In this document: piece after piece, positions 1-64,000 of the stretch
Layout: the number at the start of each line of letters is the position of its first letter
How positions within the stretch are numbered: the first letter of the stretch is position 1
Assembly: GCF_000145035.1 (NCBI RefSeq)
Contig: NC_014387.1
Coordinates: forward strand, 1,000,276 to 1,064,275
Reading direction: 5' to 3'
Length of the DNA: 64,000 nt
DNA from: Butyrivibrio proteoclasticus B316
GTDB lineage: Bacteria; Bacillota; Clostridia; Lachnospirales; Lachnospiraceae
The notes under the pieces: generated by a model
What the model was told of the DNA's origin: nothing
The model's input: only the letters and a program-made list of their open reading frames with translations
Database searches by the model: none
Program-made: the position numbers and the translations under genes

Positions 1-114
1 TTAGGGCATAGAAAAGAAAAATCAGCTATTTGTCGTAAAAAAATGATAGATAGAAAATATGATGTACAGGCTATAGCTAACGAAATGAGTGAATTGTACA
101 TGTCGGCTGTGTAG
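1..114 (+). CDS. C-terminal fragment, probable glycosyltransferase
   Basis: An open frame runs in from the window edge and stops with TAG at 112-114, giving 37 residues. The tail (…YDVQAIANEMSELYMSAV) resembles the last helix of GT4-type glycosyltransferases, where a short basic stretch is followed by an amphipathic helix ending in ELY. The next gene starts 14 bases later in the same direction, as expected inside a polysaccharide operon. The identity is inferred from the tail and the neighbours only; the catalytic part lies outside the window. Confidence 0.5.
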   Translation, partial: LGHRKEKSAICRKKMIDRKYDVQAIANEMSELYMSAV

Positions 115-128
115 GGAGAAATAGTAAG

Positions 129-1265
129 ATGAAGATTGCTGGATTAACTTGGTGGAGGGGAAATTATGGGTCTATTCTGCAAGCATATGCGCTTCAAGAG
201 TTGATTTCTTTATACACTAATGTTGAATATGAAATATTGGATCAGTATGGAGAAATTGCTTCAGTTGGTAATTTGTGTGATAGATTAAGGCGATGGGGAA
301 TAAAAAAAACACTAAAAAAAATTAGATGGAAATTTGCATCTTCAGGTTTTAAAGCAAGAAATGAAGCATTACAGAAATTCGTGGATGAGAAGTTACGACT
401 TTCTGATTATAGATATACTGAAGAAACTATTAAAGAGTGTTTGAACAAGTATGATGGTTTTATATGCGGAAGTGATCAAATATGGAATCCTTTATTGTCT
501 AGTGTGAATGATATTTATTGGTTGGGATTTGCAGGTGAGGATAAGCTAAAAATTGCATATGCACCAAGTATTGGTGTTGATGAATGTAATGATGATACCG
601 CGAAAACAATTAGAGATAATTTAAAAACATTTGATTTTATATCTTCAAGGGAGCAATCGAGTTCAGATTTTTTGAATTATTTATTGGGAGATAATCTTTG
701 TGAAACCGTTCTTGATCCTACACTTGCATTGCCAAGAGACAAATGGGATGAAATATTGCCAAAGCCTAAACTATCATCAAATATAAAGTATGTTTTTGCT
801 TATATTTTGCGTGGAAATAAAGAACAACGTCAACTTGTTGAACAATATGCTATAGAGCATGGATTAAAGGTTGTATCATTTCCTTACTTGGATTCGGATT
901 ATATTGAAAAATATGATAAACAATTTGGAGATATCCAAATATATGATGCTTCTCCAACAGATTTTGTTCAGTTGATAAGAGGAGCGGAATATATATTTAC
1001 TGATTCTTTTCATTGTACGGTGTTTAGTATTTTATACCATAAGCTTTATTGCTTATTTCCCAAGATTGGTAAAACACAAAATGTAAGACTGAATGATTTA
1101 CAGCAAAAATTCCAAATAGAAGATCGCATGATAAAAAGTAATAATTTGTTAGAAGTGAATTCATTAAAGCCTATTAATTGGGAAACTGTTGATGAGAATT
1201 TGGATGTTTGGCGAAAAAAATCAGTTTCGTATTTAGTAAATGCTTTGGAAAAGAGAAAAGTATGA
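129..1265 (+). CDS. Polysaccharide pyruvyl transferase family protein
   Basis: A 378-residue protein matching the polysaccharide pyruvyl transferase family (PF04230). Family members move a pyruvyl group from phosphoenolpyruvate onto sugar residues of surface polysaccharides. The N-terminus carries the family's NYGSILQAYALQ motif (about residues 12-23). The middle has the GSDQIWNP motif (about 116-123), and a TDSFHCTVFSIL block near residue 300 is the usual C-terminal signature. It is cytoplasmic, with no signal or membrane segment. The ATG of the next gene overlaps its stop (ATGA at 1262-1265), so the two are translationally coupled. Pairing with an F420-hydrogenase-beta-like protein is common in exopolysaccharide clusters. 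The exact sugar substrate cannot be read from sequence. Confidence 0.88.
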   Translation: MKIAGLTWWRGNYGSILQAYALQELISLYTNVEYEILDQYGEIASVGNLCDRLRRWGIKKTLKKIRWKFASSGFKARNEALQKFVDEKLRLSDYRYTEETIKECLNKYDGFICGSDQIWNPLLSSVNDIYWLGFAGEDKLKIAYAPSIGVDECNDDTAKTIRDNLKTFDFISSREQSSSDFLNYLLGDNLCETVLDPTLALPRDKWDEILPKPKLSSNIKYVFAYILRGNKEQRQLVEQYAIEHGLKVVSFPYLDSDYIEKYDKQFGDIQIYDASPTDFVQLIRGAEYIFTDSFHCTVFSILYHKLYCLFPKIGKTQNVRLNDLQQKFQIEDRMIKSNNLLEVNSLKPINWETVDENLDVWRKKSVSYLVNALEKRKV

Positions 1266-2428
1266 TTTCAGTAAACAATAAAACATGTACTGGATGTAGG
1301 GCCTGTGAGCATACGTGTCCTAAGAAATGTATTAGCATGAAAGCGGATACTGAAGGCTTTCTAATCCCTTCAGTGGATATAAAAGAATGTATAAAATGTG
1401 GTGCGTGTGATAGGGTATGCCCTCAACTAAAAAAAAATAATGCGCCTGAATGCTCTGAGGCTGTGGCATTTCATTTTAACAACACTGAGATTAACAAATA
1501 TAGCACATCAGGAGGAGCTTTTGCTGCACTAGCTACTTTAATCCTCGAAAATAAGGGAATTGTAATTGGTGCAGCTTTTACTGATGTGAATCATGTGAAT
1601 CACATCAGTATTAGTAGTAGTGATGAGCTATATAGATTACAAGGAAGCAAATATGTACAGAGTAATACTTTGAATACTTATGTACAGGCAAAGCATTATT
1701 TGGATGATGGAAGACTTGTACTTTATTCTGGAACAGCATGTCAGATTGCTGGATTAAAGGCCTTTTTAGATAAAGATTATAACAATCTTTTGTGTGTAGA
1801 TGTAATTTGTCATGGAGTATCCTCGCCACTTTTATATGAAAAATATATAGAATGGCTGCAGGAAAAAAAATCATGTGAGGTTAGTTTATATCATTTTAGA
1901 ACTAAATCAGATGCTGGGTGGGGACACTATGGAAAAATCGTACTAGATAAAAAGAAAGAACAACTTTTTTCATCTAATGATCCTTATATTAAGGCTTTTA
2001 TGACAGGACAAAATTATAGAGAATGCTGTTATGAGTGTCATTATGCAAATAGGAAACGTGTAAGTGATTTGACTCTCGGGGATTTTTGGGGCATTCAAAG
2101 TAGTTATCCAGAACTATATCACAGAGATGGTGTGTCGGCAGTGCTGATAAATTCTATAAAAGGGAAGGAATGGATGGAACAATTAAATACAATGGCTTGT
2201 ATAAAAGCAGTTGATATTGAGAAAATTATTCCTTACCAAGAAAATCTTCAACATCCAACAGATAGACCTGAAACAAGAACAGATTTTTATAATGGATTGA
2301 AGGCTCAAAATAATAATGAATACATGAAGAAAAAGCTTTTGCCTTGCGTAACTATAGATGATAAATTGCATGCATTGTTACCTATGAAATTAAAGTATGC
2401 GATTAAGAGATTAAGGAAAGGCTTTTGA
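1262..2428 (+). CDS. Coenzyme F420 hydrogenase/dehydrogenase beta-subunit family protein
   Basis: A 388-residue iron-sulfur protein. The N-terminus has two 4Fe-4S ferredoxin motifs (CTGCRACEHTCP, then CIKCGACDRVCP). The FrhB/FdhB-type domains follow, with STSGGAFAAL and SGTACQIAGLKAFL blocks, and later the family's ECCYECHYANRKRVSDLTLGDFWG cysteine cluster. I start it at 1262, where the ATG overlaps the upstream stop, rather than at an in-frame ATG at 1208 that lies deep inside the preceding gene. The F420 label is a family name. In polysaccharide loci these proteins sit beside pyruvyl transferases and are thought to be redox enzymes acting on sugars; that role here is inference. Confidence 0.85.
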   Translation: MISVNNKTCTGCRACEHTCPKKCISMKADTEGFLIPSVDIKECIKCGACDRVCPQLKKNNAPECSEAVAFHFNNTEINKYSTSGGAFAALATLILENKGIVIGAAFTDVNHVNHISISSSDELYRLQGSKYVQSNTLNTYVQAKHYLDDGRLVLYSGTACQIAGLKAFLDKDYNNLLCVDVICHGVSSPLLYEKYIEWLQEKKSCEVSLYHFRTKSDAGWGHYGKIVLDKKKEQLFSSNDPYIKAFMTGQNYRECCYECHYANRKRVSDLTLGDFWGIQSSYPELYHRDGVSAVLINSIKGKEWMEQLNTMACIKAVDIEKIIPYQENLQHPTDRPETRTDFYNGLKAQNNNEYMKKKLLPCVTIDDKLHALLPMKLKYAIKRLRKGF

Positions 2429-2434
2429 GAAACT

Positions 2435-3091
2435 ATGAAAATGAGTAAGCGACGGATAAAGGTTTTGATAGATAATATTTTATTAACATATTGGAAATAT
2501 AAGCATGGGGTTGCATTAAACGCTGTGCTTCAAGATTCAGAAATTGGTGAACATAGTAGAATCTATGCTAAAACGAAATTCTATAGGTCTTCAATAGGTG
2601 ACTATTCTTATGTTGGTCCATCAAGTTTTGTTGCAGATACTAGTATTGGGAAGTATACATCAATTTCTCAGGAATGTTATATTGGGGGGGCTTCACATCC
2701 TATTTCTTGGTTAGGAACATCACTGAATTTTTATTGTACTAAACCTGAAGAAGCTGGGCAAGGATATCCTTTTAGAAAGAAATATTTTGATGCATTTAAT
2801 AGAACATCGATTGGCAATGATGTATGGATTGGCGCTAGATGCATAGTTTTGGCAGGTGTTAAAATTGGTGATGGCGCTGTTATTGGCGCAGGTTCTGTAG
2901 TAACCAAGGATATACATCCTTTTGAAGTTTGGGCTGGTAATCCAGCACACAAGCTACATGATAGATTTGAAAAGGATGTTATAAAAGAGATTTCTGATAT
3001 TAAATGGTGGAATCTTCGAACTGACGAGATAAATAGAAATATGGATGTAATTGATAATCCAAAAGAGTTTTTGAAAAGAGTAAATAAATGA
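2435..3091 (+). CDS. CatB-related hexapeptide-repeat O-acetyltransferase
   Basis: A 218-residue left-handed beta-helix acetyltransferase that would O-acetylate a sugar with acetyl-CoA. Imperfect hexapeptides run from about residue 30 ([27 protein letters not shown]). A loop holding the probable catalytic histidine ([11 protein letters not shown]) follows. Further hexapeptides ([34 protein letters not shown]) lead to the GNPAHKL motif typical of the xenobiotic-acetyltransferase subgroup. The size is normal for the family. An ATG six bases further in is an alternative start. It begins 6 bases after the preceding gene, and its stop overlaps the ATG of the following glycosyltransferase. Confidence 0.88.
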
Positions 3092-4188
3092 GTAGAATAC
3101 TTGTGTTAGCATCGTTCCCAGCTCCATATAGAGCAGATGTTTTTTCGGGACTATCAAAAGAATATGATTTAGATGTTTTTTTTGGCTTGACTAAAGATGA
3201 TGATAGAAACGAGGATTTTTATGTTAAAAGCAGCCAGTTTTCATTTTATTCATTGGGAGATGGAGCCGGTAGACTTTTCTTTGATGAATGCATAAAAAAT
3301 ATAAGAAGATATGATTTGGTTCTTGCATATGATTGGTATTTACCATTTGCAAGGAAAGTACTAATAAAATGTATCGTTTGTCATATACCGTATTTTGTTA
3401 ATTGTGATGGAGCGTTTATTGATAATAATAAATCAATAAAATCTCTTATAAAGAATATCGGAAAGAAATTTTATATTAGAAATGCAAATATGTGTTTAGC
3501 CAGTGGAAAGTATGCCGCTGACTATTTTAGGCATTATGGTGCTAGAGATAATAAAATAACAATACATAATTTTTCTTCACTTCATAGAGATGATATTATT
3601 CCTGAACCTATAGATAATTATTCAAAAGGTGAATTACGAAAACGTTTAGGACTAAAGAATATAAAAACGGTTATTAGTGTTGGCCAGTTTATTCCTAGAA
3701 AAGGATTTGACGTATTGCTTGAAGCATGGGATGGGCTGGATAACCAGGCGCAATTAGTAATTGTTGGTGGTGGAAAAGAACGAAGCAAGTATGATAAGTC
3801 AATAGCAGAAAAAGGATATAAAAATGTTGTCTTGATAGATTTTGTGGACAAGAAAAAAATCTTTGAATACTATAAAGCATCAGATTTATTTGTGTTGCCC
3901 ACAAGAGAAGATATCTGGGGATTGGTCATAAATGAAGCTATGGCTTGCGGGTTACCTATAATAACAACTGATCATTGTATTGCTGGACTTGAACTAGTTA
4001 AAAATGGCCTGGGTGGATATATAGTTCCTATAGATAATAGCGAGATATTACATGATAGAATTAAGCAATGTTTATCATATGATCTTTGTAGTATGAGCAA
4101 AAATAATCTTGAAACTATAAAAGATTATACTATTGAGCATATTATAGAATGTCATATTCGTGATATAGATAAAGTTATTGTAAGGTAA
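3088..4188 (+). CDS. Glycosyltransferase, GT4 type
   Basis: A 366-residue GT-B fold glycosyltransferase. The N-terminal half starts with a Rossmann strand ([19 protein letters not shown]). The C-terminal half has the group 1 signature: [19 protein letters not shown] near residue 195, then [30 protein letters not shown], which holds the E-x7-E-like donor-binding region. It would transfer a nucleotide-activated sugar onto the growing repeat unit at the inner face of the membrane. The ATG overlaps the stop of the acetyltransferase gene by four bases. The specific donor and acceptor are not readable. Confidence 0.9.
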
Positions 4189-4199
4189 GACGGGTATAT

Positions 4200-5375
4200 A
4201 TGAAAGTAAAGAAAATGGAGTGGCCAGATATTTTGATGGCTTTAACAATTGGAATAATAGTTCTGGCGCAGATTAAATGGGACTATCAGCCTTTGATTAG
4301 AAAAGTGATGTATGCTATATGGATCATATGTTTTGCCTTTCTTATGCTAGATAGAATGAGGGTAAAAAAAACAAATTTTGGTATATTGTTTTTGACTTCA
4401 ACAGTATGCATATATGTGTATTGTTCGGTATTGGACTCAATTGGTGGAGGAATGTATTCTAATTCACTGATGAAGGCGTTTATGCCAATTTCATGTTTTG
4501 CGTACTGGTTGGGTGTAATAGTGGCATCTGGAGATATGAAAGAAACGACCATAAAAGTTTCTTTGATTACATATTTTATATCAAGTACTATTTTTTCTAT
4601 AGTATTACGGATATTTTTCTTTAGTGATATTTCTTCTTGGCTTTCCAGCAATGTATATACATATGGTGTGGGGAAAAATCAGGTCGGGATGGTGCTGGCA
4701 AGTGCAGCATTAGTAGGTATAGTCTTTGTTTGGCCTATGTGTATTAATATAATTGAAAAGGTAGCAACGGTATTTGGCATTTTATTATGTTATTATGGTG
4801 TGGCCTTAGTACAAAGTAGGACGGCTATTATAGCTAGTTTTATATGCATTAGTTGCTATTTTTACTTACAGGGGAAAATCAAAATAAGATATGTTATACC
4901 TATTGTTTTGATAGCTATTGTAGCTTTTACTAATGATTCAATAGCTATGTTTTGGGACCATGTTTTTTTTATTTCAAAATATGCTGATAAGGGATCGAAT
5001 GCATTTTTTAGTGGAAGACTTGATAGTTATAAGCATGCTTTAGACTTGGTGAAAAATGATTTATTGTTTGGAATAGGCAATTATTATGTAGATTGTTTAT
5101 ATGTTCAAGTCCTAGTTGAGGGAGGAATAATTGAATGTTTACTTGTTATTCCCCTTGTATTATTTAGATTAAAAAATGGATTTAAATATTTTGTTAAAAA
5201 TCTTTCATTGAATAATCTTGCTTTGGTATTAGCGATTTATTATTTTGTTACGTCTTTTTTGGAAGCACAGACACCATTTGGCCCTGGAACGAGTGCATGT
5301 ATTTTTTGGATAGTGTCAGGATATGTTGATGTGACTAAGAAAAATCATTTCAAAAAGTATATGCAGGCAGGTTGA
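4200..5375 (+). CDS. O-antigen polymerase/ligase-like membrane protein (Wzy-type)
   Basis: A 391-residue integral membrane protein with about ten hydrophobic segments and a larger external loop near residues 250-285 (ISKYADKGSNAFFSGRLDSYKHAL). SGRLDSY followed by LLFGIGN is the pattern seen in Wzy/O-antigen-ligase-like proteins. In this position, between a glycosyltransferase and a flippase, it is the likely polymerase of the polysaccharide repeat unit. Wzy sequences diverge strongly, so the call rests on topology, the R-x-x-x-x-x-A-L loop and gene order. It starts 11 bases after the glycosyltransferase. Confidence 0.75.
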   Translation: MKVKKMEWPDILMALTIGIIVLAQIKWDYQPLIRKVMYAIWIICFAFLMLDRMRVKKTNFGILFLTSTVCIYVYCSVLDSIGGGMYSNSLMKAFMPISCFAYWLGVIVASGDMKETTIKVSLITYFISSTIFSIVLRIFFFSDISSWLSSNVYTYGVGKNQVGMVLASAALVGIVFVWPMCINIIEKVATVFGILLCYYGVALVQSRTAIIASFICISCYFYLQGKIKIRYVIPIVLIAIVAFTNDSIAMFWDHVFFISKYADKGSNAFFSGRLDSYKHALDLVKNDLLFGIGNYYVDCLYVQVLVEGGIIECLLVIPLVLFRLKNGFKYFVKNLSLNNLALVLAIYYFVTSFLEAQTPFGPGTSACIFWIVSGYVDVTKKNHFKKYMQAG

Positions 5376-6811
5376 GTGATATGAACAGATTAAAAAAGAA
5401 TCTTAGATTGCAGACTATTTATCAAATTATAGCAACATCTATACCATTACTAACATCACCATATTTGTCAAGAGTGCTGGGGGCAACAGGATTAGGAATA
5501 TATTCTTATACGCTTTCTGTTGTAAATTACTTTAGTTTATTTGCAATGTTAGGAATGTCCAGCTATGGCTGCAGGACTATAGCTATGGCTAAAGACCAAA
5601 ATGAAGAAGAAAGACTTTTTATAGAAATACATTCATTACAGGTACTTACATCTTTCATAATGACCATAATGTATTATTCTACGGTGTTATTTTTCTTGCA
5701 TGACAACCAAAAAATAGCAATGTTGCAGTCATTTTGGTTGTTAGCGTGTTCGCTTGATGTAAGTTGGTATTTTTTTGGAAAAGAAGAATTTCAAGTCACA
5801 GTAACAAGAAATTTGGTTATAAAACTCATCACTGTTATTTCTATTTTTGCTTTTGTTCGAACGAAAGATGATGTAGGCACATATACTTTTATCATGGCCT
5901 TCGGATCATTTCTTAGTCAGTTTGTTTTGTTTTGTTTGCTTAAAAAGAGGGTGAAATTTTGTATTCCTGAATGGAGAGGAGTTTTATCTCATATTAAACC
6001 GAATCTTCTATTGTTTGCACCAATACTGGCAATGAGCGTATATCACCTCATGGATAAGACCATGTTGGGAATGTTAGCTGATTATTCTGAAAGCGGATAT
6101 TATTATAATGCAGATAAGGTAATAAATATTCCCCTGGGAATAATTGGTGGAATAGGGACAGTTATGATGTCTAAAGCTTCAGTACTAAAAGCTGAGGGAA
6201 ATGACGATGGTGGAAAAAGAATACTTAGTTTATCAATAGAAGGCTTTATGTGTGTTGCTTGTGCAATGGCTTTTGGAATAGCTTCTGTAGCTAAGGAATT
6301 TGTACCTATCTTTTTTGGCCAAGGGTATGACAAATGTGTTGAATTGATAATTTTATTATCAGTAGTAATGATATTTAAATCGTTATCAAATATAATACAA
6401 AACCAGTACTTAATCCCATATAATAAGGAAAAAATGTTACTTGTTTCTATAATTATAGGAGCTTTTGTTAATTTGATAATTAATTACACCTTTATAGGAA
6501 TTATGGGAAAGGGAGCTTTAGGGGCTACCATTGGAACAGTAATAGCGGAGTTAGTGGTCTGTTTAGTTCAATATATTATGAGTGAAAAGGATATTCATCT
6601 AATAGGTAAAGTTGCCAGTTCTTTTGTCTATTGTATTTTCGGAGCACTAATGTTTGGCACTGTACGCCTTATTTCAAACATTGACGTGAATGATTTATTA
6701 AAGATGCTAATTGAGATTACTGTAGGCGGAATAATGTATTTGATTATGGTTGTCTTGTATTGGTATTTGTCAAAAAATCCATTGTTAGAACAATATTTGA
6801 AGAAAGAATAG
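5372..6811 (+). CDS. Oligosaccharide flippase (Wzx-type, MATE/MOP superfamily)
   Basis: A 479-residue protein with about 12-14 membrane helices. The N-terminus (LRLQTIYQIIATSIPLLTSPYLSRVLGATGLGIYSY) is the classic start of the polysaccharide-biosynthesis flippase family (PF01943). It would move lipid-linked repeat units across the membrane for the polymerase encoded just upstream. The listed start is a TTG overlapping the previous stop; the ATG at 5381 is an equally good start three codons later. It is the last gene of the polysaccharide run. No strong terminator follows, and the downstream DNA is a rearranged patch. Confidence 0.88.
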   Translation: MSDMNRLKKNLRLQTIYQIIATSIPLLTSPYLSRVLGATGLGIYSYTLSVVNYFSLFAMLGMSSYGCRTIAMAKDQNEEERLFIEIHSLQVLTSFIMTIMYYSTVLFFLHDNQKIAMLQSFWLLACSLDVSWYFFGKEEFQVTVTRNLVIKLITVISIFAFVRTKDDVGTYTFIMAFGSFLSQFVLFCLLKKRVKFCIPEWRGVLSHIKPNLLLFAPILAMSVYHLMDKTMLGMLADYSESGYYYNADKVINIPLGIIGGIGTVMMSKASVLKAEGNDDGGKRILSLSIEGFMCVACAMAFGIASVAKEFVPIFFGQGYDKCVELIILLSVVMIFKSLSNIIQNQYLIPYNKEKMLLVSIIIGAFVNLIINYTFIGIMGKGALGATIGTVIAELVVCLVQYIMSEKDIHLIGKVASSFVYCIFGALMFGTVRLISNIDVNDLLKMLIEITVGGIMYLIMVVLYWYLSKNPLLEQYLKKE

Positions 6812-6840
6812 AAAAGGCATATGAATAAGTAGATGTCGTT

Positions 6841-6992
6841 GTGATTCTTGGCGTTCTCTGTATTAAGCCATATTCAAGAATTGCAGCGGGAAGCTAGTCT
6901 AAAGGTTTTATTGCTACTAGAGCAACGAAAAGCAAATGGTGCAGAATGAAGAACAACAACGGTTAGAATTAGCATTACAGGAGAAGGAAGAA
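6841..6992 (+). pseudogene. Broken copy of the 5' part of the SGNH-hydrolase gene
   Basis: About 150 bases match, with scattered substitutions and small indels, the segment at roughly 8751-8905 inside the intact SGNH-hydrolase gene. Shared words include ATTCTTGGCGTTCT, CATATTCAAGAATTGCAGCG and AAGCTAGTCTAAA. The copy has frame breaks and no usable start, and it ends where the 16-bp repeat CAGTGGTGACAGGCAC begins. It marks an old duplication of the hydrolase gene, later cut by the insertion element between the two copies. Confidence 0.8.
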
Positions 6993-7008
6993 CAGTGGTG
7001 ACAGGCAC
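6993..7008 (+). repeat. Left 16-bp direct repeat flanking the IS4-type element
   Basis: CAGTGGTGACAGGCAC here is repeated exactly at 8573-8588, on the other side of the transposase remnant. Sixteen bases is longer than the usual 8-12 bp target duplication of IS4 elements. It may instead be part of a repeated sequence such as a REP-like unit through which the segment recombined. Confidence 0.75.
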
Positions 7009-7138
7009 CAATGTGGTACACCTTTTGTCAACTTAACATGAATAAGTATACCGTTAAAGGCGAAATTAATTACCTGTAAGTTGATTGTTTCATATTTTCA
7101 AAGCGCCATAATTTTCTTTTTGTATTTTTGCATAGCAA

Positions 7139-7164
7139 ACAGACCTGAGCTGTATCAGGTCTGG
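7139..7164. terminator. Hairpin downstream of the transposase remnant
   Basis: AGACCTGA and TCAGGTCT form a perfect 8-bp stem around GCTGTA. It lies just beyond the original end of the transposase reading frame and would terminate leftward transcription of the insertion element. A U-rich tail is weak in both directions, so the strength is uncertain. Confidence 0.5.
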
Positions 7165-7185
7165 TGAATCATCTTTTATGGAGTA

Positions 7186-8345
7186 TCAGTTTACAGGTTT
7201 CAGGTTAGGAAAGTGTTTTCGACAGACGAGTTTTCTGGTTTTTCTTCCATATTTTCTGCCGGGCACTAACTGAGATCTGACCTTGAAAGCATCGGATACT
7301 ATCTGATCCAAGTATTCTGTGGGAGAATATTACAAAGTATCTTTGGAATGGCTTTTTTTAATCGCCCGATGATATACGCACTGTTAGCCTGATATCGATT
7401 TTTTCCTGTTGGTGTCATGTGTTCATCTATGTCATCATCGACTTTGTCCTTTATTAAAAAATTCAGATTTGACATAAGTAGATTTATATAGAACTCTTGA
7501 AATACAGCAGTTTTAGTTTTTCCACTGTATTCTTCAAGAAGGAATTTTTCTTTTAGCTCCATGTATTTACTTTCAACTGGCCAGCGCAGAAAGTATAGTT
7601 CACGGAACATATCTATAGTAAGGAATTTATCAAATATATTGGTTCCAAGATACTCACGAGAACCAGCACTTAGAATCACTTCTAAGATTCTGATTGAGAT
7701 ATCTTTAGTACCAATTTTGGGATTTCCTGGTAACACAGCAGTAGAATCACCGTGACAAGAACGGACCATTCTAATCTGGTCACGTAGTCTCATAAGGCAT
7801 AGATATCCATTGGATACACAGTACCTGAACATATCATTTGAATAGTAGCCATGGTCAAAGATGATTACTGACTTTTCATATATATTTAAGGCTTCCAGAG
7901 CTTTCATGTGTTCTCGAGCCGTAGCTCTTTCAGAACCAAGATATTTTTGAAGTGATGCATGGGCTATATAATCATCAAGAACATCATAGACAATAGAAGC
8001 AAGACCAGAAGAAAACTTCCTGTCTTTGTGCGGATAAGTGAACATTTCTCCAAAGAAATCAAAGTTGGATGGAGAATTGGGAACTTCTATCTTTGATCCA
8101 TCAATCGCAAAGATATGATAACCATGCAATAGCTTTCTCTTTTTGATATTGCTATAGAAGATGTCAACTGAGAGGGTGAAGAAATTGTGGAATAAACTTG
8201 GATTAATATATTGACGAGCTTTTGACACGGCCTGCTTTAAGACTTCAGGAAAACATGAAGGAAGCAGGTCATCACGTATTGAAGAAAGATTCTGATACAT
8301 TGAAGCTTTAGTAGTGTAGGACAGATATGTTACCATATGGAGCAT
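7186..8345 (-). pseudogene. IS4-family transposase, frameshifted
   Basis: A DDE transposase remnant. The open part (7299-8345, 348 residues) keeps IDGSKIEV and IFDHGYYS with the two aspartates, and the IS4 YREK signature in YFLRWPVESKYMELK (Y-2-R-3-E-6-K). Near 7305-7325 the frame breaks: the current frame ends at …NTWIR-stop, but the neighbouring frame continues for 43 residues as EYLDQIVSDAFKV… through a very basic tail to a stop at 7186-7188. That is the expected C-terminus of the family. The 5' end is also irregular: an AGGAGG site precedes an ATG (about 26 bases upstream of the open frame) whose frame soon stops, so N-terminal codons are probably lost. The element is likely inactive. Confidence 0.85.
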
Positions 8346-8684
8346 TGATAATTTGCGCTTTCATGTTTTTCCATTGTAACCTCCTAAATTTGCTTGATCT
8401 GGATGTGTTTCGCGACCACGAAATAACATCACTTTTTGATCAAAGGGCTACGAAGCGGTCGCAAATTTTGGGAGCTTTGTCAAGCGTTTTTGAATAAAAA
8501 ATCAAAAATTTTTAACACAATAAAAAAGCTGCAAAGCTAGTAACTATCTAGCTTTACAGATCAAGTTGACCACAGTGGTGACAGGCACTGTGAAGAAGAT
8601 AAAAATAAAAGGAAAAGTGCCGAAGTATTGGTGAAGTCATCAACGTGTAGCTAAAAAAGTAAGCGTAGAAGGGAGATTATTTAT
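8346..8684. other. Right end of the insertion element and SGNH leader
   Basis: No gene is seen in this 339-bp stretch. It starts with the AGGAGG ribosome site for the leftward transposase. It includes a perfect hairpin at 8533-8555 (AAAGCTAG / CTAGCTTT) close to the element's right end. The exact repeat CAGTGGTGACAGGCAC at 8573-8588 follows, and then the leader of the SGNH-hydrolase gene, with a GGGAG ribosome site about ten bases before the ATG at 8685. Possible terminal inverted repeats are GTCAACTTAA near 7029-7038 and TCAAGTTGAC at 8561-8570, but I cannot fix the ends with certainty. Confidence 0.55.
8573..8588 (+). repeat. Right 16-bp direct repeat flanking the IS4-type element
   Basis: Exact second copy of CAGTGGTGACAGGCAC found at 6993-7008. 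Together the two bracket the transposase remnant and its ends. Confidence 0.75.
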
Positions 8685-9854
8685 ATGTATAAGCGTAAAA
8701 AAAATGGGGGTACTGGCTATATACTAATTATTTTATCTGTAATTCTTGCAGTAATTCTTGGCGTTCTTCTATATTATAGCCATATTCAAGAATTGCAGCG
8801 TGAAGCTAGTCTAAAAGTTTTATTGCAACAAGAGCATGAAAAGCAATTGGCACAGAAGGAAGAAGAGCAACGGTTAGAGTTAGCATTGCAGGAGAAAAGA
8901 GAAGGCGATTCTTTTTATCAGAAATTAGCGGATGGGTTTGACGTAAATGTTCTTGTTGTTGGTGATTCAATTGGGGCTGGTGCGGGTGCATCCGATGACA
9001 ATCATAATTTGAGCACTCTTTTGAAAAATAAGATTGCTGAAACATATGGGAGTCTAGTGACTCTTACAAATGTTTCTCTTGGTGGAAATACATCATATGC
9101 TGGATATGCTAGTACCATGGCATTAGATGATAATGTTGATTATAATCTTGTTGTTTTGTGTTATGGACAGAATGATAGTCAAGAGAACTTTAGCTTATAT
9201 TATGAAGCTATGATACGTGCTGTTAAAAATCGCTATCCTAAAGCTTCTCTTTTGGCAATACTTGAATCTAGTCAGAAGGAATATACTTTGAAGATGCAGG
9301 CAATACAAGATATTGCATCTCACTATAGTATTCCTGTGGTGGATACTATTGCACCGTTTCAAAAGAATTATGAATCGCTTACAGCAGATGCAGTACATCC
9401 TAATGATGATGGATATAAAGTATACTGCGAGACAACAATGAAAACAATTAATGATCTTGTTGCTGAGTCATATGGATTTGATCCGATGGATGTTTCTCCT
9501 ATGAATGACAGGGTTATGGATTTTGATGATTTCAAGTTTGTAGGTGCCGACCAGTTTACTCGTGATAATAATACCTTTACGCTTAATACATCTCTTCAAG
9601 GAACTATTCTTGGAATAGATTATGATTTTGTATCCGGAGCAAATAGTTGCAAGATAATAATTGATGGAGAAGAATATGCTGCTCCAGAAGTTAGTTTTGA
9701 TTATGATTCCAGTCAGCGACATATTATGGTTGTAAATAATTGGCTAGATGGTGATGTTGTTGATGTTCAGAATGAAATAAAAGTAGTATTTGCGGATGAT
9801 GAGAATGGTCAGAAGCAAGCTGATGGTTTCAGAGGTCTTGCTATAAGCGGTTGA
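8685..9854 (+). CDS. Membrane-anchored SGNH/GDSL hydrolase
   Basis: A 389-residue protein with a basic N-terminus, one membrane helix (about residues 12-30) and a Q/E/K-rich coiled-coil stalk (about 32-75). An SGNH hydrolase domain follows: block I VVGDSIGAG with nucleophile Ser95, the block II glycine region NVSLGGNTS, block III GQND, and block V DAVHPNDDGY with catalytic His238. A C-terminal beta-rich region (about 255-389) is unassigned. Such enzymes remove or transfer acyl groups, often on extracellular polysaccharides, which fits the nearby polysaccharide cluster. The domain should face outside the cell. A partial, broken copy of its 5' end lies at 6841-6992. It ends in front of a hairpin shared with the convergent Rpn gene. 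Confidence 0.85.
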   Translation: MYKRKKNGGTGYILIILSVILAVILGVLLYYSHIQELQREASLKVLLQQEHEKQLAQKEEEQRLELALQEKREGDSFYQKLADGFDVNVLVVGDSIGAGAGASDDNHNLSTLLKNKIAETYGSLVTLTNVSLGGNTSYAGYASTMALDDNVDYNLVVLCYGQNDSQENFSLYYEAMIRAVKNRYPKASLLAILESSQKEYTLKMQAIQDIASHYSIPVVDTIAPFQKNYESLTADAVHPNDDGYKVYCETTMKTINDLVAESYGFDPMDVSPMNDRVMDFDDFKFVGADQFTRDNNTFTLNTSLQGTILGIDYDFVSGANSCKIIIDGEEYAAPEVSFDYDSSQRHIMVVNNWLDGDVVDVQNEIKVVFADDENGQKQADGFRGLAISG

Positions 9855-9869
9855 TTTTTATAAAAAGAT

Positions 9870-9893
9870 ATCCCTGCTCGAAAGAGCAGGGAT
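9870..9893. terminator. Bidirectional terminator hairpin
   Basis: A perfect 10-bp stem (ATCCCTGCTC / GAGCAGGGAT) closed by GAAA lies between convergent genes. The upstream TTTTTATAAAAAG gives a U-rich tail for the leftward Rpn gene, so it is strongest in that direction. Its core recurs at 10963-10980 on the other side of that gene. Confidence 0.8.
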
Positions 9894-9908
9894 TAGTTAT
9901 ATAGCAAG

Positions 9909-10175
9909 TTATGGATTAATGCCGTTATCCACTAGTAATTTGCGGAGGCGGGCATTCTCGTCTTCAAGGGTAGTATTCTTAGATGTAAGAGTAGCATTCT
10001 CATCTGTAAGAGTAGATACTTCATCAGTAAGCTCTTTTATCGTTTCTTCTCTTTTTGCCTGATAACGGAGAAAATCTTCACGATCTCTGGCAACTTTACG
10101 GATGTTCTCATCTGTGTTCGAAAGGTAGAGAGATTCAATAGCTGAAGACATGCATTCATTATTCTGTGCAACCAT
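9909..10175 (-). CDS. Candidate internal-start short Rpn (RpnS-like) product
   Basis: Within the Rpn gene, Met207 (ATG at 10175-10173) is preceded by GGGAGGA at 10189-10183, a near-ideal Shine-Dalgarno with 7 bases of spacing. Translation from it would give an in-frame 88-residue protein made of the C-terminal helical segment and the whole heptad-repeat coiled coil, without the nuclease core. In characterised Rpn systems an intragenic short protein of this kind binds and blocks the full-length nuclease. The ribosome site is seen directly; the production and role of the short form are inferred. Confidence 0.5.
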   Translation of the reverse strand: MVAQNNECMSSAIESLYLSNTDENIRKVARDREDFLRYQAKREETIKELTDEVSTLTDENATLTSKNTTLEDENARLRKLLVDNGINP

Positions 10176-10793
10176 TTTAAGTTCCTCCCAGGTTTTGGAT
10201 TTGAAGAGGCGGACCCATTCAGTTATGCCATAGTCGATATCATCTTGTGTAGCTAACTCTTCATGGTTTAATTCTATCACAATCAGATTGAGCCTGTCAG
10301 TATAAAGGTAATTGTCCTTGGCATTTCGCAGCTGATAAGTCGCACAGAATTCCGGATGATCTTCGAAAAGTGTAAAGTCAAGGAAACCTATGTGATACAC
10401 TGGAAGAACGTTTTTGTAATCTTCTCCGCGGTTGATGTTATCGTATTCACGGCAGATGTAAGCTACAGACCTGAACTGCCAGTTACCATAGTTGTTCAGT
10501 TGCATCTCGATGTTTATGACAATGCCATTATTCAGAGTTAGGAGGATGTCCATTCTGTATTCCTTGTCAGCGATACTTACGCCGGGCTGAACAACATTTT
10601 TTATCTCTATATCTGTGATCGAATTCGGTTTTAAGTGGAGTACAGATGAGAGAAGGCCTTTTAACGCGAATTTGTTTTGCTGAAAGACGATCCTGAACAT
10701 GTAGTCGTTGGTCATTCCGACCTCGACTGGACCGGTGGCATTCAGATAGTCCTTTCCGGTGAATTCGTTAATAATTTTTGATTCTTGGTGCAT
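9909..10793 (-). CDS. Rpn family recombination-promoting nuclease / PD-(D/E)XK protein
   Basis: A 294-residue member of the Rpn/YhgA-like family, often labelled putative transposase (PF12784/TIGR01784). The N-terminal nuclease domain (about 20-200) shows the PD-(D/E)XK core: YRMDILLT with Asp82, then INIEMQ with Glu96 and Gln98. It also has the family's NDYMFRIVF start and GITEWVRLFKSKTWEEL segment. The C-terminus (about 245-290) is a coiled coil of tandem heptads (LTDENAT, LTSKNTT, LEDENAR) encoded by near-perfect 21-bp units. Known Rpn proteins are DNA nucleases tied to RecA-independent recombination and anti-phage defence, and some are held in check by a short product from an internal start. 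A strong internal start is present here (separate entry). It is bracketed by copies of one hairpin. Confidence 0.88.
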   Translation of the reverse strand: MHQESKIINEFTGKDYLNATGPVEVGMTNDYMFRIVFQQNKFALKGLLSSVLHLKPNSITDIEIKNVVQPGVSIADKEYRMDILLTLNNGIVINIEMQLNNYGNWQFRSVAYICREYDNINRGEDYKNVLPVYHIGFLDFTLFEDHPEFCATYQLRNAKDNYLYTDRLNLIVIELNHEELATQDDIDYGITEWVRLFKSKTWEELKMVAQNNECMSSAIESLYLSNTDENIRKVARDREDFLRYQAKREETIKELTDEVSTLTDENATLTSKNTTLEDENARLRKLLVDNGINP

Positions 10794-11129
10794 TTGTAAA
10801 TCCTTTCTGTTTGTTACGATCTTTGGAAAATGGCTCAGAGGCCGGAAATAAAGAATGTAACTGAAATTTAATGATGCTCAGAAATGAGCTATAGACTATG
10901 TTAACCGGAAATTATTAAGATTTACCGTCGAAATTTCTTTAGATTTTATGTAGATAGAAAATCCTGCTCGAAAGAGCAGGTATTAGTTCTTGCATTTAAA
11001 ATTCACATATGCTATTCTAACCAAGCTGTGAAAATCTTTCACAGTTCTTTTCCAATCTGGAGAGGCTGAGCAGTTCTTGCTGATGCCAATTTCATTGATG
11101 GGAGAATTAGGATTTTTTGAAGGAGGCAT
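10794..11129. other. Intergenic region with two hairpins
   Basis: This 336-bp gap separates divergent Rpn-like genes. It holds CCTGCTC-GAAA-GAGCAGG at 10963-10980, followed by TATTAGTT. This is a second copy of the hairpin at 9872-9891, with matching flank. A further perfect stem, CTGTGAAA / TTTCACAG, lies at 11026-11044 with a T-rich tail (TTCTTTTCC), so it could stop transcription entering the rightward gene. No reading frame of note is present. Promoters for both genes should lie here, but I could not pick clear -35/-10 pairs. Confidence 0.6.
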
Positions 11130-11135
11130 ATGTAT

Positions 11136-12092
11136 ATGCAAGAAGAAAACAAAGACAAAAAGGCATCACCACTTTATTCTGAGTTCGCTTATGATGATGC
11201 TTACAGAACTATGGAAACGGAATGCGATGATATTATAATTCCATTTGTGAACTATTTTTACAATGAGAATTATGATAACACTGCCAAAATCACCAGGCTG
11301 AGGAATGAACATTATATCGAACATGCTGATCAGTCTGATGAGAAGAGGATCACTGATTCTCATTTCAAGATCACACAGAATGATGTCAGTAAGACTTATC
11401 ATTTTGAGTGTGAGAGCAAGCCTTATGATAATTCGATCCTTGTAAGGATGTTTGAATATGATTCTCAGACTGCTCTGGATGAGAGTAAGAGTGAAGGAAA
11501 TATTCTGAGAGTGAGATTTCCTTATGCAGGGTTGCTTTTACTGAGAAAGTCACTGTCATCACCTGATAGAGCAGAAGTCATAATCGAGACTCCTAAGGGT
11601 GAAGTAAGCTATGACATTAAAATTATTAAGATTTCTGACTTTTCGATTGACAGTATCTTTGAGAACCATTTGTATCTTATGATTCCATTTTATATTTTCA
11701 ATTATGAAAGTGAATTTAAGTCAATTAATGAAGATGCAGAGAGAACAGAAGACCTTGCTGATGTATTCAGAAACATAATGGATAGACTTGATGAGGAGCT
11801 TGAGAAAGGCAACTTGTCAGCGTTATCCCACAATGTTATCATTAGACTAACACATAAAGTTGTCTACAAGCTTACGATGAAGCATGACAAAGTGCAGGAT
11901 AAGGTAGGTGGTATTATGGGTGGCAAGGTGCTGGATTTACCTGACATAAAAGTTTTTCATGAGGGCAAGGCTGAGGGACTTAAGGAAGGCGAAGCTGAAC
12001 GTAAGAAATTAGCTGATAAAAATACGGAATTAGAAGATGAGATAGCATCTCTAAAGGCTGAGCTGGAAAAGCTTAAGAAACAGATGAAGTAA
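11136..12092 (+). CDS. PD-(D/E)XK nuclease-like protein with coiled-coil tail
   Basis: A protein of 318 residues (320 if the ATG at 11130 is used). The AGGAGG at 11121-11126 is only 3 bases from the 11130 ATG but 9 from the ATG at 11136, so I prefer the latter. Counting from 11130, residues 76-97 fit a PD-(D/E)XK core: an Asp in ITDSHFKI, then HFECESK with Glu and Lys. It resembles the Rpn-type proteins abundant in Lachnospiraceae but is clearly diverged from the neighbour at 9909. The last 50 residues are a Lys/Glu coiled coil preceded by the GKAEGLKEGEAE repeat typical of such tails. Function is unproven; nuclease or toxin-like activity is inferred. A strong terminator follows. Confidence 0.7.
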   Translation: MQEENKDKKASPLYSEFAYDDAYRTMETECDDIIIPFVNYFYNENYDNTAKITRLRNEHYIEHADQSDEKRITDSHFKITQNDVSKTYHFECESKPYDNSILVRMFEYDSQTALDESKSEGNILRVRFPYAGLLLLRKSLSSPDRAEVIIETPKGEVSYDIKIIKISDFSIDSIFENHLYLMIPFYIFNYESEFKSINEDAERTEDLADVFRNIMDRLDEELEKGNLSALSHNVIIRLTHKVVYKLTMKHDKVQDKVGGIMGGKVLDLPDIKVFHEGKAEGLKEGEAERKKLADKNTELEDEIASLKAELEKLKKQMK

Positions 12093-12126
12093 TAACTGGA
12101 TAAATAATATATTTGATTTAAGAATT

Positions 12127-12171
12127 AACTCCTAATACAGAGGATGAATGCTTTTGTATTAGGAGTTTTTG
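12127..12171 (+). terminator. Rho-independent terminator
   Basis: A perfect 13-bp inverted repeat (AACTCCTAATACA / TGTATTAGGAGTT) with a 15-base loop and a run of five T's. It ends the Rpn-like gene and isolates glmS. Confidence 0.88.
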
Positions 12172-12297
12172 TTATAAAAACTGATCGAATGGGTAGATAA
12201 TAAGCAGCCACAAAAAAGAATTATTGATAATATTCCGCGAATGATTTATTATTTTAAGTCAGTACAATATGGATTTATATAGAGAGGAAATCATACT

Positions 12298-14166
12298 ATG
12301 TGCGGAATAGTTGGATATATTGGTAAACGTCAGGCGGCTCCAATATTGATCGATGGGCTCAAGAAGCTTGAATACAGAGGATATGACTCAGCAGGTATTG
12401 CTGTAAGAGATGGAAGCGATAATGCTGAGGTTGTTAAGGCTGTCGGAAGGCTCAAGAATCTTGAGGAGAAGACTGATGATGGCGCAAGTGTTCATGGATG
12501 CTGCGGTATCGGCCATACAAGATGGGCGACTCATGGTGGACCTTCTCAGACAAATGCACATCCTCATGTATCAGGTAACTGTACCGGATCTGCATCTGGA
12601 ACTGTTTTATCTGAGGTTGTTGGTGTACATAACGGTATTATCGAGAACTATCAGGAGTTAAAAGAAAAGCTCATTAAGAATGGCTACGAATTCTACAGTG
12701 ATACAGACACTGAAGTTGCTATCAAGCTAATAGATTATTACTACAAGAAGTACAAGGTTGGACCTATTGATGCGCTTGCCAAGACTATGGTGAGAGTTCG
12801 CGGATCATATGCGCTGGAAGTAATGTTTGCCGATTATCCGGATGAGATATATGTGGCAAGGAAAGACAGCCCGATGATCATCGGTGTTAACGATGGAGAG
12901 ACATACGTAGCATCTGATGTTCCGGCTATATTAAATCATACCAAGAATGTATATTACATTGGTAATAATGAGATGGGAAGGCTCCTTCCCGGTAAGGCTG
13001 AGTTCTATGATCTTAATGGCGACATAATAGAAAAAGAGCTGGTGGAGATCAAGTTCTCTGCTGAATCAGCTGAAAGAGGCGGCTTTGAGCATTTCATGAT
13101 GAAAGAAATTCATGAGCAGCCAGCTGCTATTCGTAACACGATAGGATCTCTTGTAACTAATGGAAGACTTGACCTTGCCAAGATTGGTATAGAAGAGGAA
13201 GTGATCAGCTCTTTTACCGGAATAACAATTGTTGCCTGTGGAAGTGCATGGCATGTAGGAATGGCAGCTCAGTACGTTATTGAAGATATTGCCAGAGTTC
13301 CGGTTCGTGTAGAGCTTGCTTCAGAATTCAGATACAGAAATCCTTTGCTTGATCCTAATAATCTTGTAATAGTTATCTCCCAGTCAGGAGAAACTGCAGA
13401 TACTCTTGCGGCTCTTCGTGAAGCAAAGAGCAGAGGAAACAAGACACTGGCTATAGTTAATGTAGTTGGATCATCAATTGCAAGAGAAGCAGATTATGTA
13501 ATTTATACAGTGGCAGGACCTGAAATATCAGTAGCTACGACCAAGGCTTACAGTTGTCAGCTTGTAGTTTCATTCCTTCTTGCAATGGAGTTTGCTCTTG
13601 TAAGAGGCCAGATTGATAAAGAGACTTATGATTCTTATCTTTCTGAAGTATCAAGAATTCCTGATTGCATTCAGAAGATTCTTGATGACAAGGAGAGGAT
13701 CCAGTGGTTTGCAGCCAAGATTGCAAACTCTAAGGATGTCTTTTTCATTGGAAGAGGAATCGATTATGCTATAGGTCTTGAGGGAAGCCTCAAGCTCAAG
13801 GAGATTTCATATATTCACTCAGAGGCATATGCGGCCGGTGAGCTTAAGCACGGAACAATCAGTCTTATTGAGGACGGAACTCTTGTTATCGGTGTCCTCT
13901 GTCAGGATGGTCTTTATGAGAAGACTGTTTCAAATATGGTTGAGTGCAAATCACGTGGCGCTTACCTGATGGCACTTGCTCCTTATGGAAAATATGATGT
14001 TGAGGATATAGCTGATTTTGTAACTTATGTACCTAAGATGGATCCACACTTTATAGGATCACTTGCTGTAGTTCCGCTTCAGCTTCTGGGCTATTATGTT
14101 TCAGTTGCAAGGGGACTTGATGTTGATAAGCCAAGAAATCTGGCTAAGAGTGTAACTGTAGAATAA
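12298..14166 (+). CDS. glmS: Glutamine-fructose-6-phosphate aminotransferase (isomerizing)
   Basis: A 622-residue enzyme that makes glucosamine-6-phosphate from fructose-6-phosphate and glutamine, the entry to UDP-GlcNAc for wall and surface polymers. The N-terminal class II glutaminase starts MCGIVGYIG with nucleophile Cys2 after Met removal. GHTRWATHG and the HNGIIENY block follow. The C-terminal half has two SIS domains (VACGSAWHVGMAAQ, VISQSGETADT, AGELKHGTISLIE) and ends DKPRNLAKSVTVE, the canonical tail. Length is normal. AGAGAGGAAATC gives the ribosome site. The 5' region is short and AT-rich and shows no glmS ribozyme, so another control is used. A terminator follows at 14209. Confidence 0.97.
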   Translation: MCGIVGYIGKRQAAPILIDGLKKLEYRGYDSAGIAVRDGSDNAEVVKAVGRLKNLEEKTDDGASVHGCCGIGHTRWATHGGPSQTNAHPHVSGNCTGSASGTVLSEVVGVHNGIIENYQELKEKLIKNGYEFYSDTDTEVAIKLIDYYYKKYKVGPIDALAKTMVRVRGSYALEVMFADYPDEIYVARKDSPMIIGVNDGETYVASDVPAILNHTKNVYYIGNNEMGRLLPGKAEFYDLNGDIIEKELVEIKFSAESAERGGFEHFMMKEIHEQPAAIRNTIGSLVTNGRLDLAKIGIEEEVISSFTGITIVACGSAWHVGMAAQYVIEDIARVPVRVELASEFRYRNPLLDPNNLVIVISQSGETADTLAALREAKSRGNKTLAIVNVVGSSIAREADYVIYTVAGPEISVATTKAYSCQLVVSFLLAMEFALVRGQIDKETYDSYLSEVSRIPDCIQKILDDKERIQWFAAKIANSKDVFFIGRGIDYAIGLEGSLKLKEISYIHSEAYAAGELKHGTISLIEDGTLVIGVLCQDGLYEKTVSNMVECKSRGAYLMALAPYGKYDVEDIADFVTYVPKMDPHFIGSLAVVPLQLLGYYVSVARGLDVDKPRNLAKSVTVE

Positions 14167-14208
14167 ACATGATCAAAGAATAGATACAGCATAGATAGAG
14201 TATAGATT

Positions 14209-14236
14209 AAGCCGGTCTTCTGTTAAGACCGGCTTT
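14209..14236 (+). terminator. Terminator after glmS
   Basis: AAGCCGGTCTT / AAGACCGGCTT forms an 11-bp stem with a CTGTT loop, followed by TTGATATT. The GC-rich stem supports termination despite a short T tract. Confidence 0.85.
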
Positions 14237-14321
14237 GATATTATGTATTAAGATTGATTTTTAATCCGAACTGATGTTAAATGTCTAGTATATAAGCTTG
14301 TGTTCTGGGGGATAATTACAC

Positions 14322-14750
14322 GTGACGTCAACATTTATGAGAATCAGAAAGTTATTTCCAATAGCTATAATGCTGATAATAATTGCCATACTTACGATGC
14401 AATCTCCAAGTGAAACTCTTAGTGTTTCCGGAGGATTACAGAATTTTTGTAAGGCGATTGTTCCTAATGCCTCCGGCAGATGGGCAACAGATATGCATTG
14501 GTTTAGATCTCTTTTACATTTACCGCTTTATTTTATGCTTGGGATCATAACAGCTTTTTCTTTTACCAGACCATGGGTATCTGCGCTTATATGCAGCGTA
14601 GTTGCCATTGCTGATGAGACTTTTAAGGTATTTCTTCCAACAAGAGAGTTTGAGGGAAGGGACATTGCCTTTGATGTTATTGGTTTTCTGGTTGGGATTG
14701 GACTTGTTGTAATAATTAGAAGATTAAGTGCTGGGAATGAGCGCGTTTAG
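14322..14750 (+). CDS. VanZ-like family membrane protein
   Basis: A 142-residue protein with three or four membrane helices, matching the VanZ-like family (PF04892). The conserved acidic/aromatic pattern is clear: SPSETLSVSGG after the first helix, a histidine in SLLHLPLYFMLG, then DETFKVFLPTREFEGRDIAFDVIGFLVG, which corresponds to the E…Q/F…PGR…D…N.G signature. VanZ homologues are linked to resistance to teicoplanin and to host lipopeptides, but the reaction is unknown. The start is a GTG with GGGGGGAT about nine bases upstream. It stands alone between glmS and ugd. Confidence 0.8.
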   Translation: MTSTFMRIRKLFPIAIMLIIIAILTMQSPSETLSVSGGLQNFCKAIVPNASGRWATDMHWFRSLLHLPLYFMLGIITAFSFTRPWVSALICSVVAIADETFKVFLPTREFEGRDIAFDVIGFLVGIGLVVIIRRLSAGNERV

Positions 14751-14789
14751 AAGTACAATTTAGCGAATGTATTTTTTTGAATAAAAAAA

Positions 14790-14818
14790 TTGAATGAATG
14801 GAAGTTTGTATATATAAT
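14790..14818 (+). promoter_or_regulatory. Sigma-A-type promoter of ugd
   Basis: TTGAAT (14790-14795), a 17-base spacer, and TATAAT (14813-14818). The predicted start of transcription is near 14825, leaving a leader of about 20 bases that carries the AGGAGGAG ribosome site before the ATG at 14845. Confidence 0.75.
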
Positions 14819-14844
14819 AGTAAAGTTGATAGGAGGAGAAAAAC

Positions 14845-16077
14845 ATGAAAATAGCAGTGGCGGGAACTGGATATGTAGGACTGTCTTTGGCGGTTCTTTT
14901 ATCACAGCATAATGAAGTAACAGCAGTAGATATTCTTGAGGAGAAGGTTGAGAAACTCAACAACTGGAAGTCTCCGATTCAGGATGAATATATTGAGAAG
15001 TTTTTGGCTGAGCATGAGGAAAGAGGACTTAATCTCCATGCGACCACAGATGGTGCGTCAGCTTATGCAGATGCAGATTATGTAATCATCGCAGCACCTA
15101 CTAATTATGATCCACAGAAGAACTTTTTCGATTGTTCTGCAGTAGAGGCAGTTATTGATCTGGTTCTGAAATCCAGTAAGACAGCAACAATGATCATCAA
15201 GTCTACAATTCCAGTAGGCTATACCAAGAAGGTCAGAGAGCAGTTTAAGACAGACAGAATACTGTTCTCACCAGAGTTCCTTCGTGAGTCCAAGGCTCTT
15301 TACGACAACCTGTATCCTAGTAGAATCATTGTAGGATGCGATGATGCCAGCAGAGAGAAGGCAGAGGTATTTGCAAACCTTCTTGTTGAGGGTGCTGAGA
15401 AAGAGAACATTGATACTCTTTTCATGGGCTTTACAGAGGCTGAGGCAGTTAAGCTCTTTGCTAATACTTATCTTGCACTTCGTGTCAGCTACTTTAATGA
15501 GCTTGATACATACGCTGAGCTCAAGGGTCTTGATACCAGGAAGATCATCGAGGGTGTTTGTCTTGACCCCAGAATTGGAACACATTATAACAATCCATCA
15601 TTTGGATATGGCGGATACTGCCTGCCCAAGGATACCAAGCAGCTTCTTGCAAACTTCCAGGATGTGCCTGAGGATCTGATCAGAGCTATCGTTGAGAGTA
15701 ACCGTACCCGTAAGGATCATATCGCTGACAGAGTGCTTGAGAAGGCAGGTTACTATACAGCATCTTCCATGTGGAATGCAGAAAAAGAGAGACCTATAAC
15801 TGTAGGTGTTTACAGACTTACAATGAAGTCTAACTCTGATAACTTCAGACAGAGTAGTATTCAGGGTGTTATGAAGAGACTCAAGGCTAAGGGCGCAACA
15901 GTAATCATCTATGAGCCAACACTTCCTGATGGAACAACATTCTTTGGTTCTCTTGTTGTTAATGATCTTGAGAAGTTCAAGACAGGATGCGACAGCATTA
16001 TCGCAAACAGATACGATACAGTGCTTGATGATGTAGCCGATAAGGTATACACAAGAGATATCTTTAAGAGAGATTAA
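14845..16077 (+). CDS. ugd: UDP-glucose 6-dehydrogenase
   Basis: A 410-residue NAD-dependent enzyme that oxidises UDP-glucose to UDP-glucuronate for surface polysaccharides. The Rossmann motif GTGYVGLS is at residues 7-14. The middle domain has STIPVGYT and [24 protein letters not shown]. The catalytic cysteine is Cys259 in [11 protein letters not shown]. The C-terminal UDP-binding domain closes the protein. This is the shorter bacterial form with FLRE rather than the eukaryote-like type. It has its own promoter and its own terminator, so it is monocistronic. It probably supplies the polysaccharide cluster at the start of the window. Confidence 0.95.
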
Positions 16078-16106
16078 GAGATAAAAGATAAAAGCTAGAT
16101 AACAAC

Positions 16107-16152
16107 AAAACAGCTCTGCAAAGGTAATTAGCCTATGCAGAGCTGTTGTTTT
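16107..16152 (+). terminator. Terminator after ugd
   Basis: AACAGCTCTGCA / TGCAGAGCTGTT forms a perfect 12-bp stem followed by GTTTTATGTTTT. AAAACAACAA on the left lengthens the pairing. It lies between convergent genes and could also serve the leftward HAD gene. Confidence 0.88.
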
Positions 16153-16208
16153 ATGTTTTAACAATATGCATGCAAGTAGGAAGACAAGCTGTCTTCTACT
16201 TAATTCTA

Positions 16209-17105
16209 TCAATACTTCACTCCAAGTGCTACGAGCTCATCATGAACCTGCTCATAGTTCTTGTAAACTATGCCGTTCCAGCCAAGCTTTATAGCAGCGT
16301 CGATATTAACAGGAGTGTCATCGATGAAGACTGTTTTCTCCGGGGTTAAATCATAACGCTCTTCGAGAAGCTTGTAGATTTCCGGATAAGGCTTAACTAC
16401 GTGGTCTCTGTAGCTGAGGATTCCGCCGTCTGTCTCATCGAGAAAGGCCATTGCTTCAGGGCAGCCTTCAAGGGCCTGCTTTGAGAAGTTTGAAAGGTAT
16501 AATACTTTGTAGCCTGCGGCTTTCAGAGATCTGATCCATGGGATTGTCTTATCTCTTTTTAAGATGATGCCATCGATATTAGCAAAGGCATCCTGTAACT
16601 GATCTCCAATCTCAGGATCGTTCTCTACAAATCTTGCAATGATCTCGTCATTTGTAAGATTTCCCTTATCATATTCTACCCAGTCATCGCTTTCTACTGT
16701 AGCCTTGGCAATTCGCTCTATCATGGCCTTGTCATAACCCTTGGCCACAAGGAAGTCGTTCCAGGCAAAGTCTGTCAGGACATTTCCGATATCGAAGACT
16801 ACTGTATCTATCTTGCCATCAGGGATTACATTCCCAAATTTATCGTGCTGTTTGTTGGATGAACCTGCATCAAGTGATGCGATGTTGTGTCTTCCTGTCA
16901 CAGCGCTAAGTCCCCATAACAGAAGCCAGAGCATAATTGGTACTGCGACGATAGCGCCTGCAAGTCCCATGAACAGATCTTTTGAATCAGGGCCTCCAAA
17001 TAAAGCTACGCACAAAAAGGCGATTATAAGTCCTACAAGTATTACTAGTCCTGCAAGTGCAAGAACTCTCTTATAAGTGGGAGTTGTTCCGTTATTATTA
17101 TTCAT
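16209..17105 (-). CDS. Membrane-anchored HAD-family phosphatase
   Basis: A 298-residue protein with two N-terminal membrane helices (about 14-36 and 45-68) joined by a linker to a HAD subfamily IA (variant 3) domain. Motif I is VVFDIGNVLTD, the DxGN form seen in YihX-like sugar phosphatases. Motif II is YLSNFS, the lysine is in VVKPYPEIY, and motif III is VFIDDTPVNIDAA. Catalytic residues are all present, so it should hydrolyse a phosphate ester at the inner membrane face. Fusion of this soluble enzyme type to a two-helix anchor is unusual. It lies 114 bp downstream of the ECF sigma gene in the same direction, but a hairpin between them argues for separate transcripts. Confidence 0.82.
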   Translation of the reverse strand: MNNNNGTTPTYKRVLALAGLVILVGLIIAFLCVALFGGPDSKDLFMGLAGAIVAVPIMLWLLLWGLSAVTGRHNIASLDAGSSNKQHDKFGNVIPDGKIDTVVFDIGNVLTDFAWNDFLVAKGYDKAMIERIAKATVESDDWVEYDKGNLTNDEIIARFVENDPEIGDQLQDAFANIDGIILKRDKTIPWIRSLKAAGYKVLYLSNFSKQALEGCPEAMAFLDETDGGILSYRDHVVKPYPEIYKLLEERYDLTPEKTVFIDDTPVNIDAAIKLGWNGIVYKNYEQVHDELVALGVKY

Positions 17106-17123
17106 TTCTTTTCCTAACTAAAA

Positions 17124-17201
17124 AACTAATGATTTTCTGTTACCAACAGCAAAGATTCTATCATTTATCGCTGCAGGATGGCAATAGAAAAATCATTAGT
17201 T
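17124..17201 (-). terminator. Inverted repeat/terminator after the sigma-factor gene
   Basis: AACTAATGATTTT (17124-17136) and AAAATCATTAGTT (17189-17201) are exact 13-bp inverted repeats with a loop of about 50 bases. Read leftward, the stem ends in TTTTTTAG, as in a terminator of the sigma-factor transcript. The long loop is unusual. Confidence 0.6.
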
Positions 17202-17219
17202 CATAAAGCCTAAAAATAT

Positions 17220-17708
17220 TTATTCACCGATCAGGTCCTTGAGCCTTCCGAGAGCTTCTCTGTGGCGCAATTTGGTAACTCCATAGGAAAGGTTCATCTG
17301 CGCTGCAACTTCCTGAAGGGTAAGTCCTCTGTAATACCTCAAAACGATGATATCTCTTTGTTCCTGAGGGAGCTCTTTGAGCGCTTTGGCGAGAATCTCA
17401 AGACTCTCGTTATTAAGGACTTCATCCTCTATAAGGCTCTTTTCCTCGGCCAGATCCTCCGGTATTTCTGAATGAATGTGATTGGTTCTGTAGAAGTCAA
17501 TGACTGTATTACTGGTCATTGCGTAGATCCAGGTGGAAATGCTGGCCTTGGAAGAATCAAAAGTATCTATTTTACTGTATATCTTGATGAATACGTCGGA
17601 ACACAGGTCCTCTGCGTCCTCGATCTGATTGACGTGGTTTCTGATATAGGCAAAAACCTTGTCGTGATATTGTTCATATATCTGTTCATTAGTAAGCATA
17701 GTTCCCAT
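17220..17708 (-). CDS. RNA polymerase ECF-type sigma factor
   Basis: A 162-residue sigma-70 family protein with two regions only. Region 2 spans about residues 10-75, with DAEDLCSDVFIKIYSKIDTF and STWIYAMTSNTVIDFYR. Region 4 spans about 105-155, with LPQEQRDIIVLRYYRGLTLQEVAAQMNLSYGVTKLRHREALGRLK. It directs RNA polymerase to a small alternative regulon. GGAGG at 17715-17719 sits six bases before the ATG at 17708; an upstream in-frame TTG at 17714 overlaps that site and is rejected. No anti-sigma gene is adjacent. It is divergent from the LysR gene, with 90 bp shared between them. Confidence 0.9.
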   Translation of the reverse strand: MGTMLTNEQIYEQYHDKVFAYIRNHVNQIEDAEDLCSDVFIKIYSKIDTFDSSKASISTWIYAMTSNTVIDFYRTNHIHSEIPEDLAEEKSLIEDEVLNNESLEILAKALKELPQEQRDIIVLRYYRGLTLQEVAAQMNLSYGVTKLRHREALGRLKDLIGE

Positions 17709-17798
17709 GAGCAACCTCCAGATAAATGTGATACACTATTTCAGTATAAAGAGTTAAAAGAAATAATTCAAGGACACAGGCACCTGAAGGGAGTTTTC

Positions 17799-18683
17799 AT
17801 GGTAGAAAATTTCGAATATTATAAAGTGTTTTATTATGTAGGAAAACTGGGAAGCATAACAGGAGCGGCCAAAGAGCTGTCTATTTCGCAGCCGGCTGTA
17901 ACCCAGTCTGTTCATCAGCTTGAGAAGGCGCTTGGTTGTTCTCTTTTTCAGAGAACTTCAAGGGGAATGAAATTTACCAGTGAAGGCGAACTTCTATATA
18001 GATATGTAGAAAGAGGCTATGAACAGATAGACCTTGGAGAGCATCGCCTTAGACAGATCCAGCATCTTGACGCAGGAGAAGTCAGGATTGGTGCCAGTGA
18101 TATGACGCTTAGATTTTTCCTTTTACCATTTCTTGAAAAGTTCCATGAGCTGTATCCGGGAATAAAGGTTACAGTTACCAATGGCCCGACGCCGGAAACC
18201 CTTGATTATCTTGATGATGACAAGATTGACTTTGGCGTTATTTCAACTCCTTTTGCGGAAAAAGAGGGCTACAATTTCTTCCGCGTTTCTACTATAGAAG
18301 ATACCTTTGTCGCGGGGAGACGTTTTATACAGTACAAGAACAGAATGCTGGATTTCAGTGATCTTAAGAACATTCCGCTTATACTCCTGGAAGGTAATTC
18401 CAGTACCAGAAACTATATTGATAATTTCCTGCAGTCTTATAATGTAGATATTCGTCCGGAATTCGAACTTTCCACCAGTGACATGATCGTTCAGTTCGCC
18501 CTTAGAAATCTGGGTGTGGGCTGCGTTGTCAAGAACTTTGCCCAGGAATATCTTGATAGCGGAGTGCTCTTTGAACTTCGCTTTAAATCTCTTATTCCCA
18601 AAAGAGATATCTGTGTTATCACTGACGAGACAAGGCCTTTATCTATAGCGGCATCAAGATTGCTCGAACTAATAAGGCAATAA
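17799..18683 (+). CDS. LysR family transcriptional regulator
   Basis: A 294-residue LysR-type regulator. The N-terminal winged helix-turn-helix is FEYYKVFYYVGKLGSITGAAKELSISQPAVTQSVHQLEKALGCSLFQRTSRGMKFT. The C-terminal periplasmic-binding-like effector domain has the family's VRIGASDMTLRFFLLPFLEKF hinge and DFGVIS motif. The ATG at 17799 has AGGGAG five bases upstream. A longer in-frame extension reaching back into the sigma-factor gene is rejected because LysR proteins begin at this helix. LysR regulators often control a divergent neighbour, here the ECF sigma gene, but no binding site was identified. The effector is unknown. Confidence 0.9.
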   Translation: MVENFEYYKVFYYVGKLGSITGAAKELSISQPAVTQSVHQLEKALGCSLFQRTSRGMKFTSEGELLYRYVERGYEQIDLGEHRLRQIQHLDAGEVRIGASDMTLRFFLLPFLEKFHELYPGIKVTVTNGPTPETLDYLDDDKIDFGVISTPFAEKEGYNFFRVSTIEDTFVAGRRFIQYKNRMLDFSDLKNIPLILLEGNSSTRNYIDNFLQSYNVDIRPEFELSTSDMIVQFALRNLGVGCVVKNFAQEYLDSGVLFELRFKSLIPKRDICVITDETRPLSIAASRLLELIRQ

Positions 18684-18748
18684 AACCCTGCATAAAGCAG
18701 CCTTAAAAATATCACAAATTACCTCTATACAATTCGAAACCTACTTGC

Positions 18749-18754
18749 TATAAT
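18749..18754 (+). promoter_or_regulatory. Extended -10 promoter element
   Basis: TATAAT preceded by TG one base upstream (TTGCTATAAT) forms an extended -10 box, 74 bp before the ATG of the gene at 18828. No convincing -35 is needed or seen. Confidence 0.55.
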
Positions 18755-18827
18755 TTATCAAGAACTTTTTAAGAAATGACAGAAATGTTTTGAAAACGGC
18801 TGTAAGCCAGAATAGGAGCGGCTTTCA

Positions 18828-19313
18828 ATGAGTTTTGAAAATGACAACAATGTCAATGAGAACAGCGTTGAGGATATCGTTTCAAGATATAGACCAGAAG
18901 TTTCTAAGTTAGTTCCATATATGAGATGGCTTCAGGAGAATGCCAAATCAGAGGTGGCTTCGAGTTACAACAGCAGCGACCTCAAATCAATGCCGTTTCC
19001 GGTTTATGATTCAAATCTGCTTGCCTTTGTTAAGGCAGCGCAGTCTACCAATTTGCTTGATCGCAACTATGTGTATGTTTATTCCAGAAATCGTTTGAAT
19101 ACTGCCAAGGATGAGCTTTTGTTCATTCATGATGCTGAGATCAGAGATATGGATGATCTTGCGGGAATTTTGTCTAAATATATTCTGTCAGGTATGACTA
19201 AGGGAACAGTTTGGGCAGAAGGCGTGCGCAACGGAGTTCTGTATAACGTAGTTAAGAAGATGGACGAATTGTGCAGAGTTTGGGGACGAGAGAACGACAG
19301 ACCGCTTGCATGA
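18828..19313 (+). CDS. Unrecognised 161-residue protein
   Basis: I do not recognise this protein. It is soluble and acidic at the N-terminus, with no signal peptide or membrane helix. It has a mixed alpha/beta look, with a tryptophan-containing segment (LVPYMRWLQEN) and a central block (PVYDSNLLAFVKAAQSTNLLDRNYVYVYSR) that reads like a compact conserved fold. AATAGGAGCGGC provides a ribosome site about ten bases upstream, and an extended -10 element sits in front. It lies 83 bp before the TetR gene in the same direction, with no terminator between, so the two may be co-transcribed. Confidence 0.75.
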   Translation: MSFENDNNVNENSVEDIVSRYRPEVSKLVPYMRWLQENAKSEVASSYNSSDLKSMPFPVYDSNLLAFVKAAQSTNLLDRNYVYVYSRNRLNTAKDELLFIHDAEIRDMDDLAGILSKYILSGMTKGTVWAEGVRNGVLYNVVKKMDELCRVWGRENDRPLA

Positions 19314-19396
19314 GCAGGCACTGTCTGTAGTAGATGTATTAAGCTTATTGTAATGCTGGATTCTTTTACTAGATTTAGGATTTGGGAGAGAGTTTA

Positions 19397-19984
19397 ATGG
19401 GAGAGAAGTCCACACAGAAGAGGAAATACATTCTGGAGAAGGCCAGAACTGTTTTTTCCGAAAAAGGTTATAAGAATGTAACTATGAAGGACATTGTTGA
19501 TGCCTGCGACATCAGTCGTGGGGGTCTTTATCTCTATTTTTCCAGTACTGCTGAAATATTCATGGCAGTTCTTGCCGACGAACATGACGAGGATGATGAA
19601 GAGGCAGTTGTGGCAGCGCTTTCCGGCGATGCTTCCGCTGGCGACATGCTTGCTCTTTTCCTCAAAGAGCAGAAAAAAGAAATTCTTAGAAAGAAAAACA
19701 ATCTCACTGTAGCCACTTATGAATATTTTTCCGTTCATAAAGTTTCGGCAAAAGACAATCCACTTAAAAATCAATTTGATACAGCAGTTACCATTATTCA
19801 GAAATTAATAGAAAATGGAATTGAAAATGACGAGTTTTATTGCGAGAACCCTCTTGGCTGTGCCCGCAATTTAATGTACGTGGTGGAAGGACTCAAGATC
19901 ATGTCCAAGACTTGTTCTATTACAGAAGAAGCTATAGATAGAGAATTAATGTATGTGTTAGAGGGGTTAGTGCCCGAAGAATGA
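19397..19984 (+). CDS. TetR/AcrR family transcriptional regulator
   Basis: A 195-residue TetR-type repressor. The helix-turn-helix spans about residues 8-55: ILEKARTVFSEKGYKNVTMKDIVDACDISRGGLYLYFSSTAEIFMAVL. It is a textbook match. The C-terminal ligand-binding domain is all-helical and undefined. The ATG at 19397 has GGGAGAG six bases upstream; a TTG at 19382 in the same frame lies in front of that site and is rejected. A perfect palindrome of the TetR-operator kind (CTGACTAGTCAG) lies just downstream, in front of purL. The ligand is unknown. Confidence 0.9.
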   Translation: MGEKSTQKRKYILEKARTVFSEKGYKNVTMKDIVDACDISRGGLYLYFSSTAEIFMAVLADEHDEDDEEAVVAALSGDASAGDMLALFLKEQKKEILRKKNNLTVATYEYFSVHKVSAKDNPLKNQFDTAVTIIQKLIENGIENDEFYCENPLGCARNLMYVVEGLKIMSKTCSITEEAIDRELMYVLEGLVPEE

Positions 19985-20016
19985 AGTGCTTAATAAACAT
20001 TATTAAGCACTTTCTT
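19984..20016 (+). terminator. Terminator after the TetR gene
   Basis: AAGTGCTTAATAA / TTATTAAGCACTT is a perfect 13-bp stem with a three-base loop, followed by TCTTATTATATT. The stem overlaps the last bases of the TetR stop codon. Confidence 0.85.
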
Positions 20017-20045
20017 ATTATATTAAAATGTCAAAATGTATGATG

Positions 20046-20057
20046 CTGACTAGTCAG
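20046..20057. promoter_or_regulatory. Candidate operator palindrome upstream of purL
   Basis: CTGACTAGTCAG is a perfect 12-bp palindrome 33 bp before the purL ATG. It falls in the spacer in front of a likely -10 (TATAAA, 20066-20071). TGAC…GTCA half sites are common among TetR-family operators, and a TetR gene lies immediately upstream. Binding is inferred, not shown. Confidence 0.45.
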
Positions 20058-20089
20058 TTCATAGATATAAAAAGGAAAGAGGAGAAGTT

Positions 20090-23000
20090 ATGAGCACTGT
20101 AAGACGAATCTACGTAGAAAAGAAAGAACCTTACGCAGGAAAGGCAAGAGAGCTGCGTCATGAGATTTCAGGTTACCTTGGGATCAAGGGCGTTGAGAAG
20201 GTAAGGATCTTTATCAGATATGATGTGGAAAATGTATCTGATGATGTATTTGAGAAGGCTGTAGGAACCGTATTTTCCGAGCCTCCTGTAGACATACTTT
20301 ACAGGGAAAAAATAGATATTCCTGAGGGAGCCAAAGTATTCAGTATTGAGGCACTTCCGGGACAATTTGACCAGAGAGCGGATTCTGCCGAGCAGTGTGT
20401 TCGTTTTATAAAGGGTGATGAGGAGCCTGTTATCAGAACTGCAGTAACTTATATGCTCATAGGAAATATAACAGAGGAAGAGCTTGAGAAGATCAAGGAC
20501 TATACAATGAACCCTGTTGATTCACGTATAGCTTCTGATGACAAGCCGCAGACACTTGTTGAAACCTACGATGATCCTGAAGATGTCAAGATTTTTGATG
20601 GCTTCAAGGATATGACTGAAGCTGATCTTAAGGCGCTTTATCAGTCACTTGGCCTTGCTATGACTTTCAATGATTTCAAGTGGATCCAGCAATACTTCCA
20701 TGATGATGAGAAGCGTGATCCTTCTATGACAGAGATCAGAGTGCTTGATACATACTGGTCTGATCACTGCCGCCATACAACATTTGGTACAGAGCTTAAA
20801 GACATCTCCTTTGAAGACGGCTTTTTTGCCGAGCCTATCAAGGCTTCTTATGAAGATTACCTTGCGAGCAGAGATGCTCTTTACACAACAGATGATAAGA
20901 AAAAAGAGAAATTCATTTCCCTTATGGATATCGCCCTTATGGGAATGAAGAAGCTCAAAAAGGACGGAAAGCTCACAGACATGGAAGAGTCTGAAGAGAA
21001 CAATGCGTGTACAGTAGTTGTTCCTGTAGAAGTTGACTACGGTAACGGCCCTTCTTTAGAGAACTGGCTTGTATTCTTCAAGAACGAAACTCACAACCAT
21101 CCTACAGAGATCGAGCCATTTGGTGGCGCAGCTACATGTCTTGGCGGTGCTATAAGAGATCCTCTTTCAGGAAGAGGCTATGTATATCAGGCTATGCGTG
21201 TTACAGGTGCTGCAGATCCAACAGTTCCTGTAGCTGAGACTATGAAGGGCAAGCTCTCACAGAAAAAGCTTGTTAGAGGCGCTGCAAGCGGCTATTCATC
21301 ATATGGTAACCAGATTGGCCTTGCAACAGGCTATGTAAAAGAGGTATATCACCCTGGTTACGTTGCCAAGAGAATGGAGATTGGCGCGGTTATGGGTGCT
21401 GCTCCACAGGAGCATGTAATTAGAGAAAGCGCTGATCCGGGAGATATCATTATCCTCCTCGGCGGAAGAACAGGTAGAGATGGCTGCGGCGGAGCAACAG
21501 GTTCCTCCAAGGCTCACGACAGCAAATCACTTACAACCTGCGGAGCTGAGGTTCAGAAGGGTAATGCTCCTACAGAGCGTAAGCTTCAGAGACTCTTTAG
21601 AAGACCTGAAGTTAGTGAGCTTATAAAGAAGTGTAACGACTTTGGTGCAGGCGGAGTTTCAGTAGCAATCGGTGAGCTTGCGCCGGGACTTGATATTAAC
21701 CTTGACCTTGTTCCCAAGAAGTACGCAGGTCTTGATGGAACAGAGCTTGCTATTTCTGAGTCACAGGAGAGAATGGCAGTTGTAGTTGATCCTAAGGATG
21801 CTGATAAATTCCTTGATTATGCGGCTGAGGAGAATCTTGAGGCTGTTAAGGTTGCGGTCGTTACAGAAGACCCAAGACTTGTCCTTAACTGGAGAGGCAA
21901 GAAGATTGTAGATATCAAGAGAGCTTTCCTTGATACAAACGGAGCACATCAGGAGACTACAGTTAAGGTAGAAGCTCTTGCAAGCGATGATAATTATTTG
22001 AATAAGATTGCAAGCAGCGAGGTTGCAGAGGCTCTCGATAAGGGAGATGTCAAGGCAGCTCTTAAGGCTGAGCTCTCAGACCTCAATGTATGTTCACAGA
22101 AAGGCCTCGTAGAAATGTTCGACTCATCAATCGGAGCCGGATCAGTTCTCATGCCTTATGGTGGTAAATATCAGCTCACAGAGACACAGGCAATGGTAGC
22201 TAAGCTTCCTGTTCTCGGTGGCAAAACAGATACAGTAACAATGATGAGCTATGGCTTTGATCCATATCTTTCAAGCTGGAGCCCATATCATGGTGCTGCC
22301 TACGCTGTAACTGAGTCTGTTGCGAGAATCGTAGCAACAGGTGGTGATTACAAGAACCTCCACTTCACATTCCAGGAGTACTTTAAGAGAATGACTGAGG
22401 ATCCTACAAGATGGAGCCAGCCATTTGCAGCACTTCTTGGCGCTTTCGATGCACAGATGAAGTTTGGAATTGCTTCAATCGGTGGTAAGGACTCAATGTC
22501 CGGATCCTTTAATGAGATAAACGTTCCTCCTACACTTGTTTCTTTTGCCGTAGATGTGGCTAAACAGTCAGATGTTGTTACACCTGAGCTTAAAAAGAGC
22601 GGAAACAAGCTTGTTCAGTTCAAGATTGCCAAGGATAAATACGACCTTCCTGATTATGACAAGGTTATGAAGCTGTACGGACAGATCACAGAGCTCATGA
22701 GAAGCGGCGCGATCGTATCCGCTTATGCTGAGGACTGCTATGGTCTTGCGGCTGCTCTTTGTAAGATGTCTTTTGGTAATGGACTTGGAATTAAGATTTC
22801 TGATTCTGTTGAGGCTGGGGAGCTGTTTACAAACGATATTGCAGACATCGTTGCTGAGGTTTCAGAGGACAGACTTGCAGATGCACTTAAGGTGGAAGGT
22901 GCTAGAGAAATCGGCGAAGTTACAGATGCTCCAGTATTTGCAGTAGGTTCTGTAGAGCTTTCAATGGATGAAGCCCTTGAGTCATGGAAGAACAAGCTTG

Positions 23001-23896
23001 AGAAGGTATTCCATTCAACAGTCAACGAAGAAAAGACTGCAGTTAAATCAGATCTTTACAGAGCTGAGAGTATTCATATCTGCAAGAACAAGGTTGCAAA
23101 ACCTACAGTATTTATACCGGTATTTCCTGGAACTAACTGCGAGTACGACAGTGCTCAGGCTTTCCAGAGAGCAGGCGCAGATGTAAATATCAAGATTTTC
23201 AGAAACAGAAATGCACAGGACATTACAGAGTCTGTAGCTGAGTTCAAAAAGGCTATCGAGAACGCACAGATCATTATGTTCCCGGGCGGATTCTCAGCAG
23301 GTGATGAACCTGACGGAAGTGCCAAGTTCTTTGCAACTGCCTTCCAGAATGAGGCTATTAAGGAAGCTGTAGAAGACCTGCTTCATAACAGAGATGGTCT
23401 TGCACTTGGTATCTGTAACGGATTCCAGGCTATGATCAAGCTGGGCCTTGTACCAAATGGAACAATTACAGGCCAGAGCGCTGACTCACCTACACTTACA
23501 TTTAATACTATCGGAAGACACATCTCCAAGATGGCAACGATCAAGGTTGTTTCCAATAATTCACCTTGGCTGTCTCAGGCAGAGCTTGGAGGAGTTTACA
23601 CAAACCCTGCTTCTCACGGTGAAGGACGTTTTGTTGCTCCTGAGGATGTTCTTGATAAGCTCTTTGCAAACGGACAGATTGCAACACAGTATTGTGATCT
23701 TGAGGGCAATGTAACTATGGATGATGAGTGGAATATCAATGGTTCATACAGAGCAGTTGAAGGTATCCTCTCACCGGATGGAAGATGTCTTGGTAAGATG
23801 GCTCATTCAGAGCGTCGCGGCGACGGCGTTGCTATCAACATCTATGGAGAGCAGGACCTTCGCATCTTCGAATCAGGTGTACAGTATTTCAAATAA
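20090..23896 (+). CDS. purL: Phosphoribosylformylglycinamidine synthase, single-chain type
   Basis: A 1268-residue enzyme for step four of purine synthesis: FGAR + ATP + glutamine to FGAM. The order is an N-terminal PurS-like domain (about 1-150), a linker with TYWSDHCRHTTFGTEL, and two AIRS-type halves. The halves carry FKNETHNHPTEIEPFGGAATCLGGAIRD and, later, FGIASIGGKDSMSG. A C-terminal class I glutaminase has GTNCEYDSAQAF, nucleophile Cys1109 in ALGICNGFQ, and a SERRGDG block near the end. Single-chain PurL of this length is typical of clostridia and proteobacteria; Bacillus splits it into PurSQL. GGAAAGAGGAG is the ribosome site. The next gene (carA) is 239 bp away, behind a long inverted repeat. 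Confidence 0.96.
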   Translation: MSTVRRIYVEKKEPYAGKARELRHEISGYLGIKGVEKVRIFIRYDVENVSDDVFEKAVGTVFSEPPVDILYREKIDIPEGAKVFSIEALPGQFDQRADSAEQCVRFIKGDEEPVIRTAVTYMLIGNITEEELEKIKDYTMNPVDSRIASDDKPQTLVETYDDPEDVKIFDGFKDMTEADLKALYQSLGLAMTFNDFKWIQQYFHDDEKRDPSMTEIRVLDTYWSDHCRHTTFGTELKDISFEDGFFAEPIKASYEDYLASRDALYTTDDKKKEKFISLMDIALMGMKKLKKDGKLTDMEESEENNACTVVVPVEVDYGNGPSLENWLVFFKNETHNHPTEIEPFGGAATCLGGAIRDPLSGRGYVYQAMRVTGAADPTVPVAETMKGKLSQKKLVRGAASGYSSYGNQIGLATGYVKEVYHPGYVAKRMEIGAVMGAAPQEHVIRESADPGDIIILLGGRTGRDGCGGATGSSKAHDSKSLTTCGAEVQKGNAPTERKLQRLFRRPEVSELIKKCNDFGAGGVSVAIGELAPGLDINLDLVPKKYAGLDGTELAISESQERMAVVVDPKDADKFLDYAAEENLEAVKVAVVTEDPRLVLNWRGKKIVDIKRAFLDTNGAHQETTVKVEALASDDNYLNKIASSEVAEALDKGDVKAALKAELSDLNVCSQKGLVEMFDSSIGAGSVLMPYGGKYQLTETQAMVAKLPVLGGKTDTVTMMSYGFDPYLSSWSPYHGAAYAVTESVARIVATGGDYKNLHFTFQEYFKRMTEDPTRWSQPFAALLGAFDAQMKFGIASIGGKDSMSGSFNEINVPPTLVSFAVDVAKQSDVVTPELKKSGNKLVQFKIAKDKYDLPDYDKVMKLYGQITELMRSGAIVSAYAEDCYGLAAALCKMSFGNGLGIKISDSVEAGELFTNDIADIVAEVSEDRLADALKVEGAREIGEVTDAPVFAVGSVELSMDEALESWKNKLEKVFHSTVNEEKTAVKSDLYRAESIHICKNKVAKPTVFIPVFPGTNCEYDSAQAFQRAGADVNIKIFRNRNAQDITESVAEFKKAIENAQIIMFPGGFSAGDEPDGSAKFFATAFQNEAIKEAVEDLLHNRDGLALGICNGFQAMIKLGLVPNGTITGQSADSPTLTFNTIGRHISKMATIKVVSNNSPWLSQAELGGVYTNPASHGEGRFVAPEDVLDKLFANGQIATQYCDLEGNVTMDDEWNINGSYRAVEGILSPDGRCLGKMAHSERRGDGVAINIYGEQDLRIFESGVQYFK

Positions 23897-23900
23897 GGAC

Positions 23901-24035
23901 GCATGAGTTTATGGAGATATGTACAGGTCATTGCTCGTAGCACTGGACATTCCAGTGAGCCTGCATAAGGCAGTCTCACTTCCATAGTGCTAAAATCGCC
24001 ATGACTCTGTACATATTCGCCTATAAACTCAATGC
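23901..24035. repeat. Long imperfect inverted repeat (rod-like hairpin) between purL and carA
   Basis: The two arms pair along about 32-35 bases: GAGTTTAT…ATATGTACAG…GTCAT (23905-23931) against ATGAC…CTGTACATAT…ATAAACTC (24001-24030), with GCAT / ATGC extending the base. The inner part continues as TAGCACT…AGTGAG against CTCACT…AGTGCTA, capped by CTGC-ATAAG-GCAG. The whole element is about 135 bases and forms one long rod. It has no reading frame. It may be a MITE-like insertion or a structured RNA in the transcript; I do not recognise the class. Confidence 0.7.
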
Positions 24036-24135
24036 TGGTCGCATAGTCGAGATTATCTGACGAAGTAGATGTATTCTTGAATATAGTTACTTTGTTGTGT
24101 TCAAGGATTTTATGAATTACAGATTTGGAGGAGTA

Positions 24136-25341
24136 ATGAAAGCACGTTTAATATTAGAAGATGGAACAATATTCACTGGTAAGCATATAGGTTTTGATAA
24201 GGATGTTGTCAGCGAGATTGTTTTTAATACTTCAATGGCTGGTTATACAGAGGTTTTCACTGATCCGTCTTACGCGGGTCAGGCAGTTTGTATGACCTAT
24301 CCACTTATAGGAAACTATGGCGTATGCCTTGAAGATATGGAATCAGAGCGCCCCTGGGTTGATGCAATCATTGTCAGGGAATTATCCCATGTTGCATCTA
24401 ACTTCAGATGTGACATGACAATTCAGGAATTCATGAGTAAGTATGAGATTCCCGGAATTGAGGGAATTGATACAAGAGCTCTTGTAAGACACCTTCGCGA
24501 TAAGGGAACTATGAACGGATATCTTACAACAAACGATAACTTAACTTATGAGGATGTTGTAGATAAGCTTCATGCCTACACCACAGGAGATGTAGTCAGC
24601 AAGGTGTCCTGTAAGGAAAAGAAGTTCAGACAGGGCGTAACTGATATCGCTGAGAATGGCCCTCTGTCAGGCAGTGCCTCTTTTAACAAGGAAGACTACG
24701 AGGCTTGCCTTAATGGAGACCTCAGCAAAAGAGAGAAGAGACCGGCCATCGTCAAAGAGCTAAACGGCAAAGGACTTAAGGTTGCGCTTCTGGATCTTGG
24801 AGCCAAGAAGAATATAGCTGATTCACTTGTTGCAAGAGGATGTGATGTCACAATTTATCCATTCGACACAAGCGCTGAGGAAATCCTCAGGGATAAGCCC
24901 GACGGAATCATGCTCTCTAACGGCCCTGGAGATCCCAAGGACTGCAGAGGCGTGATTGCAGAGATCAAGAAGCTGTACGCTTCAGATGTACCTATTTTTG
25001 CAATATGCCTTGGTCATCAGCTCATGGCCCTTGCTACAGGTGCTGATACCTTTAAACTTAAGTACGGTCACAGAGGTGGAAACCACCCGGTAAAAGACCT
25101 TTCAAACGGCAGAGTTTATATCTCTTCACAGAATCATGGATATGTGGTTGACACAGATAGACTGGACAAAGCAGTAGCTGAGCCCGCTTTTATAAATGTA
25201 AACGACGGAACCAATGAGGGACTTTCTTACGTTGGTAAGAATATCTTCACTGTTCAGTTCCATCCGGAAGCATGTCCGGGACCACAGGACAGCAGTTATC
25301 TGTTTGATCGTTTTATTGGTATGATGTGCGCTCAAAAGTGA
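24136..25341 (+). CDS. carA: Carbamoyl-phosphate synthase small (glutaminase) subunit
   Basis: A 401-residue subunit that hydrolyses glutamine and passes ammonia to CarB for carbamoyl phosphate (pyrimidine and arginine synthesis). The N-terminal CPSase domain begins ARLILEDGTIFTGKHIG. The C-terminal class I glutaminase has LSNGPGDP, nucleophile Cys291 in AICLGHQLMALA, and the His/Glu pair in FHPEACPGP. I start at the ATG at 24136, which follows GGAGGAG closely. An upstream in-frame GTG at 24097 lies in the downstream flank of the hairpin and lacks a ribosome site. About 40 residues longer than the usual 360. carB follows after 142 bp. Confidence 0.95.
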   Translation: MKARLILEDGTIFTGKHIGFDKDVVSEIVFNTSMAGYTEVFTDPSYAGQAVCMTYPLIGNYGVCLEDMESERPWVDAIIVRELSHVASNFRCDMTIQEFMSKYEIPGIEGIDTRALVRHLRDKGTMNGYLTTNDNLTYEDVVDKLHAYTTGDVVSKVSCKEKKFRQGVTDIAENGPLSGSASFNKEDYEACLNGDLSKREKRPAIVKELNGKGLKVALLDLGAKKNIADSLVARGCDVTIYPFDTSAEEILRDKPDGIMLSNGPGDPKDCRGVIAEIKKLYASDVPIFAICLGHQLMALATGADTFKLKYGHRGGNHPVKDLSNGRVYISSQNHGYVVDTDRLDKAVAEPAFINVNDGTNEGLSYVGKNIFTVQFHPEACPGPQDSSYLFDRFIGMMCAQK

Positions 25342-25419
25342 GCCGTGCACGAAGAATGAACCATAATAAAATACATGCTGGTATGCATTTTTATGTTTTG
25401 TGATAAGTATACGGCGAAC

Positions 25420-25464
25420 GCCGCGACAACGAGGAACAGGCAAAGCGGTTCCTGGTTTGTCGGC
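25420..25464 (+). promoter_or_regulatory. Leader hairpin in front of carB
   Basis: GCCG-CGACAA-AGGAAC on the left pairs with GTTCCT-TTGTCG-GC on the right, around a loop of about ten bases. The hairpin ends 20 bases before the carB ATG (25484), next to the ribosome site. It lacks a T tract, so it is more likely to affect translation or RNA stability than termination. Function is unproven. Confidence 0.45.
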
Positions 25465-25483
25465 ATGGATAGAAAGGAAAGAT

Positions 25484-28400
25484 ATGCCCAAGAATAAAGA
25501 TGTTAAAAAGGTTCTCGTAATTGGTTCAGGACCTATAGTTATAGGACAGGCTGCGGAGTTTGATTATGCCGGAACTCAGGCCTGCAGATCTCTCAAGGAA
25601 GAGGGAATAGAGGTAGTTCTTGTGAACTCCAACCCTGCTACGATCATGACTGATAAGGATATTGCTGATGAGGTTTACATTGAGCCTCTTACAGTCAAGG
25701 TTTTAGAGCAGATCATAGAAAAAGAAAAACCTGATTCAATCCTTCCTACACTTGGAGGACAGGCAGGACTTAACCTTGGAATGGAGCTTGATGAATCAGG
25801 CTTCCTTAAATCACATGGTGTTAAGCTTCTTGGAACAACAGCTGAGACTATCAGAAAAGCTGAGGATCGTCAGGAATTCAAGGATACAATGGAGAAGATT
25901 GGCGAGCCATGTGCTGCGTCTTTGGTCGTTCACAATGTTGAAGACGGTATCTCTTTTGCCGGTAAGATTGGATATCCTGTAGTGCTCAGACCTGCATTTA
26001 CTCTTGGTGGATCAGGCGGCGGTATTGCCTACAACGCAGCCCAGTGCAGGGAAATCCTTGAGAATGGTCTTAGATTATCCCGTGCCAACGAGGTTCTGGT
26101 TGAGAGATGTATCGCAGGCTGGAAAGAGATCGAGTATGAGGTAATGCGTGACAGCCTTGGTAACTGCATTACAGTTTGTAATATGGAAAACATAGATCCT
26201 GTTGGTGTTCATACAGGAGATTCAATAGTTGTAGCACCTTCTCAGACACTTTCCGACAAGGAATATCAGATGCTCAGAAGTGCTGCCCTTAACATTATTG
26301 ATGAGCTCAAGATCACCGGTGGATGTAACGTTCAGTTCGCACTTCACCCAACAAGCTTTGAGTACTGCGTAATCGAGGTTAACCCAAGAGTTAGCCGCTC
26401 ATCAGCTCTTGCAAGTAAGGCAACAGGTTACCCTATTGCCAAGGTTGCAGCCAAGATTGCCCTTGGCTATACCCTTGATGAGATCAAAAATGCTATCACA
26501 GGTAAGACCTATGCAAGTTTTGAGCCTACACTTGATTACTGCGTAGTTAAGTTCCCAAGACTTCCGTTTGATAAGTTCATCACTGCCAAGAGAACTCTTA
26601 CAACACAGATGAAAGCAACCGGTGAGGTAATGAGTATCTGTACTAACTTTGAAGGTGCGATGATGAAGGCTATCCGTAGCCTTGAGCAGCACGTCGACTG
26701 CCTTACAAGCTATGACTTCTCTGATCTTGATGATGACGAACTCATCGATAGACTCAAAGTTGTTGATGACCAGAGAATCTGGGTTATCGCTGAAGCATTA
26801 AGACGCGGGATCAGCCACGAGGAAATTCATGATATCACTATGATCGATCTGTGGTTTATTGATAAGCTCCACACTTTGGTCAAGATGGAACTTAAGCTCC
26901 TTCGCTGTGGAGAAAAGAATACTGCTGGTAAAACAGGCACACTTGATGATGCCAAGAAGGTTATAAGCTTTGAGACTATGCTTGAAGCAAAGCGCCTTGA
27001 GTATCCTGACACGGTTATCAGCAGACTTACAAGATTCCCTGTCAGTGTGTTAAAAGAGCTTCGCGATTACTACAACATACATGCTAGCTTCAAGATTGTA
27101 GATACCTGCGCAGCTGAGTTTGCAGCTGAGACTCCTTACTACTATTCTGTTTACAACGGTCCTGATTCTGAGGATGAAGCTGCAATAAAGTCTGACTCCG
27201 ACAAGAAGAAAATTCTTGTTCTTGGTTCAGGACCTATCAGAATTGGACAGGGTATCGAATTTGACTATTGTTCAGTTCATGCAACCTGGGCATTTAAGAA
27301 TGAGGGTTACGAAACAATCATAATAAATAACAACCCTGAGACAGTAAGTACTGACTTTGATATTGCAGATAAGCTCTATTTTGAGCCACTTACTGCAGAG
27401 GATGTTGAGAATATAGTTCGCCTTGAAAAGCCCGATGGAGCAGTAGTTCAGTTTGGCGGCCAGACTGCGATCAAGCTCACTCAGGATCTTATGAAGATGG
27501 GCGTTAAGATTTATGGAACAGATGCCAAGGATGTTGACGCAGCTGAAGATAGAGAAATCTTCGATCAGATTCTCGAGGAGACACAGATAAAGCGTGCCCA
27601 GGGAGCTACAGTTTATACAGCAGAAGAAGCCAAGGAAGTTGCTAATAGACTTGGATATCCTGTACTTGTAAGACCTTCCTATGTTCTTGGCGGACAGGGT
27701 ATGCAGATAGCTCTTTCTGATGAAGAGATTGAAGAGTTCATGAATATCATCAACAGATATGCTCAGGATCATCCTATCCTTGTTGATAAGTATCTTCAGG
27801 GTGTAGAGACTGAGGTTGATGCGGTTTGTGATGGAGAAGATATAGTAATTCCCGGAATCATGGAGCATATCGAGAGATCAGGTATTCACTCAGGAGATTC
27901 AATTTCTGTTTATCCTGCACAGTCTCTTTCTGACAAGGTTAAAGAGACAATTGCAGAGTATACAAAGCGCCTTGCCAAGGCACTCCATGTAATTGGACTT
28001 ATCAATGTTCAGTTCATAGCAGTAGGAGATGAGGTTTATATTATCGAGGCCAACCCAAGATCCTCCCGTACTGTTCCATATATCAGTAAGGTAACAGGTA
28101 TTCCTATTGTTGATCTTGCAGCCCAGGTAATGATGGGCAAGAAGCTTAAGGACCTTGGTTACAAGCCGGGACTTCAGCCTGAGGCTGGATATGTTGCTAT
28201 CAAGATGCCGGTGTTCTCTTTTGAAAAAATCAGAGGTGCTGAGATCAGCCTTGGACCTGAGATGAAGAGTACAGGTGAGTGCCTTGGAATCAGTAAGAGT
28301 TTTGATGAAGCTCTGTATAAGGCCTTCCTTGGTGCAGGAGTTAAGCTTCCTAAGTACAAGCAGATGATCATCACTGTCAAGGATGCCGACAAGGGTGAAG

Positions 28401-28750
28401 TAATAGACATAGCAAGACGCTATAAGAAGCTTGGATATATTATCTATGCAACAAGATCAACAGCTGATACCCTTAATGAAAACGGTGTTTCAGCCAGAAA
28501 GATAAACCGTCTGAGCCAGGAATCTCCTACGGTTATAGACCTTATCCTGGGCCACAAGATCGATCTTGTAATTGATACACCAACCCAGGGACGTGACAAG
28601 ACAAGAGATGGATTCATTATTCGCAGAACTGCCATAGAGACAGGTGTTAATGTTATAACTGCACTTGATACAGCAAGAGCCCTTGTAACTAGCCTTGAGA
28701 GCGCAAGCTCAGAAGAAAAGCTCACACTTGTTGATATTGCTAAGCTGTAA
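25484..28750 (+). CDS. carB: Carbamoyl-phosphate synthase large subunit
   Basis: A 1088-residue subunit that makes carbamoyl phosphate from bicarbonate, ammonia and two ATP. Two homologous halves each have a pre-ATP-grasp strand (VLVIGSGPIVIGQAAEFDYAGTQA; ILVLGSGPIRIGQGIEFDYCSVHA) and an ATP-grasp domain (RPAFTLGGSGGGIAYN; RPSYVLGGQGMQIALS, each followed by an E-x-N-P-R motif). The C-terminal domain (about 950-1088) is MGS-like and binds UMP or other allosteric effectors in relatives. I start at the ATG at 25484 after AAAGGAAAG; an in-frame extension back to 25400 crosses the leader hairpin and has no homology. It forms an operon-like pair with carA and ends at a bidirectional terminator. Confidence 0.96.
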   Translation: MPKNKDVKKVLVIGSGPIVIGQAAEFDYAGTQACRSLKEEGIEVVLVNSNPATIMTDKDIADEVYIEPLTVKVLEQIIEKEKPDSILPTLGGQAGLNLGMELDESGFLKSHGVKLLGTTAETIRKAEDRQEFKDTMEKIGEPCAASLVVHNVEDGISFAGKIGYPVVLRPAFTLGGSGGGIAYNAAQCREILENGLRLSRANEVLVERCIAGWKEIEYEVMRDSLGNCITVCNMENIDPVGVHTGDSIVVAPSQTLSDKEYQMLRSAALNIIDELKITGGCNVQFALHPTSFEYCVIEVNPRVSRSSALASKATGYPIAKVAAKIALGYTLDEIKNAITGKTYASFEPTLDYCVVKFPRLPFDKFITAKRTLTTQMKATGEVMSICTNFEGAMMKAIRSLEQHVDCLTSYDFSDLDDDELIDRLKVVDDQRIWVIAEALRRGISHEEIHDITMIDLWFIDKLHTLVKMELKLLRCGEKNTAGKTGTLDDAKKVISFETMLEAKRLEYPDTVISRLTRFPVSVLKELRDYYNIHASFKIVDTCAAEFAAETPYYYSVYNGPDSEDEAAIKSDSDKKKILVLGSGPIRIGQGIEFDYCSVHATWAFKNEGYETIIINNNPETVSTDFDIADKLYFEPLTAEDVENIVRLEKPDGAVVQFGGQTAIKLTQDLMKMGVKIYGTDAKDVDAAEDREIFDQILEETQIKRAQGATVYTAEEAKEVANRLGYPVLVRPSYVLGGQGMQIALSDEEIEEFMNIINRYAQDHPILVDKYLQGVETEVDAVCDGEDIVIPGIMEHIERSGIHSGDSISVYPAQSLSDKVKETIAEYTKRLAKALHVIGLINVQFIAVGDEVYIIEANPRSSRTVPYISKVTGIPIVDLAAQVMMGKKLKDLGYKPGLQPEAGYVAIKMPVFSFEKIRGAEISLGPEMKSTGECLGISKSFDEALYKAFLGAGVKLPKYKQMIITVKDADKGEVIDIARRYKKLGYIIYATRSTADTLNENGVSARKINRLSQESPTVIDLILGHKIDLVIDTPTQGRDKTRDGFIIRRTAIETGVNVITALDTARALVTSLESASSEEKLTLVDIAKL

Positions 28751-28792
28751 AGAAGAAATACTCATGCTTGTGGATATAGCAGGCTATAAAAA

Positions 28793-28821
28793 ACGAGCCA
28801 AAGCATTTTGCTTTGGCTCGT
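28793..28821. terminator. Bidirectional terminator between carB and the secreted protein gene
   Basis: ACGAGCCAAAGCA / TGCTTTGGCTCGT forms a perfect 13-bp stem with a TTT loop. AAAAAA on its left supplies the U tract for the leftward gene at 28866. The rightward side has a weak tail (AATCATATT). Confidence 0.88.
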
Positions 28822-28865
28822 AATCATATTAATAGATTATTTTCTGGAACACGCTGGTTCTCGCA

Positions 28866-29321
28866 TTAGTTAGCTTTTTGTTCCTGGAACTCTTTTATTG
28901 CTTTAAGAGCTTCTTCATCAGTCAGATGTTTGCATTTATAGATGACTCCATCTGCTGTCTCGAGGTAAGAAATTCCATCTTTTTCATAGCTGATAAGCTC
29001 AAATCCTTCTGTGATAATGATTTTATCAACCAGGCCATGTTCTTTGGTATAAACATTCTGTTTGGTGTAGGTTGAATATCCTTCTGAAAAGCCATCATTA
29101 AAGAAAATCAAATTTGAATCTTTTTTCTCATAAAGAGCGATCATAAGATCACTGGAGTTTTCATTTTCATTTGTACCTTTAAGTGCGTCTACAAAGGTAG
29201 CTTCTTTCAGGTACGAGGTTGTTCTGTCAGCAGCCTTGGCGCTTACAGTAAACATGCCTCCTGCAAGAAATAGCATAAGCCCCCACAGAATGAGAGTGGA
29301 ACTCATAATACGTTTCTTCAT
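28866..29321 (-). CDS. Small secreted protein of unknown function
   Basis: A 151-residue protein with a Sec signal peptide: KKR at the start, a hydrophobic core (about 8-25), and an AKA-A cleavage site near residue 30. The mature part is about 120 residues, with several beta-strand-like segments (SDLMIALYEKKDSNLIFFND, GISYLETADGVIYKCKH) and a helical Lys/Glu-rich tail. It has one cysteine, so no internal disulfide. I recognise no domain. GGAGG eight bases before the ATG at 29321 decides the start over an upstream ATG at 29336. It runs opposite to the surrounding genes and shares the terminator at 28793. Confidence 0.75.
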   Translation of the reverse strand: MKKRIMSSTLILWGLMLFLAGGMFTVSAKAADRTTSYLKEATFVDALKGTNENENSSDLMIALYEKKDSNLIFFNDGFSEGYSTYTKQNVYTKEHGLVDKIIITEGFELISYEKDGISYLETADGVIYKCKHLTDEEALKAIKEFQEQKAN

Positions 29322-29336
29322 ATTTTTTTCCTCCAT

Positions 29337-29721
29337 TTCGTTAGCCCGGTAGTTACAGTTATATACGAGGAACTTGCATATAGTGGCAGCGACTTGTAAA
29401 TGCTTGGTAAATGCTTGATCAGAAGATATAGAAGCTTTTTACATAATACCTAGCATTATTACGACTACTCGTTATCTACATATCATCATTATATCCTAGC
29501 AGTTTTCTGAAAGCAACTTGGTTGTGGCAAGCTATTTTGCAAAGAAGCCATTATAAAGGCTTTTCGGGTAAAGAAAAAAATTGTCCTTTAAAGAGATTTT
29601 TACCCGAAATCATCATTCACCCCGCTGCCCCTGCCGAGAAAGAATTAATTAAATTATTAGAAATAGTAAATAAAAAAGCACTCTCTAATTGATATAATAA
29701 AGTGTAATTGTATGCGGTTTA
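29337..29721. other. Regulatory intergenic region with paired TTTCGGGTAAA motifs
   Basis: This 385-bp gap separates the leftward secreted-protein gene from the rightward kinase gene. It contains no reading frame of note. It holds TTTTCGGGTAAA (29561-29572) and, inverted, TTTACCCGAAA (29599-29609), centres 37 bp apart. A -10-like TATAAT lies at 29693-29698 in front of the kinase. The same CGGGTAAA motif pair recurs in front of the lipoprotein gene at 33771. Confidence 0.55.
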
Positions 29722-32700
29722 ATGTCTTTTCACGATGGGAAACAGAAGATGCTAGGTATAGAAAAATATAAAAAATCCACAGTGGCAATTGTTTCAATAA
29801 TAGGAATTATCAGCCTTGTCTTCTTGGGAGTTGCATGTTGTCATGCTTCTCTTTATGGTGAAAAGATGACAATTGCTTCTGATTCAGTAATAATCTTCAC
29901 ATTCTCAATTCTGCCATTTTTACTTATTGGCGGGCTTTATGGATATCTTATATCATCTATTGTATTCTCGATAGCCTTTGTATGCTCGCTTGTCTACAAT
30001 ATGGATAATGCATACAAGATGGCTATTTATCTTGTTCCAATGCTGTGTTTTTCCTTCTTTGGGCAATATCTGTGGTTTCGGACTGTTAAAAAAACAATCC
30101 TAAGCGCCTTTTTTACTCTGGTGCTTACTGCCTTAGTAGAACTACTCTGCATTTCTCTGGTTGCGCAAAATTCCTATGCTCCGGGGCAGCTTATGAATCT
30201 TTGGAAATATCTTCTTAGAGAAGTGATCGTAATATTTGGAACTGCATTCTTTTTCTATTTATACTATTCCAAGACGAGGGATTTCTGGAAATACCCATTC
30301 CCCGTGGGAGTAGCATATACAGGCTACTATCAAGAGGAAGAGGTTAGAAAGCAGCTTAGAAAAACCAAAGTCAGCTATAAGATAACCGCAATAATCATAG
30401 CAGTAGAAGTGCTGCTGGGCATATTTGTGGCATTTTTCATGGTAGCTCTTTTCCCTGACATCAAAGAAATGTTCGCCCAGGGCATGAATAGAGCGCCAAT
30501 TCTGTCTTCTGACGAAGCGAAAGATATGGTTCAGCATATTGAGAATATGAATTTTACGCTTGATGCTACGGCTATCAGCTATGACCTCAAGATGCTACTT
30601 TTGATGTTGTGTTCCGGAGTACCTATGGCGGGGATTGCAAACTTTTACACCAAGACAGCCATCGGAGCACCTCTTGGCAATATGTCTGATTTCATGCGGG
30701 AATACGCAGAGTCTGATGATAAGAAAAAAATCGAAGTAGGGCGCAGGATCGAAGAAATACCTGTAAAGTCTCACGACGAGATCAGAGTCATGTATGAGTC
30801 GATAAAAGCCACTGTTTACGCCATTGAGAACTATATCACAAGGATCAATGAAGAATATGAAATTGAAAAAGAGCTTGAAGTTGCAAGAGAAGCTTCTGAG
30901 GCTAAATCAGCATTTCTCTCAAATATGTCCCATGAGATCAGGACGCCTATAAATGCCGTGCTGGGTCTTAATGAGATGATCGTCAGAGAAAGCGAGGATC
31001 CTCAGATACTTGAGTATGCAAACAGTGTCAAGAGTGCAGGCAATTCTCTTCTTGGAATTGTTAATGATATTCTTGATTTTTCCAAGATTGAAGCCGGCAA
31101 GATGGATATTTTACCCGTGGAATATCACTTGAGCTCAACTATAAATGACCTTGTGAACCTCATAGCTGTCAAGGCAGAAGATAAGCATCTCGAACTTAAA
31201 TTCAATATCGATAAAACCCTGCCAACGCAGCTTATTGGCGATGAAATTAGAATAAAGCAGTGCGTGACTAACATTCTGACAAATGCTGTTAAATATACGG
31301 AAAAAGGTAGTGTGTCCCTGAATATTTCTTACCGAAAGGATGGCGAAGACAGTATTTATCTGAGATTTCAGGTGATAGACACAGGAATAGGAATTAAAGA
31401 AGAAGATCTTGAAAAACTCTACTCCCCATTTGAGAGAATTGAGGAAACACGCAACCGCTCAATCGAAGGTACAGGCCTTGGAATGAGTATTGTTAAAAAC
31501 CTGCTCGCCCTTATGGGAAGCAGGCTTGAAGTTAAAAGCGTATACGGAGAAGGCTCAGACTTTTCTTTTGAAGTAAAACAGCAGGTGTCATCCTGGGAAG
31601 AACTTGGAGACTTTAGAGAAAGATACAGAGAGTACCTTGGAAATGTACAGAAATACCATGAAAGCTTCGTTGCCCCGGATGCACATATTCTGGTTGTTGA
31701 CGATACGCCGATTAATCTTACAGTTGTAAAGGGCCTCCTTAAGGCAACGAGAATACATGTTGACACTGCAGAAAGTGGGATGGAGACACTTGAACTTGTC
31801 AGGAAAAAGAAATATGACGCAATTTTATTAGATCACAGAATGCCTGAAATGGACGGAATTCAAACTCTAGAAGCTCTTAAGAAAATGAAGGATAACCTGT
31901 CGATCGACGCTCCGCTTATAGCGCTTACTGCCAATGCAGGAGCCGGCGCAAGAGAGGAGTATGTAGCAGCAGGTTTTAACGATTATCTGTCCAAACCTGT
32001 TAACAGCGAGGCCTTGGAGAGTATGTTAAAAGAGTATCTTCCTAAGGACAAGGTGCGTGAATGTAATAGCACTTACGAGGAAAATGAGAGCGCTGGCAAA
32101 GCTGCAAAATACAATGTGAGCGAATTTAATGGTGATGATGATCAGGCAGGCAACAATACAGGAATAATAGATACAGAGGACAACTCAGATATATATGATG
32201 TCCTCTATAGACTCCAGGGCATAGATTTAACAGAAGCTGAGAAAAACTGCGGAAGCCTTGAAACTCTCAAAGAGGTGGTAAAAGAATTCCTTACAACCAT
32301 TGATACCAAGGCTGATAGCATAGAGAAGTTCGCTTCCGAAAAAGACTATAGAAATTACACTATTCTGGTTCATGCTCTTAAGAGTTCTGCAAGACTAATT
32401 GGCGCAACTGAACTGTCCCAGATGGCAGCACACCTTGAAGAGTGCGGAAACAACGAAGATGAAGAGCAGATCCGGGAAAAGACACCTCAGCTACTGGAAC
32501 TTTTCAGAAGCTATAATGAGAAGCTTTCTGCAATTGTTCCGGATGCTTCTGAGGATGATCTTCCTGAAATAGAGGAAAAAGACCTAAAAAATGCGTTTAG
32601 AGATATGAGAGAGTTATTGGAAGCCTATGATTTTGATACAGCAGATGGAATTATGGATATGCTTGCAGGTTATAGGATTCCAGACAGTTATAAGGATAAA

Positions 32701-32769
32701 TTTGATGAAGTCAAAAAGCTGATGTCAGCAGTGGACAGGGATGCACTTATAGTGCTTCTGGAGGAATGA
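29722..32769 (+). CDS. Hybrid sensor histidine kinase (TM-HisKA-HATPase-REC-Hpt)
   Basis: A 1015-residue phosphorelay kinase. About six N-terminal helices (residues 15-190) form a membrane sensor. Two further helices (about 218-310) lead to a HAMP-like linker and a coiled coil. HisKA has SNMSHEIRTPINAVLG with His404. The HATPase domain (about 470-630) has NAVKYTEKG, DTGIGI and GTGLGMSIV. The receiver (about 650-775) has VVDDTPINLTVVKGLL and Asp704 in LLDHRMPEMDG. A C-terminal Hpt domain has His884 in LVHALKSSARLIGA. A second copy of this gene and its partner lies at 49170. The stop and the next ATG are one base apart. The ATG at 29749 (M10), with GATGGGAA upstream, is an alternative start. 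Confidence 0.93.
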   Translation: MSFHDGKQKMLGIEKYKKSTVAIVSIIGIISLVFLGVACCHASLYGEKMTIASDSVIIFTFSILPFLLIGGLYGYLISSIVFSIAFVCSLVYNMDNAYKMAIYLVPMLCFSFFGQYLWFRTVKKTILSAFFTLVLTALVELLCISLVAQNSYAPGQLMNLWKYLLREVIVIFGTAFFFYLYYSKTRDFWKYPFPVGVAYTGYYQEEEVRKQLRKTKVSYKITAIIIAVEVLLGIFVAFFMVALFPDIKEMFAQGMNRAPILSSDEAKDMVQHIENMNFTLDATAISYDLKMLLLMLCSGVPMAGIANFYTKTAIGAPLGNMSDFMREYAESDDKKKIEVGRRIEEIPVKSHDEIRVMYESIKATVYAIENYITRINEEYEIEKELEVAREASEAKSAFLSNMSHEIRTPINAVLGLNEMIVRESEDPQILEYANSVKSAGNSLLGIVNDILDFSKIEAGKMDILPVEYHLSSTINDLVNLIAVKAEDKHLELKFNIDKTLPTQLIGDEIRIKQCVTNILTNAVKYTEKGSVSLNISYRKDGEDSIYLRFQVIDTGIGIKEEDLEKLYSPFERIEETRNRSIEGTGLGMSIVKNLLALMGSRLEVKSVYGEGSDFSFEVKQQVSSWEELGDFRERYREYLGNVQKYHESFVAPDAHILVVDDTPINLTVVKGLLKATRIHVDTAESGMETLELVRKKKYDAILLDHRMPEMDGIQTLEALKKMKDNLSIDAPLIALTANAGAGAREEYVAAGFNDYLSKPVNSEALESMLKEYLPKDKVRECNSTYEENESAGKAAKYNVSEFNGDDDQAGNNTGIIDTEDNSDIYDVLYRLQGIDLTEAEKNCGSLETLKEVVKEFLTTIDTKADSIEKFASEKDYRNYTILVHALKSSARLIGATELSQMAAHLEECGNNEDEEQIREKTPQLLELFRSYNEKLSAIVPDASEDDLPEIEEKDLKNAFRDMRELLEAYDFDTADGIMDMLAGYRIPDSYKDKFDEVKKLMSAVDRDALIVLLEE

Positions 32770-32770
32770 G

Positions 32771-33544
32771 ATGGAAAAAAGAGTACTCTTAATAGGAAGT
32801 GGCAAGAGCTTCATGGTAAGTTCCATAGCAAAAGAACTTAAAGAAGAGGGCTTTGGAGTAGTGCAGGCTCTGCCTGACGTCACAGAAATTGAACATCTTG
32901 AAGACAAGCCCAATGTTTATCTTATCTATGTGGATGATCTGGATGAGATGATGGAATTTCTCGTATATCTGCGCGATAAGAGCATTGAGCGTGATCTTTC
33001 CATAAGTGTCATAGGTTCACCGGATGAAATAGAGAAAATCTACGGCATTATTAGTAAAGATAAGATATCACTTGTATTTGAGCGCCCTGTCAATGTTAAA
33101 GAGCTCGCAAGGCAGATGAACAAGGTGGTTGAAAATGAAGATGCCCGAAATCAGAAAAAGAGAATTCTGGTCGTGGATGATGATGGTACAATGCTCAGAA
33201 CAATAAAGAGCTGGCTATCTGAGAAATATCAGGTATTTATGGTCAATTCCGGAATGACAGCTATTACTTTTCTTGCCAAAAACAAGGTAGACTTAATTCT
33301 CCTTGACTATGAGATGCCTGTAACTCCTGGACCTAAGGTACTTGAGATGCTCAGAAGTGAGTCTTTTACAAGTGACATTCCGGTGATGTTTCTGACTGTC
33401 AAGGGTGACAAGGAAAGCGTCATGCAGGTTCTGGCTCTAAAACCTGAGAAATATCTTTTAAAAACCATGCCACCAGCTGAACTCGTAGCAAATATTGATG
33501 AGTTCTTTGAAAACCAGAAGATTAAATCTATGCAGCTGCAGTGA
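32771..33544 (+). CDS. Two-receiver response regulator without output domain
   Basis: A 257-residue protein in two parts. Residues 1-125 look like a degenerate receiver: VLLIGSGKSFMVSSIAKEL replaces the acidic pocket with G-S-G. Residues 132-257 are a full receiver with acidic pair ILVVDDDG, phospho-acceptor Asp179 in LILLDYEMP, a threonine in FLTVKGDKESV, and the lysine of EKYLLKTM. There is no DNA-binding, enzyme or methyltransferase domain, so it probably passes or sinks phosphate, or signals by protein contact. It starts one base after the kinase stop, so the two are coupled. The partner pair at 49170/52268 has the same layout, and its regulator is the same length. Confidence 0.9.
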   Translation: MEKRVLLIGSGKSFMVSSIAKELKEEGFGVVQALPDVTEIEHLEDKPNVYLIYVDDLDEMMEFLVYLRDKSIERDLSISVIGSPDEIEKIYGIISKDKISLVFERPVNVKELARQMNKVVENEDARNQKKRILVVDDDGTMLRTIKSWLSEKYQVFMVNSGMTAITFLAKNKVDLILLDYEMPVTPGPKVLEMLRSESFTSDIPVMFLTVKGDKESVMQVLALKPEKYLLKTMPPAELVANIDEFFENQKIKSMQLQ

Positions 33545-33556
33545 ATTGAGAATGTG

Positions 33557-33601
33557 GATTGCCCGAATATTGGATTTAAATCCTTTTCGGGCAATCATTT
33601 T
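33557..33601 (+). terminator. Terminator after the two-receiver gene
   Basis: GATTGCCCGAA / TTCGGGCAATC forms an 11-bp stem. The loop itself contains the palindrome GGATTTAAATCC. The tail ATTTTATG is T-rich. Confidence 0.75.
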
Positions 33602-33623
33602 ATGTGTAATTTTTTGAGTGGTC

Positions 33624-33660
33624 TACCCGAAAAAATAATAAACTGTGTTTTTCGGGTAAA
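33624..33660. promoter_or_regulatory. Paired CGGGTA motifs upstream of the lipoprotein gene
   Basis: TACCCGAAAAAA (33624-33635) and TTTTTCGGGTAAA (33648-33660) are inverted copies of the motif seen at 29561-29609. The right copy ends nine bases before a -35-like TTGTCA (33669-33674), which pairs with TATCAT (33693-33698, 18-base spacer). That position suits an activator site. Confidence 0.45.
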
Positions 33661-33770
33661 CAGTATAGTTGTCAATCATGGAGCAATTCGAGTATCATAT
33701 AAATGTAAAAGCACCTGAATGAAATACCAGAAATCCGCGTTTGCTGCGGAGTGAGATCTAGAGGGGAATT

Positions 33771-34595
33771 ATGAAAAAGAAAAAACTAGGGGCGATAGCC
33801 ATAGCCTTAGCTATAGCCGGAGCTTTAGCCACTTGTACCGGATGCAACCTTAAGCTATCCGATTATGTGGATGAAGAGACTGCCAGCGAGATAGCATCAT
33901 TTGGCAAATCTTTAATTGTAGAAAAAGGAAGCGAAGTAGTTACAGAAATGGTTTCTGATGTGGCTTCAAGCTCTTCAAGCCTGATATCTCAGATCATTGA
34001 AGAGAGCAAGACGATAGCGGAGCAGGAAGCATCAGGAGAGAATCCTGGTGGAAACGCATCAGGAGAGAATCCGGGTGGAAACACATCCGGAGGTAATGCT
34101 TCAGAAAATGAATCGTCAGATGCTCAGGCAGATGAGAACCGGAACAATACTGGCAATACGGCAGGAAATCAGGCAAGCGGAATTCTGACATCTACAGCAG
34201 ACATAGGTCTTACAGATTCAGATGGCAAGGGAAAAAACTATGTATTTACCTATGGAGATAGCATCTATACTGCGATTTATTGGGATGATCACTGGAAGAT
34301 CATGGATTCATATCTGATTGGAAATTCTAATGACATGATCATAATCTGTCAGGCACTAATTGATCTTCATCCGATTCATGGAGTAGATCATGAGAGCTAC
34401 AGAACTGCTGATGATATGGCCTATGAGTGGCTTCAGCACAATATTGCTTACGAATTTCTTCCTGAGGATAATGTCTGGAGACAGAAATCCAAGGATGTGG
34501 ATTTTAATCCTGATGATCAGGGCAAATCCTTTATAGAGATATATGAACAGAGGACGGGAAAAGAGTTTAAGTGGTCTGACGTAACAGGCGGCTGA
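33771..34595 (+). CDS. Predicted lipoprotein of unknown function
   Basis: A 274-residue protein with a lipoprotein signal peptide: KKKK, a hydrophobic Ala/Ile-rich core, and a lipobox ending at Cys22 (LATC) or Cys25 (TGC). Residues 75-145 are a low-complexity Gly/Asn/Ser/Glu linker with a tandem nine-residue repeat (ASGENPGGN twice, then a shortened form) encoded by 27-bp units. The C-terminal domain (about 150-274) is compact, with YVFTYGDSIYTAIYWDDHWKIMDSY and several Trp and His residues; I do not recognise it. The linker suggests an anchored domain held away from the membrane. GAGGGGAAT is the ribosome site. Confidence 0.78.
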   Translation: MKKKKLGAIAIALAIAGALATCTGCNLKLSDYVDEETASEIASFGKSLIVEKGSEVVTEMVSDVASSSSSLISQIIEESKTIAEQEASGENPGGNASGENPGGNTSGGNASENESSDAQADENRNNTGNTAGNQASGILTSTADIGLTDSDGKGKNYVFTYGDSIYTAIYWDDHWKIMDSYLIGNSNDMIIICQALIDLHPIHGVDHESYRTADDMAYEWLQHNIAYEFLPEDNVWRQKSKDVDFNPDDQGKSFIEIYEQRTGKEFKWSDVTGG

Positions 34596-34634
34596 GTATT
34601 ATAAAAAAAGTTTGGGGTGTATTGGGGGATACAA

Positions 34635-35293
34635 ATGTCGAAACTAATATATGAGAATCCACTTGATTCAGAAAAATGTCTCAAGGACTTTGTGCTGGAA
34701 GGAAGAGCAATATCTCTTTTTCCAGAGGAGTCATGAGGCTTGAGAGCGAGCTTGGACCTGATGAGGGGCAGAAAGCCAACTTTGTACTGTGGTGCAAGGT
34801 GTCTTTCCCCTCAGATGTGGCTATTGAATGGGAGTTTAGACCAATCAAAGAGCCGGGACTTGCCATGCTTTTCTTTGCAGCCAAGGGAAAAAATGGCGCA
34901 TCTGTTTTTGATGAATCGCTGAGCCTCAGGACCGGCGAATATCATCAGTATCACAGCGGAGACATCAATGCTTTTCATGTCTCATATTTCAGAAGAAAAG
35001 AGGATAATGAGAGAGCCTTTCACACCTGCAATCTGCGAAAGAGCTATGGCTTTAATCTGGTTGCTCAGGGAGCAGATCCAATACCTGATGCAAGCATAGA
35101 TTCGCCCTGGTACTCAATGAGGCTTTTAAAACAGGCGGGTAAGGTCAAGTTCTTTATAAATCATCTGCAAATATTCGAATTTGATGATGATGGTCTAAGC
35201 TACGGAGATATACTCACAAGCGGATGTATTGGTTTCAGACAGCTTGCACCGCTGGTCGCTGAATACCGTAATCTTCGCGTGACCTGGATCTGA
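34635..35293 (+). pseudogene. DUF1961 family protein, frameshifted near the 5' end
   Basis: The gene begins at the ATG at 34635 (GGGGGAT ribosome site) as MSKLIYENPLDSEKCLKDF and stops early at 34734-34736. From about 34700 the family sequence continues in another frame (…ISFSRGVMRLESELGPDEGQKANFVLWC…) to the stop at 35293. Blocks such as AFHTCNLRKSYGF, VAQGADPIPD and IGFRQLAPLVAEYRN are characteristic of DUF1961, a jelly-roll (LamG-like) family found near polysaccharide-degrading genes. Adding one base near 34710, giving GCA-AAT-ATC, restores a single frame of about 220 residues. It is either a recent mutation or a sequencing error. Without the upstream part, a 205-residue fragment is still open from 34676. 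Confidence 0.8.
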
Positions 35294-35356
35294 TAGTCGT
35301 TTTTTTGCGGACAATAGAGGAAAAATTCATATTTAATTACTAGGAAAGAGGAAAAA

Positions 35357-35791
35357 ATGAAAATATTAGTGATCAATGGACCCAATTTGAATTTTCTGGG
35401 AATCAGAGAAAAGGCAGTTTACGGCAATCAGGATTATAACTATTTGTGTCAAATGATCAGGGACAAGGCAGCAGCTGATGGAGATGAGGTTGAGCTGTTT
35501 CAGTCCAATCATGAAGGGGCAATAATTGACAGGATTCAGGAAGCCTACAGCGATGGAACAGATGGAATAGTGATAAATCCGGGTGCATACACTCACTATA
35601 GCTTCGCAATCCATGATGCCCTCAAGAGTATAGAGAATATTACCAAAGTTGAGATACATATTTCTGACATTCAGTCCAGGGAGGAGTTCCGCAAGGTCTC
35701 AGTGACAGCACCTGCCTGTGACAAGCAGATTTATGGACATGGACTTAACGGATACCTTGAGGCGATGGACTATATTCGCGAAAATAACTGA
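35357..35791 (+). CDS. aroQ: 3-dehydroquinate dehydratase, type II
   Basis: A 144-residue enzyme of the shikimate pathway that converts 3-dehydroquinate to 3-dehydroshikimate. It starts MKILVINGPNLNFLGIRE with the active-site Arg and Tyr region (VYGN). It then has FQSNHEGAIIDRIQEA, INPGAYTHYSFAIHDAL, and VEIHISDIQSREEFRKVS with the catalytic histidine. Its GHGLNGY replaces the more usual IxGxGxxGY. Length is exactly that of type II dodecameric enzymes. AGGAAAGAGG is the ribosome site. It stands alone, with no other aro gene nearby. Confidence 0.95.
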   Translation: MKILVINGPNLNFLGIREKAVYGNQDYNYLCQMIRDKAAADGDEVELFQSNHEGAIIDRIQEAYSDGTDGIVINPGAYTHYSFAIHDALKSIENITKVEIHISDIQSREEFRKVSVTAPACDKQIYGHGLNGYLEAMDYIRENN

Positions 35792-35981
35792 TTACCGGAG
35801 TAATCTATATTCAGATTAACAGAAACTGATTATTGGAGTAAGCACATTCAAATGGACATAAACTGATTGCCAGGCCACAATTATTAAGAGTATCTAAACA
35901 ACGAAAAACCATGTTTAAATATGATATAATTACTGTATATGGCGCATAAATAATCTCAAAAACGATTCTAGTGAGGGTAAG

Positions 35982-37355
35982 ATGACTAAACAAAAAAGCG
36001 TTACCTTAGGTCTTATTACATTCGTTGTTACGCTGATCATTACAGTAGGTCTGGCTGGTCTGTATATAAACAGGACTTCTAGCTCCCGCAAAGAGAGGGC
36101 TAGCTTCATTGCGGATTCTATTGGAAACAGGATAGAAGCTGAAATCGACAACAGAGAATATATAGCCAGAGTTTTTGAGATACAGTTAAAGAGCGATAAG
36201 GGACAGCTTTCTCAGGATAGCTTTTACGATATTTCGGACGCACTTTTTAACGACTACCTTGATGTCATCGACATATCACTTGCACCTGGCGGAGTAGTTG
36301 AGTATATCTATCCTGCGACATCTTCTCTCCACAGAGGGACTAATTTCTTTGAAGATGAAAGGTATGGAATTTACGCTGACTATAGCAAGATGTCCAAGGT
36401 GTCTGTCATCATTTCTCCGGCAACCTTAAATGACGATACCAAGGGGATCATCGTAACCAAGCCAATTTACCTGGACGATGACTCTTTCTGGGGCTTTGCA
36501 ACAATAACGGTTGACGAAACAGCGTTCATGACTGACGCCAGTGTCTTCCGACTTGCTGATGAAGGCTATGAATACGAGCTTATCGGTAATAACGTTATAA
36601 GTGGCGAGAACAGGGTGATCGTAACAGATTCGGAAAAAGAGATACCTAATCCGGTTCAGGCAATGATCAGCACAGTTGGCGGTGGTTACTGGACTTTATA
36701 CATAGCTCCTGTAAAGAGGTGGATCAGATGGCCCGAGGTGCTGAGCGCCTTTGCCATTGCACTTGTTATAAGTGCTCTTGCAGCACTGTTTATGTATGCT
36801 TACATGAACATGCAGGCTAATGCCAAGGAACTTGAGGTGCTTTCTTACAGAGATGCACTTACAAATCTCTACAATCCCAGAAGCTATCATGAGCATATGG
36901 ATGAGCTCAGTAAAAAGAAACTTCCATATGGCATCATTTATATGGATCTAAATGACTTTAAGATGGTCAATGATACTTATGGACATGATACGGGAGATGC
37001 TCTTTTGAACATTGTTGCCAAGAGGCTTCAGAACAGCATCAGAGAAAAAGACAGAGCTTTCAGAATTGGTGGTGACGAATTCGTAGTCGTTATTCACGGA
37101 ACTCACGATAAAAAATTCTATGAAAGCGTTATTTCCAGAATGAGACAGAATGTCGCAAGGGATGTAGTGGTCGGCGAGATTACTCTCAAAGTTTCAATAA
37201 GCGCCGGATTTGCAAGATGTCCGGAGGATGGCACCAAGCTTGAAGATGTTATCAAGATAGCTGATGATGCCATGTACTACAACAAGAGACTTCTAAAAGC
37301 AAGACGTGCCCAGGAAAATGGGGAGGGGCAGGTTTCATCAAGAGACATAAGATGA
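35982..37355 (+). CDS. Diguanylate cyclase with extracellular CHASE-type sensor
   Basis: A 457-residue protein that should make c-di-GMP. A first helix (about 9-28), an external sensor of about 210 residues, and a second helix (about 250-273) frame the sensor. The sensor contains SLAPGGVVEYIYPATSSLHRGTNFF, the CHASE-domain signature region. The cyclase domain (about 285-445) has LTNLYNPRSYHE and an intact active site, GGDEF at 363-367, with D/N-rich metal residues in YMDLNDFKMVNDTYGHDTGD. No obvious RxxD inhibitory site precedes it. It is followed after 49 bp by an EAL-type protein, suggesting a matched c-di-GMP set. Confidence 0.92.
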   Translation: MTKQKSVTLGLITFVVTLIITVGLAGLYINRTSSSRKERASFIADSIGNRIEAEIDNREYIARVFEIQLKSDKGQLSQDSFYDISDALFNDYLDVIDISLAPGGVVEYIYPATSSLHRGTNFFEDERYGIYADYSKMSKVSVIISPATLNDDTKGIIVTKPIYLDDDSFWGFATITVDETAFMTDASVFRLADEGYEYELIGNNVISGENRVIVTDSEKEIPNPVQAMISTVGGGYWTLYIAPVKRWIRWPEVLSAFAIALVISALAALFMYAYMNMQANAKELEVLSYRDALTNLYNPRSYHEHMDELSKKKLPYGIIYMDLNDFKMVNDTYGHDTGDALLNIVAKRLQNSIREKDRAFRIGGDEFVVVIHGTHDKKFYESVISRMRQNVARDVVVGEITLKVSISAGFARCPEDGTKLEDVIKIADDAMYYNKRLLKARRAQENGEGQVSSRDIR

Positions 37356-37404
37356 TGTAGGTGTCTCATATAATTTGGCACCATAGGCATATAAGAGGAG
37401 AAAA

Positions 37405-39063
37405 ATGGCTCAGGGGACATACGACACAATTAACAGGATCTTCGATACTTTCGCTGTTACATCAAGAAGCCGATACGTTTATGTCTTTGATATGGGGAAA
37501 AATATTTCCAGATGGTCATTAAACGCAGTCGATTACTTCGGACTTACAGGAGAGTATATTTACAACGCATCATCTGTTTGGGAGAACAGGATCCATCCCG
37601 ATGACAGGGATAATTACAATGAATACATACAGGCCAGCTTTGCCGGTAAAAAAGTTAATCCAAACATAGAATACAGAGCCAGAAATAAAAATGGTGAGTA
37701 TGTAGTCTGCTCCTGCAGAGGAGTTGTAATTAAAGACTACGCCGGCAAACCTGTTTTTTACGCCTGCTCAATTATCAACAAGGGAATAGTTGATAACAAT
37801 GACCCGATAACTCTTTTACCAAATCATTATGAGATGCTCAATCACATGAGGCAGCTCAAGCTCAAGAAAAAAGAGTACGCCATACTCATGATGAACTTCA
37901 TGGACTTTGGTGATATCAACCGAAGATATGGCTATGCTATTGGTAATAACATCCTGAGAGCTACAGCTAAAAAGCTTATTGATGAAGCCAAGGATATAGG
38001 TAAAGTGTACAGAGGTGAAGGAACTACCCTTGCTCTGATATCTGAGTCCATGACTATAGATGACATCAAGAAATTCTACGGCCGCATGAGGTCTTTTACC
38101 AGAGATGCCCTTGCAATTGGAGGTAAAAAAGTTGGAGCTGAAATAGGCGGTGGCGTAATACTTGCGGCGGATTTTGAAGTAGATGAACACTCGATTTATA
38201 CAAGCGCCAAGTATGCACTTAATTTCTCCAAGCATCAAAGGCACGGAAATCTGATCATTTTCCATAACGATGAGCTGGATAATAAAAAGAGCAACATCGA
38301 CATGGTTGATGCGATCAGAAACAGCGTAATAAACGGAATGGAAGGCTTTTATCTGGAGTATCAGCCTATAGTCTCATCTGTGGACGGAAGGCTGGTTGGA
38401 ATGGAAGTCTTTGTGAGATGGCAGAAGGAGCCTTTTGGAAGTGTCTCGCCTGCTGAGTTTGTTCCGTGGCTTGAAAATGATCAGGTCTTTTACAATCTGG
38501 GCAACTGGATACTTGAAAATGCTCTTAGAGATGCGCTTGAGATCAGGATGAGGTTAAAAGATTTCTATCTTAGCGTTAATCTGGCCTTTATGCAGCTTGA
38601 GAGGTCTGAGTTTAGAACAACACTTATTGACATTCTCAGGAAGACCGGATATCCTTCTACAGGATTATGCCTTGAACTTACTTCCGGCAGCAGACAGCTT
38701 TCTATTGAGCATCTCGAGAGCCAGGTTGAATTTTTGAAGGCATGCGGAGTCAAGATTGGACTTGATGTTACCGATTTTGCATCACTTGATTATGTGAGGC
38801 AGCTGCCGATAGATTTAGTTAATATCGTTCCTGCTCTTACAGAGAATATAGGCAAGAATGTTACCAATAAATATGTGATAGAGAGCATTACCTCTTTTAC
38901 CCACAGGCTTCATATCAGAACCTGCTTTACGGGAATCGAGGATGAGGAAACTGCTCAGGTTGCCAAGCAATATCCGGTGTCGGACCTTATGGGCTATTAT
39001 TATGGAAGGCCCTGCAAGATAGACAAATTCAAGGAACTTGACCTGTACAAAAAAGCTTTGTAA
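37405..39063 (+). CDS. PAS-GGDEF-EAL protein with degenerate active sites
   Basis: A 552-residue cytoplasmic protein. A PAS domain (about 20-125, with WENRIHPDDRDNYNEYI and YRARNKNGEYV) is followed by a GGDEF-like domain (about 135-290). There the signature is YRGEGTTLAL, so cyclase activity is unlikely. The EAL-like domain (about 305-545) keeps Glu334 in the EAL position (MEVF) and an Asn in YLSVNLAF. It has lost the DDFG motif (LDVTDFASLDYV), the EGVE motif (TGIED) and the final glutamine (MGYYYGRP). It is therefore probably a c-di-GMP or GTP-binding receptor rather than a phosphodiesterase. It sits between the active cyclase and an unknown protein, all in one direction. Confidence 0.85.
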   Translation: MAQGTYDTINRIFDTFAVTSRSRYVYVFDMGKNISRWSLNAVDYFGLTGEYIYNASSVWENRIHPDDRDNYNEYIQASFAGKKVNPNIEYRARNKNGEYVVCSCRGVVIKDYAGKPVFYACSIINKGIVDNNDPITLLPNHYEMLNHMRQLKLKKKEYAILMMNFMDFGDINRRYGYAIGNNILRATAKKLIDEAKDIGKVYRGEGTTLALISESMTIDDIKKFYGRMRSFTRDALAIGGKKVGAEIGGGVILAADFEVDEHSIYTSAKYALNFSKHQRHGNLIIFHNDELDNKKSNIDMVDAIRNSVINGMEGFYLEYQPIVSSVDGRLVGMEVFVRWQKEPFGSVSPAEFVPWLENDQVFYNLGNWILENALRDALEIRMRLKDFYLSVNLAFMQLERSEFRTTLIDILRKTGYPSTGLCLELTSGSRQLSIEHLESQVEFLKACGVKIGLDVTDFASLDYVRQLPIDLVNIVPALTENIGKNVTNKYVIESITSFTHRLHIRTCFTGIEDEETAQVAKQYPVSDLMGYYYGRPCKIDKFKELDLYKKAL

Positions 39064-39078
39064 AGGATAGTTTTATAG

Positions 39079-39816
39079 ATGAGTAGAACCTTTAGATACA
39101 TTTCAAATGAAGACGTGCTTAAGTCTTTTAAAGAGTTCAGGGATACCCTGCTCTCTGAGAGGCCTGTTATCATTGCGCGCCACGGTGACTACGCATTGTA
39201 TCTTGAGAAAAAAACTGACAGTGAGCTCGGCCTTCGTATAATGAATGAGGAGAAAAAGGCCCTTGTAGAAGAGCGGAGCTATGACATAAACAGGACTACA
39301 GATGAACTTGTTTCAAGAGGCGTAAGACATGCCTGCCAGAAGATGTCTGAGCTTAGCGATGAAGATGTCAACATGAAGAGATTTCAGATATGGAAATGGT
39401 ATCTTCTTGATTGGCAAAAAGAGCATGAGGCTGAGCAGAATGATATCGTGAGCAAGGAGATTGAGTGGAACGAGGAACTGATGCAGCAGGAGACAGAACT
39501 CATGGATATGGAGAAGTATCTTCATGGGGATTATCTGAATCTTGGGCACACTCTTAACCTGATAGAGAGATATCTTGTTGATCCCGGACATAAGGAGCTG
39601 TTCAGGAAATTTGCGATCAATGACATCATGGAGATGGCAAGTGAAGATACCAAGGTGAAATCCATTGAGGAAGCTGAGCGCCGTAGTCAGGAAGAGGAAG
39701 TCAAGCTACACACTTATCAGTTTACTGTGAGCGTGGAAGCAACTGACAAGGAAAAAGCCCGAAGAGCTCTTCTTCATTACCTTGCAGGAGATGAGAGAAT
39801 TAGCGTACAAAAGTAA
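39079..39816 (+). CDS. Unrecognised 245-residue protein linked to the c-di-GMP genes
   Basis: I do not recognise this protein. It is soluble, highly charged and mostly helical. An N-terminal alpha/beta part (about 1-75) has FKEFRDTLLSERPVIIARHGDYALYL. A long Glu/Lys-rich helical middle (about 80-215) is likely coiled coil. A short C-terminal segment has FTVSVEATDKEKARRALLHYLAGD. There is no signal peptide. It starts 15 bases after the degenerate EAL gene and ends at a terminator, so it is the last gene of that transcript. A role as a partner or target of the EAL-like receptor is plausible but inferred from position only. Confidence 0.75.
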   Translation: MSRTFRYISNEDVLKSFKEFRDTLLSERPVIIARHGDYALYLEKKTDSELGLRIMNEEKKALVEERSYDINRTTDELVSRGVRHACQKMSELSDEDVNMKRFQIWKWYLLDWQKEHEAEQNDIVSKEIEWNEELMQQETELMDMEKYLHGDYLNLGHTLNLIERYLVDPGHKELFRKFAINDIMEMASEDTKVKSIEEAERRSQEEEVKLHTYQFTVSVEATDKEKARRALLHYLAGDERISVQK

Positions 39817-39821
39817 GAGTC

Positions 39822-39858
39822 AGAGTGATTGATTTGAAAAAGTCAGTCACTCTTTTTT
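39822..39858 (+). terminator. Terminator after the c-di-GMP gene set
   Basis: AGAGTGATTGA / TCAGTCACTCT forms an 11-bp stem with one mismatch, followed by TTTTTTGTTT. Confidence 0.85.
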
Positions 39859-39954
39859 GTTTACTGTTTACATAAAAATTCTACACATAATAAAATAATT
39901 ACACCTTGGAAAAAAATGCAAAAAGCTATAAATTGTATCAAGGAGGGTATAACC

Positions 39955-41505
39955 ATGAGTGTGTTTAAATGTGATGAAAGTACAATAGTTAGTACAAGAG
40001 CAGGTAAACTGCAGGGGTACTATTATAATGGAGTTTACGTATTTAAGGGCGTTCACTATGCTGAAGCTGAGAGGTTCATGCAGCCAACAGAAGTTAAGCC
40101 CTGGGAGGGTGTCGCAGATGCGACCAGCTATGGAATGGTCTGCAACCTCATGCATCAGGATGATCCGCAGGGGGAGCTGATGGTGCCACATGCCTACTGG
40201 CCTATGTCTGAGCACTGCCAGAATCTTAATATATGGACAACCGGGCTTGGTGAGAATTGCAAGAAGCCGGTTATGGTATGGCTTCACGGCGGCGGTTTTT
40301 TTGCTGGTTCTGCGATTGAACAGCTGGCCTACGAAGGGGATGCCATGGCTATAAATGGAGATGTGGTCGTAGTAACTGTCAACCACAGACTCAATATTCT
40401 GGGATATCTGGACCTTGAACCTTTTGGTGATAAATACAAGAATTCAGCAAATTGTGGAAATGCTGATCTGGTTGCAGCTCTTAAGTGGGTACATGAGAAT
40501 ATTGCGGCTTTTGGTGGAGACCCTGACAACGTTACGTTGTTTGGACAGTCGGGCGGCGGAATGAAGGTTACTTCTCTTATGCAGACGCCGGCAGCAGACG
40601 GGCTCTTTCACAAGGCATTTGTAATGAGCGGAGTTCTCGACTTTGACGGTTTTGGCGAGCAAAAGGGCGGTGGAAGAGAGATTGTTTCAGGAATGCTGAG
40701 GGAACTTGGACTTACTGATAAGGATGTGTCCAAACTGGAAACTTTGCCATATCCTGAGCTTGTAAGTGCCTATGAAAAGGCAGCAGAGAAGATAACTGAT
40801 CCGACTGTGTACAGAGGAATGGCTCCTATGGTCAATGACTATTATCTAGGAGAGCCTCATCACATTGGCTTTACAGAGCATGCGGGGACTATTCCTATGA
40901 TGATTGGAACAGTTATTGGTGAATTTGCTTTCCAGCCTCTTTTCTTTAATAAATATGAGATGACGGAGGATGAGCAGAGAGCTCTTGTTCAGGAAAAATA
41001 TCACGAATATACCGACGAGATGATAAGGCTGTTTAAAAAGGCTTATCCGGGCAAGAAGATAACTGATCTTATTTCACTGGATTACATGTTCAGAATTCCT
41101 ACAATGAAGCTGATTGCTGAGGCATCCAAGAGAAAAGAAGCCAATGTCTATTCTTATATGTTTGCCTATGAGTTTCCGATTCAGAACGGCAAGATAGCAT
41201 GGCACTGTTCGGATATTCCTTTTGTATTCCACAACATAGAAAGGGTTCCGTCTGCTAATGTGGAAGGAGTATCTGACAAGCTTCAGGAGCAGATTTTTGC
41301 CTGCGTTATGTCTTTTGCCAGAACAGGAGATCCGAATAACGACAAGATTAGTGAATGGCCTGCGTCAAAAGAAAATGATGAAGCAACATTTGTCTTTGAC
41401 AAAGAATGCGAATGCAGACATAATTATGACCATGAGTTAGTCAGACTCGGGCAGGAGGCAGTTTCCAAATACAGCGTGGGCGAGTTTGGAAATGTCCAGC
41501 ATTGA
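39955..41505 (+). CDS. Carboxylesterase, type B family
   Basis: A 516-residue alpha/beta hydrolase of the carboxylesterase family (PF00135). It has the oxyanion motif VMVWLHGGGFFAGS, nucleophile Ser199 in FGQSGGGMKV, and the histidine region HCSDIPFVFHN near residue 430. There is no signal peptide, so it acts in the cytoplasm. The ATG at 39955 follows AGGAGG by eight bases; an in-frame ATG at 39916 upstream of that site is rejected. The stop is 34 bp before the GH3 gene, so the two are co-transcribed. In a fibre degrader it may remove acyl or feruloyl groups from imported oligosaccharides before the glycosidase acts; the substrate is inferred. Confidence 0.88.
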   Translation: MSVFKCDESTIVSTRAGKLQGYYYNGVYVFKGVHYAEAERFMQPTEVKPWEGVADATSYGMVCNLMHQDDPQGELMVPHAYWPMSEHCQNLNIWTTGLGENCKKPVMVWLHGGGFFAGSAIEQLAYEGDAMAINGDVVVVTVNHRLNILGYLDLEPFGDKYKNSANCGNADLVAALKWVHENIAAFGGDPDNVTLFGQSGGGMKVTSLMQTPAADGLFHKAFVMSGVLDFDGFGEQKGGGREIVSGMLRELGLTDKDVSKLETLPYPELVSAYEKAAEKITDPTVYRGMAPMVNDYYLGEPHHIGFTEHAGTIPMMIGTVIGEFAFQPLFFNKYEMTEDEQRALVQEKYHEYTDEMIRLFKKAYPGKKITDLISLDYMFRIPTMKLIAEASKRKEANVYSYMFAYEFPIQNGKIAWHCSDIPFVFHNIERVPSANVEGVSDKLQEQIFACVMSFARTGDPNNDKISEWPASKENDEATFVFDKECECRHNYDHELVRLGQEAVSKYSVGEFGNVQH

Positions 41506-41539
41506 ACTGCTCTAAAGGTTTTTATAACAGGAGAATATT

Positions 41540-44356
41540 ATGGGAAAAATATGGGATTATGAGAAATTCAAGGCGACAGCAAGATTAGCTGCCGCAGAGG
41601 GAATAGTTCTTTTAAAGAACGATGAAAAGACTCTTCCTCTTGCAGAGAATACTAAGCTGGCGATATTTGGCCGCAGCCAGATGAATTATTATAAGTCAGG
41701 CACAGGGTCAGGCGGAATGGTCAACGTTGACTATGTTGTCGGAATCTATGAAGCTATTGCTGATTCAGGGCTTTATAAGGTTGATCAGACTGTCAGAGAA
41801 GCTTATGAGAAGTTTGTAGAAGAGAATCCTTTTGATTCAGGCGCAGGATGGGCTTCAGAGCCATGGTTCCAGAAAGAGATGCCTCTTACTGATGCATTTG
41901 TTAAGAGTGCTGCCAAAGAGTCAGAGGTTGCTGTTTTCATCATCGGCAGAACTGCCGGAGAGGATCAGGATAATAAGAACGAGCAGGGAAGCTATCTTTT
42001 GACTGATGAAGAAGTTGCTGCACTTAAGAAGGTTACCAAGGCCTTCAAAAAGACGGTAGTTCTTTTGAACGTTGGAAATATCATCGATATGAAGTGGGTC
42101 AAAGAGGTTGATCCATCTGCAGTTCTGTATGTATGGCAGGGCGGCCAGGAGGGCGGTAATGCTGTTCTTGATGTTTTGAGCGGAGCAGTTAATCCATCCG
42201 GTAAGCTTTCAGATACTATCGCGGAGAATATTTCTGATTATGCATCTTCTGAGAATTTTGGCTCAGAAGTCAAGAACTACCAGAAAGAAGATATCTATGT
42301 AGGATATCGTTATTTTGAGACTTTTGATAAGGATAAGGTTTTATATCCTTTTGGATATGGACTTTCCTACACAAGCTTTGATATAGCTGCCGGTGAGTTT
42401 GCCTATGACAAAAAAGATGGCATTTCTTTTGAAGTTCACGTGGCAAATACCGGTGACACAGCAGGTAAAGAGGTAGTTCAGGTCTACATCAAGACTCCAA
42501 ACGGTGAGCTTGGTAAGCCTGCAAGAACTCTTATCGGATTTGACAAGACAGATATCCTTGATAAGGGACAGGCTCAGAATATCAGATTTGAGATTCCTAA
42601 GTACTGGTTTGCTTCTTATGATGACAGCGGTGTTACAGGCCATAAGTCAGCGTATGTACTTGAAAAAGGTGAGTATACAGTATATGCAGGAAGTGATGTC
42701 AGAAGCGCTGAGGAAGTCGGCACATTTGTACTTGATGAGACAGAAGTAGTAAGGCAGTGCGAAGAGGCTTACGCTCCTATAGAGAGCTTTGAGAGACTTA
42801 AGGCAGTTGTCAGGAACGGTAAGGTGGTAAAAGAGTTTGAGAAGGCACCTACAAGAACTCTTGATCCAAACACTAAGAGAAAAGATAAGCTTCCTAAGGC
42901 TTCTCTTTATAAATACACAGGTGATAAGGGCTATAAGCTCAAGGACGTTGCTGATGGCAAGGTTTCTCTTGAAAAGTTTATTGCCCAGTTATCCGATGAA
43001 GATCTGTGCGCAATGATGAGAGGTGAGGGAATGTGCTCACCGAAGGTAACTCCTGGCGTAGCAGGAGCATACGGCGCAGTTACAGATTCACTTCTTGGAT
43101 TTGGAATTCCTATTGCAAGCTGCTCAGACGGACCAAGCGGAATCCGTATGGACTGCGGTACACACGCTTTTTCACTTCCAAACGGAACATGTCTTGCATG
43201 CTCATTTAACGAGAAAATAAATGAAGAGCTCTTTACCTGGGAAGGACTTGATCTTAGAAGATGCAGAATTGATGCCCTTCTTGGACCTGGTATGAATATT
43301 CACAGAAGTCCTCTTAATGGCAGAAACTTTGAGTATTTCTCAGAGGATCCATTCCTTACAGGTAAGCTTGTGGCTGCCCAGCTCAAGGGAATGCACAAGT
43401 ATGATGTGACCGGTGTTATCAAGCATTTTGCAGGTAATACACAGGAGTTTAAGAGACACACTGTTAACAATGTGGTTTCAGAGAGAGCACTTAGAGAGAT
43501 TTATCTAAAGGGCTTTGAAATTGCAGTAAGAGAAGGAAATGCAAGAGCAGTTATGACTACCTATGGCCCTGTTAACGGCATTTGGACAGCCAGCAGCTAT
43601 GATCTTCTCACAACTCTTTTACGAAACGAGTGGGGATTTGATGGTATTGCCATGACTGACTGGTGGGCAATGGGTAATGACGAAGCCGGAGCTCCCGGAA
43701 GTTATCAGAATGTGGCTGCTCAGGTTCGCGCCCAGAACGATCTTAACATGGTTAATACAAGTGCAGGTGATAACACCAATAATGATAACCTTGCAGAGGC
43801 TCTTGCTGATGGAAGGCTTGAGAGAAGCGAGCTTGGAAGGAGCGCTGGCAATATCCTGAGATTCCTTATGAAGTCTCCTTCATTCCAGCATATGCTCGGA
43901 AATGAGTCAGATCTTGACAAGGAGCTTGCTGAGGCAGTATCAGCCGAAGATATGGCACTTCAGGAAATGATAGATGTAGTGGCTGACAAGGATATCACTG
44001 AGCTTGATGTCAAAGATATCAAGGTTGGTAAGAAGTCTACAACAGTATTCTGTATGACTACTCCAAGAAGATGCACAATGGATCTTGAGCTTGTACTTAG
44101 AGCTGATGATCAGCCTGATGTGGCTCAGCTTCCACTTTCAGTTTTCCAGGACAAGATGCTTCTCAAGACTGTGACTCTCACAGGAATGGATAAAGAGTGG
44201 CAGACAGTCAAGATATCTGTATATCCTGCATTTATTGGAAACTTCTATCTGAAACTTTACTTTGCTAATGGCGGTCTTGAGATCAAGTCTGCAAGACTTA
44301 TCAAGACTAAGGATATGGAAGAAGAGTTCCAGAGAGGACTTACAGAACTAAACTAA
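41540..44356 (+). CDS. Glycoside hydrolase family 3, swapped domain order
   Basis: A 938-residue beta-glycosidase. Most GH3 enzymes run catalytic barrel, then alpha/beta sandwich, then FnIII. Here the sandwich comes first (LAAAEGIVLLKNDEKTLPL through GGQEGGNAVLDVLSGAVNPSGKL, about 15-230). The FnIII-like domain follows (about 270-400), and the TIM barrel is last (about 480-800). The barrel has SDGPSGIRM, GPGMNIHRSPLNGRNFEYFSEDP, the KHFAGN motif, and nucleophile Asp707 in IAMTDWWA. This order is known from Butyrivibrio and Ruminococcus beta-glucosidases. There is no signal peptide, so it is intracellular. A further 110-residue beta-rich tail follows the barrel. The substrate (glucoside or xyloside) cannot be decided. 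Confidence 0.93.
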   Translation: MGKIWDYEKFKATARLAAAEGIVLLKNDEKTLPLAENTKLAIFGRSQMNYYKSGTGSGGMVNVDYVVGIYEAIADSGLYKVDQTVREAYEKFVEENPFDSGAGWASEPWFQKEMPLTDAFVKSAAKESEVAVFIIGRTAGEDQDNKNEQGSYLLTDEEVAALKKVTKAFKKTVVLLNVGNIIDMKWVKEVDPSAVLYVWQGGQEGGNAVLDVLSGAVNPSGKLSDTIAENISDYASSENFGSEVKNYQKEDIYVGYRYFETFDKDKVLYPFGYGLSYTSFDIAAGEFAYDKKDGISFEVHVANTGDTAGKEVVQVYIKTPNGELGKPARTLIGFDKTDILDKGQAQNIRFEIPKYWFASYDDSGVTGHKSAYVLEKGEYTVYAGSDVRSAEEVGTFVLDETEVVRQCEEAYAPIESFERLKAVVRNGKVVKEFEKAPTRTLDPNTKRKDKLPKASLYKYTGDKGYKLKDVADGKVSLEKFIAQLSDEDLCAMMRGEGMCSPKVTPGVAGAYGAVTDSLLGFGIPIASCSDGPSGIRMDCGTHAFSLPNGTCLACSFNEKINEELFTWEGLDLRRCRIDALLGPGMNIHRSPLNGRNFEYFSEDPFLTGKLVAAQLKGMHKYDVTGVIKHFAGNTQEFKRHTVNNVVSERALREIYLKGFEIAVREGNARAVMTTYGPVNGIWTASSYDLLTTLLRNEWGFDGIAMTDWWAMGNDEAGAPGSYQNVAAQVRAQNDLNMVNTSAGDNTNNDNLAEALADGRLERSELGRSAGNILRFLMKSPSFQHMLGNESDLDKELAEAVSAEDMALQEMIDVVADKDITELDVKDIKVGKKSTTVFCMTTPRRCTMDLELVLRADDQPDVAQLPLSVFQDKMLLKTVTLTGMDKEWQTVKISVYPAFIGNFYLKLYFANGGLEIKSARLIKTKDMEEEFQRGLTELN

Positions 44357-44610
44357 TTGTCGTGAAACGTGCTTTGTTACGTATATTTTAGGTGACGAGA
44401 ATGTCGGAAATGCCGATTTTATGCCTGAGAAATAATATTTCATAAAATTTTAATGAATTATCAAGCTAAAGCAGTAGTATTTCCTTTCTCATTAGTATAT
44501 AATGTTCCCATTGAATGAAATTTTGTTGTAAAGGTTATCGGTTGAGGGGCCAGGAGGCCTTTACAAGCCAGTCATTCAATAATTTCTTATGAGATGGAGG
44601 AAATAGAATA
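44357..44610. other. Intergenic region before the 81-residue gene
   Basis: This 254-bp AT-rich gap has no reading frame of note. A TATAAT at 44498-44503 may be a -10 element for the downstream gene. A GC-rich inverted repeat GGCC…GGCC (GGGGCCAGGAGGCC) lies in the leader near 44550. No clear terminator for the GH3 gene was found. Confidence 0.4.
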
Positions 44611-44856
44611 ATGAGAAGTTCCGCTAAGGCTAAAAGAGGCATGAGCCAGAGCTGCATCGAAATCATGTCAGACGCGATCAAGGCAAAGGAGCAGAACCTA
44701 TCATACGGCAAATTTAAGGCTCTGGATATGTTGGGAGCTGGCAGTATGCAGGACGAGTACTACGAATCAGAGTACCAGGTGTACACGGACAACATCGTTC
44801 GCAAGACTGAGCACACTGAGACCAAGAAGGCAGTTGCCTTTGTAAAAGTTAGATAA
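44611..44856 (+). CDS. Small basic-to-acidic protein of unknown function
   Basis: An 81-residue protein with a Ser/Lys/Arg-rich N-terminus (RSSAKAKRGMSQSC), a helical middle, and an acidic tyrosine-rich stretch (MQDEYYESEYQVY). It has no membrane segment. GGAGG eleven bases upstream, a possible -10 box, and a perfect terminator right after it argue that it is a real gene. I recognise no family. Confidence 0.65.
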   Translation: MRSSAKAKRGMSQSCIEIMSDAIKAKEQNLSYGKFKALDMLGAGSMQDEYYESEYQVYTDNIVRKTEHTETKKAVAFVKVR

Positions 44857-44890
44857 TATATTTCCTACAACTGAATATGGCGAACATAAT

Positions 44891-44924
44891 AAGAGGCTAC
44901 CACATTTGCGTGGTAGCCTCTTTT
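44891..44924. terminator. Bidirectional terminator
   Basis: AAGAGGCTACCAC / GTGGTAGCCTCTT forms a perfect 13-bp stem with a six-base loop and TTTT to the right. It lies between convergent genes; the leftward side has an AT-rich tail. Confidence 0.88.
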
Positions 44925-44942
44925 GCAGCGCTTTGTGGCTAC

Positions 44943-45605
44943 TCACATTCCGAAGACGTGTTTTCCGAGGAATTTACCTACAATGGTGATGATTGGGCCA
45001 AGGAAGAGTGCCATGAGAACGATGCCGATGTTTGGAATGCCTCCAAAGAGGACTCCCAGGATGATCACAAGGAAATCGTAAGCTATACGGATCATTGCGA
45101 AGGGGACCTTTTTGAGTACACGCACAGATAATATCTGTGGAATTGCATCGTAGGGTGAAACTCCCATATTTGCGTTGATATAGAAGGAAACTGATATGAT
45201 GAAGAGAAAAAGAGCCAGTGCGAAGATGACAGCTCTTGAGGGCATATCAGTAAAGTAGTGCTCTGGTATTGTCTTTTCCCAAAGCCAGCAGAAGAAATCT
45301 GCTATGTAACCTATAAAAACCATGTTGGCAATTGTTCCAAAGCCGATAAATTTTCGGCCAAAGAGAATAACAATTATAAACAGCACAGAATTAAGAAGCA
45401 GCTGCCAGTTACCAAAGCTGATGCCAAGGAATCTGGATATAGTGAGGTTCATAAAGGTACATGGATCTGTGCCAAGATTAACCTTGATGAGAAATGATAA
45501 AAAGAATCCCATAAAGAAAACACCGATATTCATGATGATAAGGCGCTTTTTGAAATCCTTCTGTGTAAGATAGTCTTTAAACCATTTTTGGAGTGAGTCT
45601 AACAT
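44943..45605 (-). CDS. YczE/YyaS/YitT-family membrane protein
   Basis: A 220-residue protein with about five or six membrane helices. The pattern NIGVFFMGFFLSFLIKVNLGTDPCTFMNLTISRFLGISFGNWQLLLN and its second repeat (INANMGVSPYDAIPQILS) match the YczE/YitT group: each half has a short conserved loop G-x-x-P-x-D/T between helices. Members are membrane proteins of unclear function, sometimes near regulators or transport genes. It runs opposite to its neighbours and shares the terminator at 44891. Confidence 0.8.
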   Translation of the reverse strand: MLDSLQKWFKDYLTQKDFKKRLIIMNIGVFFMGFFLSFLIKVNLGTDPCTFMNLTISRFLGISFGNWQLLLNSVLFIIVILFGRKFIGFGTIANMVFIGYIADFFCWLWEKTIPEHYFTDMPSRAVIFALALFLFIISVSFYINANMGVSPYDAIPQILSVRVLKKVPFAMIRIAYDFLVIILGVLFGGIPNIGIVLMALFLGPIITIVGKFLGKHVFGM

Positions 45606-45667
45606 AATAAATTCCTTTTTTTAAATTATAGTTTATACCGATAATACTGAGACTTCCTGAGAAATTA

Positions 45668-45865
45668 TTATTCCACAATGTGAAGAGCCCAGTACTGATT
45701 CCTGTAATTGATGAGAACCGGGGCATTTACAAAGGCTTCATCGCCGATATAACAGCGGTCTGCCTCCTTGTCAAAAGTATACTTGCGGCCTTCAGAATCG
45801 TTGTTGTTGATGTATTCCAGAGCCTGCTCGAGGGTCTCGTCCCCTTTGCATAAATGAATGTTCAT
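45668..45865 (-). CDS. Small conserved-looking protein of unknown function
   Basis: A 65-residue acidic protein: MNIHLCKGDETLEQALEY, then a charged middle, and FVNAPVLINYRNQYWALHIVE at the end. GAAAGG seven bases before the ATG gives a good ribosome site. There are no membrane helices. I recognise no family. It could be co-transcribed with the YczE-like gene 62 bp downstream. Confidence 0.6.
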   Translation of the reverse strand: MNIHLCKGDETLEQALEYINNNDSEGRKYTFDKEADRCYIGDEAFVNAPVLINYRNQYWALHIVE

Positions 45866-46076
45866 ATCTCTACCTTTCTGCTATCGTTTATACAATTTTC
45901 AGATATATTATCTAAATAGATTGCGTAAAATTATGTTACAATGTTAATAGCTATGAGTATGCAAAAATAAGGTGTTTTTAACACAAACCAATAACCATTA
46001 TACACGTTTTTGAGGGTTGTAATAGACCCTAAATAAATTCTGATACAACATAGTACAAATAATTATAGAGGTTTTC

Positions 46077-46844
46077 ATGGAAGAAAAAGAATTACTAGAG
46101 CTTTTAGAAGCAGTAAAAAAGGGCGAGACTAACGTGCAGGATGCAGTGCTTAAGTTAAGACAGGCGCCTTTTGAAGATATGGGCTTTGCAAGGCCTGATA
46201 CGCACAGAGGCTTGAGACAGGGAGCTGCGGAGGTCATCTTCGGACAGGGCAAGACTCCTGAGCAGAATCTGATGATCGCAGAAAAGCTTTTGGAGAAAGG
46301 GCAGAAGAGCGTCCTTATCACCAGAATGTCTCAGGAAGCAGCAAACTATTTTACGGATAATAAGAAAAAAGAGATTGAGTTTACCTACGATTCTTATTGT
46401 AAGATAGGCATTGCGGGAGAGCAGATAGATCCTGAAAAGGGAGTTGGCAAGATAGTAATAGCTACAGGCGGAACGAGCGATATTCCTGTTGCAGAGGAAG
46501 CCGGCAAGACTGCGGAAATCATGGGAAACAAGGTCGTAAGGTTATACGATGTAGGTGTTGCCGGGATTCACAGACTTCTTGAGAAACACGCGATGGATGA
46601 GATCATGAGTGCCAATGTTATCATTGCGATAGCAGGTATGGAGGGAGCTCTCGCCAGCGTAGTTGGAGGACTTGCGGACTGTCCTGTTATTGCGGTTCCT
46701 ACAAGTGTGGGCTATGGTGCTTCTTTTGGCGGATTGTCAGCTCTTTTATCGATGCTCAATTCATGTGCAAGCGGAGTCAGCGTTGTCAACATTGACAATG
46801 GCTTTGGGGCAGGCTACCTTGCCAGCATGATCAACAAGAAATAA
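46077..46844 (+). CDS. larB: Nickel-pincer-cofactor biosynthesis protein LarB
   Basis: A 255-residue protein of the LarB family (AIR-carboxylase-like). LarB carboxylates and hydrolyses nicotinic acid adenine dinucleotide in the first step of nickel-pincer nucleotide synthesis, the cofactor of lactate racemase. The N-terminus (LEAVKKGETNVQDAVLKLRQ…DMGFARPDTHRGLRQGAAEVIFGQGKT) is diagnostic. The C-terminal PurE-like part has TGGTSDIPVAEEA, AIAGMEGALASVVGGL and PTSVGYGASFGGLSALL. No larA, larC or larE is nearby, so the pathway is completed elsewhere or LarB has another role. It is followed by remnants of an ABC transporter. Confidence 0.92.
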   Translation: MEEKELLELLEAVKKGETNVQDAVLKLRQAPFEDMGFARPDTHRGLRQGAAEVIFGQGKTPEQNLMIAEKLLEKGQKSVLITRMSQEAANYFTDNKKKEIEFTYDSYCKIGIAGEQIDPEKGVGKIVIATGGTSDIPVAEEAGKTAEIMGNKVVRLYDVGVAGIHRLLEKHAMDEIMSANVIIAIAGMEGALASVVGGLADCPVIAVPTSVGYGASFGGLSALLSMLNSCASGVSVVNIDNGFGAGYLASMINKK

Positions 46845-46862
46845 ACGTTTGGGAGATTTGGT

Positions 46863-46979
46863 ATGAAAGAGTTATTAGAGCTTGCCAAGGTGTACAGAAT
46901 GTCAACGGATAGCATTATTAAATACATTTACATTCCGGCATTTTGCGACAAGATCAGGAATTTATTCCATAAAGGCTGA
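46863..46979 (+). pseudogene. Fragment of an ABC-transporter permease (EAA-loop region)
   Basis: A 38-residue reading frame with its own GGGAG ribosome site. LLELAKVYRMSTDSIIKYIYIPAF matches the cytoplasmic EAA loop of SsuC/ThiX-type permeases, the stretch that docks on the ATPase. All membrane helices are missing. It lies directly in front of an ABC ATPase gene, so it is best read as a remnant after internal deletion of the permease gene. Whether the peptide is made is unknown. Confidence 0.6.
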
Positions 46980-47016
46980 GATGATGGCCAATAAATGACA
47001 GTTGGGGATTAAGAAA

Positions 47017-47595
47017 ATGATAATTGAAATTAAGGAAGTTTCCAAAGCCTACGGAGAAAACAAGGTTTTGGATAACTTCAGCTTGAATATAGAGGATGAG
47101 CATTCCTACGTGATCACAGGAAAAGAGGGATGTGGCAAGACAACTCTCATGAGGCTTATCCTTAAGCTTGAAACTCCGGATGCAGGAAAAGTTGGGCTAC
47201 TGGGGGATTATAAGTACCCTTTTATAAATGCAGGAGTTGTTTTTCAGGATGACAGGCTGGTTGAGAGCCTGAATGCGATCACAAATGTGACTATGGTCAG
47301 CAAGAAAATATTCAGAGAAACTGTGGCGGAAGAGCTTCTTAAATTCCTGCCGGAGGAAGCTCTCACAGTACCGGTAAAAAAGCTGTCAGAAAGCCAGCGC
47401 AGAATTGTACAGATAATAAGAGCCTGTGCTATTCCAAGTGACGTTCTCATTATGGATGAGCCATTTCTTGGAATTGATCGCGAGACTAAGCTCAAACTTA
47501 TTCCGTACATCAGAAACGCTCAGGGCAAGGGCTCGCTGACGATATTTACAAGAGATACAACTGATCTGGATTTCGCACGGATCATAACACTGTGA
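47017..47595 (+). CDS. Reduced ABC-transporter ATPase
   Basis: A 192-residue ABC ATPase, shorter than the usual 230-260. Walker A is GKEGCGKTT (about residues 35-43), the Q loop is VVFQDDRLVESLNAITNV, and Walker B is VLIMDEP. The signature reads LSESQ instead of LSGGQ. The switch histidine is replaced by arginine (FTRDTTD where VTHD is usual). It resembles nitrate/sulfonate/taurine-type (SsuB) importers, with the permease reduced to a fragment upstream and no binding protein nearby. It may be decaying or may have taken another role. GGGGAT about eight bases before the ATG at 47017 fits better than the TTG at 47002. Confidence 0.82.
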   Translation: MIIEIKEVSKAYGENKVLDNFSLNIEDEHSYVITGKEGCGKTTLMRLILKLETPDAGKVGLLGDYKYPFINAGVVFQDDRLVESLNAITNVTMVSKKIFRETVAEELLKFLPEEALTVPVKKLSESQRRIVQIIRACAIPSDVLIMDEPFLGIDRETKLKLIPYIRNAQGKGSLTIFTRDTTDLDFARIITL

Positions 47596-47635
47596 ATAAT
47601 CTAGCGTCCAGTTCTTTAAAAAGAGGGAGATTAGT

Positions 47636-49108
47636 ATGGTAACGAATGACGAAAGTATGAACCGCTTCAAACACAAGATCATGGAGGAAGTATGCCGCCT
47701 GGAATGGGAGGGGCATAACGACCAGGAGCACATTGAACAGCTTGTGCTCAAAACAATACCGGGTCCTAAGCCTGAGTATAGATGCTGCATCTATAAGGAA
47801 AGGGAAATTGTAAGACAGAGGATTAATCTGGCAATGGCCAAGAATCCGACTTACAATCCTGATTCTAATAACATAGTGCAGGTTATTGATCCTGCCTGTG
47901 ATGAATGTCCTATTTCTGCATATTCAGTAACTGATAACTGCAGATTCTGTATGGGTAAGGCCTGCCTTAATTCATGTGCTTTTGGAGCTATATCACCCGG
48001 TGATACGCATATGCACATAGATCCGGCCAAGTGTAAGGAATGTGGTAAATGCGCAGCAGCCTGTCCTTATTCAGCTATTGTTCATCTGGAAAGACCTTGC
48101 AAGAAGGCCTGCCCTGTCGGAGCAATCACCTACGATGAATATGGCTACTGCAAGATTGATGAAGATAAGTGCATTCAGTGTGGCCACTGTATCCACAGCT
48201 GTCCGTTTGCCGCAATTGGCAGTAAGACCTTCCTTGTTGATATTATCAAGGAGATTAAAGCGGGAAAAGAGGTCATTGCCATGTGTGCGCCTGCTACAGA
48301 GGGACAGTTTGGTGAAGACATCTCAATGGCATCCATCAGAGAGGGACTTAAGAAGCTTGGCTTTGCGGATATGATAGAGGTAGGTCTTGGCGGAGATATG
48401 ACAGCTGCCTATGAGTCCGAGGAGTGGGCTGAGGCTTACAAGGAAGGCAAGAAGATGACTACTTCCTGTTGCCCTGCTTTTATCAATATGTTAAAAAAGC
48501 ACTTCCCTGAGCAATATGAGAACAACATGTCATCTACAATATCGCCTATGTGCGCAATTTCCAGATATATGAAGGCAACTCATCCAGGCTGTGTCACAGT
48601 ATTTATAGGGCCGTGCATTGCCAAGAAGTCTGAAGCTCAGGATAAATCAGTCAAAGATAATGCAGATTATGTTGTAACTTACGGAGAACTTCGAGCGCTC
48701 ATGAGGTCTAAGGGAGTTAAATTTGAACCTGTAGCTGATGATTATCAGGAATCATCGATCTGGGGCAAACGCTTTGCCGGAAGCGGCGGAGTTGCCAAGG
48801 CAGTTATCGAGTGTATGCAGGAGAGAGGCTTGGAAACAGGGGATATCAAGCTTCTTGCAGCACATGGAGGCCTTGAGTGTAAAAAGGCTCTTATTCTTCT
48901 CAAGATGGGCAAGCTTCCTGAGGACTTCATTGAAGGAATGGTTTGCCCTGGAGGCTGCGTAGGAGGTCCATCCAAGCACAGAGGAATCGGCGAGATTACT
49001 AAGGCAAGGGAGCAGCTGCTTTCCAAGGCGGATGACAGAAAAGTTTTGGAGAACATCAAGAACTATCCTATGGATAAATTTTCAATGCACAGGGATGGTC
49101 ATATGTAA
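47636..49108 (+). CDS. Monomeric [FeFe] hydrogenase, group B
   Basis: A 490-residue iron-sulfur enzyme that should interconvert protons and H2 with ferredoxin. After an N-terminal helical part, two ferredoxin-like motifs (CKECGKCAAACPYSAI, CIQCGHCIHSCPFAAI) and extra cysteines (CDECPISAYSVTDNCRFCMGKAC) precede the H-cluster domain. Its three H-cluster motifs are TSCCPAF (L1), GPCIAKKSEAQ (L2) and GMVCPGGCVGGPS (L3), all with their cysteines. L2 and L3 are of the group B form rather than the better studied group A. Cytoplasmic. It stands between the ABC remnant and the second kinase module, and the maturases HydEFG are not in the window. Confidence 0.92.
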   Translation: MVTNDESMNRFKHKIMEEVCRLEWEGHNDQEHIEQLVLKTIPGPKPEYRCCIYKEREIVRQRINLAMAKNPTYNPDSNNIVQVIDPACDECPISAYSVTDNCRFCMGKACLNSCAFGAISPGDTHMHIDPAKCKECGKCAAACPYSAIVHLERPCKKACPVGAITYDEYGYCKIDEDKCIQCGHCIHSCPFAAIGSKTFLVDIIKEIKAGKEVIAMCAPATEGQFGEDISMASIREGLKKLGFADMIEVGLGGDMTAAYESEEWAEAYKEGKKMTTSCCPAFINMLKKHFPEQYENNMSSTISPMCAISRYMKATHPGCVTVFIGPCIAKKSEAQDKSVKDNADYVVTYGELRALMRSKGVKFEPVADDYQESSIWGKRFAGSGGVAKAVIECMQERGLETGDIKLLAAHGGLECKKALILLKMGKLPEDFIEGMVCPGGCVGGPSKHRGIGEITKAREQLLSKADDRKVLENIKNYPMDKFSMHRDGHM

Positions 49109-49169
49109 AGTTTTGGGGAAGCGAACTGTTGATCAGGGTATTTGATGAGCATATGAGGCTTAAGTCTTT

Positions 49170-52100
49170 ATGAAAAAACAAAACCTGCTAAGTCCTTTCG
49201 CTATATTTGGATCCTTTGAAGATTCAAGGAAATTACTTATAAATTCGATAATAGTTCTTTTGACCGCCTTTTTTACAATTATGTATAACAGGCATGTAAT
49301 ATATGTGTCGGATACTAATTATATTGTGGCGGGCGTGGTCTATGCGTTTAAATATGTGCCTATCATTCTGGCAACTGCCCTTGGCGGGGCAGTTCCGGGA
49401 ATGATGAGCGTACTTATCATTTTCTTCTATCAGTCCTTTATTTCCAGCAGTTTTTCATATCTGACGTTCATATTTCTTATAGTTGTAATTGTTGTTGATA
49501 ACTTTACAAGAAGGGGCTTTTTTAAAACCTGGTTTAAAATGTCCGTTGTCATAGTTACGCTCCAGCTAATCACAGGTATTTTCTGGGGGATTATCCTGTG
49601 GCTGTTATCAGGCAAGTCTTTTAATACTATCCCGTTGATCAAACTCGTTTTTCTTTTTCTTAATGAGATGCCGGGGAGCGTTGTAGCCTGTGTCACAGTA
49701 TATTTTTTATACAAGCATTTACTTGTTAAGCACAAGAGACTTGTAAATAACGGCATTTATTACATTCCGGAGGAGCTTCTGACGGAAGAAGAAAGATTTC
49801 AGCTAAACGGTCATTCCAAACTTGGAAAGGTTGTTATGAGGATCATAGTGTTTGAAGCAATTGTTCTTGGTATTTCTGCAGAGATTGCATCTAACACATT
49901 GGTTCCGACAATGAAGCATATTAATCCCAATAAGGCAGGCAACATAGTCATAGAAGAAGACTACAGCCATATTAATAATGCAGAGAAACTCGAGAGCAGG
50001 GTGAGTTTTAAGTTAAACAGGGATGCGCAAAGTGCAATAGCTTCAGAAGAGGAATACTTAAACGGATATGGCTTTAGAAATTCTCAGTTCAGTGTGAAGC
50101 TTGCCATGCTCATTTCAATCATTGTGATACCTCTTTCTGTATTTGTTAACCGCTACGCCCAGAGGAGGATTGCTGATCCTATAAGGAGTCTGTCCAAGGC
50201 TGTATCAAATATTTATAATTCAAATGATATTGAGATCAATCAAAAGGTTTCAGATGTTCATAATCTGGACATAGACACCAATGATGAGGTTGAAGAGCTG
50301 TACCATGCGATAGATCTCACCTTTTACAGGTTGATGGAATATATCGAGCTTGTTAAGACAAGGCAGAATATTGAGGATCAGCTCGAAATAGAGAAGTCAG
50401 CAAACGAGGCTAAATCAAGGTTTCTTTCAAATATTTCCCATGAGATCAGAACCCCTATCAATGCGGTTCTTGGTTTCGATGAAATGATCCTGCGTGAGAG
50501 CAGCGACGAATCTATCCTGGAATATGCCAAAGATATCCAAAGCTCAGGTAAAACTCTTTTGGCGCTTATAAATGATGTCCTTGATTTCTCCAAGATAGAA
50601 GCCGGGAAGATGGAGATAATCCCTGTAGAATATGAACTTAGCTCTGTAATAAATGACCTTGTTAACATGGCCAAGATGAGGGCAGCAGAGAAAAGGCTGG
50701 AATTTACAGTGGATGTTAATAAGGATATTCCACATATGCTGTTTGGCGATGAAGTGAGGATCAAGCAGTGTATTCTCAATATCCTGACTAATGCTGTCAA
50801 ATATACAGAGGAAGGCAGTATAAACTTGAGCATTGACTATGAGGAGGCTCCGGAAGGAACTGCAGATGATACCTTGGAGGATGAGGTTAGTATAGATGAC
50901 TATATCTTTTTGAAGGTCAGGGTAAAAGATACAGGAATCGGCATAAGAGAAGAGGATATAGAAAAACTCTCTGCAGCCTTCGAACGAATTGACGAAAAGA
51001 GAAACAGAACAATTGAAGGCACGGGCCTTGGAATCAATATTGTAAACAGCCTTCTTGCAATGATGGGATCAAAGCTTTGTGTTAAGAGCGTTTATGGAGA
51101 GGGATCTGAGTTTTCTTTTGACATTAAGCAAAGAGTTGTCAGCAGTGAACCCATAGGTGATTATGCGGATTCCTATAAGAATTCTGTACAGGATATGGAC
51201 AGCTACAGTGAGAGCTTCCACGCTCCGGATGCAAGGATACTGATTGTTGATGACACCAAGACTAACCTCACGGTTATCGTAGGACTTCTCAAGCAGACGC
51301 AGATCCAAATAGATACAGCAATCAGCGGCTTTGAAGCTCTTGATCTTGTTAGGAATAATAAATATGACATTATTTTCCTGGATCACAGAATGCCGGAGAT
51401 GGATGGTATTCAGACTTTCCATGCCATGAAGGAAATGGACAACAACGCTTCTATAGATACACCGGTGATCGCACTTACAGCCAATGCTATTTCAGGCTCG
51501 AGAGAGATGTACTATAAGGAAGGCTTTGATAACTACATGTCCAAGCCTGTGGATCCTGGTAAGTTAGAAGAGATGATACTGACTTATCTTCCTGCGGAAA
51601 AGGTGATACGGCCGGGGGATGAGGGCTTTGTATCTAACGCCATAGAAAATGATGAGGCTGAAAAGCAGGCCTTGCAGGAGCTTCTCAGAATTCCTGGAAT
51701 TGATATTGAGATGGCCATCGAGAGATGCGGCTCTGCAGATGCTGCCAAGGATGTAATGAAAGATTTCTATATGGCTATAAATGAGCGGGCAAGCCTTATC
51801 GAGAGATATGAAAAAGAGGGAGATATCAAAAATTATACTATTTATGTGCATGGTCTTAAGAGCTCAGCCCGTGCGATTGGCGCAATTGAGCTCGGCGATC
51901 AGGCTGAATACCTTGAAAAATGCGGAAATGAAAATTTGACAGATGAAATTCATGAGTTGACGCCTGAGCTTTTGGAACTTTACAGAAGCTATTTATCCAA
52001 GCTTGAAATTTTAAATCAGGAAGATGATTCAAATAAAGAAGAAATTGATATTGAAGAACTTGAAAATGCATATGCTTCCATAAAAGAATTTGTTTCAGCA

Positions 52101-52238
52101 TCTTTTTTTGACAGCGCGGATGATATTATGAAAATGCTCGAAGAATACAGAATTCCTGCTGCTTACAAGCAAAAACACGAAGAAGTAAAAAGACTTATGG
52201 CAGCGGTTGACAGAGATGGTCTTTTAAATATACTTTAA
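49170..52238 (+). CDS. Hybrid sensor histidine kinase, second copy of the module
   Basis: A 1022-residue kinase with the same layout as the one at 29722: membrane sensor (about 20-185), another helix pair (about 215-330) around a short external loop, a HAMP-like linker (RIADPIRSLSKAVSNIYN), HisKA with His424 in SNISHEIRTPINAVLG, HATPase (NAVKYTEEG, DTGIGI, GTGLGINIV), a receiver with Asp738 in FLDHRMPEMDG, and an Hpt domain with His894 in YVHGLKSSARAIGA. The catalytic half is closely similar to the first copy; the sensor half differs, so the two should sense different signals. Ribosome site is weak. The two-receiver partner begins 29 bp after the stop. Confidence 0.93.
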   Translation: MKKQNLLSPFAIFGSFEDSRKLLINSIIVLLTAFFTIMYNRHVIYVSDTNYIVAGVVYAFKYVPIILATALGGAVPGMMSVLIIFFYQSFISSSFSYLTFIFLIVVIVVDNFTRRGFFKTWFKMSVVIVTLQLITGIFWGIILWLLSGKSFNTIPLIKLVFLFLNEMPGSVVACVTVYFLYKHLLVKHKRLVNNGIYYIPEELLTEEERFQLNGHSKLGKVVMRIIVFEAIVLGISAEIASNTLVPTMKHINPNKAGNIVIEEDYSHINNAEKLESRVSFKLNRDAQSAIASEEEYLNGYGFRNSQFSVKLAMLISIIVIPLSVFVNRYAQRRIADPIRSLSKAVSNIYNSNDIEINQKVSDVHNLDIDTNDEVEELYHAIDLTFYRLMEYIELVKTRQNIEDQLEIEKSANEAKSRFLSNISHEIRTPINAVLGFDEMILRESSDESILEYAKDIQSSGKTLLALINDVLDFSKIEAGKMEIIPVEYELSSVINDLVNMAKMRAAEKRLEFTVDVNKDIPHMLFGDEVRIKQCILNILTNAVKYTEEGSINLSIDYEEAPEGTADDTLEDEVSIDDYIFLKVRVKDTGIGIREEDIEKLSAAFERIDEKRNRTIEGTGLGINIVNSLLAMMGSKLCVKSVYGEGSEFSFDIKQRVVSSEPIGDYADSYKNSVQDMDSYSESFHAPDARILIVDDTKTNLTVIVGLLKQTQIQIDTAISGFEALDLVRNNKYDIIFLDHRMPEMDGIQTFHAMKEMDNNASIDTPVIALTANAISGSREMYYKEGFDNYMSKPVDPGKLEEMILTYLPAEKVIRPGDEGFVSNAIENDEAEKQALQELLRIPGIDIEMAIERCGSADAAKDVMKDFYMAINERASLIERYEKEGDIKNYTIYVHGLKSSARAIGAIELGDQAEYLEKCGNENLTDEIHELTPELLELYRSYLSKLEILNQEDDSNKEEIDIEELENAYASIKEFVSASFFDSADDIMKMLEEYRIPAAYKQKHEEVKRLMAAVDRDGLLNIL

Positions 52239-52267
52239 TAGTAGCGTCAAAAATGAAAGGACTAAAA

Positions 52268-53041
52268 ATGGATAAGCGCGTATTATTAATTGGCAATCAT
52301 AAGAGTTTTATGGTTAATGCTATTGCCAAGGGACTTGAGAAGGAAGGCTATGAAGTGGTCAATTGCGGCCTTTCTGAAAGTGAAGTTAAGTCCATAGAGA
52401 ACAGGCCTGAGATATATCTTTTATATCTTGGGGATATTAAACTTGAAGATTCGGATTTTCTTAAGTATATCAATGAAGCAATTGATTCTGAGAGATTTCT
52501 TTTATATATGATCGGTAATCAGGAGGAGCTTTCTCTTGGTGTTACTCTGATCGGCAAAGAGAAGATACAGGAGACCTACCTTCGCCCACTTGATGTCAAG
52601 ATGCTGGCGGAGACACTTGATACTGTTGTGGATTATAGTGCAGTTGATGAGAATCTCAAAAAGAAGATCCTTATTATTGATGATGACGGAGCTATGCTCA
52701 GGATGATGAAGACATGGCTTTCTGTTAAGTATAGAGTTTACATGGCAAGTTCAGGCAAGATTGCTCTTACTTTCCTGGGGCAGAACCCGGTAGATCTGAT
52801 CCTTTTGGATTACGAGATGCCGGTCATGAATGGTCCTGAGGTGTTAAAAGAGATCAGAAATACCCAGGCCATTAAGCATTTACCTGTTATTTTCCTGACT
52901 GCCAAGGATGATAAGGAAAGCGTAATGAAGGTTGTTTCACTCAAACCTGAGAAGTACCTCCTTAAGTCCATGCCCAAAGAGAAGCTTACCGGCGCTATTG
53001 ATGAGTTTTTTAATCAAAAGGCCAAAAAAGCAAATACATAA
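52268..53041 (+). CDS. Two-receiver response regulator, second copy
   Basis: A 257-residue protein of the same length and design as the one at 32771: a degenerate N-terminal receiver-like domain (VLLIGNHKSFMVNAIAKGL) and an intact receiver (ILIIDDDGAMLRMMKTWL, Asp181 in LILLDYEMPVMNGP, FLTAKDDKESV, EKYLLKSM). No output domain. GAAAGGA seven bases before the ATG at 52268 decides the start; the ATG at 52253 lies in front of that site. It follows its kinase directly and precedes pyrF by 23 bp, with no terminator between, so pyrF may be read from the same transcript. Confidence 0.9.
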   Translation: MDKRVLLIGNHKSFMVNAIAKGLEKEGYEVVNCGLSESEVKSIENRPEIYLLYLGDIKLEDSDFLKYINEAIDSERFLLYMIGNQEELSLGVTLIGKEKIQETYLRPLDVKMLAETLDTVVDYSAVDENLKKKILIIDDDGAMLRMMKTWLSVKYRVYMASSGKIALTFLGQNPVDLILLDYEMPVMNGPEVLKEIRNTQAIKHLPVIFLTAKDDKESVMKVVSLKPEKYLLKSMPKEKLTGAIDEFFNQKAKKANT

Positions 53042-53064
53042 TACATCAAGGAAGGTAACACTAA

Positions 53065-53982
53065 ATGATATCCAGGTTAGTAGACAGAATTGTAGACACA
53101 GGAGCACCTATTGTAGTGGGACTTGATCCCAAGCTTTCATTTATTCCGGACAGGATTAAGGACAAGGCTTTTGAGGAAAAGGGAGTTAGTCTCGAAGGCG
53201 CTGCAGAAGCTTTCTGGCAGTACAACAAAGAGATTATTGACAGCATTTATGACATTGTTCCAGCTGTTAAACCACAGATTGCCATGTATGAAGAGCTTGG
53301 CATCCCGGGACTTATTACTTTCAAGAAGACAGTTGAGTACTGTAAGGAAAAGGGTCTTATAGTTATCGGCGATATCAAAAGAGGCGACATTGGTTCTACT
53401 TCCGAATCCTACGCTGTTGGTCATCTTGGAAGCATCAAGATTGGCGAAGAGACCTTTAGAGGCTTCGATGAAGACTTTGCTACAGTTAATCCATACCTTG
53501 GATCTGATGGTGTTAAACCTTTCATTTCAGTTTGTAATAGAGAAGACAAGGGTATTTTCGTTCTGGTCAAGACATCTAACCCTTCAAGCGGCGAGTTTCA
53601 GGATCGTATCATAGATGGCAGACCTCTCTACGAGCACGTTGGAGAGCAGGTCGAAAAATGGGGACTTGAATCTATGGACGGTTCTTATAGTAATGTTGGT
53701 GCGGTAGTAGGTGCTACTTATCCTGAGATGGGCAAGGTTCTGAGAGAAATCATGCCTCATGCATACATTCTTGTTCCCGGTTACGGCGCCCAGGGCGGTA
53801 AGGGCAAGGATCTCGTACATTTCTTTAACAAGGACGGACTTGGTGCAATTGTTAATTCTTCCCGCGGCATTATCGCTGCATGGCAGAACGAGAATTACAA
53901 GCAGTTTGCAGATGGTCAGGTTGGAGACGCTGCAAGAGCAGCAGTCTTTCGATATGAAAAAAGACATTGCGGATGCACTTAA
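53065..53982 (+). CDS. pyrF: Orotidine-5'-phosphate decarboxylase
   Basis: A 305-residue enzyme that makes UMP from orotidine monophosphate, the last step of pyrimidine synthesis. It is the longer form found in clostridia and mycobacteria. It starts with TGAPIVVGLDPKLSFIP. The catalytic Lys/Asp array is in IVIGDIKRGDIGST. VNPYLGSDGVKPF follows, and the phosphate-binding loop is near YGAQGGKGKDL and NSSRGII. AAGGAAGG is the ribosome site. A terminator follows. pyrE is 4.6 kb downstream and carAB far upstream, so the pathway is dispersed. Confidence 0.95.
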   Translation: MISRLVDRIVDTGAPIVVGLDPKLSFIPDRIKDKAFEEKGVSLEGAAEAFWQYNKEIIDSIYDIVPAVKPQIAMYEELGIPGLITFKKTVEYCKEKGLIVIGDIKRGDIGSTSESYAVGHLGSIKIGEETFRGFDEDFATVNPYLGSDGVKPFISVCNREDKGIFVLVKTSNPSSGEFQDRIIDGRPLYEHVGEQVEKWGLESMDGSYSNVGAVVGATYPEMGKVLREIMPHAYILVPGYGAQGGKGKDLVHFFNKDGLGAIVNSSRGIIAAWQNENYKQFADGQVGDAARAAVFRYEKRHCGCT

Positions 53983-53996
53983 ATAAAAAAATGTCG

Positions 53997-54027
53997 AAAG
54001 AGTCGCAGTTTTGCGGCTCTTTTTTTA
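53997..54027 (+). terminator. Terminator after pyrF
   Basis: AGAGTCGCA / TGCGGCTCT forms a 9-bp stem with a G-U pair and a four-base loop, followed by TTTTTTT. Confidence 0.9.
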
Positions 54028-54080
54028 CGGCTAAAAATAGGTGTTGCACAATTTATAATATATAAAATGTGTTAATATAG

Positions 54081-54113
54081 GCGGTTTACGGTCATTATTT
54101 GATTGTAGACCGC
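54081..54113 (+). promoter_or_regulatory. Inverted repeat overlapping the traX promoter
   Basis: GCGGTTTAC (54081-54089) and GTAGACCGC (54105-54113) are inverted repeats. The right arm overlaps the -35 box (TTGTAG, 54103-54108) and the start of the spacer, so a bound repressor would block the promoter. It could equally be a stray terminator-like hairpin (TTCTTTC follows). Confidence 0.4.
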
Positions 54114-54131
54114 TTCTTTCATGGGTATAAT
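54103..54131 (+). promoter_or_regulatory. Promoter of the TraX-like gene
   Basis: TTGTAG (54103-54108), a 17-base spacer, and TATAAT (54126-54131). The transcript would start near 54138, downstream of the ATG at 54121. This rules that ATG out as the gene's start. Confidence 0.65.
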
Positions 54132-54150
54132 GTTGAATAAAGTGGACATT

Positions 54151-54176
54151 GGGACGAGGTTAGTGGTCCATTTTTG
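54151..54176 (+). repeat. REP-like unit, upstream copy
   Basis: Twenty-six bases (GGGACGAGGTTAGTGG, then TCCATTTTTG) match the reverse complement of 54967-54992 with two differences. The pair brackets the TraX-like gene. This copy lies in the gene's 5' untranslated leader. Confidence 0.7.
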
Positions 54177-54189
54177 GGGAGCGTTTAGG

Positions 54190-54933
54190 ATGAACAAGAA
54201 AATTCTTAATTCCAATCACTTAAAACTGATTGCCATAATTGCTATGACAATCGATCATTTCACGGATCTTTTGTATCCGAATTTTCCTGTAGAGCCATTG
54301 CCAGTTGCGCTCCATGTTATCGGGCGACTTACAGCACCTATCATGTGGTTCTTTATCTGCGAAGGCTATCACTATACAAGAGATGTAAAAAAATATATGC
54401 TGCGCCTGGGTATTTTTGCGATCATATCCCACTTTGCATATTGCTTTGGCTTCGGAATCGAGCTTAATCCGCTTAAAGGTGGCATCTTCAACAGGACAAG
54501 CGTAATGTATCCGCTGTTTATAGCGGTGGTTGTCCTGTATATCGGGGAACATGTCAATGTTCTAAAGACATGGCAGAAGTTTATTATTCAGTTCATTCTC
54601 GTATGGAGTGCCTTTCCTGCTGACTGGAGCTGTATTGCAGTACTTGCGATCGTTGATATGTATGTTCGCCGCGGCAATCTTGAGAAGCAGATGCTCAAGA
54701 TTATCCAGTGGGTTACAGTTTATGCGCTTGTATCATACTTCTTTGTGAGCAAGGCTTATGCTTTTGTAATGCTAGGCGTACTGCTGGTATATCCTGTGCT
54801 TAAGCTATACAACGGCGAGCGTGGCAAGGCTAAATGGATGAAGTGGTTTTTCTATATTTATTATCCGCTTCATCTGATAATACTTGGAATTCTGAGAATT
54901 CTGATTTATGGAAATGTGAATATTTGTCTGTAA
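54190..54933 (+). CDS. TraX family membrane protein
   Basis: A 247-residue protein with about seven or eight membrane helices. The start (ILNSNHLKLIAIIAMTIDHFTDLLYP) and RLTAPIMWFFICEGYHYTRDVKKYMLRLGIFAIISHFAYCFGFG are the TraX (PF05857) signature. In F plasmids TraX acetylates pilin; chromosomal homologues in Firmicutes are probably acyltransferases with unknown targets. I use the ATG at 54190 because the promoter and a repeat lie between it and the ATG at 54121. A REP-like repeat is found on each side. Nothing else plasmid-like is nearby, so it is probably not part of a conjugative element. Confidence 0.85.
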   Translation: MNKKILNSNHLKLIAIIAMTIDHFTDLLYPNFPVEPLPVALHVIGRLTAPIMWFFICEGYHYTRDVKKYMLRLGIFAIISHFAYCFGFGIELNPLKGGIFNRTSVMYPLFIAVVVLYIGEHVNVLKTWQKFIIQFILVWSAFPADWSCIAVLAIVDMYVRRGNLEKQMLKIIQWVTVYALVSYFFVSKAYAFVMLGVLLVYPVLKLYNGERGKAKWMKWFFYIYYPLHLIILGILRILIYGNVNICL

Positions 54934-54946
54934 GAATTAATGAATC

Positions 54947-54994
54947 AGGGGACGAAGGTTTGTGGTCAAAAATGGACCACTAACTCCGTCCCCT
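54947..54994. repeat. REP-like hairpin downstream of the TraX-like gene
   Basis: AGGGGACG…GTGGTC pairs with GACCAC…CGTCCCCT around AAAAATG, giving an imperfect stem of about 19-20 bp. One arm matches the copy at 54151-54176 in inverted orientation. GGGGACG…GGTCC hairpins of this look are widespread in clostridia and are thought to be moved by RAYT-type transposases. It may also act as a terminator. Confidence 0.75.
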
Positions 54995-55052
54995 AGGACC
55001 ATTACCAAATGCCGCGAGGTTTTGCAGCTTGAAAAGTAGGAAAATGGGTTTC

Positions 55053-55241
55053 TACGTGAGTATCATCGATAACTATTATTATTTCACGTAGTTTTTGCAT
55101 AAAAACAGGCTTGAATACGTGAGGAACATTGGGAAGATTGTAAAACTCACGTAATTCTACTGAAAAAAGCCTGAAAAATACGTGAGATACAGTATAAAAA
55201 GGATGAATTTCACGTAAGATCGGCCAAGATATAGAAAAGTG
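55053..55241. repeat. Array of three palindromic units with exact 63-bp period
   Basis: TACGTGAG occurs at 55053, 55116 and 55179, each exactly 63 bp apart. Its inverted partner (C/T)TCACGTA occurs at 55083, 55146 and 55209, again 63 bp apart. Each unit is thus TACGTGA-N24-TCACGTA followed by 25 bases of mostly unrelated sequence; GGCTTGAA / GCCTGAAA is also partly shared in front of units two and three. Sixty-three bases is six turns of B-DNA, so all sites face the same side. The array lies 74 bp before the GNAT gene, in a 381-bp gap with no reading frame. It suggests cooperative protein binding or an array of small RNA hairpins. Confidence 0.75.
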
Positions 55242-55314
55242 AGTTTATGATAATCACTAAAATCAGGAAAGATAGTTTTTACAATCAATTTAAATGTAAG
55301 AAAGTGTAACAAGG

Positions 55315-55833
55315 ATGAAGCTTATAGAATTCAACCTCGATAGGGACTATGATGTAATTAAAAACTGGGTAACAGATGAAAGAACGCATGCTATGTGGTG
55401 CGCAAACTATTTCCAATACCCGCCTGAAAAAGAAGATTTTGCTAATGTCCTTGCAGCGAAAAAAGCGCAATACGGAGATACTGCGTATATAGCAGCTTTG
55501 GATGATGACAAGCCAGTGGGGTTCTTTTGCTACTCCAAAGATGACGAGACAAACAGGGGAATGCTCAAGTCTGTTGTGGTTGATCCTGAGTATAGGGGCA
55601 AGGGCGTAGCAGGAGAAATGCTACGGCTCATAGCCAAGCATTCTTTTGAGAAAACAGGAGCAAAATCTCTCTGGCTATGCGTGTTTCCGGAAAATGAAAG
55701 AGCAAAGAGATGCTATTTCAAGGCCGGGTTTAAAGAAAGTGGTACAACAGAGAATGCCTTTATTTACAAAGATGAATCATGGAGCAGGTGTAACATGGTA
55801 TTAAAAAATGAGTATTACACAAGAGTACAGTAA
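55315..55833 (+). CDS. GNAT family N-acetyltransferase
   Basis: A 172-residue acetyltransferase with the acetyl-CoA motif VVVDPEYRGKGVAGEMLRLIAKHSF (about residues 88-112; R/Q-x-x-G-x-G/A form) and the final strand pattern WLCVFPENERAKRCYFKAGFKESG. It resembles RimJ/RimL-like or small-molecule acetyltransferases; the target is unknown. The ribosome site is weak (AACAAGG directly before the ATG). It lies just downstream of the palindrome array and 21 bp before a HAD gene, so it likely heads a transcript of small enzymes. Confidence 0.85.
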   Translation: MKLIEFNLDRDYDVIKNWVTDERTHAMWCANYFQYPPEKEDFANVLAAKKAQYGDTAYIAALDDDKPVGFFCYSKDDETNRGMLKSVVVDPEYRGKGVAGEMLRLIAKHSFEKTGAKSLWLCVFPENERAKRCYFKAGFKESGTTENAFIYKDESWSRCNMVLKNEYYTRVQ

Positions 55834-55854
55834 AATATATCGAAAGGCATAAAA

Positions 55855-56511
55855 ATGAAAAATTATGATGCAGTAGTTTTTGATATGGATGGAGTTATTT
55901 TTGACTCCGAAAGAGCAATCATGGAATGCTGGATAGAGCAGGCTGAGAAGATGGGCATGGAATTTATGGAAGAACATTTCCATGCTTGCATCGGTGTGAA
56001 TCTTCAGAAGACACGAGAAATCATGCTCAAGGCTTATGGAGAGGACTTTCCTTTTGATGAGTTTGATAAGCAGGCTTCAGCTCTTTTCCACGCTAAATAT
56101 GATGGCGGCAGGCTCCCAATAAAGAGCGGAGTTCGCGAGATCCTTGATTATCTTAAGAGTTCTAACAAGAAGATTGCCTTGGCGACTTCAACCAAGAAGA
56201 CATCAGTTATCAGGCGTCTAAGTGAAGCTGGGCTTTTAGAATACTTTGATGAGATTGTTACGGGTGACATGGTGACTCACAGTAAGCCTCATCCTGAGAT
56301 ATACCTTTTTGCTTGTGAGAAAATAGGAGTTAAGCCAGAAGATGCTTATGCGATTGAGGACTCTTATAACGGAATCCGTTCTGCAACTTCGGGAGGCCTA
56401 CGGACGATCATGGTTCCAGATATCCTTCCTGCCAACGATGAAATGCATGAGCTGGCGGAGACAATCCTGAATGACCTGAATGAGGTAATTGAATATTTAG
56501 ATAAAATGTAA
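55855..56511 (+). CDS. HAD family hydrolase (beta-phosphoglucomutase-like)
   Basis: A 218-residue HAD subfamily IA enzyme. Motif I is VVFDMDGVIFDSE with both aspartates. The cap is helical (about 18-85). Motif II is ALATSTKK, the lysine is in THSKPHPEIYL, and motif III is AIEDSYNGIRSA. The cap and motif spacing fit phosphatases and phosphoglucomutases acting on small sugar phosphates. Cytoplasmic. AAAGG precedes the start by a few bases, and the HIT-protein gene follows after 12 bp. Confidence 0.9.
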   Translation: MKNYDAVVFDMDGVIFDSERAIMECWIEQAEKMGMEFMEEHFHACIGVNLQKTREIMLKAYGEDFPFDEFDKQASALFHAKYDGGRLPIKSGVREILDYLKSSNKKIALATSTKKTSVIRRLSEAGLLEYFDEIVTGDMVTHSKPHPEIYLFACEKIGVKPEDAYAIEDSYNGIRSATSGGLRTIMVPDILPANDEMHELAETILNDLNEVIEYLDKM

Positions 56512-56523
56512 AGGGGAATATAT

Positions 56524-56991
56524 ATGTGCGGTGTATGTGAAAGAGTTAAGGAAACAAGAGAGGGCAAGAATCCATTTCTCGTAAAAGAACTTGAAACCGG
56601 CTATGTGGTTATTGGAGATTTCCAGCATTTTAAGGGGTATACATTATTTTTATATAAAGATCACGTTGTAGAGCTCTTTGACCTTGATGAGGAAACAAGA
56701 GCCAAGCACTTACATGAAATGACAATAGTTGCAGAAGCAGTTAAGAATGCCTTCGGCGCTGAGAAAATGAATTATGAGTGCCTTGGAAACGGCGAAGGAG
56801 GCGCTCACATTCACTGGCATCTTTTCCCAAGAAGAACTGGTGATATAGAGAATTACGGAAGTAACGGCAAAGGCCCAGTCTGGTGCTATCCAACTGAAAA
56901 AATGTACTCCGATGCTAACAGACCTTCAAGCGAAGAACTTGAGGAGATGAAAGCTAAGCTCCTTGTTGAACTGGACAAACTGCTTAAGTGA
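56524..56991 (+). CDS. HIT family protein
   Basis: A 155-residue histidine-triad nucleotide-binding protein. The triad is in GGAHIHWHLFPRR (HxHxH), after EKMNYECLGNGE. HIT proteins cleave nucleoside phosphoramidates, dinucleoside polyphosphates or similar adducts. The N-terminal MCGVCERV cysteine pair resembles the zinc site of related HIT enzymes. Co-directional with the HAD gene 12 bp upstream. Confidence 0.88.
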   Translation: MCGVCERVKETREGKNPFLVKELETGYVVIGDFQHFKGYTLFLYKDHVVELFDLDEETRAKHLHEMTIVAEAVKNAFGAEKMNYECLGNGEGGAHIHWHLFPRRTGDIENYGSNGKGPVWCYPTEKMYSDANRPSSEELEEMKAKLLVELDKLLK

Positions 56992-57048
56992 GCAAAATGA
57001 TCCAAGGGGATGGGGTTAGTATTCTATGAGAAAAACAGGGAAGACATA

Positions 57049-57522
57049 ATGAAAATATATTTTGCCAGACATGGACAAACTGATTGGAATATTCTGAGAA
57101 AAGTACAGGGAACCACGGATATTCCGCTAAATGAAACCGGGATGCTTCAGGCTAATGAGCTGTGCCAGTATCTGCAGGACAACCATATTTCTTTTGCCAA
57201 GATCTACACAAGCTATCAGATTCGTGCCAGGCAGACTGCGCAGATAATTGACTGGCACTTCCACACAGGCTTTGAGGTCGTAAACGGTTTGGAAGAGATG
57301 AACCTTGGCCTGTTTGAGGCACTAGACAATATCCTTGAACAATATGATACCTCTTCAGACCAGAACCTTTTGATTATTTCTCATGGCGCAGTTATTATGA
57401 CTTTAATAGCTATGAACAATAATATTCCGTTTGAGCAATCGCACACCATTGCTGTTGAGAATGCAAGGCCAATTGAATTTACTATTGAAGAACTTTATGA
57501 GATAAAAAGACGTCTCAATTGA
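57049..57522 (+). CDS. Histidine phosphatase (phosphoglycerate-mutase-like), short
   Basis: A 157-residue member of the histidine phosphatase superfamily. IYFARHGQTDWN carries the catalytic histidine. Then come SYQIRARQTAQII and the acid region LEEMNLGLFEAL, and the second histidine is in LLIISHGAVI. About 40 residues usually found between the last two motifs are missing, so the substrate pocket is reduced. The ATG at 57049, after CAGGGAAG, opens directly at the family N-terminus; an in-frame ATG at 57010 is rejected. The target is probably a small phosphate ester. Confidence 0.82.
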   Translation: MKIYFARHGQTDWNILRKVQGTTDIPLNETGMLQANELCQYLQDNHISFAKIYTSYQIRARQTAQIIDWHFHTGFEVVNGLEEMNLGLFEALDNILEQYDTSSDQNLLIISHGAVIMTLIAMNNNIPFEQSHTIAVENARPIEFTIEELYEIKRRLN

Positions 57523-57564
57523 GAGGAGTATAAATGGAACAGAGAAAGTCTATGGAGGAGAAAA

Positions 57565-58407
57565 ATGGTAAAAGTATTGTCAGATAGTACGTGCGATCTG
57601 TCGCAGGAATTGATTAAAAAATACGATATTGGAATAATTCCACTTTACGTAAGACTAGGAGATGCTGAATATTTAGATGGAGTCAATATTTATCCGGAAC
57701 AACTCTACAAATGGTCTGATGAACATGGTGAGACGCCCAAGACGGCTGCACCTGGCATAGATGATATTTCTAAATATCTGGATCCGGCAAGCTCTGATGA
57801 GTACATCATATTTACTATCTCTTCTTCTATGTCAGCAAGCTATAACAATGTGAAGCTCGCCGCAGAAGATATGGATATGTCTGACAGGGTTCATGTCATT
57901 GATTCGGCAAACCTTTCAACAGGAATCGGACTTTTGGTGGTACGTGCTGCGGAGCTGGTAAAAGAGGGAAAAACTGCAGAAGAGATTGTTGCGGAAATAG
58001 AGGCTCTTAAAGGTAAAGTTCGTGCCAGTTTTGTTATAGATACCCTTGTATATTTGCATAGGGGAGGGCGCTGCTCAGGACTTGCTGCACTTTTGGGTAC
58101 TGCACTTAAGCTTCATCCGCGCATAGCGGTAGCTGACGGTGCTATGCATCCGGAAAAGAAATATCGCGGATCAAGTAAGAAATATGTACTTGATTATGTA
58201 AAGGATATGGAAAATGATCTACGAAATGCAAGACCGGAGCGAGTATTTATAACCCACTCCGGATGCGATAGAGATATAGTTAAAAATGTAAAAGAATACC
58301 TGGAGGGCCTTGGAATTTTTGCCGAAATTCTCGAGACCAGAGCAGGAAGTGTTGTTTCATCTCACTGTGGTCCGGGTACTCTGGGCGTGCTGTTCATTGC
58401 TAGATAG
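57565..58407 (+). CDS. DegV family fatty-acid-binding protein
   Basis: A 280-residue protein of the DegV family. It starts VKVLSDSTCDLS. TAAPGIDDISKYL follows, then ISSSMSASYNN and DSANLSTGIGLLVVRAAELV, with the typical LHRGGRCSGLAALLGTALKLHP and the C-terminal GPGTLGVLFIAR. DegV/FakB-type proteins hold a fatty acid for phosphorylation by FakA. Which lipid is bound, and whether this one works with FakA, cannot be told. GGAGGAG gives a good ribosome site. It closes the run of small-enzyme genes. Confidence 0.92.
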   Translation: MVKVLSDSTCDLSQELIKKYDIGIIPLYVRLGDAEYLDGVNIYPEQLYKWSDEHGETPKTAAPGIDDISKYLDPASSDEYIIFTISSSMSASYNNVKLAAEDMDMSDRVHVIDSANLSTGIGLLVVRAAELVKEGKTAEEIVAEIEALKGKVRASFVIDTLVYLHRGGRCSGLAALLGTALKLHPRIAVADGAMHPEKKYRGSSKKYVLDYVKDMENDLRNARPERVFITHSGCDRDIVKNVKEYLEGLGIFAEILETRAGSVVSSHCGPGTLGVLFIAR

Positions 58408-58534
58408 TGTCTTACAGTAAAAATTGATACATAAAGATAAAATGGCAGAAGCTTCCGGCCATCACAAAAAGATGGAAGATCACATGAGAACCAAAATAAA
58501 GATGCCTGTTGCAGCCTGTAACAAAAAATATTAC

Positions 58535-58563
58535 TTGATGTGCTATGAATGAAAAGGTATTAT
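58535..58563 (+). promoter_or_regulatory. Candidate promoter of pyrE
   Basis: TTGATG (58535-58540), a 17-base spacer, and TATTAT (58558-58563, running into TATAAT). It leaves a leader of about 75 bases before the ATG at 58644. No attenuator hairpin with a T tract is seen in the leader. Confidence 0.5.
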
Positions 58564-58643
58564 AATCAATGATTGGGTGACAAAGCATATTTAAGATTTA
58601 ATAGTTTATAAATTGTTGTCGTGGATAAAGGAGGTTTTGTGGT

Positions 58644-59321
58644 ATGGAGAGATATAAGGAAGAGTTTATCGAATTTATGGTAGACAGTAATGTCCTTAAG
58701 TTTGGAGAGTTTACACTTAAGAGCGGACGTAAATCACCGTTCTTTATGAATGCAGGAGCTTATGTTACAGGCTCTCAGCTTCGCAAGCTCGGTGAGTATT
58801 ATGCCAGAGCTATTCATGATACCTTTGGCCTTGAGTTTGATGTTCTCTTTGGACCTGCATATAAGGGTATTCCACTTTCTGTAGTTACAAGCGTAGCTAT
58901 CAGCGAACTCTACGGTAGAGAGATCAGATATTGTTCCAATAGAAAAGAAATCAAGGATCATGGAGATAAGGGTATCCTTCTTGGCTCCAAGCTTCGTGAT
59001 GGCGACCGTGTTCTTATCATAGAGGATGTAACAACATCCGGTAAGTCTATTGAGGAGACTGTGCCTATTATTCAGGAGCAGGCTGACTGCGATATCGTAG
59101 GACTTATGGTATCCCTCAACAGACAGGAAAAGGGCCTTGAGACAGACATGAGCGCTCTTGATGAAATCAAAGAGAGATATGGCTTTAGCGCTAATGCTAT
59201 CGTTACTATGGACGATGTTGTCAGCTATCTCTATAACAGACCTATTGATGGCGAAGTTATCATCAACAAGGATATTAAGAAGGCAATTGATGCTTATTAT
59301 AGTGAGTACGGTGCCAAGTAA
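58644..59321 (+). CDS. pyrE: Orotate phosphoribosyltransferase
   Basis: A 225-residue enzyme that joins orotate to PRPP, giving orotidine monophosphate for PyrF. It has KFGEFTLKSGRKSPFFMNAGAY at the N-terminus, FGPAYKGIPLSVVTS, the lysines in RKEIKDHGDKG, and the PRPP-binding motif VLIIEDVTTSGKSIEET. This is the type I form of about 220 residues. AGGAGG is the ribosome site. It has its own probable promoter, and a small membrane-protein gene follows after 36 bp. Confidence 0.95.
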   Translation: MERYKEEFIEFMVDSNVLKFGEFTLKSGRKSPFFMNAGAYVTGSQLRKLGEYYARAIHDTFGLEFDVLFGPAYKGIPLSVVTSVAISELYGREIRYCSNRKEIKDHGDKGILLGSKLRDGDRVLIIEDVTTSGKSIEETVPIIQEQADCDIVGLMVSLNRQEKGLETDMSALDEIKERYGFSANAIVTMDDVVSYLYNRPIDGEVIINKDIKKAIDAYYSEYGAK

Positions 59322-59357
59322 TCTGATGAAATAGGTTGCAAACAGGAGGGAATCATA

Positions 59358-59510
59358 ATGGACGAGCATACATATAAGGTACTTGGTGGAACAGGCGGAC
59401 TTAACATTGCATTTGGAGTTATCTCAATAGTTGCCGGAATTGCAACAGGGGTTCTCCTTATCATCAGCGGAGCCAAGCTTCTTGGCAGCAGGAAGAGAAT
59501 TATCATCTGA
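59358..59510 (+). CDS. Small one-helix membrane protein (50 residues)
   Basis: A 50-residue reading frame with AGGAGGG about eight bases before its ATG. After MDEHTYKVLGGTGGLNI it has one long hydrophobic helix rich in Gly, Ile and Val, then a basic tail (GSRKRIII). By the positive-inside rule the C-terminus is cytoplasmic. It lies between pyrE and another small membrane-protein gene. Short genes of this kind are easily missed. The function is unknown. Confidence 0.7.
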   Translation: MDEHTYKVLGGTGGLNIAFGVISIVAGIATGVLLIISGAKLLGSRKRIII

Positions 59511-59585
59511 GCGATATAAGGAATGAGTAAATCCAGTTTTGGGCTTGCACAAAAAACAATCCGTATATCGCGGAGTAGTTAGTAT

Positions 59586-59951
59586 ATGTCTAAGAAAAAG
59601 AGTAAATTCAAATTTCACATTAAGAGACTTGAACCTGTCAGAGATAAGTACATGTTCACAGATAACAGACACCCTGAAAAAGGCATTATAAGTGCCGTTT
59701 TGGGGTGTATATCAGTGACCACATATGTTCTTGCTGTATTATTCACTTACAATAATGGTGGAGAGGCTCTAATACAATACGCCGCAGCTGGTTTTGTTGC
59801 GGCGATATTTTCTGTTGCGGGTCTGATACTTGGTATCATGTCCAGAACAGAAAAAGATATTTTTAAACTTTTTCCAAACCTGGGTATTATTCTTAATTCC
59901 CTTGCTGTTGCATTTGTAGTTTTTTTAATAGTGCTGAATTTCGTGGCTTGA
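59586..59951 (+). CDS. Small multi-pass membrane protein, probably DUF6142-like
   Basis: A 121-residue protein with a basic N-terminus (SKKKSKFKFHIKRL) and three membrane helices (about 35-57, 64-86, 97-119). The middle motif GLILGIMSRTEKDIFKLFPNLGIILNSLAV is typical of small Firmicute membrane proteins of the DUF4190/DUF6142 kind. I am unsure of the exact family. It follows the 50-residue protein by 75 bp and precedes the aminopeptidase by 46 bp. Confidence 0.7.
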   Translation: MSKKKSKFKFHIKRLEPVRDKYMFTDNRHPEKGIISAVLGCISVTTYVLAVLFTYNNGGEALIQYAAAGFVAAIFSVAGLILGIMSRTEKDIFKLFPNLGIILNSLAVAFVVFLIVLNFVA

Positions 59952-59997
59952 ATAGCCCAAGATGAGCATAATAGTTTTTAGAAAGAATGGTTTTAAT

Positions 59998-62100
59998 ATG
60001 AGCAATAACGAAGAATTGATTTATGAATTTGAGAGCGGAAAAGAAGTTCTCTCAGAGCGTTATCAGCTTGCGGTAGAAAGATTAAACAGCATGGCTGATG
60101 AGCATCTTTCAGATGAGAAATATGACAAGTACTTCCATTTTGTCAGAGATTTCCTTCTCATGGTGGATGAAGCCTATAGTTTCGTACAGGATGGATCATT
60201 TGACAAAGCGTCTATGGACGAGCTTGCTGCTCAGAACAAGAAGCTTTATCAGGACATTCTTCCCGAGAATTATGCAAATAGCTATGGAAATCCGACTTTT
60301 GCTTGTCAGGTTTTTGGAGATGATTTCGGACATCTTCTCTCAGCTCTTTACTATGAAGTAAGAGGCCTTATAGTATATGCATTTAAGGGAGATATGTTCA
60401 ATCTTACTACAATGCTTGAACTTTTCCTTGAAGTATATGGCCAGTTTGTATCTGCAGACCAGGCCGGAAAAATTCCTGCATATGAGGAAGTCAGAAAGAC
60501 TCTTTACTGGTATGGAAGCGACTACGCTGAGGAAATGAGACAGATAGGCTTTGCTGAGATGGTTGTTTCTGATACCAATTTTGTAAGAGATATCGTTACA
60601 AGTGCGGATCTTACAGATCTTCGCTATCTTTACAGATTCGGAGAATATGTAACTGATAATGAGATTAAGACAGCGCAGCATTTGAACAGCCTTACTCAGG
60701 AAGAAATAGATAAGCTTGCAACAACCTTTACAGAGGGTTATCGCATCGGCTTTGCCATGACCGGCAAGGATATCACTATCAAGAAGACAGCAGGTCTTCA
60801 TTATAATCTTGGTTTTGAGAGAATGATCAAAAAAGCGATTGAGAATCTTGAGGCTATTGACCTTAAGTCTACAATTTCTCTTGCGCCAAGCAGTATTTTT
60901 GCTATATCTTCAACTTCTGCAAGAGGCGGATTCTATGGAGCTATTCCTAACAAGCAGTATGACTACGACCACAAGGAAGATGTAGCTCTTTTCCTCGACA
61001 GTAACTATGTTACACGTAAGCTTGAGGCGGCAAGGGCAGCAGGTGAGATGTACAAGAAGGAAGCCAGGCTTTTTGGCGGTCCTGCGGTAATAGAAGTATT
61101 TGGAGAAAAGCCATTTTCTCCAAGCACCAATGAAAAGGCATTAAGACTCTCCAAGGCTCAGCAGAAGATGCTCAGCGACTATAGAGTTCAGAACAGCCTT
61201 ATCATGAATAATTACATCATCAACAAGGAGAGAAGCTTTACTATCATTTCGTTCCCTGTTCCTGAGATTGGTGACAACTTCAAGACTATTTTCGATGAGA
61301 CAGTAAGGATCAATACTCTTGATTACAAGCTGTATCAGACAATCCAGCAGAAGATAATCGATGTTCTTGATGAAGGAAGCTATGTAATAGTTAAGGGCAT
61401 GGGCGATAACCACACTCAGATGAAGGTTATGCTCCATGAACTTAGAGATAAGGCTAAGGAGACAAACTTTGAGAACTGCGTTGCAGATGTGAACATTCCT
61501 GTTGGAGAGGTGTTTACATCACCTGTCCTCAAGGGAACAGAGGGAACACTTCATGTTACAGGTGTTTATCTTGAAGGCCTCTACTACAAGAATCTTGAGA
61601 TCAAATTTGAAGATGGATGTATCGTAGATTACAACTGCAGCAATTTCGACACAGCAGAGGAAGGCAAGAAGTATATTAACGACAACATTCTCTTTAACCA
61701 TAAGACTCTTCCTATCGGAGAGTTTGCTATAGGAACCAATACAACTGCTTATGTTGTGGCTAGAAAATACAACATTGCAGACAAGCTTCCAATCCTCATT
61801 GCCGAGAAGACAGGACCTCACTTCGCTGTGGGAGATACCTGCTACTCTTATGAAGAGGATACAATTACATACAATCCTGATGGAAAGGCAATCATAGCAA
61901 GAGATAATGAGATTTCCATCAAGAGAAAGACTGATCCGGACAAGGCATATTTCAGTTGCCATACAGATATCACAATTCCATATGATGAACTTGGTGAGAT
62001 CACAGTAGTCAGGGAAGACGGTGAGACCAGAACCATCATCAAAAACGGCAGATTTGTTCTCGAAGGTACAGAAGAACTTAACAAGCCTATGGATGAATAA
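59998..62100 (+). CDS. M29-type aminopeptidase with long N-terminal extension
   Basis: A 700-residue protein. The C-terminal 350 residues match M29 (thermophilic-type) aminopeptidases: VIVKGMGDNHTQMKVML, PVGEVFTSPVLKGTEGTLHV, IGEFAIGTNTTAY, AEKTGPHFAVGDTCYSYEED, and a final DITIPYDELGEITV. Metal-binding Glu, His and Asp residues are in these blocks. Classical M29 enzymes have about 370-415 residues. Here some 300 extra N-terminal residues form a mostly helical region of unknown role. It should remove N-terminal amino acids from peptides in the cytoplasm. I start at the ATG at 59998; an in-frame ATG at 59962 has no ribosome site. A strong terminator follows. Confidence 0.85.
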   Translation: MSNNEELIYEFESGKEVLSERYQLAVERLNSMADEHLSDEKYDKYFHFVRDFLLMVDEAYSFVQDGSFDKASMDELAAQNKKLYQDILPENYANSYGNPTFACQVFGDDFGHLLSALYYEVRGLIVYAFKGDMFNLTTMLELFLEVYGQFVSADQAGKIPAYEEVRKTLYWYGSDYAEEMRQIGFAEMVVSDTNFVRDIVTSADLTDLRYLYRFGEYVTDNEIKTAQHLNSLTQEEIDKLATTFTEGYRIGFAMTGKDITIKKTAGLHYNLGFERMIKKAIENLEAIDLKSTISLAPSSIFAISSTSARGGFYGAIPNKQYDYDHKEDVALFLDSNYVTRKLEAARAAGEMYKKEARLFGGPAVIEVFGEKPFSPSTNEKALRLSKAQQKMLSDYRVQNSLIMNNYIINKERSFTIISFPVPEIGDNFKTIFDETVRINTLDYKLYQTIQQKIIDVLDEGSYVIVKGMGDNHTQMKVMLHELRDKAKETNFENCVADVNIPVGEVFTSPVLKGTEGTLHVTGVYLEGLYYKNLEIKFEDGCIVDYNCSNFDTAEEGKKYINDNILFNHKTLPIGEFAIGTNTTAYVVARKYNIADKLPILIAEKTGPHFAVGDTCYSYEEDTITYNPDGKAIIARDNEISIKRKTDPDKAYFSCHTDITIPYDELGEITVVREDGETRTIIKNGRFVLEGTEELNKPMDE

Positions 62101-62195
62101 TTTGATAAATTGTGGCAAAAATATAGGTAGCACTAAATCTGGTGGTATGTTATGATACTAGGGATTTAAGACTACCATATATAAGTAAGATTTAT

Positions 62196-62259
62196 AAAGT
62201 CCGTGGTCCTGAATATATGAGCACGGCATGTGTTTTATATTTGGACCACGGACTTTTTT
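62196..62259 (+). terminator. Terminator after the aminopeptidase gene
   Basis: AAAGTCCGTGGTCC / GGACCACGGACTTT forms a perfect 14-bp stem with a 33-base loop, followed by TTT. The T run is shared with the left arm of the palindrome that follows. Confidence 0.88.
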
Positions 62260-62290
62260 ATAAGATAGGAAATTCCTATCTTATAAAAAA
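62254..62290. repeat. Perfect 37-bp palindrome
   Basis: TTTTTTATAAGATAGGAA and its exact reverse complement lie on either side of a single A: two 18-bp arms with no mismatch. It directly continues the T run of the preceding terminator, and its right arm ends in AAAAAA. It could act as a second terminator read in either direction, or as a strong cruciform-prone site. Confidence 0.8.
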
Positions 62291-62324
62291 GCTCTATGTA
62301 TGCGCACTCGCGCGCTAGGAATAT

Positions 62325-62376
62325 GTTGCATAAAATGCAACCGCGCTCGGCGCGTGAATGTCGCAAGCGACATTCA
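62325..62376. repeat. Two hairpins in a GC-rich patch before purE
   Basis: GTTGCAT-AAA-ATGCAAC (62325-62341) and TGAATGTCGC-AA-GCGACATTCA (62355-62376) are perfect stems. CGCGCGC before the first and GCGCTCGGCGCG between them can pair to enclose the first. The GC content contrasts with the AT-rich surroundings, suggesting a conserved RNA structure or an inserted repeat. Confidence 0.65.
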
Positions 62377-62432
62377 TTTTCATATGCTAATGACCAAGAG
62401 TTTGATTATAACAAATATCATGGAGGAATATT

Positions 62433-62933
62433 ATGGCACAAGTAGGAATTGTGATGGGGAGTGATTCTGATATGCCTGTTATGGCCAAGGCCGCAGACAT
62501 TCTGGATCAGCTTGGTATCTCGTATGAGATGCGTATTATTTCAGCACACAGAGAACCCGATGAGTTCTTTGAGTACGCCAGAACAGCAGAGGAGAAAGGC
62601 TTCAAGGTGATCATTGCCGGTGCTGGTATGGCAGCTCACCTTCCGGGAATGTGTGCAGCTATTTTCCCAATGCCGGTCATCGGCATTCCTATGCATACTA
62701 CCTCTCTCGGTGGTAGAGATTCCCTTTACAGTATAGTTCAGATGCCAACAGGAATTCCTGTTGCAACTGTTGCCATTAATGGCGGTGCAAATGCTGGTAT
62801 TCTTGCAGCCAAGATACTTGCTACAAGCGATGCAGCACTTTTACAGAAACTTAAAAGTTATACAAACACGCTTAAAGAAAGCGTCATAGAGAAAGACAAG
62901 CGCTTACAGGAAACCGGATATAAAAATTATTAA
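62433..62933 (+). CDS. purE: 5-(carboxyamino)imidazole ribonucleotide mutase
   Basis: A 166-residue class I PurE that shifts the carboxyl group of N5-CAIR to give CAIR in purine synthesis. It has VGIVMGSDSDMPVM, ISAHREPDEFFEYA with the catalytic histidine, and AGAGMAAHLPGM. Then come GIPMHTTSLGGRDSLYSIVQMPTGIPVATVAINGGANAG. Length is normal. No purK (N5-CAIR synthase) is in the window. GGAGGAATATT is the ribosome site. purM follows after 26 bp, so they form one unit. Confidence 0.95.
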   Translation: MAQVGIVMGSDSDMPVMAKAADILDQLGISYEMRIISAHREPDEFFEYARTAEEKGFKVIIAGAGMAAHLPGMCAAIFPMPVIGIPMHTTSLGGRDSLYSIVQMPTGIPVATVAINGGANAGILAAKILATSDAALLQKLKSYTNTLKESVIEKDKRLQETGYKNY

Positions 62934-62959
62934 TCACTAAGTGATGGAGGAGTTATATT

Positions 62960-63991
62960 ATGGCATTGGATTACAAGAAGGCAGGCGTTGATATTGAGGC
63001 AGGCTACAAGTCTGTTGAGCTCATGAAGGAGTACGTTAAGGGAACAATGAGACCTGAGGTACTTGGAGGACTTGGCGGATTTTCAGGAGCTTTTTCCCTC
63101 AGCAAGATAAAGGAAATGGAGGATCCGGTTCTTTTATCTGGAACTGATGGAGTAGGAACCAAGATTAAGCTGGCATTCCTTCTTGATAAGCACGACACCA
63201 TCGGAATTGATGCGGTTGCTATGTGCGTTAATGATGTTGCGTGTGCAGGTGGTGAGCCATTATTCTTCCTGGATTATATTGCATGTGGCAAGAATATTCC
63301 TGAGAAGATCGCAGCAATTGTTAAGGGTGTTGCCGAGGGCTGCAAGCAGTCAGATGCAGCACTTATCGGTGGTGAGACAGCTGAGCACCCTGATCTTATG
63401 CCGGAGGATGAGTACGATGTTGCAGGCTTTGCTGTTGGCGTTGTTGATCGTAAGGATATGATCGACGGCAGCACTATCAAGGACGGTGATGTACTTATTG
63501 GTGTTGCTTCAACAGGCGTTCACAGCAATGGATTTTCACTTGTTCGTAAGGTTTTCGAGATGACCAAGGAGAGTCTTGATACATATTATGACGAACTTGG
63601 TGCTACTCTTGGAGAAACTCTTTTAACTCCTACGAGAATCTACGTTAAGATGATGAAATCTATCAAGAATGCAGGTGTAAGGGTTAAGGGCTGCAGCCAT
63701 ATTACCGGCGGTGGTTTCTATGAGAATATTCCCAGAATGCTTCCTGATGGAATTAAGGCAGTTGTTGAGAAAAACAGCTATGATATACCTCCAATCTTTA
63801 CTCTTATGCAAAAGAAGGGACAGATTGAGGAACACATGATGTACAATACCTATAACATGGGACTTGGTATGGTCCTTGCTGTAGATCCTGCTGATGTTGA
63901 CAAGACACTTGATGCTATTAAGGCATCTGGTGATAAGGCCTGGGTCGTAGGTAAGTGTGTTTCAGGCGACAAGGGCGTTGAGCTTATTTGA
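62960..63991 (+). CDS. purM: Phosphoribosylformylglycinamidine cyclo-ligase (AIR synthetase)
   Basis: A 343-residue enzyme that closes the imidazole ring, turning FGAM (the PurL product) into AIR. It starts DYKKAGVDIEAGYKSVELMK. It has GLGGFSGAFSLSKIKEMEDPVLLSGTDGVGTKI, DAVAMCVNDVACAGGEPLFFLDYIACG, LIGGETAEHPDLMPEDEYDVAGFAVGVV and HITGGGFYENIPRML, which are the ATP- and substrate-binding blocks. It is complete, ending at TGA 63989-63991, nine bases from the window end. A further pur gene probably follows outside the window. Confidence 0.96.
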   Translation: MALDYKKAGVDIEAGYKSVELMKEYVKGTMRPEVLGGLGGFSGAFSLSKIKEMEDPVLLSGTDGVGTKIKLAFLLDKHDTIGIDAVAMCVNDVACAGGEPLFFLDYIACGKNIPEKIAAIVKGVAEGCKQSDAALIGGETAEHPDLMPEDEYDVAGFAVGVVDRKDMIDGSTIKDGDVLIGVASTGVHSNGFSLVRKVFEMTKESLDTYYDELGATLGETLLTPTRIYVKMMKSIKNAGVRVKGCSHITGGGFYENIPRMLPDGIKAVVEKNSYDIPPIFTLMQKKGQIEEHMMYNTYNMGLGMVLAVDPADVDKTLDAIKASGDKAWVVGKCVSGDKGVELI

Positions 63992-64000
63992 GCTCATCAG

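Follow-up and report, generated by a model that had tools for sequence, protein, structure and literature searches.

Positions 9,909 to 10,793 of a 64,000-nucleotide stretch of Butyrivibrio proteoclasticus B316 DNA (the window) probably form an Rpn-type gene-within-gene toxin-antitoxin unit, in which a long nuclease gene, rpnL, would carry within its own codons the promoter, ribosome site and start of a short gene, rpnS. The demonstration that Rpn genes act as toxin-antitoxin units comes mainly from Escherichia coli, where Zhong et al. (2023, PMC10327210) describe an internal promoter, an internal start, an inhibiting S product and free S genes. The initial annotation had proposed a toxin and antitoxin in one locus in a Lachnospiraceae host; the host does belong to this family (genus Butyrivibrio), and the proposal, whose functional side is presumptive, gains support from conserved signals, a promoter under constraint, and free-standing copies of S whose pN/pS is low. 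The sequences further point, beyond that first reading, to promoter constraint at the codon level, free S genes, stepwise changes in heptad number and a similarly built neighbor. We also lean, by a narrower measure of belief, towards a wider reading in which the locus comprises two divergent gene-within-gene nuclease/antitoxin units, one a PF12784 Rpn unit with heptad-coded pairing and the other from an uncatalogued family with its own promoter, start and RpnS-like repeats, with antitoxin promoters frozen in toxin codons and both units shedding free antitoxin genes genus-wide.

The long gene, rpnL (9909..10793, minus strand), follows a Shine-Dalgarno-like AAAGGA (10801..10806, minus strand) identified from upstream sequence and pairing energy, and encodes a predicted PD-(D/E)XK nuclease of 294 amino acids with a C-terminal coiled coil. 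In profile searches it matches PF12784 with 117.9 bits (cut-off 27.4) and passes the Rpn-family test TIGR01784 with 78.4 bits (cut-off 52.1), a model against which E. coli RpnA scores 160.9 bits. The active-site pattern of RpnA is D...ExQ, of PD-(D/E)XK type. All 18 RpnA-type sequences aligned have D63, E82 and Q84, and D82, E96 and Q98 of the window protein are likewise invariant in a 46-sequence alignment; the window protein fits the D...ExQ pattern, and its catalysis is a prediction. The predicted structure of the full-length protein has helices at residues 202-209, 213-227 and 229-289. As the initial annotation anticipated, the Pfam and NCBIfam names for the family are (putative) transposase.

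Within this gene, an ATG at codon 207 would start rpnS (9909..10175, minus strand), an 88-amino-acid product, at a distance of seven nucleotides from an internal Shine-Dalgarno sequence, GGGAGGA, in codons 202-204 (10183..10189, minus strand). The sequence confirms this arrangement as first described, and the predicted structure agrees that the short product would retain the C-terminal helices and coiled coil. It would lack D82, E96 and Q98. We compared the site with 3133 internal in-frame ATGs from 375 open reading frames, sampled from the window and from twenty stretches of its genome, each 20 kb long. Among these, the exact GGGAGGA-N7-ATG arrangement is unique to the window gene, and equal or stronger pairing energy is found at eight of the 3133 ATGs, in eight of the 375 genes, the window gene included. 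Since about 2% of genes have such a strong internal site, a single site is uncommon and not decisive alone, and it is because of its conservation across homologues that we judge the internal start to be real.

Homologues were gathered by a search of 79 genomes of the genus, 59 of them matching, and by a scan of named genome contigs, in which a relative was encoded on 97 stretches, 80 of them retained; the latter relied on degenerate peptide patterns, including KTWEELKM, which bias toward the protein motif and not toward any codon. The 94 distinct full-length genes were reduced to 78 by dropping rows of at least 85% nucleotide identity. Alignment of homologues was one comparison by which the internal start could have been refuted, and it shows the GGGAGG-ATG arrangement to be conserved: 76 of the 78 have TGGGAGG, and 75 have ATG207. 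The codon for Glu203 is GAG in 77 of 78; the codon after it varies, with 54 GAA and 19 GAG, and Glu usage over all these homologous genes is 772 GAG versus 1380 GAA. The sole row with GAA at 203, the second gene of L014, is also without Met207, and in two others (L067 and L070) the ATG is shifted one codon later. Across the 78-gene subfamily the C-terminal internal Shine-Dalgarno beats codon shuffles (p 1.7e-14; N-terminal control, p 0.88). Shuffles of single genes are weak (4/78 at p≤0.05 in one run, 13/78 at p≤0.1 in another), so the weight of this result lies in the test that pairs each gene with its shuffles across the whole set.

Constraint on its codons indicates that the gene also holds an internal promoter for rpnS, overlooked in the first reading, at 10271..10300 (minus strand). 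It consists of CTGACA (10300-10295), an 18-nucleotide spacer and TAGAAT (10276-10271), with an extended TG at 10279-10278, and it matches the sigma-70-type consensus at 10 of 12 positions. A consensus scan of the region finds three promoters against a shuffle mean of 3.8, no excess, and the consensus match alone therefore means little. Among the 78 homologues, TGnTAnnnT is present in 73 and TGACA in 61, and the bases that stay constant are the ones on which an extended -10 chiefly depends. We scanned 270 columns of the same alignment for third-base conservation beyond codon usage, and the nine most constrained are 172, 173, 178, 175, 165, 166, 174, 209 and 203; six of these (172, 173, 175, 165, 166 and 174) lie in the promoter and column 203 is in the Shine-Dalgarno sequence. 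The ranking is similar in 30 maximally diverse rows of less than 63% nucleotide identity (top six 172, 173, 175, 165, 178, 203), in 23 rows from the genus search (top five 172, 173, 165, 178, 175, with 203 ninth) and in the 46 rows L040 to L111 (top four 173, 172, 178, 165, with 203 tenth); nine of the 78 rows are in neither of the latter two subsets. The z-scores ignore shared ancestry and are accordingly taken as ranks within one tree. We note that codons 178 (10262), about 11 nucleotides after the -10, and 209 (10169) show third-base constraint as strong as that of the promoter columns.

The short gene also occurs by itself. Many C-terminal-only matches are present in the genus among the matches listed by the genus search, and the collected loci contain 32 C-terminal-only open reading frames, of which 29 span the start column; ATG is at that column in all 29 and GGGAGGA in 26. 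Twelve of the 29 were set aside: seven with N-terminal homology overlapping or directly upstream, two that run off their contigs (L117 at 3511 and L126), two rearranged at the start and without GGGAGGA (L129 and L122 at 5680), and L133, a frame-broken long gene and not a stand-alone S. The 17 clean stand-alone S genes comprise 15 from Butyrivibrio and two from other Lachnospiraceae/Eubacteriales bins (L043 and L102), and their Shine-Dalgarno sequence is GGGAGGA in all except L043, which has AGGAGGA. In six of the 17 the ATG is the sole start codon of the reading frame up to that point, an additional upstream start with a Shine-Dalgarno-like site is found in L119, and a -10 is in register in 12. 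The median pN/pS against the nearest relative is 0.23 over 18 rows that include L133 and 0.25 without it, for rows that had to carry GGAGGA, with one infinite ratio (pS of 0, L118 and L128 being almost copies of each other), several reciprocal pairs, and comparisons against L genes that share the constraint of L itself. At G000:C1:1388190-1388447 (locus L114, G000:C1:1387000-1389600) the window genome also carries an S-like remnant, decayed and interrupted by two stops. Two loci, L111:2994-5583 and L029 (minus strand), contain reading frames of 863 and at least 724 amino acids that are only partly rpn protein and are possibly fusions or insertions. Subfamily members also lie on contigs labelled as Alphaproteobacteria (L096), Muribaculaceae (L089) and Bacillus (L053) MAGs, through either transfer or mis-binning.

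Hairpins bound the locus on both sides. The one following the rpn unit (9870..9893, minus strand) has counterparts of the same kind in INlla14, 22 nucleotides after the L gene and also after both S genes, and because of this placement after L and both S genes we read the hairpins as terminators. Repeat comparison shows a second copy upstream of rpnL (10963..10980), probably left behind by an upstream unit that was lost, and with up to two mismatches allowed the hairpin is found only these two times in the genome. Each copy lies in one of two 44-nucleotide direct repeats that are 82% alike (9855-9898 and 10945-10988). The idea that these repeats are cassette or recombination sites was dropped, given that the hairpin follows the L and both S genes of INlla14. 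Nearby are an IS transposase of the DDE type (PF01609; 7299-8345, minus strand) and a GDSL-type enzyme (PF13472; 8685-9854, plus strand), both identified by profile match; no evident defence genes adjoin the rpn locus, and its surroundings are not an evident defence island.

Several other explanations of these observations were weighed. The family names would make the gene a transposase and its C-terminal copies mobile-element debris, as might the many copies and fragments in the genus, some of them with stops. We give this the least credence of all, since a search of 8300-12400 for terminal inverted repeats around the rpn gene found two inverted pairs, neither of them flanking it, the direct repeats are read as terminators, and the clean S copies retain their start and Shine-Dalgarno sequence with low pN/pS. 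PMC10327210 likewise reports the family as lacking signs of autonomous transposition and, for other rpn genes compared between genomes with and without them, neither defined ends nor target duplication. Scarcely more credible is that the conserved DNA reflects protein constraint on WEELKM and V-x-x-L together with codon bias, with no internal product. In 46 protein sequences W202 and E203 never vary and M207 hardly does, and the per-gene codon shuffles are weak, both of which this explanation would accommodate; it does not account for a fixed synonymous site, GAG at 203 despite the general preference for GAA and the variable adjoining Glu, or for constraint that sits on TGnTAnnnT. Nor does it fit L121, in which an intact -10 is directly followed by a stop codon, or L133, in which the long frame is broken and the promoter, Shine-Dalgarno sequence and S frame are retained.

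The remaining alternative accepts the internal promoter and start as the source of an S protein and assigns this protein the role of a structural or activating subunit of an L complex, not that of an inhibitor. It predicts the same conserved sequence signals, and there are precedents: Cas10d/Cas11d are cited as complementary products in PMC10327210, and the small subunits that some CRISPR Cascades obtain from internal starts may be compared. We nevertheless consider it unlikely, although less so than the other two, because stand-alone S genes, most of which have no L beside them, better fit an inhibitor or immunity role, and because the Rpn S proteins studied so far are inhibitors according to the same paper.

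The toxin-antitoxin unit we thus favor takes its functional propositions by analogy from PMC10327210: the cell would make S, L would be an active and toxic nuclease, S would inhibit it, and the unit would defend against phage. Translation from the upstream start would yield L, a PD-(D/E)XK DNA nuclease with a C-terminal arm ending in a coiled coil, and the promoter in codons 165-175 together with the ribosome site at codons 202-204 would yield S independently, with the same arm and without the nuclease. The matching coiled coils would bring S and L together, with S holding L inactive, and loss or displacement of S, perhaps during phage infection, would leave L free to cut DNA. Gain or loss of heptads would alter both partners together and could create new pairing specificities.

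The coiled coil does vary in heptad number. Repeat analysis and length steps in relatives identify an array of 21-nucleotide (heptad) repeats at 9966..10031 (minus strand), and among nine full-length genes of at least 63% identity the S part is 67, 74, 81 or 88 amino acids long in six and 75, 97 and 104 in three. RGIG2449 (L033) is collinear with window positions 8627-13000 at 87-95% identity, and its rpn gene is without 63 nucleotides, equal to three heptads, at 9963-10020. In INlla14, the L gene has an S part of 81 amino acids and the free S genes encode 88 and 67; as these lengths differ from that of L, they may not be partners. The variation of heptad number in near-identical genes resembles that of four-residue repeats in known RpnS proteins, and in E. 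coli the addition of one such repeat alters which S blocks which L (PMC10327210). By analogy we infer that heptad number may set L-S pairing here as repeat number does there, and the heptad steps suggest a simple pairing code for toxin and antitoxin.

The likeness to the E. coli systems extends to several features and has clear bounds. Both the window gene and E. coli RpnA-RpnE/RpnP2 are above the TIGR01784 cut-off, both have an in-frame internal start with a Shine-Dalgarno sequence, an internal promoter and free S genes, and in both the number of C-terminal repeats varies. However, the window gene belongs to PF12784 and E. coli Rpn to PF04754, and in sequence comparison the window protein does not align significantly with E. 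coli RpnA. The window S would be 88 amino acids long with a heptad coiled coil, whereas RpnAS has about 49 with four-residue repeats. Such repeats are nearly absent from the window subfamily (at least two successive xxxG units in 4 of 78), where heptads vary instead; PMC10327210 describes four-residue repeats as something a helix can have, and they are thus not strictly defining for Rpn L/S. Known RpnS is a three-helix bundle dimer (PDB 7TH0), and this entry is not among the matches listed for the window protein, in a structure comparison that used the full-length model only. A Gram-positive precedent is the C. difficile Rpn, which gave RpnS in E. coli and lost it on mutation of the ribosome binding site and internal start (PMC10327210). 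Our literature search, largely without subscription journals, found no publication on the window PF12784 subfamily.

PF12784 matches occur in 81 of 398 genomes of the phylum. In 30 other, distant PF12784 genes the best C-terminal internal start has a median of -14.3 kcal/mol against a shuffle mean of -9.6 (p 8.2e-08), with an N-terminal control of p 0.81, and a synonymous scan of the 30 shows no clustered peak (best z 4.6) and no sign of an internal promoter at that place. The wider family had been considered as a negative control, and this was dropped on account of these strong C-terminal starts, which appear with a longer anti-Shine-Dalgarno probe; the probe was switched between tests, the short one showing little and the longer one a strong effect with the N-terminal control still negative. 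On this comparison only the window subfamily carries the promoter signal, and the internal start extends beyond it. Codon constraint indicates that selection maintains the inner promoter and ribosome site here, in a Pfam family other than that of E. coli Rpn, among anaerobic Bacillota. Third-base constraint and the Shine-Dalgarno-versus-shuffle test with an N-terminal control need nothing but genomes and could find other genes-within-genes.

The same test led directly to the divergent neighbor of rpnL (11130..12092, plus strand), for whose 320-amino-acid protein homologue comparison suggests a gene-within-gene layout. Its relatives (120 listed of 251 protein relatives) are hypothetical proteins wherever the source gives a name, profile searches place the protein in no family above a curated cut-off, and against TIGR01784 the neighbor itself is unmatched and one of 52 family members reaches an E of 0.0036. 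The predicted structure (pLDDT 81.3) combines an alpha/beta core with a helical arm, and D76, E93 and C94 are invariant in the family alignment. A putative short product of 58 amino acids (11916..12092, plus strand) would start at codon 263, which is ATG in 48, GTG in two and TTT in one of 51 non-redundant homologues, after an internal Shine-Dalgarno sequence, AGGTGGT (11906..11912, plus strand), also found by homologue comparison. Median pairing at codon 263 is about -14 kcal/mol, matched by none of 418 other in-frame ATGs, and the C-terminal Shine-Dalgarno pairs more strongly than codon-shuffled versions do (p 4.4e-10, against 0.98 for the N-terminal control). A candidate internal promoter, TTGTCA-17-TATCAT (11814..11842, plus strand), matches the consensus at 10 of 12 positions; TTGTC(A/T)-17-TATCAT is present in all 12 close homologues and a looser form in only 2 of 39 far ones, and the most codon-constrained columns of the close group are 236, 260, 237, 229, 241 and 240. 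The short product has four-residue repeats like those of RpnS, with at least two successive xxxG units after the inner Met in 45 of 51 homologues; in RpnS, such repeats start 8-20 residues in, according to PMC10327210. We think that the neighbor may work like an Rpn unit, though outside TIGR01784. Copies of its C-terminal part alone likewise occur in the genus (23 open reading frames in the collected loci), and a decayed C-terminal remnant of its family lies elsewhere in the same genome (L233, G000:C1:198500-200200).
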